Made by a program: the position numbers and the translations under genes
Shown: positions 1 through 23,474 of the stretch, piece after piece
Layout: the number at the start of each line of letters is the position of its first letter
How positions within the stretch are numbered: the stretch's first letter is position 1
Notes under the pieces: generated by a model
Told to the model about the DNA's origin: nothing
What the model saw: the letters and a program-made list of their open reading frames with translations, nothing else
Database searches by the model: none
IMG/VR virus record: IMGVR_UViG_3300025712_000039
Coordinates: 1-23,474 of that record
Origin: a virus
DNA: 23,474 nt
Reading direction: 5' to 3' (one strand)

Positions 1-1
1 A

Positions 2-274
2 TCAGCAGTAACTTGGACAGCAAACGCACCTTTGTATATTATTCAAAACTCACATGGACATGCCGCTAACGCTTTTGTAGGTACAGGAGTAACAGCAGGT
101 GTTGTTGGAGGCCCTGCAACTTCAGAAGCTATTGTTATAGCCTCTACGTTGTATAGTGCCGCAGCTAGAACACTTCATGCTCGCCTTAAGCCTCTAGCAA
201 ACAACTTAGCAACAGCCGCTACAACTGTTACTTATTTAGTAGAGTTTTTACATCTTGGCTCAACCCCAGATTAA
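2..274 (+). CDS. C-terminal part of an unidentified phage protein (5' truncated)
   Basis: The reading frame is already open at the left edge and ends at TAA 272-274, so this is the last 90 codons of a longer gene. A TTG at 32 lies in frame, but the codons before it read through without a stop (SAVTWTANAP), so I treat the gene as truncated rather than starting there. The visible part is rich in Ala, Thr and Val and contains one helical stretch (LYSAAARTLHARLKPLANN). It lacks a signal peptide and any motif I recognise. Its position just before the head-tail adaptor suggests a head or connector protein, but that is inferred from gene order only. Confidence 0.6.
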   Translation, partial: SAVTWTANAPLYIIQNSHGHAANAFVGTGVTAGVVGGPATSEAIVIASTLYSAAARTLHARLKPLANNLATAATTVTYLVEFLHLGSTPD

Positions 275-276
275 AA

Positions 277-444
277 ATGCCACAGTTAGGTAATGACAAA
301 AATCCTATGATCCTAAATGGCTCTAGTAAGCCCAAAAGCACTAGAGTCTTAGGATTGTTAGGTAGCGCATATTCTGGTGAAGCAAAGAAAAAATATGCAG
401 ATAACTATGATCGCATATTTGGTAAAAAGAAAAAGGGTAACTAA
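277..444 (+). CDS. Small basic hypothetical phage protein, 55 aa
   Basis: ATG at 277 follows the upstream stop by two bases, and the TAA at 442-444 overlaps the next ATG (TAATG), which supports translational coupling. The product begins MPQLGNDKNPMILNG and ends in a Lys-rich tail (FGKKKKGN), giving a strongly basic protein. There is a short hydrophobic patch (VLGLLGSAY) but no convincing membrane segment. No family recognised. The basic tail and the place among morphogenesis genes would suit a small DNA-binding or capsid-associated protein, but this is a guess. No Shine-Dalgarno sequence is obvious before the ATG. Confidence 0.6.
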   Translation: MPQLGNDKNPMILNGSSKPKSTRVLGLLGSAYSGEAKKKYADNYDRIFGKKKKGN

Positions 445-1211
445 TGGCTACAACATATTTAACACTTACTAACGAAGTTCTTAGAGAATTAAATGAAGTA
501 CAATTAACTTCTGCAAATTTTTCAAGTTCTGTAGGAATACAAGCTTTTGTAAGAGAAGCAATTAATAGAGCGTTAAATGACATAGCTAATGAAGAACCTC
601 AATTACCTTTCTTTGCTGCCGCAGCTAGCGGAGAAACAGATCCTTTTTACGGTAATGTAACTGTAGCAACCGTAGCAGGAACAAGATGGTACACACTTAA
701 AGCAGGAAGCTCTAGTATAACTACTGATTATTCTTCTATAGATTGGGATGATTTTTATATTACAACAATTAGTGTATCAGGAGAATCCGCACCCTATGTA
801 TCTAAAGGTTTAAGATTTATATCTTTAACAGATTGGAGAAGATATTTAAGAGATCAAGAAAACGCAGATGATGCAGATACTCAGAATCATGGAGAGCCTC
901 AGTTTGTTATTCGTAGTCCAGACCATAGAAAATTTGGTCTTAGTCCTATCCCAGACAAAGTATACAATGTTCATTTCTATGCTTACTCTGCACCTACAGA
1001 ACTTTCTGCTCATGGAGATACTATAGTCTTTCCAGATCAATATGCTTCTGTAATCATGGCTAGAACAAGATACTACGTTCATCAGTTTAAAGAAAACTTA
1101 CAACAAGCAGCTTTTGCATTAGATGATTATAAGAAAGGTATGAAACGTATGAAATCTAATTTGATTAATCCTCAACCTAAAAGTATGACAGATGACAGGA
1201 TTTATTTCTAA
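444..1211 (+). CDS. Putative head-tail adaptor (tail tubular protein A-like)
   Basis: A 255-residue protein likely to sit between portal and tail nozzle in a short-tailed virion. It starts with a helical region (LTLTNEVLRELNEVQL) typical of phage connector proteins. The central part is beta-rich, and a helical C-terminal part contains VYNVHFYAYSAPTEL, then DTIVFPDQYASVIMARTRYY and a Lys-rich helix. This order (helical start, beta domain with a P-x-x-V-Y-x-V-x-F-x-Y-Y-like strand, then a helix pair) is what I associate with adaptor or gp11-like proteins of podoviruses. No catalytic motif. It is coupled to both neighbours by TAATG overlaps, and the next gene is a nozzle-like protein, the usual order for this pair. 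The assignment rests on sequence feel and synteny rather than on a diagnostic motif. Confidence 0.6.
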   Translation: MATTYLTLTNEVLRELNEVQLTSANFSSSVGIQAFVREAINRALNDIANEEPQLPFFAAAASGETDPFYGNVTVATVAGTRWYTLKAGSSSITTDYSSIDWDDFYITTISVSGESAPYVSKGLRFISLTDWRRYLRDQENADDADTQNHGEPQFVIRSPDHRKFGLSPIPDKVYNVHFYAYSAPTELSAHGDTIVFPDQYASVIMARTRYYVHQFKENLQQAAFALDDYKKGMKRMKSNLINPQPKSMTDDRIYF

Positions 1212-2818
1212 TGGCAGCTTCACAACCCTTTTCAGTAGCATTACAAGGAGGGCTAGATAAGTCCAGTAATACAATGGAACTTTTGGGGAAACCTGGAGTT
1301 GCTACTAGATTATCTAACTTTGAAGTATCTAATAAAGGTGGATATAGACGTATAAACGGATACACTATATTTGGTGATGGCACAAGACCAAGTAGTTCTA
1401 ATCAAATATTAGGTCTTGAAGTTTATGCAGACGGAGTTATAGCTTGTTCAGCTACTGATATATTTTTTAGCCAAGACGGTAACAGTTGGTTACAACTAAA
1501 TAGAGCAAGTGTTGCAGGCGGAGGAGATAACTACAGCACTTTTACAGGGAGAAGCTCACTTACTAGGAGTTCTCAAAATAAAGCAAGCTTTGCAATCTTT
1601 GAAGGCAATACAGACTATGGCGAAATAGTTATAGTAGATGATAGTTCCAATAACAAACCTTTCTTATTTAAAATGACAGGAACAGGTTCATTAACTAGCA
1701 GAACTTTTTTTGCAGAAGAAATAACAGTAAGCGGTACACATTATCCTAAATACTGTGTGATACATGATAAACACTTAGTAGTTGCAGGTGCAGCTACAGC
1801 AAAGAACACAATCTTTTATAGCGGTACAAGTGATATAAATGATTTTACTTCTACAGGATCTGGCAGTATTGTATTAGATGATCAAGTAGTAGGACTTAAA
1901 TCTTTCCGTAATGAACTCTTTGTATTTTGTAGAAACTCAATCTATAAATTACAGAATATAAATAATTCTAGTACTATAGCTATTGTACCAGTAACACAAA
2001 ATGTAGGATGTGTAGATGGTAAAACTATTCAAGAATTTGCAGGTGACTTGATATTTCTAGCTCCTGATGGATTTAGAACTATTGCAGGTACAGCAAGAAT
2101 TGGTGATGTTGAATTAGGAACTGTTAGTAAACCTATTCAACCTCTTATAAATGACATACTAACAAGCTCTACAAACTTTGAATATAGTAGCGTAGTTCTT
2201 AGAGATAAGTCTCAATATAGAATGTATTATAGCGGAACTGGAGAATCAACAGCTAATTCAAAAGGAATAACAGGTACTCTTACTGCAAGAGGTTTTGAGT
2301 GGACAGAGGTAAAAGGCATACAAGCTCCTGCTGTAACTTCTGGATTTAATTCGGATGGTAGAGAAAAAGTTTATCATGGAGATAGAGCAGGATATGTTTA
2401 TAATCATGATACAGGAAGTGCTTTTAATCCTGAAGGAACTTCAACAAGTATTCTAGCTGAGTACCAATCTCCTGATTTTGATTATGGAGATTTTGGAACT
2501 TTAAAAACTTTAGATCATGTTAAAGTATCTTTAAAACCAGAAGGAGCTGCAGATCCTACATTAAGAGTTAGATTTGATTTTGATACTACAGAAAAAATAC
2601 AACCAGGTGATGTTTCTTTAGAAGTTGCAGAACCTGCTATTTTTGGAACATCTACTTTTAATGCTGCTACTTTTGGTGCGCCTGAAGCTCCTCTTATAAG
2701 ACAACACATTCAAGGAAGTGGCCACAGTAACTTCTTTAAAATATTTAGTGAAGACACTAACGCACCGTACACTATTAACGGTTTATATGTAAACTACAGA
2801 CCTTCTGGGAGATTATAG
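1211..2818 (+). CDS. Putative tail nozzle/hub protein (tail tubular protein B-like)
   Basis: A 535-residue, beta-rich protein. The start MAASQPFSVALQGGLDKSSN is followed by repeated strand-turn elements (for example GLEVYADGVIACSATDIFFS and HDKHLVVAGAATAKNTIFYS) that look like blades of a beta-propeller. This matches the propeller-containing nozzle proteins found directly after the adaptor in podoviruses. The segment VGCVDGKTIQEFAGDLIFLA resembles the nozzle signature in which a 'gcv...tI...g.liFL...G' pattern recurs in such proteins. The C-terminal part (SPDFDYGDFGTLKTLDHVKV and NGLYVNYRPSGRL) is also beta. An AGGA sequence at 1197-1200 lies ten bases before the ATG, and the start overlaps the preceding stop by one base. 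It probably forms the channel through which DNA leaves the particle. Confidence 0.6.
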   Translation: MAASQPFSVALQGGLDKSSNTMELLGKPGVATRLSNFEVSNKGGYRRINGYTIFGDGTRPSSSNQILGLEVYADGVIACSATDIFFSQDGNSWLQLNRASVAGGGDNYSTFTGRSSLTRSSQNKASFAIFEGNTDYGEIVIVDDSSNNKPFLFKMTGTGSLTSRTFFAEEITVSGTHYPKYCVIHDKHLVVAGAATAKNTIFYSGTSDINDFTSTGSGSIVLDDQVVGLKSFRNELFVFCRNSIYKLQNINNSSTIAIVPVTQNVGCVDGKTIQEFAGDLIFLAPDGFRTIAGTARIGDVELGTVSKPIQPLINDILTSSTNFEYSSVVLRDKSQYRMYYSGTGESTANSKGITGTLTARGFEWTEVKGIQAPAVTSGFNSDGREKVYHGDRAGYVYNHDTGSAFNPEGTSTSILAEYQSPDFDYGDFGTLKTLDHVKVSLKPEGAADPTLRVRFDFDTTEKIQPGDVSLEVAEPAIFGTSTFNAATFGAPEAPLIRQHIQGSGHSNFFKIFSEDTNAPYTINGLYVNYRPSGRL

Positions 2819-2821
2819 AAA

Positions 2822-5794
2822 ATGGCTCAAACATATACTAGACAGAGTTCCATAGCAGATGGGGATACTATAACTGCTGCTCTTTTTAACAATGAATACA
2901 ATCAACTACTTAATGCTTTTAGTTACTCTTCTAGTAGCGCAAGTTCTACAGGACACAGACATGATGGTACTGCAGGACAAGGCGGTAATATTCATACTAT
3001 TGGAGACTTAGATTTCCTAAATAAAATTGTTGCAGACAGCACTAACAATCGTTGGGGAGTTTTTGTAGAAGTTAGTGGATCAGCAGTAGAACAAATAAGA
3101 ATACAAGACGGAGCTATTGTACCTGTTACAGATAATGATATAGATTTAGGTACAAGCTCATTAGAATTTAAAGATGGCTACTTTGATGGTACAGTCTATG
3201 CAGATGCTATAAACTTCAATGGTACTGCAATCTCTGCTACTGCAGCAGAACTCAATATCATGGATGGAGTTACTGCTACTACAGCAGAACTGAACATTAT
3301 GGATGGTGTTACGTCTACCGCTGCAGAGCTTAATATCCTTGATGGTGTTACTGCTAGCGCAACAGATTTAAATCTTATAGATGGTATTACAAACGGTACA
3401 GTTATTGCAAGTAAAGCAATTATTACTGACTCTAATAAAGATATTACTGGCGGCAGAAATATTACAATCTCTGGAGAACTAGATGCAGCTACACTAGACA
3501 TTAGTGGTGATGCAGATATTGATGGTACTCTTGAAGCTGATGCAATTACTATAGGCGGTGTAACTTTAGCAGAAACAATTAGTGATACTGTAGGAGCTAT
3601 GGTTAGCTCAAATACTGAAACAAATATAACTGTTACTTATGAGGATAGCGATAACACATTAGACTTTGTAATTGGTACGCTTAATCAAGATACAACTGGA
3701 ACAGCAGCATTAGCTACATCAGTAACAGTATCTGCAAACAACAGTACAGACGAAACTATCTTCCCAGTATTTGTTGATGGAGCTACAGGAACTCAAGGAT
3801 TAGAAACTGACACAGGACTTACTTATAACCCAAGTTCAGGTAAATTAACTGCTACAGAATTTGTAGGTAATATAGATGCTGTAGACGGAGACTTTGATGG
3901 TACGCTTGAAACAGACGCATTATCTATAGGCGGAACAACCGTTACATCTACAGCAGCAGAACTTAATATCCTTGATGGTGTAACAAGTACCGCAGCAGAA
4001 CTTAATATCCTTGACGGTGTGACAAGTACTGCCGCAGAACTTAATATCCTTGATGGTGTAACAAGTACTGCCGCAGAATTAAATATTCTAGATGGTGTTA
4101 CAGCAAGTGCTACAGACCTCAACCTTATAGACGGTATAACTAATGGTACAGTAATAGCCAGTAAAGCTATTATAACAGATTCAAATAAAGACATTAGTGG
4201 CGGTAGAAACATAACTATTAGTGGTGAACTTGATGCTGCTACATTAGATATTAGTGGTGACGCAGACATAGACGGAACTTTAGAAGCTGATGCAATCACA
4301 GTTAACGGTACAGCTTTAGCAAGCGTTATTGCAGGAACTACAGTAGCAAATGCTACATTGGCCGCTACAACAACAGTTACAGATAGCACAGCTAATACTA
4401 ACTTTCCTGTAATATTTCATGATGAATCTAATGCTTTACTAGATGATACAGGAGCATTAAGATATAATCCAAGCACAGGAACATTATTAGTGCCTAATCT
4501 TAATGTTGCAGGTACTACTACTCAGGTGGATACTGTAACAATGGAAGCCAGTAATGCAATTATTTTTGAGGGAGCAACAAGTGATGCACATGAAACTACG
4601 TTAACTGTAGTTGATCCAACAGGAGATAGAACAATAGGATTACCAAATGTATCTGGTACTCTCCCAGTTCTAGCTGCCGCATCAACTACACAGATTAGTT
4701 CTACACCTGAAGAGCTTAATATACTTGATGGAGCTACTGTAGTTGTTGGAGAAATTAACGCATTAGATTTAGGTTCTACTGCAGTTGGTACAGCTATTGC
4801 TTCTAAAGCAGTTATATTAGATTCTAACAAAGACTATACAGGTGTCAGAAACTTTACATTGTCAGGTGAATTAGATGCAGGAAGTTTAGATGTATCAGGA
4901 GATGCTGATATAGACGGTACATTAGAAACAGATGCCTTGTCTATTAATGGTACTGCAATTACATCTACAGCGGCTGAATTAAATCTTATTGATGGCGGAG
5001 CAACAGTAGGAACAACTGCTGTAGCAGACGGTGATGGTATTCTTCATAATGATGCAGGTACTATGAAAGTTACAAGTGCTGCTACATTTAAAACATATTT
5101 TCAAGCAGGCTTATCAAGTGCAGCAGATGATATATCAGCAGGGGATGCTGCAGTAAACATAACAACAAGTTCAGGAGACATTACAATAGATGCAGCTGCT
5201 AATGATAGTGATATAATATTTAAAGGAACAGATAACAGTTCAGACATAACAATGCTTACACTTGACGGTTCAGACGCAGGTTCAGCTTCTTTTAATGATA
5301 AAGTTACTATAGGTGATGGTAAATTAGTTCTTAACGCAACTGCTGTTACCTCAACTGGTGCAGAGTTAAATATACTAGATGGAGTTACATCAACTACTGC
5401 AGAGCTAAACATTCTTGATGGTGTGACAAGTACTGCAGCAGAGTTAAACATATTAGACGGAGTAACTTCTACAGCTGCAGAGTTAAACATACTTGACGGA
5501 GTTACATCAACTGCGGCAGAATTAAACATACTAGACGGAGTTACCTCTACAGCTGCAGAGTTAAATATTCTAGATGGTGTGACAAGTACTGCAGCAGAGT
5601 TAAATATTATAGATGGCAATACAAGTGCAACTTCTACAACTCTTGCAGATGCAGATAGAGTAGTTGTAAACGATAACGGAACTATGGTTCAAGTAGCTCT
5701 TACAGATTTAGACGCAAGAGATTTTGATATTGTAACATCTGCACCTACTGATGGAACTGGTAAGAAAACTGGTTTTGTTTGGTACGTTGTATAA
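2822..5794 (+). CDS. Tail fibre protein with tandem 13-residue AELNILDG repeats
   Basis: A 990-residue fibre. The N-terminus (residues 1-65, containing GHRHDGTAGQGG) and the IDLGTSSLEFKDGYFDG segment near residue 105 are typical of tail-fibre attachment and shaft starts. The shaft holds tandem 13-residue units of the form VTSTAAELNILDG in clusters at residues 137-188 (4 units), 374-438 (5 units) and 842-932 (7 units), plus single copies near 635 and 715. A roughly 68-residue block following the unit arrays is present twice almost unchanged, with a more diverged third copy. No peptidase S74 intramolecular chaperone domain is visible. The protein ends in GTGKKTGFVWYVV. This repeat is widespread in marine phage fibres, and receptor binding is the expected role. 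The 13-codon units keep frame if copies are gained or lost. GGGAG at 2807-2811 may serve as ribosome binding site. Confidence 0.85.
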   Translation: MAQTYTRQSSIADGDTITAALFNNEYNQLLNAFSYSSSSASSTGHRHDGTAGQGGNIHTIGDLDFLNKIVADSTNNRWGVFVEVSGSAVEQIRIQDGAIVPVTDNDIDLGTSSLEFKDGYFDGTVYADAINFNGTAISATAAELNIMDGVTATTAELNIMDGVTSTAAELNILDGVTASATDLNLIDGITNGTVIASKAIITDSNKDITGGRNITISGELDAATLDISGDADIDGTLEADAITIGGVTLAETISDTVGAMVSSNTETNITVTYEDSDNTLDFVIGTLNQDTTGTAALATSVTVSANNSTDETIFPVFVDGATGTQGLETDTGLTYNPSSGKLTATEFVGNIDAVDGDFDGTLETDALSIGGTTVTSTAAELNILDGVTSTAAELNILDGVTSTAAELNILDGVTSTAAELNILDGVTASATDLNLIDGITNGTVIASKAIITDSNKDISGGRNITISGELDAATLDISGDADIDGTLEADAITVNGTALASVIAGTTVANATLAATTTVTDSTANTNFPVIFHDESNALLDDTGALRYNPSTGTLLVPNLNVAGTTTQVDTVTMEASNAIIFEGATSDAHETTLTVVDPTGDRTIGLPNVSGTLPVLAAASTTQISSTPEELNILDGATVVVGEINALDLGSTAVGTAIASKAVILDSNKDYTGVRNFTLSGELDAGSLDVSGDADIDGTLETDALSINGTAITSTAAELNLIDGGATVGTTAVADGDGILHNDAGTMKVTSAATFKTYFQAGLSSAADDISAGDAAVNITTSSGDITIDAAANDSDIIFKGTDNSSDITMLTLDGSDAGSASFNDKVTIGDGKLVLNATAVTSTGAELNILDGVTSTTAELNILDGVTSTAAELNILDGVTSTAAELNILDGVTSTAAELNILDGVTSTAAELNILDGVTSTAAELNIIDGNTSATSTTLADADRVVVNDNGTMVQVALTDLDARDFDIVTSAPTDGTGKKTGFVWYVV
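3230..3385 (+). repeat. Fibre repeat cluster 1: four 39-bp units
   Basis: Four consecutive in-frame 39-base units encode variants of VTSTAAELNILDG (ISATAAELNIMDG, VTATTAELNIMDG, VTSTAAELNILDG, VTASATDLNLIDG). The last unit is the start of the long duplicated block. Confidence 0.85.
3347..3550 (+). repeat. Long fibre duplication, copy 1 (68 codons)
   Basis: This 68-codon block begins VTASATDLNLIDG and ends TLEADAIT. It recurs at 4097-4300 with, by hand comparison, one amino-acid difference (Thr to Ser), although about 39 codons differ silently. Confidence 0.85.
3941..4135 (+). repeat. Fibre repeat cluster 2: five 39-bp units
   Basis: Four units encode VTSTAAELNILDG, followed by one VTASATDLNLIDG unit. 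The first four are more alike at DNA level than units elsewhere in the gene (several share the codons for AELNIL), suggesting recent expansion. Confidence 0.85.
4097..4300 (+). repeat. Long fibre duplication, copy 2 (68 codons)
   Basis: Second copy of the 68-codon block at 3347-3550. The protein is nearly identical while most third positions differ. A third, more diverged copy (IASKAVILDSNKDYTG onward) lies at about 4797-4950. Confidence 0.85.
5345..5617 (+). repeat. Fibre repeat cluster 3: seven 39-bp units
   Basis: Seven consecutive 39-base units encode VTSTxAELNILDG. The last reads AELNIIDG. Units use different synonymous codons (gttacatca, gtgacaagt, gtaacttct for Val-Thr-Ser), so it is a protein repeat rather than an exact DNA repeat. 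Confidence 0.9.
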
Positions 5795-5795
5795 T

Positions 5796-5802
5796 AGAAG
5801 GA
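5796..5802 (+). promoter_or_regulatory. Shine-Dalgarno sequence (AGAAGGA)
   Basis: AGAAGGA lies seven bases before the ATG at 5810, in the 15-base gap after the fibre gene. It is one of the better ribosome binding sites in the window and fixes the start of the threonine-rich protein. Confidence 0.6.
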
Positions 5803-5809
5803 TTAATTA

Positions 5810-6658
5810 ATGGCTATTAATATATGGGATGGAGATTCTATTGAAACTCCTAATCCAATACTAGTAAAAGTAACAAACGGAAATTTACGTTTTGTAAACT
5901 ATGCTGTTGTGTTAGAGACAGACGGTTCTTTAACTACAGTATTTAATGCTATTAGACAAACTACTAAAAATACAGCAACAACTAAAACTACAGCAACTTC
6001 TGTTACTGCTAATACAACAACAACTTTTTCTACATCAAATAGTACTACTACAACTTTTAACACAACAAGATCTACTGCTACCTCAAAGTCAACAACAACT
6101 ACTTTTAATACAACTAGAGCAACTGCTACAAGTAAATCTACTACAACTACTTTTTCTACAAACTATACTTCATATCATAATACTACTACATCATATTTGA
6201 CAGGCACAACTTTTTTCACAAGTTTTGTTACAACTTTTTTTACAGCAGATGAAAATACTCAAGGTAATGTTTCTGCAAATACCGGTAGAAACACTACAAG
6301 AGCAACCACTGAAAGTAGAACTACTTCTGAAGGCGCAACTGTCAGTAGAAATACAACGAGATCTACAACTACAACTTTTAATACTACTACAACCTTTAGT
6401 ACTTCTAAGTCAACTACTACAACTTTTAATACTACTACAACTTTTAGTACAACAAGAAGCACAACTACAACATTTAACACAACTAGAACTACAGAAACTA
6501 CTGCTACAGGAAATACTACAACTACTTTTAATACTGCAACTACTATTTTTGTTAGAGTAACTGCTACAGGAAATACAGGATCAGTTTTTGATACTGAAGT
6601 AGCTTCAGCAGGAGCGCATAGTGCTAGATATTGGGATGGAAGTTCTTGGACAGGATAA
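5810..6658 (+). CDS. Threonine-rich repeat protein, putative fibre or virion surface protein
   Basis: A 282-residue protein with three parts. Residues 1-50 form an ordinary folded-looking start (MAINIWDGDSIETPNP, then two beta stretches). Residues 51-250 are about half threonine in the core blocks and carry a 16-residue repeat, STTTTFNTTRSTATSK, seen from residue 78 (three units) and from 185 (at least three units, with STTTTFNTTTTFSTSK). A short non-repeat stretch with aromatic residues lies between (SYHNTTTSYLTGTTFFTSF). Residues 251-282 form a small C-terminal cap (ARYWDGSSWTG). There is no signal peptide or membrane anchor. Phe recurs at fixed spacing within polar Thr/Asn/Ser, which would suit a fibrous beta structure. 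The many NTT and Ser/Thr runs could also be glycan acceptors, and two glycosyltransferase-like genes follow. A fibre or adhesin tip is likely given the preceding fibre gene. No family recognised. Confidence 0.7.
   Translation: MAINIWDGDSIETPNPILVKVTNGNLRFVNYAVVLETDGSLTTVFNAIRQTTKNTATTKTTATSVTANTTTTFSTSNSTTTTFNTTRSTATSKSTTTTFNTTRATATSKSTTTTFSTNYTSYHNTTTSYLTGTTFFTSFVTTFFTADENTQGNVSANTGRNTTRATTESRTTSEGATVSRNTTRSTTTTFNTTTTFSTSKSTTTTFNTTTTFSTTRSTTTTFNTTRTTETTATGNTTTTFNTATTIFVRVTATGNTGSVFDTEVASAGAHSARYWDGSSWTG
6041..6553 (+). repeat. Thr-rich 16-residue (48-bp) repeat region
   Basis: Within the Thr-rich gene, 48-base units encode S-TTTT-F-(N/S)-T pattern blocks at residues 78-125 and 185-248, separated by about 60 less regular residues. 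Because the codons are mostly aca/act, the plus strand here is a low-complexity A/C/T-rich track. Confidence 0.75.
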
Positions 6659-6663
6659 ATTAA

Positions 6664-6810
6664 ATGACAGTAAAAGAAGAAATAAAAATAATAAACAGAA
6701 GAACAGAAGAAACATTAGCAATTTTATTAGAGCATTTTAAAGAAATGGAAGAAAGAATGGATGCTTTAGAAAGAAAGAAAATGTGTAAGTGTAATAATAA
6801 CGGAGTTTAA
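6664..6810 (+). CDS. Tiny coiled-coil protein, 48 aa, with CKC tail
   Basis: ATG at 6664 is preceded by AGGA at 6652-6655 and runs to TAA 6808-6810. The product begins MTVKEEIKIINRRTEETLAI and continues as one charged amphipathic helix (FKEMEERMDALERKK) before a Cys-Lys-Cys and Asn-rich tail (MCKCNNNGV). The heptad-like Met/Leu spacing suggests a coiled coil. The helix end resembles that of the next gene (K-x-hydrophobic-E-E-K/R-hydrophobic-D-x-L-E), so the two may be tandem paralogues. Function unknown. Position between the Thr-rich protein and the glycosyltransferase-like genes suggests an accessory or scaffold role, which is inference. Confidence 0.6.
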   Translation: MTVKEEIKIINRRTEETLAILLEHFKEMEERMDALERKKMCKCNNNGV

Positions 6811-6813
6811 AAG

Positions 6814-6954
6814 ATGGCAGAGAATGAACTACATACAGATCCAGATGAAATACAAAAACTTAACAGAAGACTTGCAGATTTTTGGGATATTATTTCAAAA
6901 CGTCTAAAAGCAATAGAAGAAAAAATAGACGTTTTAGAAAAAAATGCCTCTTGA
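6814..6954 (+). CDS. Tiny coiled-coil protein, 46 aa
   Basis: ATG at 6814 lies three bases after the previous stop, with CGGAG at 6801-6805 as a plausible ribosome binding site. TGA at 6952-6954 lies inside the next gene (11-base overlap). The sequence MAENELHTDPDEIQKLNRRL leads into an amphipathic helix ending KAIEEKIDVLEKNA, closely patterned on the helix of the preceding small protein (both have NRR and then K-x-h-E-E-K/R-h-D-x-L-E, where h is hydrophobic). No membrane segment. Function unknown. Dense packing and the shared motif argue that it is real. Confidence 0.6.
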   Translation: MAENELHTDPDEIQKLNRRLADFWDIISKRLKAIEEKIDVLEKNAS

Positions 6955-7840
6955 AACATTAGCTTTTAATGATGTACTGAATAATGATATAGCTCATTTT
7001 TTTAAATCAGGAAATATCAGAAGATCAGAAGTAAATAAACAACTAGATAAGATACACCATTTGTTACCAACGAAAGGTAATCATGGAACAAATTTAGAAT
7101 ACGATATTTGGTATGATTTTAAAAATGAAAAGAAAATAAGAGGATATGTCTATACAGACATTATGACGAAGTTTGTTTATATTAAACCTGCTTCTTCTTT
7201 ATATTCTTTAAAGCTTTTAAGAGAATGTGTAAGAGGAAAAATTACACAGGAAGGAGAAAAAATCTTTGACGCTATTGCTAATAAAAATGCAGATAAGTAT
7301 AATTTACAAACTACAGATATAGATTATCCTTATGTAGTTTTTTTAGCAGGTACAAATATTTTAAAAGAAATTACAGATGATGTTAAACTTTTAAAAGCTA
7401 TAAAAGAAGAAGGTGCTAAATTAAAACCTCATCCTTTAACATCTCCTTTTACAATGTCTTTTTTAAAAGCAAAGTATGGTAAAGATTCTTTAGTAAATAA
7501 AAATCTATCAGGACATGAGATTTTAAATAGAGCAAAAGTTGTAGGATGTACTACTAATTCTGAAATGGGATTGATAGCTTTAGCACAAGGTAAGCGTGTT
7601 AATTTATTTGATAGACCTAAGATAGCTTGTAAAACTTATACACATATCTATAAAGTTTTATTTGAACAAGGATATCCAGTAATAAATGATTTTAAAAGAT
7701 TGTTATCAGCAACTAACTCTGGATTAATCTATCATGCATCAGAACAACCTAAAGAAAATATAAAAAACTTTTTTCATTATTTTAATAAAGTAGAACATGT
7801 TAAACCTAACAGACCTAAAAGTCTTAATACTAGAAAGTAA
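6944..7840 (+). CDS. GT-B-like glycosyltransferase, capsule-synthesis type
   Basis: A 298-residue protein. Its C-terminal half carries two features of GT-B-fold sugar transferases related to capsule (Kdo transferase-like) enzymes: KPHPLT at residues 161-166, the usual 'K-P-H-P' loop after a beta strand, and CTTNSEMGLIALAQGKRV at about 202-219. The second matches the pattern T-x-N-S-x-x-G-x-x-A-L-x-x-G-K-x-V, in which a Ser and a small-residue helix bind the nucleotide-sugar phosphates. The N-terminal half (YDIWYDFKNEKKIRGYVYTD) is less typical and may be a degenerate acceptor domain. The start overlaps the previous gene by 11 bases, and the end overlaps the next by 44. Donor and acceptor are unknown. 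Adjacent fibre and Thr-rich proteins are candidate acceptors, and host surface glycan is the alternative. The fold assignment is fairly confident, the activity less so. Confidence 0.55.
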   Translation: MPLETLAFNDVLNNDIAHFFKSGNIRRSEVNKQLDKIHHLLPTKGNHGTNLEYDIWYDFKNEKKIRGYVYTDIMTKFVYIKPASSLYSLKLLRECVRGKITQEGEKIFDAIANKNADKYNLQTTDIDYPYVVFLAGTNILKEITDDVKLLKAIKEEGAKLKPHPLTSPFTMSFLKAKYGKDSLVNKNLSGHEILNRAKVVGCTTNSEMGLIALAQGKRVNLFDRPKIACKTYTHIYKVLFEQGYPVINDFKRLLSATNSGLIYHASEQPKENIKNFFHYFNKVEHVKPNRPKSLNTRK

Positions 7841-8537
7841 TAACTTAACTAATCTTACAGTTAACTCTTTAGAAAAAAATACTCCACAAGTATCTTATAA
7901 AGTAATAACTAAAAAAGAACAAACAAACAGTAGGATAGGTACAGCATTACTAAATACTAAAGGAATAACTTTAGTAGTTAAAAGCGGTATAGTTTTAGAA
8001 TTAAAAGAAGGAGACATACCTTCTATAGAACAATTAGAAGCTGTTGATATATGTGTAAGCAGAAAAGCAGTTTTTATAGATCACAATAGATTATCAGAGC
8101 ATTATCGTTATGTAGATACTACATTGACAAACGGAGTTGTTGATTTAAATATTTTTATTATTAATCCTAAAAGATGGAAAGATGTTCCAGAAACAGATAC
8201 TGGAATATTAAACGATGTTAAAAAATTATTTATACCTAGATACATGCATCACAAAAATGATATTTTATTACAAGAAGAAGCAACAGCAACAATAGATGCT
8301 TTTAACTATGGAGTTCTTGGAGAGCAAGCAAGTGTGTTTAATTATATAGATTGTATTGAAGCAGATACTATAAACATGTTAGAAACTTATGGTTATTGTT
8401 TTGATAAATTACTTCCTTATTTAAAAGGAATACCTAAAAAAGAAAAAGAAAGAATTAAATTTTTAGCTAACAAAACAAATATTAAAATTAAAAATACTAG
8501 AGAAAAGATGCACCGTTTAAATATAGGAATAACATAA
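7797..8537 (+). CDS. GT-A-like glycosyltransferase-related protein
   Basis: A 246-residue protein. The first strand LKVLILES, then VSYKVITKK, SRIGTALLNTKGITLVVKSG and EAVDICVSRKAVFID follow the order of a Rossmann-like nucleotide-sugar binding half (strand, helix, strand, 'i-G-x-A-L-x-x-x-k-G' helix, strand). VVDLNIFIINPKRW near residues 115-127 resembles the 'N-x-F-I-I-N-x-x-W' strand of phage and bacterial GT-A proteins. The usual D-x-D metal motif is not evident: the expected strand ends in VVKSGIV. It may therefore be metal-independent, inactive, or a different Rossmann-type protein. The start overlaps the upstream gene by 44 bases, and no later in-frame start precedes the first strand, so 7797 is preferred. 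Pairing with the GT-B-like gene suggests one glycan pathway. Confidence 0.45.
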   Translation: MLNLTDLKVLILESNNLTNLTVNSLEKNTPQVSYKVITKKEQTNSRIGTALLNTKGITLVVKSGIVLELKEGDIPSIEQLEAVDICVSRKAVFIDHNRLSEHYRYVDTTLTNGVVDLNIFIINPKRWKDVPETDTGILNDVKKLFIPRYMHHKNDILLQEEATATIDAFNYGVLGEQASVFNYIDCIEADTINMLETYGYCFDKLLPYLKGIPKKEKERIKFLANKTNIKIKNTREKMHRLNIGIT

Positions 8538-8776
8538 TGGATATGGAAACTTGGAATATACTTATAACTTTAGTCATAGCCCCTGTAGTTTATAGTATTC
8601 GTCAAAACTTTGTAGAGCTTAAAAGGATTGACGTATTGTTAAACAAAACCAGAGAAGAAGTAGCTAGAACTTATGTAACTAAAGACGAAATGGAAAGCAG
8701 TATGGATAGAGTTATGCGTATGCTCAGTAAACTTGAAACAAAACTTGATAAACTTTTTGAAGTTAAAACTAATTAG
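8537..8776 (+). CDS. Small membrane-anchored coiled-coil protein, 79 aa
   Basis: A single N-terminal hydrophobic segment at about residues 6-21 (WNILITLVIAPVVYSI) is followed by a charged helical region (ELKRIDVLLNKTREEVARTY) and a C-terminal coiled coil (MRMLSKLETKLDKLFE). This architecture is common among small phage proteins near structural or lysis genes. It is unlike a classical holin because only one membrane span is present. A similar arrangement recurs in the protein at 21321-21671. AGGA at 8525-8528 precedes the ATG by eight bases, and the start overlaps the previous stop (TAATG). Function unknown: an accessory virion membrane protein or lysis regulator are both possible. Confidence 0.65.
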   Translation: MDMETWNILITLVIAPVVYSIRQNFVELKRIDVLLNKTREEVARTYVTKDEMESSMDRVMRMLSKLETKLDKLFEVKTN

Positions 8777-8784
8777 GAATTACT

Positions 8785-11754
8785 ATGGCAAGAAAAAGAT
8801 ATAAAAAGAAAAGAATAGACTACCGTAAGGGTGGTAGAGTTTCTTTAAAACATGGAGGAAGACCTCAACGTAATAACTTTGATAATGCAGATGAGTACAG
8901 AAATGCTTTAGATAATTGGGCCAGCGATCCTGCTCATAGTTCTGCACAAACATCTCCACAAAGAACTACTCCAGAAAGAATGGCAGAAATATCTTCAATG
9001 CCAGGAGTTCCTTCTCCTACAGGTGTCAAGTCTATTGATGAATATAATGTAGGAACATCTATTCCTCCAGAAGATAATAATTTAATGGCTACTCCTACTA
9101 GAACTAGAACTACTATAGAGCGTGGACAAGGTAAAAAAGGTATGGGTGGAAAAGGAAGAGGAGGTAAACCTTATATTCCTCCTGCTGTGACTGCTCCTAA
9201 AAATAAAGATACAAGAAATATTTATACTGATGCAACAGAAGGTAAAATTACTACAGCTAGAACAACTGCAGAAGCTACAAGAAAAGGAGAGACACAGTTA
9301 CCTTCAATTCCAGAGATTAGTACAGAAGCAGGAACTAAACTTGATACTACTATTAAAACTCCAAAGGATGATATAGAAGAAATAGGAGTACAAACTGGAG
9401 CTACAGCAGATGTATCCGCCTCTACTTTAAAACAAGATGCTACTACAGGAACAGCAACTACTTCTGCTCAACAAACTCCTATTGCAGCTTCAACAATGAC
9501 AGCAATGCAAAACACTACTCCTTCTGCAGTAGATGGAGCAACAGGACAACTTTCTCCAGAAGCAGTTGCACAAGTAACAGAAATTAGAAATCTATCTGGT
9601 GAAGCAGTAGCTGCACAAGTTTCTGATTCATTAGTTAATGCAGCTAAAGCTACTAATGTAGATGGTATTATTTCTGCAGGAGCTTTTGTACCTGCAGTAA
9701 CAGGAGTAGGCGCACAAGTTTCTGCAACCTCAGATGCAGAGGTGCAAACTAGAGAAGCTATTACAGGAACTTCTGCTTCAGGAGTAGCTGCACAAGTTAT
9801 AAACACAGTAGGCTTTGAAGCTGCACAAAGAAGTTCAGTACAAGGTATAGCTAGAGCAGGCGCTGCCGCTTCTATGGTAGCTCAAGTTGCTGATATACCG
9901 CAAGCAATTACTGCAGCTATAGTAGAAAATCCTGCAACTGTAGAAGCTCAAATAGACTCAGAGCCTGTACAAGTTCAAGCAGCTATTGCAGCTTTACCTA
10001 CAGAAGCTTTAGTAAGCTCACAAATGGAAGGTCTCTTAGGAGGTCTTGAAAGTGGTAACATTCCTTTATGGGCTAGGCCTGCAGTAGATGCAGTAAATCA
10101 AAGCATGGCAGAAAGAGGCATGGAAGTTTCTACTGTAGGTAGAGATGCTATGTTTAACTCTATTATACAAAGTGCTTTCCCAATGGCACAAAGTAATGCA
10201 CAAGCTTTACAGGCTAGAGCAGCTCAAAATTTATCTAATGAACAACAAGCTAACTTAGAAAGTTCTAGATTAGATATGACTAGGAGAATGACTAATCTTG
10301 CTAATCGTCAACAAGCAGAAAGTCAAACAGCACAAAACGCACAACAAATGGCAGTTATGCAAAGTCAGTTTGATCAAGCAGCAGTAATGACTACTGCACA
10401 GCAACAGCAACAAACTGCGCTTGCTAATCTACAAAATCAACAACAAGCTGCAGTTTTAAATGCACAGAATGAACAAGCTATGAATCTACAGAATCTTAAT
10501 GTAGGTACACAGATAGACTTAGCTAATCTTCAGTTACAGGATGCAACTGCTAGAGATAACATGTCTGCTGTTCAACAAGAAAGATTATCAGAGTATCAAA
10601 ACGCAGCTAAGTTCCTTAGTCAAAATGCAGCCTTTGCACAAGACATGCAAAAAGCAAACTTAACTGCAGATCAACAAGTTCGTTTAGCTAATCTAAGTTC
10701 TTTGAATACAGCAAGCGCACAGAATCTAAGTGCAGCTCAACAAACGGAACTAGCAAATTTAAATAAACAAATGCAGGTTAACTTAAATAATTCTAAACTT
10801 GCACAACAAATGGGATTAGCACAGCTTAATGTAGATCAACAAAGAGCTATGCAGAACGCAACTGTTACTGCAAATATGGATATGACTAAGTTTACTACAG
10901 CACAACAAGTAGAGTTAGCTAATAGTAAGTTTATGCAAACATCTACTCTTACTAATTTAAACAATAGCCAACAAGCAATTTTACAAAATGCAACTCAAAT
11001 GGCCGCACTTGATATGGCTACATTAGATCAAAGAACTAAGCTAGCTGCACAAAACGCACAGTCTTTCTTAACTATGAATATGGCTAATCTTAGTAATGAT
11101 CAACAAGCTTCTATGCTTACAGCACAACAAAAACAACAGTCTTTGTTATCTAATCAGGCAGCTGAAAATGCATCAAGACAGTTTAACGCTACTAGCGAAA
11201 ACCAAACTAATCAGTTTATGGCAAACCTTGCACAGCAGATTGAACTTAATAATACAGCACAGCTAAACGCTATGGAACAGTTTAATGCTACAGCGCAGAA
11301 TCAAGTAGATCAACAAGTTAGAGGATTAACTGTAGATGAAAATAAATTCAATGCTCAGATGTCTACACAGATTAGTCAGTACAATACACAGCTAGCTTAT
11401 GATAGAGCTAAGTGGAACGCTACTAATGCACAAGCTGTAGAGCAATCTAATATTGCATGGAGAAGACAAGCTAATACTATTAATACAGCAGCCGCTAATC
11501 AGATAGCTATGCAGAACTCACAGAATTTATTTGGCATGTCTTCACAGGCTCAATCGTTTTTATGGCAAGAATTAAGAGACAGAGCAGCTTATGAGTTTCA
11601 AGCAGCTGAAAAGTTTGAAGATAGAAAGACACACCTTATCGCTCAATCACTAGGCAATGAAGCTACTAGCGCACAGTATTGGGATAGTTTAACAACATCT
11701 AATATTTCAAAAGTATTTGATTCATTAGTTAATATAGCATCAGTAGGAGAATAA
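8785..11754 (+). CDS. Large Gln/Asn/Ala-rich internal virion protein with 11/22-residue repeats
   Basis: A 989-residue protein in four parts. Residues 1-40 are basic (RKRYKKKR, then YRKGGRVSLKHGGRP), a motif shared by many marine phage structural proteins. Residues 40-255 are Thr/Pro/Gly-rich and probably disordered. Residues 258-402 are Ala-rich with a recurring (V/A)AQV motif (EAVAQV, EAVAAQV, GVGAQV, GVAAQV, SMVAQV), ending in a conserved-looking GNIPLWARPAVDAVNQSMAE segment. Residues 482-921 are a Gln/Asn/Ala-rich region that stays in one 22-residue register (2 x 11), typified by NLSNEQQ, NLANRQQ, NLTADQQ, NLSAAQQ and NLNNSQQ. The C-terminal about 65 residues are more ordinary (FLWQELRDRAAYEFQAAEKF). 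The 11-residue periodicity implies very long right-handed coiled coils. The protein probably belongs to the ejected core proteins. AGGA at 8775-8778 precedes the ATG. The gene ends in a double TAA. Confidence 0.75.
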   Translation: MARKRYKKKRIDYRKGGRVSLKHGGRPQRNNFDNADEYRNALDNWASDPAHSSAQTSPQRTTPERMAEISSMPGVPSPTGVKSIDEYNVGTSIPPEDNNLMATPTRTRTTIERGQGKKGMGGKGRGGKPYIPPAVTAPKNKDTRNIYTDATEGKITTARTTAEATRKGETQLPSIPEISTEAGTKLDTTIKTPKDDIEEIGVQTGATADVSASTLKQDATTGTATTSAQQTPIAASTMTAMQNTTPSAVDGATGQLSPEAVAQVTEIRNLSGEAVAAQVSDSLVNAAKATNVDGIISAGAFVPAVTGVGAQVSATSDAEVQTREAITGTSASGVAAQVINTVGFEAAQRSSVQGIARAGAAASMVAQVADIPQAITAAIVENPATVEAQIDSEPVQVQAAIAALPTEALVSSQMEGLLGGLESGNIPLWARPAVDAVNQSMAERGMEVSTVGRDAMFNSIIQSAFPMAQSNAQALQARAAQNLSNEQQANLESSRLDMTRRMTNLANRQQAESQTAQNAQQMAVMQSQFDQAAVMTTAQQQQQTALANLQNQQQAAVLNAQNEQAMNLQNLNVGTQIDLANLQLQDATARDNMSAVQQERLSEYQNAAKFLSQNAAFAQDMQKANLTADQQVRLANLSSLNTASAQNLSAAQQTELANLNKQMQVNLNNSKLAQQMGLAQLNVDQQRAMQNATVTANMDMTKFTTAQQVELANSKFMQTSTLTNLNNSQQAILQNATQMAALDMATLDQRTKLAAQNAQSFLTMNMANLSNDQQASMLTAQQKQQSLLSNQAAENASRQFNATSENQTNQFMANLAQQIELNNTAQLNAMEQFNATAQNQVDQQVRGLTVDENKFNAQMSTQISQYNTQLAYDRAKWNATNAQAVEQSNIAWRRQANTINTAAANQIAMQNSQNLFGMSSQAQSFLWQELRDRAAYEFQAAEKFEDRKTHLIAQSLGNEATSAQYWDSLTTSNISKVFDSLVNIASVGE
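10228..11547 (+). repeat. Hendecad repeat region: 440 codons in one 11/22-residue register
   Basis: Laid out by hand, residues 482-921 divide into nineteen 22-residue units plus two single 11-residue units, with no other insertion or deletion. Position 1 is most often Asn and positions 6-7 are frequently Gln-Gln. Units vary in sequence, so this is an old protein repeat rather than a recent DNA duplication. Confidence 0.75.
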
Positions 11755-11757
11755 TAA

Positions 11758-12585
11758 ATGGCATTTTTACCCTTTGCAGCCGTAGGAGCTTTACTAGCTT
11801 CTTCTAAAAAAGTAAGAAAAGAAATAGGTCGCTTTGCTAAAAAAGTAAAAAAGAAATTAAAAAAAGTAACAAAGAGCAAAGCATTTAAAATAATTGCAGC
11901 CGCAGCTCTTATAGCTACTGGAGTTTATTTTGTTGGAGGTATGATGGGGGCAACGCTGCCTGGAATTACCGCAACAGGAGGTACAGCTGCAGTAGGAACT
12001 GGAGGTACAGCAGCCGCTTCAGGTAACATTTTATCTAATACAGCAGCATTATTTGTAAACGCAGGTAAATCTGTAGCTAATACTGCTTATTCAGCAGGAC
12101 AATCTACTACTGCTTTTTTAAACGAAGGCTTTAATAAAATAACAGGAGAAGCAGGTAAAGAATCTGTTAAAAATACAGCAATAGATACTACTGTTACAGA
12201 TCCTATGCTTATGACTCAAGATCAACTAGCAGATTTTTCAGCAGGAGAAACTATAAAGGCAGGAGCTAAAGAAGAAAGTAAAAGAGGATTTTTAGGAGGT
12301 AAACCTTTTTCAGAACAAACTACTGTTGAAAAATTAAAGACAACAAAGAATGTAGTTACTGGTGTTCAAGCAGCAGGAAGTTTATTAGCAGGCTCACCAG
12401 AAGGAGCAGAAGGAAGTCCTTTTGCAGGATTTGATCCAGAAGGTTTTGTAGGAGATCCTGTGTTTACTCCTGCTCCTATGGCGCAAATGCAATCAGCTTA
12501 TCCTTTAATAGACTTTAATCGCCTAGCAACACCTATAGATCCTAGTGCTTTTATGAGAACTAATCAACAACTTGGACAAACGTAA
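11758..12585 (+). CDS. Internal virion protein with basic N-terminus and one membrane segment
   Basis: A 275-residue protein. Residues 1-16 are hydrophobic (MAFLPFAAVGALLASS). Residues 17-42 are extremely basic (KKVRKEIGRFAKKVKKKLKK). Residues 43-64 form a strong membrane segment (AFKIIAAAALIATGVYFVGG). A Gly/Thr/Ala-rich stretch and helical regions follow, with an acidic Pro-rich C-terminus. A cationic patch next to a hydrophobic helix would suit a protein that contacts DNA or phospholipid during ejection, and it lies among large internal virion genes. AGGAGA at 11745-11750 lies seven bases before the ATG, and two tandem TAA codons of the previous gene directly precede it. No named family recognised, and the role is inferred from position and architecture. 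Confidence 0.6.
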   Translation: MAFLPFAAVGALLASSKKVRKEIGRFAKKVKKKLKKVTKSKAFKIIAAAALIATGVYFVGGMMGATLPGITATGGTAAVGTGGTAAASGNILSNTAALFVNAGKSVANTAYSAGQSTTAFLNEGFNKITGEAGKESVKNTAIDTTVTDPMLMTQDQLADFSAGETIKAGAKEESKRGFLGGKPFSEQTTVEKLKTTKNVVTGVQAAGSLLAGSPEGAEGSPFAGFDPEGFVGDPVFTPAPMAQMQSAYPLIDFNRLATPIDPSAFMRTNQQLGQT

Positions 12586-12596
12586 CGGAGATACCA

Positions 12597-13163
12597 ATGG
12601 CAGAACCAACTTTAGATAGAGCAGGTTTAGAATTTTTAGCAACACAAGGCGCACCTGTTCCCGGAGAATCTTTAACAAACAGTCCAGATCAAGCATACGC
12701 TTGGGAACAAGCTCCACAGTTTACTTCTGTACAACCTGCTTTAGATGCAACTTTTTTAGAACTAACTGAACCTGATGCTTATCATGAACTAGTTAAATTA
12801 ATGAGACAAGGTGTTCCTATTGGCCAACTTACAGATATTATAATCTATAAAGGTTTTACTTCTGGTCTTTGGAATCCTGATTTAGCTATGTTACTTTTAG
12901 AGCCTATGATGTATTTGTTAATTGCTTTAGCTACACATGCAGGCATAGATGAACCAGTTTTAGATGATGAGCCAGATACTATGGAAGCAGATGAACAACT
13001 AACAGAAGTACAAAAAGCTATAGAGATGGCTAAAGAAAAAATTGTTCCTGAATTAAAATTAAAAGGAATACCTAGAGAAATACAACAACGTGTAGATACA
13101 CTTGAAATACCTGAAAGACCTACAGAACCTTCAAGTTTATTGAGTAGAGAGGAGCAAGCATAA
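12597..13163 (+). CDS. Conserved-looking phage structural protein, 188 aa, with hydrophobic helix
   Basis: ATG at 12597 has ACGGAG at 12585-12590 six bases upstream, and the gene ends in a TAATG overlap with the next. The N-terminal 45 residues look extended and Pro-rich (QGAPVPGESLTNSPDQAYAW). Residues 52-118 contain helices including a hydrophobic one at about 96-114 (LAMLLLEPMMYLLIALATH). The C-terminal third is acidic and helical (DEPDTMEADEQLTEVQKAIE). The motif 'PVPGESLTxSPxxxYxWExxP' is familiar to me from several marine phages' virion gene clusters, but I know no function for it. The hydrophobic helix may span a membrane or be buried. Its place between internal virion genes suggests a small core component. 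Confidence 0.6.
   Translation: MAEPTLDRAGLEFLATQGAPVPGESLTNSPDQAYAWEQAPQFTSVQPALDATFLELTEPDAYHELVKLMRQGVPIGQLTDIIIYKGFTSGLWNPDLAMLLLEPMMYLLIALATHAGIDEPVLDDEPDTMEADEQLTEVQKAIEMAKEKIVPELKLKGIPREIQQRVDTLEIPERPTEPSSLLSREEQA
13148..13154 (+). promoter_or_regulatory. Shine-Dalgarno sequence (AGAGGAG)
   Basis: AGAGGAG lies eight bases before the ATG at 13163, inside the end of the preceding gene. It supports that start and tight coupling of the two genes. Confidence 0.55.
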
Positions 13164-15628
13164 TGGCAAAAAGTATAATGGGTGATGCTCAAGTTAATAG
13201 AATTGTTACAGATTCTCAACAAAGAGTAGCCAAAGCTAGAAAAAAAGGAAAGAAAGCTGCTTTAATAGCTCCTTTAGTAATAGGCGCAGATCAAGTTTTA
13301 AAAGTAAAAGCACAACAACGCGCTAAAGATTTTTGGACAGGACAACAACCTGAGTTACAAAGAATGGAAGATTACTTTAATACTAGTTTTCAATTTCAAA
13401 AAGATCATACTGCAAGATTTAATAATAGAGCGGATTGGGAAACACAATACAAATCTGACTATCGCAAACAATGGATAGAGGATAAATTATTAAATCAAGG
13501 AATTGGTTCAGGTTATACTCAAGAACAATTAAATGTAATAGCTGCAAAAGACATGAATGATGATTTAACAGAATATAAAAGATTATTAGATCTATCTGCA
13601 GACTTTAAACTCTCAGGAGATCAAACAGTAGAACAAAAGAAAGCTAGATACTTTGAACCTTTCAATACAGCTACAGCTAAACACATGAAAGAGATGGTAA
13701 AAGATGGCGGTCTTCTTCCTGGAGCTATTAATTTTATTATGGGTAAAAAGAAATGGACTACAGGAACTCCTGAAGATGCTGCAATACAAGCTTTTAAAGA
13801 TCAAGTCTTTGCTTCTTCACTTGCTTGGGATGAACAACAAGGTAAGTATGAGACAGCAATAGGTAACAATGAATTGCAAAGTATATTTTCTAATACTGGA
13901 GAAGATCTTAATTTTCCTGGGGTTATTACTAAACATGAAAATGAAAGAAGTAGCTTTATTAGTAATGATCAAAAGAAAAGTTATGTATCAGGAGAGAGAC
14001 TTAAAATAAAATATAACCTTGGCGGAAAAGATCAAGAAATATCTCCTTATGTTTTAACAGGAGCAATGGGAGGAAATCCTGAAGATAAAATTACTAAAGA
14101 AGATTATTGGACTGATGTAACAATGATTTCTTCTGCTTTGCAAGATCAATATGAAAAAACAAAAGGAGCAGGAGGTATCTATGATAAGTTCCATTTTATG
14201 CAACAAGCTATAGATATAGTATCTAAAGAAACAACAGAAGGAATTCCTAATCTTTCAATTACACCAAGTAGTCTTGCAGGTTTAGGCTTAGGCCCTCAAT
14301 ATGGAGGAATAAACATAACTTATACACCTTTAACTGCTGAAAGAAGAAGGCAATTAACTGTAGGTCAAATAAATTCAGGAGGTATTTATAAAGTTACTTC
14401 TTCAGATGAACAAAGAAAATTTGATCAGAATCTGACACAAGTTTCTAGAGCTATGACTAATGCTGTTACTACAAATTCTAGTACAGGACAAGCAACCAGT
14501 GACGGTTCTTCAGAGCTTATGAAACTGCAAAACTTTTTAAGTGATCCAAATAGTGTTTTTACAAAAGACAATGTAGACTCAATAGAACAAGTAATATTAT
14601 TACAACCTCCAAGCCCTGTTAGGGATAGCGTAATGGAACTATTAGCAAGTAGAAGTAAAGAGTTAAATAGTTTTAAAAGTATGGAAGCGTCAATGTCTAA
14701 CAAAATTAAAGAAGGTTTGACGGAAGCAGGCCCTCCAACAGGATTAGGTTTAGATACTATGCCTGATATAGATCCTACATTAGGCAAAGGTAATTATACT
14801 AAAATAAAACAATCAGGATACAATTCTATAGATGACGTTCTTTTAGGCAAAAAACAAATAAATATTCCAGGAATAATGAAAACACTTAAAGATACAGTTA
14901 AACAAGATTTAAAATATTTTGGCCCAGTAAACATAACAGATGTTCAAGAATATGTAAAAGAAACTATACCTGTAGTTAAGAAAGCAGCAAAACAATTTAT
15001 TGATGATGCTCCTGCAAAAATTAAAAAAGCAGCTAAAGTAGTTTCTGATGAAGCTAATGATGCTCTTACTTCTGTTGCTAAAACAGATAAGTATATTACA
15101 TCAGGAGAGTTAGGTATAGATTTAGGATTTGCAAAAGATGAAGCTGTTGAAGGAGCAAGACAGTTTGCTCAAGATTGGATAACTCTTGGTCAAAATGCTT
15201 CTGAAAAAGTAAAAGAATTTTATGATGCTACAGAAGATGCTAGAAAAGATATTAAAGATCAAGCAAAACTAATGACATTCTATGATGATTTTACTTCAAC
15301 TAATTGGAATGTAGTTAAACAAGATATAGCAGATTCATACATACAGTTTGCTAATGAAAACAATATAGATATAACTAAAGCTGTACAAAAAGGAACAGCA
15401 GTTTGGTTAGCTAAAATGATTGAAGATACTATGCCTATATCTGGTAGAACTGCAGCTCAAATAAGTTTGCAAAGACAAAAGTTTAAAATGAAACAAGATG
15501 CAGCTCAAAGAAAAATTGACTTGTTTAATATGAAACAAGATGTAGCTCAAGATATTGTAGGTTTTACTAAAGACAGTTCAAAAAACATAGGATTACTAGC
15601 TAGAAGAGAAGATAGCGAGGAGAACTAA
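13163..15628 (+). CDS. Large internal virion (ejection-type) protein, 821 aa
   Basis: An 821-residue, mostly helical and charged protein. Near the N-terminus a basic patch (KARKKGKKAALIAPLVIGAD, residues 24-43) runs into a short hydrophobic stretch. Residues 60-270 are helical with many aromatic residues. The middle (about 280-450) has mixed beta and helix. Residues about 590-690 are Lys/Ala-rich amphipathic helices (VVKKAAKQFIDDAPAKIKKA). The C-terminus has a short helical duplication, KMKQDAAQRKIDLF followed by NMKQDVAQDIVGF. No enzyme motif is apparent. Size, charge and place directly before the giant transglycosylase-bearing protein parallel the middle internal core protein (gp15) of T7-like phages, although direct similarity is not evident by eye. 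The start is supported by AGAGGAG at 13148-13154. Confidence 0.6.
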   Translation: MAKSIMGDAQVNRIVTDSQQRVAKARKKGKKAALIAPLVIGADQVLKVKAQQRAKDFWTGQQPELQRMEDYFNTSFQFQKDHTARFNNRADWETQYKSDYRKQWIEDKLLNQGIGSGYTQEQLNVIAAKDMNDDLTEYKRLLDLSADFKLSGDQTVEQKKARYFEPFNTATAKHMKEMVKDGGLLPGAINFIMGKKKWTTGTPEDAAIQAFKDQVFASSLAWDEQQGKYETAIGNNELQSIFSNTGEDLNFPGVITKHENERSSFISNDQKKSYVSGERLKIKYNLGGKDQEISPYVLTGAMGGNPEDKITKEDYWTDVTMISSALQDQYEKTKGAGGIYDKFHFMQQAIDIVSKETTEGIPNLSITPSSLAGLGLGPQYGGINITYTPLTAERRRQLTVGQINSGGIYKVTSSDEQRKFDQNLTQVSRAMTNAVTTNSSTGQATSDGSSELMKLQNFLSDPNSVFTKDNVDSIEQVILLQPPSPVRDSVMELLASRSKELNSFKSMEASMSNKIKEGLTEAGPPTGLGLDTMPDIDPTLGKGNYTKIKQSGYNSIDDVLLGKKQINIPGIMKTLKDTVKQDLKYFGPVNITDVQEYVKETIPVVKKAAKQFIDDAPAKIKKAAKVVSDEANDALTSVAKTDKYITSGELGIDLGFAKDEAVEGARQFAQDWITLGQNASEKVKEFYDATEDARKDIKDQAKLMTFYDDFTSTNWNVVKQDIADSYIQFANENNIDITKAVQKGTAVWLAKMIEDTMPISGRTAAQISLQRQKFKMKQDAAQRKIDLFNMKQDVAQDIVGFTKDSSKNIGLLARREDSEEN
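15617..15622 (+). promoter_or_regulatory. Shine-Dalgarno sequence (GAGGAG)
   Basis: GAGGAG lies six bases before the ATG at 15629, inside the end of the preceding gene. It selects this ATG over the second in-frame ATG at 15635. Confidence 0.55.
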
Positions 15629-18600
15629 ATGTCAATGACTTGGCAGCAATTTCAGCAAAACAATCCTAGTATGTTTAAAAATCTAGGTGAAACTCAAGAA
15701 GAAAAAGAAAGAAGACAAACTTTAGAAAATCAAGAAAAAACTTTTTCTGCTATAAAAATTTCAAATAACAGACCTGACTATACTGCTGTATCTGGATATA
15801 ATGATTTTAGCAATACTGTAAATCAAGAAATAAATCAGAAAAAAAATGTTTATGATGATCCTTTTATTCAAAGAATTTTAGATGATAATACATCTTCTAA
15901 TTTAGATAGGGAAAGAAAACAGTCTGCTTCTTTTTATTCTGATACTGAATATAGTATGAATGATCTAGATCAAGATCAAGTATATCAAGAAGTAGGAGAA
16001 AGATATCTAAGAGCTATAGGTAGTGATGAAAACTTATATGAAAATTTAAGAGATGCTAAATATAGTATAGGAGATGCTGTTGCTTTAGCAATGAAATCTG
16101 ATAACTGGAGTGATCAAGTTAAAGCAGATTATAAATATTTAAAAACTGTTTTTGATAATTCTAATACAACAGGTGCAAAACATATTCTTCAAGCTACTAA
16201 AGATATTGCTATAGATCTTGTTTTTGATCTTCCTAATTTATTAGCTGTTCCGTTTATTGTATCTACTGGAGGAGTAGGAGGCATAGCTTTATCTGCTGCT
16301 TCTAGACTAGGAGCAACACAAGCCTTTAGACAAAGTGCTAAGAAGATGGCTCTACAATACAATAAAAATAAACCTTTAAGAACAGCAAGTATTGGTTTAA
16401 CAGAAGGTGCTTATGATGCAGGAGTTATTGGTGTCTCTAATCAAATTAGTGATGTTCAAACTGGAATTAGAGAAAAATTTAGTACTCCAGAGGCTATAGG
16501 AATGACTGCAGTAGGTGCTGTAATTGGAGGCGGTGCTGCTGCAGGCTTAGTAAAATTAGGAGATGTTATAGCTAAAAGGCAATTAAATAAATTTGCAGAA
16601 GAAACAGGATTAAGAACAGAAGATATAGCTGACGCTAAACCAGAACAAATTAAAAAATGGCGAGAAGATTTAAGAAAAACAGATAAAATTATAGGTGCTA
16701 TTACAGGTAAAGCAACAACTCCTTTTAAAGAATTTGCTAAAGGTTCTCCGACAATACAAGAATTTTTAACTAATATTAGATATGATGCTATGCGTAGGCT
16801 AATGGATAAAGGCCCTGAAGAAATAGCTAAAACAACTTTTGGTGCTGCAGTATCTAAAAGACAAGCAGAGTATACTTTACTTATGCAGAAAGCAATGGGT
16901 AATCTTACTGGTTTAAACGGAAAGATTGATCCTGTAGATGAAGCAGATATTTTGTATTTATTAAGTAGAGATATAAATTTAAACAACCATGTAAAACTTG
17001 TAAAGTTTAATAAGAAAGGTCTTAATACCTATGAAGTTATTGAGCCTGTCATAATAGACGGAAGAAGAATGTCAGATGAAGTTATGAAAGCTGCTAAAGG
17101 TTTAGATGAAAGTTTTAATAAAATCTTTGAAGACGGTTTTGGTATAGAAACAGTAGGCGGTACAGTATCTAAATTTGATTTATTTAAAAATATATCTCAA
17201 AGAGTAGCTAATTATTTTCCTAGACATTGGAGTATAGATGCTATTAAAGAACAAAGAGATGTATTAGAAAATTTATTAATAAACTCTAGACACACAGATA
17301 TGCGTTTAGAAAGAATGACTGATGAAGGAATTGAAGAATTAAATTTAGATGACGGTGTTACTAGATATACTATAGACTTTGATGCTGATGGTAAAATGAT
17401 ACCTGATAGTGTTGCTAGATTAGATGATGAAGCTAGAAAATTTGTTAATGTAAATGAACTTACTATAGATCAAAAAGTTTTTGGTGATGTAATTAATCCT
17501 AAAACTAACAAGCCTTATCTAGAAAGATACAATGGTTTTGAAGATATGGCTTTAGAGTCTTTAAAGAAAAAATATAATCTAACTGATCTACAAGTAAATG
17601 TAAGTACTAAGAAAAATTTATTAGCTCTTAGACCAGAGTTAGCAGATGAGTTTAATCTTGCAGCTAGAAAATTTAAAGCTCAAGTTATAGTGCAAGATTT
17701 AATTAATAAAGCTGATCCTAAATACAAAAATTTAAAAGGTAGTATGCCTAAACTTGGCAGTAATACTTTTATGAAAGAAAGAGCTTTTGATGATATTGCA
17801 GATACAGACTTACAAAAATATGGTTTTGTAAATACAGATGTTCAATCTGTAGTTACTGACTATGCTTTAAGTATGGGTAAAACTATAGAAAAAGCTAGAT
17901 ATTTTGGAAGAAGCGAAAGAGAATTTAATAAAAGATTTATTGAACCTATTATAGATGAGCTTGATGAATTTGGACAAAAATATAACAGAGAAGAGTTAGT
18001 AGATAACTTAACTAAACTGTATAAAGTAACTGCAGGAGTAGAGGATACTGTTCCTGCTTATGTAGGTAAGTTTGGTAGAAACGCAGTAGATGCTTTAAAG
18101 GTTTCACAGCAACTAGCTCACTTAGGTTTTGCTACGGTGTCTAGTCTTACTGAACCTTTGATTGCTTTATCTAGAGCAGATTTACCAGACGCTATTAATT
18201 TAAGTAAATCGTTTGCTGTAGCAGGATCAAAATTTGCAAAGAAAGCTTTTGTTACTGCAGGAGATCGCATTGCTAATCTAACAGGTAAAAGAACAAGACT
18301 CTTTAAACAATTAGATGATGAAGATTTATATGATACTTATCAAGCAGGGTTGTCTTTAGAAAATTCTGTAATGGATAGAATTGAAGGTATGTATGGAGAA
18401 GGTTTGCAAAGCGGTACAGCAAAGAAAATTTCTAATTGGTTTTTTAATTTAAACGGACTAACTCCCTGGACACAAGCTGTTCAAATGGGAGCATATAAAT
18501 TTGGACAACAAAAAGTACTTAGAATACTTAACGAATTAAACGATAATACCAATTTCTATGGAGTAACTTTGTCTCCTAAAATGAAACAAAGAAGAGTAGA

Positions 18601-20572
18601 TCAATTAGCTGAAATAGGTATTGACAGTAATCAAGCTTTAATAGCTTATAAAAGTAATGTAGATGCTGATGGTATTTTTAATGAACAAGCTTTTAGAGAT
18701 AGTACTTTTTTTGAAGAGCAAGTTTCTCCTGCTTCTGCTTTATTTGCTAGAGAAATTATTCTTAATCCTACAGCTGCAGAAGGAAGTAAACCTTTATGGA
18801 TGAGTGGCTACTGGGCGCAACTATTTGTACAGTTTGCAGGTTATCCTACAGCATTTAATAATACAGTACTTAAAGGTATGGCAAGAAATATGGTAAGAGA
18901 TCCTGTTGCTAATGTTCCTAAAATTATGGGAGCAACAACTATGATGACAGGGGTAGCTGTTATGACTAATGCTATTAGAAGTGAAGGCAGAAGTTTACAA
19001 GAAGAAGATAGTAAAGTTATGGGAGAAGCTATAAGAAGATGGGGTGGATTTGGGCCTTATGAATATATACATAAATATCTTGAAGGGGCTAAGTATGGCG
19101 GTAGAGAAACAGCTGCAGCAATTAAAGCTCCATTAGGGCCTCTTCCTGCAGACCTTATAGATTCTGTAGTTACAGATAAAAGTATTCCTGAAATTCTTGG
19201 AACTAATATTCCTTTTTATTCTGCTCTTAAAAAGAATGAGAAAATTTTTGGAGTAATTCCTTCTAGAAATGATATTAAAAAATTTACTAGGAATTTAGGA
19301 CAAGGAGTTGTATATGATAAAGATTCTGTAGAGTCTTTTGCAGAAGGTGGAGAAGTTACACAAAACAACAATAATATAACAGATGTTTATAAGTTTTTAA
19401 CTAGAGATCAAAATGAATATGGAACTACAGACACAACTCCTATTGCTTTGCATACAGAAGATACGTTACCTACATTAGATATTAAAGATACATTCTACAT
19501 AGACTTAAAAGGCTTTACAGTTGCAGATAAACTAGAAGCATACCGCAAGTCAGATACTATTGGAGTTCCTGTATACAAAGCTAAAGGCAGAGGAAACGTA
19601 GCAGGTAAAATTAAATTTCATAAGTTATTAGAATTAGATATTGATAATACAGAACTAGAAACTGTACAAGAAAGTATTAACAAAAATAAAGATGATATAA
19701 TATATACAGATGATTTTATTGCTAATGAAATTATTAAAGAAACAAACTATCAACTTACTCTTAGAGATGATGTTCTTAATGATGATCCTGATAGGACTGC
19801 TAATAAAGAAAAATTAATTACTAAAAGTAAAAGTTTTTTAATAAAGAATGAAATACTTAAACTAGGCTATGATGCTATAAAGACTAAAGAGGGCTATACA
19901 TTACTTAGAGAGAACCAGTTTTTAGCTACAGAAATACTAGATAGAAGACAACAAGTATTCTTAGGTGGTTTATTAAAAAGAGCTAGAGGATTTTTAGGCG
20001 CACTTTTAAGAAGAGCTAAAGGTGCAGCAAACAGGGCTGAAACAAAAATGGAAGATATACAATTTCAAACACAAGACGCTGTATTAATAGGAGGAGCTGC
20101 ACAAGCTGTTCCTAGAACTTTAGTAACTGATGAAATAATATTACCTAAACTATTTAAAGATAAGTTAAGAGATAGTGAAAGCTCTGGAAATTATGAAGCT
20201 GTAAATAGTCTAGGATATATGGGTGCGTATCAATTTGGTAAGAGTAGATTAAAAGATTACAAAGATAGATATAATACATCTTTTACTAATGAAGAATTTT
20301 TAGCAGATAAAAAATTACAAGATGAAGTATTTGATTGGCATGTTAGTGATATTAGAAAAGGAATTAAAAGAAATAAACTGGATCAATATATTGGTCAAAA
20401 AATTAATGGAGTAGCTATTACAGAACCAGGAATGGTTGGTGTTGCTCATTTAGGAGGCTTTACAGGTATGAAACAGTTTATTAGAAATTTAGGAGAAGGA
20501 GATAAGCAAGATGCTTATGGTACTAAACTTTCTGATTATCTAGATAAATTTAAAAATACTAGATTTGAGTAA
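15629..20572 (+). CDS. Giant internal virion protein with C-terminal peptidoglycan lytic domain
   Basis: A 1647-residue protein, counterpart in size and position of the largest ejected core protein (gp16) of T7-like phages. The N-terminus is hydrophilic (MSMTWQQFQQNNPSMFKNLG). Hydrophobic segments occur near residues 195-230 (LPNLLAVPFIVSTGGVGGIA), 290-312 (GMTAVGAVIGGGAAAGLVKL) and 1099-1117, which may insert in the inner membrane. The body (320-1240) is helical and charged. A FAEGGEV motif near 1236 marks the start of an accessory region that includes LKLGYDAIKTKEGYTLLREN at about 1411-1430. The last about 135 residues form a lysozyme/lytic-transglycosylase-like domain: D1515-S-E1517-S-S-G-N-Y, with E1517 the likely catalytic acid, then LGYMGAYQFGKSRL around 1529-1542 and HLGGFTGM. 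T7 places its transglycosylase at the N-terminus of gp16; here it is at the C-terminus. Expected role: local murein cleavage and channel formation during genome entry. Confidence 0.75.
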   Translation: MSMTWQQFQQNNPSMFKNLGETQEEKERRQTLENQEKTFSAIKISNNRPDYTAVSGYNDFSNTVNQEINQKKNVYDDPFIQRILDDNTSSNLDRERKQSASFYSDTEYSMNDLDQDQVYQEVGERYLRAIGSDENLYENLRDAKYSIGDAVALAMKSDNWSDQVKADYKYLKTVFDNSNTTGAKHILQATKDIAIDLVFDLPNLLAVPFIVSTGGVGGIALSAASRLGATQAFRQSAKKMALQYNKNKPLRTASIGLTEGAYDAGVIGVSNQISDVQTGIREKFSTPEAIGMTAVGAVIGGGAAAGLVKLGDVIAKRQLNKFAEETGLRTEDIADAKPEQIKKWREDLRKTDKIIGAITGKATTPFKEFAKGSPTIQEFLTNIRYDAMRRLMDKGPEEIAKTTFGAAVSKRQAEYTLLMQKAMGNLTGLNGKIDPVDEADILYLLSRDINLNNHVKLVKFNKKGLNTYEVIEPVIIDGRRMSDEVMKAAKGLDESFNKIFEDGFGIETVGGTVSKFDLFKNISQRVANYFPRHWSIDAIKEQRDVLENLLINSRHTDMRLERMTDEGIEELNLDDGVTRYTIDFDADGKMIPDSVARLDDEARKFVNVNELTIDQKVFGDVINPKTNKPYLERYNGFEDMALESLKKKYNLTDLQVNVSTKKNLLALRPELADEFNLAARKFKAQVIVQDLINKADPKYKNLKGSMPKLGSNTFMKERAFDDIADTDLQKYGFVNTDVQSVVTDYALSMGKTIEKARYFGRSEREFNKRFIEPIIDELDEFGQKYNREELVDNLTKLYKVTAGVEDTVPAYVGKFGRNAVDALKVSQQLAHLGFATVSSLTEPLIALSRADLPDAINLSKSFAVAGSKFAKKAFVTAGDRIANLTGKRTRLFKQLDDEDLYDTYQAGLSLENSVMDRIEGMYGEGLQSGTAKKISNWFFNLNGLTPWTQAVQMGAYKFGQQKVLRILNELNDNTNFYGVTLSPKMKQRRVDQLAEIGIDSNQALIAYKSNVDADGIFNEQAFRDSTFFEEQVSPASALFAREIILNPTAAEGSKPLWMSGYWAQLFVQFAGYPTAFNNTVLKGMARNMVRDPVANVPKIMGATTMMTGVAVMTNAIRSEGRSLQEEDSKVMGEAIRRWGGFGPYEYIHKYLEGAKYGGRETAAAIKAPLGPLPADLIDSVVTDKSIPEILGTNIPFYSALKKNEKIFGVIPSRNDIKKFTRNLGQGVVYDKDSVESFAEGGEVTQNNNNITDVYKFLTRDQNEYGTTDTTPIALHTEDTLPTLDIKDTFYIDLKGFTVADKLEAYRKSDTIGVPVYKAKGRGNVAGKIKFHKLLELDIDNTELETVQESINKNKDDIIYTDDFIANEIIKETNYQLTLRDDVLNDDPDRTANKEKLITKSKSFLIKNEILKLGYDAIKTKEGYTLLRENQFLATEILDRRQQVFLGGLLKRARGFLGALLRRAKGAANRAETKMEDIQFQTQDAVLIGGAAQAVPRTLVTDEIILPKLFKDKLRDSESSGNYEAVNSLGYMGAYQFGKSRLKDYKDRYNTSFTNEEFLADKKLQDEVFDWHVSDIRKGIKRNKLDQYIGQKINGVAITEPGMVGVAHLGGFTGMKQFIRNLGEGDKQDAYGTKLSDYLDKFKNTRFE

Positions 20573-20576
20573 AGAT

Positions 20577-20834
20577 ATGTATTCAGAAGATATACTTATT
20601 ATGTACCATGAAGATGACTTAGATAGAGCGTATCGCATAGATTGCAAGATGCGAACTAAACAAGATTTAGCTTGGTTAAAAAGAGAAGAGTTTAGAAAAG
20701 TTTATGAAGAGCTTTTAGAAGCTCATTTAAAGGGGATGCCAGAATTACCATTAGAAATAATTATGGATTCTGTAGATAGAATACTAGAAAGTAATATACG
20801 TTTTAGTCCTGATGAACTAACTAGAGGCAAGTAG
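20577..20834 (+). CDS. Small acidic helical protein, 85 aa
   Basis: The product begins MYSEDILIMYHEDDLDRAYR and is a charged, helical protein with KREEFRKVYEELLEAHLKGM in the middle and a Ser-Pro-Asp-Glu-Leu ending. I chose ATG 20577, four bases past the upstream stop. An in-frame TTG at 20565 would add four residues and overlap the upstream gene by eight bases. No membrane segment, signal peptide or known motif. It sits between the lytic virion protein and the holin, so a small lysis- or virion-associated role is possible, but nothing in the sequence shows it. Confidence 0.65.
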   Translation: MYSEDILIMYHEDDLDRAYRIDCKMRTKQDLAWLKREEFRKVYEELLEAHLKGMPELPLEIIMDSVDRILESNIRFSPDELTRGK

Positions 20835-20835
20835 A

Positions 20836-21321
20836 ATGAAATTTGGAATGATAAAAAACTTAATAGGCGCAGTAGCTCCAACAATCGGTACAGCCCTGGG
20901 TGGGCCTATGGGCAATATGGCAGCTAATATGATTGCTGAAACTTTAGGATGTGAGCCTACACCTAAGAAAATAGAGCAAGCAGTACAAGCAGCCACACCA
21001 GAACAACTTGCAGAGATTAAAAAGATTGATGCAGACTTTGAAGTAAAAATGAAAGAGTTAGATGTAGATCTATATGATCTTCAAACTAAAGACATACAAG
21101 ATGCAAGAGGGAAATTTTCTAAAGATTGGACATCTAGAATCATGGGATTAGTTGTTGTTGGTGGCTTTATGGGTTACATTTTTCTAATTACTCTGCAGCC
21201 TCCAGAGCAGAACAGCGAAGCGTTGATCAACTTAGTGCTAGGTTATCTTGGTGGTCTTGCAAGTGCTATTATATCTTTTTATTTTGGAGCGTCTAATACT
21301 GGAAGTAAAGACGATAAGTAA
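20836..21321 (+). CDS. Holin, three-transmembrane type (GTA holin-like)
   Basis: A 161-residue protein matching the layout of the 'holin of 3TMs' family (first described in gene transfer agents). An N-terminal Gly/Ala-rich hydrophobic segment (IGAVAPTIGTALGGPMGN, about 8-27) is followed by a charged helix (EQLAEIKKIDADFEVKMKEL) ending in the DIQDAR motif, then two strong membrane spans at about 104-122 (VVVGGFMGYIFLITL) and 131-151 (INLVLGYLGGLASAIISFYF). It would form inner-membrane lesions that time lysis. AGAGG at 20823-20827 precedes the ATG by eight bases. The end overlaps the next ATG (TAATG). No soluble endolysin gene lies beside it in this window. The nearest lytic activity is the C-terminal domain of the giant virion protein, so the endolysin may be elsewhere. 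Confidence 0.8.
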   Translation: MKFGMIKNLIGAVAPTIGTALGGPMGNMAANMIAETLGCEPTPKKIEQAVQAATPEQLAEIKKIDADFEVKMKELDVDLYDLQTKDIQDARGKFSKDWTSRIMGLVVVGGFMGYIFLITLQPPEQNSEALINLVLGYLGGLASAIISFYFGASNTGSKDDK

Positions 21322-21671
21322 TGGAAGACATTATAAATCTGATTAATCAGGTAGGCTTTCCAGTTGCATCTGCATTAGGTTTAGGTTTCTTTATATGGAA
21401 ACTTATTAACCGCATTATTGATGGTATGGAAGCTAAGATAGATGTAGTTGATGAAAAAGTAGATGCTAGTCTTAACGCAATGGAAGAAAGACTAAGCACT
21501 AAACTTGATGCTCAATACGGAATAATTGTAGCTTTAATTGATAGGGTACGCGCACTTGATAATCAAACTATACGTCAAGATGTTTTACTAAAAACATTAC
21601 TTGGTATTCCTAATTTAATTGAAATAGATAAGGTGGCAAAAGCAGACCGTGAAGATCAAAGAAAAGATTAA
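21321..21671 (+). CDS. Membrane-anchored coiled-coil protein, possible second holin or lysis accessory
   Basis: A 116-residue protein with an N-terminal hydrophobic segment at about residues 8-29 (LINQVGFPVASALGLGFFIW), then a long coiled coil (GMEAKIDVVDEKVDASLNAM onward) and a charged tail. The 'I-x-Q-x-G-F-P-V-A-x-A' start recalls YvrJ/BhlA-like small phage proteins, some of which are thought to act as holin-like proteins. The start overlaps the holin stop by one base, so they are probably translated together. The architecture resembles the 79-residue protein at 8537-8776. The end overlaps the csgF-like start by 23 bases, linking the lysis genes to the curli-type genes in one transcript. 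Confidence 0.65.
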   Translation: MEDIINLINQVGFPVASALGLGFFIWKLINRIIDGMEAKIDVVDEKVDASLNAMEERLSTKLDAQYGIIVALIDRVRALDNQTIRQDVLLKTLLGIPNLIEIDKVAKADREDQRKD

Positions 21672-22104
21672 AATTAACCTAATAGCTTTTTTTATTTGGC
21701 AAGGAGATATCTTTGCAGACGAATTGTTATTTAAATTTAAAAGTCCTAGCTTTTCTGGAGTAAATACTAGCAGTCACTATCTTACAATAGAGAACCAAGA
21801 AGCTACAAGAAAGCAAGCTATTAAAGAAGAGATAGAAGCATATCAAGATCAGTTAGCTAGAGAAGCAGATAACACTACACTTGCAAGGTTTATAAGAAAT
21901 TTAGAAAGCAGAATCTACGCACAATTATCTAGGCAAATGGTAGAACAATTATTTGGTGAGACACCACAAACATCAGGATCACTTGAGCTAGAAGGAAATA
22001 CTATTGAATACAAAGTTGAAAATGAACTTATCACGCTTACTATTACAGACGAAAATGGGGGGCAGACCAGTATTACTGTGCCTATTGGTACTTTTACTTT
22101 CTAG
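21649..22104 (+). CDS. csgF: CsgF-like curli assembly component
   Basis: A 151-residue secreted protein. GTG at 21649 starts a signal peptide, MKIKEKIKINLIAFFIWQGD then IFA, with probable cleavage after A23. The mature start DELLFKFKSPSFSGVN aligns with the N-terminus of E. coli CsgF (T-F-Q-F-R-N-P-N-F-G-G-N), the part known to insert into the CsgG channel and form its second constriction. The C-terminus NTIEYKVENELITLTITDEN followed by GGQTSITV aligns with the CsgF C-terminal beta strands (D-Y-I-V-D-I ... T-G-Q-T-S-T-I-x-V). Between them is a charged helical region (about residues 50-105), more Lys/Glu/Arg-rich than in E. coli; total length 151 against 138. CsgF normally anchors the nucleator at the cell surface. 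The weak AAGGTGG at 21630-21636 may help initiation. It overlaps the upstream gene by 23 bases and csgG by 50. Confidence 0.85.
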   Translation: MKIKEKIKINLIAFFIWQGDIFADELLFKFKSPSFSGVNTSSHYLTIENQEATRKQAIKEEIEAYQDQLAREADNTTLARFIRNLESRIYAQLSRQMVEQLFGETPQTSGSLELEGNTIEYKVENELITLTITDENGGQTSITVPIGTFTF

Positions 22105-22864
22105 TTGTGCATCTAAAGATTTATTAAACGGAAGCGGTATACCTAATGTTGTAATAAAAAGTTCTTCTGTATTAGAACTACAGTCTGAAGAATTAAAACA
22201 ACTTCCTGCAGCAATACGAAAACCAGTAATAGCTATATACCCTAATAGCTTTAGAGATCACACAGGACAGCGCAGAAGTAATGGGCAGTTTGCCTTGTTC
22301 AGTACTGCAATTACGCAGGCCCCTGAAGCATTTCTTATCAGAGCTTTAAAACAAGCTGCAAAGGGAAAGTTTTTTCAAGTTGCAGAGCGCGTAGGATTAG
22401 ATTCACTTACTAAAGAAAGACAACTTATACGTTCAACAAGAGAAACATTTGAAGAGGACAGCAGCGTCAAACCTCTTTTACTAGCAGGACTCTTGATTCA
22501 GGGAGGAGTGTTATCGTATGATTCTAATATAAAATCTGGAGGCGCAGGAGCAAGACTGTTAGGTCTAGGAAGTTCTAAACAGTATAGAGAAGATTTAATT
22601 ACCATATCTTTGAGATTAGTTTCTGTCTCAACAGGAGAAATATTAATAGAAGTATTAGTATCTAAAACAGTTACATCAGCAGGTCTTTCGCAGGATGTGT
22701 TTAGATTTTTAGATGAAGGCAGAAGACTTATTGAAGTAGAAGGAGGAGTTGCAGAGAACGAAAGTACCTCTATAGCTCTACAACAGGCAATAGAAGAAGG
22801 TGTTTTACAAATAATTAAAATAGGAATAACCAGGGGGTATTGGGAATATGAAGAAATTAATTAG
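22055..22864 (+). CDS. csgG: CsgG-like outer-membrane curli secretion pore (lipoprotein)
   Basis: From ATG 22055 the product is 269 residues. The lipoprotein signal peptide MGGRPVLLCLLVLLLSSC has lipobox L-S-S-C18, and no Asp follows the Cys, consistent with outer-membrane sorting. In-frame starts at 22004 (TTG) and 22022 (ATG) would give longer, less typical signal peptides. The body matches CsgG closely: FRDHTGQ, FSTAITQAPEAFLIRALK, FFQVAERVGLDSL, KSGGAGARLLGLGSSKQY (about 160-177), VSVSTGEIL, FRFLDEG, and a C-terminal G-Y-W. The eyelet loop keeps the Phe before S-T-A (E. coli F56 equivalent), while the N55 position appears to be Leu. CsgG forms a nonameric channel that exports unfolded curlin. 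Length is close to E. coli (277). The first 16 codons overlap the end of csgF, and the last 17 bases overlap the curlin-like gene. Confidence 0.92.
   Translation: MGGRPVLLCLLVLLLSSCASKDLLNGSGIPNVVIKSSSVLELQSEELKQLPAAIRKPVIAIYPNSFRDHTGQRRSNGQFALFSTAITQAPEAFLIRALKQAAKGKFFQVAERVGLDSLTKERQLIRSTRETFEEDSSVKPLLLAGLLIQGGVLSYDSNIKSGGAGARLLGLGSSKQYREDLITISLRLVSVSTGEILIEVLVSKTVTSAGLSQDVFRFLDEGRRLIEVEGGVAENESTSIALQQAIEEGVLQIIKIGITRGYWEYEEIN
22832..22837 (+). promoter_or_regulatory. Shine-Dalgarno sequence (AGGGGG)
   Basis: AGGGGG lies ten bases before the ATG at 22848, inside the end of csgG. It supports initiation of the curlin-like gene at that ATG. Confidence 0.45.
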
Positions 22865-23474
22865 CTTGTTAATGCTTGTTAGCATTTCCGCAACAGCTTC
22901 AGACAACGAAATCTTTGTAGATCAAGTAGGAGCTACAGCTAATATAGATCTTGAACAGTTAGGTAGTGGTAACATTATAGGTGGTCTTACTGCAGTAGCA
23001 GGTTCAATGACAGCCTTGGATCTTGACGGAACATCCATGACGTTAGACATAAATCAGATTGGTGATGCTAACAAATTTCTAGGAGATATGTATGCAGATT
23101 CATACACAGGTTACTTTAATTTTGATGGCGATACTAACACGTTCACATCTAAAATGGATTCAACCAATTCGTTTGGTGCAGATGGTTCAAACGTTAATGT
23201 CCAAGTGACAGGTAGTACCAACACCTTTACACTTGATCTAGCTACTAGTGCTTTAGCAAGTAGCGCAGATATAGATTGGACTGTGCAAGGTTCTAGTAAT
23301 ACTATTAATGCTGACATTGATGTGGATTCAGCTACTAATTATATGAATATAGATGGCGATAGTAATACAGTAAATTATGATGGAGATGGTTATGCCCAGG
23401 GATATTTTCACCTTACACACACAGGAAGTTCAAGAGCCTTTGATGTGGATCAACAAAGCACACAAGATTCAGAT
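22848..23474 (+). CDS. Secreted curlin-like repeat protein (3' truncated by window end)
   Basis: ATG at 22848 opens a frame of 209 codons that continues past the right edge without a stop. Residues 1-17 form a signal peptide (MKKLISLLMLVSISATA), giving a mature start SDNEIFVDQ. The mature part is rich in Asp, Asn, Gly, Ser and Thr, low in Lys and Cys-free. It carries a repeated hydrophobic-x-(Q/D/T)-x-G-x-x-N element: EQLGSGN (G39), NQIGDAN (G72), NFDGDTN (G94), QVTGSTN (G122), TVQGSSN (G148), NIDGDSN (G170), THTGSSR (G193). Most spacings are 22-28 residues, near the roughly 22-residue CsgA repeat (Q-x-G-x-x-N-x-A-x-x-x-Q). It is much more acidic than CsgA. Being directly downstream of csgF and csgG, it is the obvious substrate of the pore. 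It could form an amyloid-like fibre or a beta-solenoid. Not a clear CsgA or CsgB orthologue. Confidence 0.75.
   Translation, partial: MKKLISLLMLVSISATASDNEIFVDQVGATANIDLEQLGSGNIIGGLTAVAGSMTALDLDGTSMTLDINQIGDANKFLGDMYADSYTGYFNFDGDTNTFTSKMDSTNSFGADGSNVNVQVTGSTNTFTLDLATSALASSADIDWTVQGSSNTINADIDVDSATNYMNIDGDSNTVNYDGDGYAQGYFHLTHTGSSRAFDVDQQSTQDSD

Follow-up and report, generated by a model that had tools for sequence, protein, structure and literature searches.

A putative curli-type (type VIII) secretion cassette at the end of the late operon of a probable SAR11 podophage

Why should a phage carry genes for the secretion of curli-like fibres? The question is raised by a 23,474-nt stretch of viral DNA (IMG/VR record IMGVR_UViG_3300025712_000039, positions 1 to 23,474), referred to as a whole as the window. 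A first, sequence-only reading of its right end had proposed that three overlapping genes encode CsgF, CsgG and a candidate curlin substrate, and that the phage exports its own amyloid-like subunit late in infection. Here we examine the genes, their neighbours and their relatives, and weigh the roles that such a cassette could play.

Gene content of the cassette

The five genes listed next are on the plus strand. A probable holin gene (hol161, 20836..21321), which lies outside the cassette proper, is followed by hol116 (21321..21671, 116 aa), csgF (21649..22104, 151 aa, with a GTG start), csgG (22055..22864, 269 aa) and the gene of an exported repeat protein (22848..23474). The overlaps between csgF, csgG and the repeat-protein gene are as originally described. 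The last gene is cut by the end of the window, where it encodes 209 aa; in IMG/VR contigs that are identical to the window in CsgG (L002-L007) it is complete with 235 aa (L002:10794-11501). The same contigs revealed what lies to the right of the window: a fourth gene, encoding a FecR domain and a curlin-like tail, overlaps the repeat-protein gene and completes the cassette, and is followed by a convergent replication operon. A promoter scan gave no signal above background.

The assignment of the two secretion proteins was confirmed by profile searches. CsgF, the exported coupling or cap protein, matched PF10614 unambiguously (E 2.3e-18; 67.1 bits against a cut-off of 25.8), and its comparison with PDB sequences gave chance-level matches only. 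The predicted mature protein starts with FKFKSPSFSG, resembling what we take to be the corresponding E. coli segment, FQFRNPNFGG. CsgG, the lipoprotein that forms the secretion channel in the outer membrane, matched PF03783 (E 1.5e-45; 155.6 bits against a cut-off of 20.8). The profile of the phage CsgG family aligned with the entire length of the solved E. coli CsgG (E 6e-61) and the lipobox cysteine C18 was invariant in 14 aligned relatives, in agreement with the proposed lipoprotein. Of the E. coli constriction residues, the phage family retains F56, with substitutions at Y51 and N55. In E. coli, CsgE acts as a gate and CsgC as a chaperone, although neither is essential everywhere. The phage cassette differs from that of E. 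coli in lacking both: neither CsgE (PF10627) nor CsgC (PF10610) was matched in 8 long related phage records (0/8), while the E. coli control was positive for both, which bears out the absence noted earlier.

The repeat protein required a more cautious name. It has a signal-peptide-like start and about nine regular G-x-x-N repeats, the first two of which show the curlin-type pattern DNEIYVDQVGATANIDLEQLGSGN (Q-x-G...N) that is kept in nearly all relatives. The Pfam curlin family PF07012 did not reach its cut-off, either with the whole protein (E 0.94) or with the first, N-terminal repeat alone (16.6 bits; cut-off 20.7), and matched 4 of 24 relatives, all weakly. Direct profile comparison with cellular curlin was not significant. 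The family did match the second curlin protein of the myophage HTVC008M (probability 96.6%), which passes the Pfam curlin cut-off in three stretches and also possesses a PA14 domain. Because the window protein misses the cut-off, yet is related to one that passes it, we call it curlin-like rather than curlin. An AlphaFold2 model (pLDDT 83.9, pTM 0.81) was all-beta with a strand-turn-strand architecture; its best viral structure matches, with a probability of 1.00, were phage proteins that bear the annotation 'Curlin associated', and a comparison with solved structures returned nothing significant. The second curlin gene of HTVC008M (L083:8450-9775, AGE60352) itself suggests a carbohydrate-binding head (PA14) on a fibre core of curlin repeats.

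Might the cassette then secrete a beta-repeat protein that forms no fibres, but coats or hides receptors or works as a soluble adhesin? The divergence of the repeats from curlin (they are Asp-rich, with G-x-x-N but no regular Gln ladder), the sub-threshold PF07012 score, the confidently predicted monomer fold and the PA14 domain in HTVC008M would all suit such a protein. The Q-x-G...N pattern of the first two repeats in nearly all relatives speaks against it, as does the constant retention of CsgF, which is known to nucleate fibres on the surface of the cell. We therefore regard a non-amyloid product as quite unlikely.

The FecR protein (PF04773, E 7e-11) would fit a fibre-forming system. In all aligned podophage relatives a brief hydrophobic stretch at the start leads straight into the FecR domain (starts and signal peptides were read by eye), which would leave no room for a cytoplasmic anti-sigma domain. 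At the C-terminus the podophage proteins end in GSYNIRIEQEGKVNQITTNGGSSSxITIKQGS, a motif of the form I-x-I-x-Q-x-G-K-x-N...I-x-I-x-Q-G in which the family shows no variation at the Q, G, N and I-x-I-x-Q positions; myophage FecR proteins carry a shorter form. Since a Pfam scan of the tail alone gave no match, the label 'curlin-like repeat' refers to this motif and its invariance. The structure model was of low confidence (pLDDT 49.8) and was excluded from the evidence. For HTVC023P-type podophages the FecR protein has been proposed to be an iron regulator (PMC9599517). From the signal-peptide-like start and the curlin-like repeat at the end we infer instead an exported fibre partner, perhaps a nucleator or anchor; the poor model and the unrecognised tail keep this at the level of inference.

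Taken together, the locus is best explained as a phage-encoded type VIII cassette of hol116, csgF, csgG, the curlin-like gene and the FecR-curlin gene at the end of a late/lysis operon.

Carriers and conservation

The tail and replication genes shared by the window phage and HTVC104P are about 41-52% identical, and the ribonucleotide reductase is 64% identical to that of HMO-2011. The polymerase showed only a remote match to the HTVC023P-type phage 023Pt_psg01. Taken with the classification in PMC8528129, this gene sharing places the phage, as far as gene content can tell, with the HTVC103P-type podophages of SAR11 or close relatives of that type. Elsewhere in the window three further proteins deserve mention. 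A 990-aa tail-region protein (2822-5794) contains a 39-bp repeat array (AAELNILDGVTST) and has a DNA-level match to a baseplate protein of HTVC008M. It is followed by a 282-aa protein of no known family (5810-6658) that consists mostly of Thr-rich repeats (TTTTFNTTRSTATSK; 18- and 48-bp repeats at the DNA level). A 1647-aa virion protein (15629-20572) has an endolysin-like C-terminal part (PHROG 26675, residues 1519-1639) and may represent the fusion of an internal protein with a cell-wall enzyme.

A cellular source close to SAR11 was considered and rejected. Of 297 Pelagibacterales genomes only 1 contained CsgF, and this single case is phage contig L228, in line with the published statement that SAR11 lacks a type VIII system. 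Among Rhodobacteraceae, 14 of 298 genomes possessed CsgF, in operons that are built differently. Four matches from genome collections (L225-L228) look like phage contigs, two of them (L225 and L228) carrying lysozyme together with tail or terminase genes. These probable phage contigs had been binned with Maricaulis, Flavobacteriaceae, Rhodobacteraceae and Pelagibacter MAGs, where they would falsely suggest host curli genes. A CsgG relative (39%) is also encoded by OR851715.1, an unannotated record of 1499 bases assigned to Salmonella phage S.Kent 1-2-1, possibly host DNA.

For the survey of co-occurrence, 82 loci were fetched by CsgG and each gene was counted where the locus had enough sequence to contain it. 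CsgF was present in 81/81 such loci, hol116 in 79/79, the curlin-like gene in 79/79 and the FecR gene in 73/73, so that the grouping suspected from the window alone extends to its relatives and the pore was never seen without a substrate gene. Purifying selection acts on each of the five genes (dN/dS about 0.02-0.17). In the CsgG tree the podophage sequences formed one supported clade (100/99), separate from the myophages. Some pairs of loci differed gene by gene: between L002 and L010 CsgF hardly differs (pN 0.02) but the curlin-like gene does (pN 0.18), and L002 and L029 show the reverse. Judging from these pairs, parts of the cassette seem to have been swapped between phages.

Since the gate protein CsgE is missing, it has been suggested that in pelagiphages the pore takes up nutrients or cofactors that phage replication needs. 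The absence of CsgE is borne out in the 8 long related records, but the proposal accounts neither for the placement in a late/lysis operon nor for CsgF, the curlin-like gene and the FecR protein with its curlin tail, and we consider it very improbable.

The cassette among lysis genes

Both small membrane proteins upstream of csgF bear on the timing of the system. The 161-aa membrane protein belongs to a PHROG family of function unknown (PHROG 1544, E 9e-25); since its gene adjoins a T4-type lysozyme in relatives, it is probably a holin. The 116-aa protein had been labelled a holin; its PHROG holin match is weak and covers 18 residues only (E 0.005). It combines one likely membrane span with a coiled coil, and Pfam recognised neither a kinase nor a holin domain in it. 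Searches from a csg-bearing and a csg-free phage found csgF/csgG directly downstream at 74/78 and 47/54 readable sites of its family, or 121/132 in all. With this distribution a plain holin is unsupported; most of the 11 sites without csg genes lie beside hol161 and a T4-type lysozyme, so that the protein may have a role in lysis. Counterparts upstream of csgF in HTVC008M and Melnitz are 28% and 33% identical; in these and other loci two smaller proteins of the same style (90-98 aa) replace the single one.

In the HTVC023P-type cassette, 'a histidine kinase, sometimes two' has been placed in front of csgF (PMC9599517). By position and number, these are probably the same one or two small proteins. 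Proteins of 90-116 aa in which Pfam finds no kinase domain cannot be histidine kinases.

Holin or lysozyme genes lay within 8 kb of the cassette in 31 of the 37 loci with room, and in L225 and L228 the cassette sits between small membrane genes and a phage lysozyme (PF00959, E 1e-49 in L228). Its position among lysis genes, at the end of the structural/lysis operon, points to late expression. Could CsgG-CsgF itself serve lysis or release, as a gated pore that makes the outer membrane permeable at the end of infection, with the repeat protein secondary? A pinholin/secretin arrangement of this kind has been published for Melnitz (PMC9004378). The company of holin and lysozyme genes in most loci would fit, and so would the small membrane gene that adjoins them in csg-free phages. 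A bare pore, however, needs neither the substrate nor the FecR gene, which are always present and under purifying selection, and most related phages have a holin and a lysozyme of their own. On balance a lysis factor appears unlikely.

We favour the secretion of a curlin-like surface protein through CsgG-CsgF late in infection, with a probability of roughly 0.58. Late in infection, the host Sec system would export the cassette proteins, and CsgG together with CsgF would form a channel in the outer membrane. The curlin-like protein would pass this channel and assemble into beta-rich fibres on the outside of the doomed cell. The C-terminal repeat of the exported FecR-domain protein could pair with the subunit, and this protein would stand in for CsgB as nucleator or anchor. 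The phage would probably gain a sticky or shielding coat before lysis, which might either capture neighbouring cells or exclude other phages. The original proposal, that the phage exports its own subunit late, is thereby strengthened in part: profiles, co-occurrence, purifying selection and the substrate model support a type VIII cassette with its own substrate, and the gene position is a late one. A bolder, doubtful extension would couple the system to lysis: hol116 or its two-gene form, as an inner-membrane protein of the lysis module, would time or power export through CsgG-CsgF, the FecR-curlin protein, in which a FecR domain carries just one curlin-like repeat, would be a new kind of exported nucleator, and the fibres would be laid down just before the burst.

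Relation to known curli systems

The cassette is of a kind already published in 2020 and 2022, for SAR11 myophages (csgFG; PMC7029224) and for HTVC023P-type podophages, in which CsgF, CsgG, CsgA/B and FecR were described together with the ideas of sibling capture and defence against superinfection (PMC9599517). With uptake and lysis timing also proposed for pelagiphages (PMC7029224, PMC9004378, PMC9599517), the remark of the sequence-only reading that such genes have no assigned role does not stand. Melnitz-infected OM43 cultures showed no clumping (Buchholz et al., PMC9004378), a point against the reading favoured here, as is the missing CsgE. The text of that paper calls csgA/B missing, whereas the GenBank record of Melnitz annotates two curlin-repeat genes.

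The HTVC023P-type module has the same order of CsgF, CsgG, curlin-like and FecR genes, and HTVC023P-like loci (L067-L081) carry a homologous cassette with a CsgG that is about 58-60% identical. The window phage belongs to another, HTVC103P-type lineage, whose loci lack the adenylate cyclase, and the small proteins before csgF have no kinase domain here. The myophages HTVC008M and Melnitz share the gene order and the same kind of small membrane proteins upstream; they differ by having an adenylate cyclase and a second curlin gene, which in HTVC008M encodes PA14 together with curlin repeats, and their CsgG is 44-47% identical over the matched part. Cellular curli operons, as in E. coli and Rhodobacteraceae, have the CsgG and CsgF families in common with the phages, and in Rhodobacteraceae small exported curlins adjoin csgFG. 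Those inspected encode large curlins of the Q-x-G-x-x-N type, and inspection by eye recognised in them neither a FecR gene nor one for a small membrane protein.

The open-access papers searched yielded nothing linking HMO-2011-type phages to curli, or curlin to FecR in phages. New here are the carriage of the cassette by HTVC103P-type phages, the strict presence of the substrate gene, the curlin-like tail of the FecR protein, a revised view of the 'kinase' and the setting among lysis genes. The published roles of iron regulator and histidine kinase do not fit the sequences of the FecR protein and the small protein before csgF. That a further phage group has the cassette, always accompanied by the substrate, speaks against the pore-only interpretations published earlier. 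SAR11 bacteria are among the most abundant marine organisms. As their sampled genomes lack the system, infection would add a new surface fibre to the cell.
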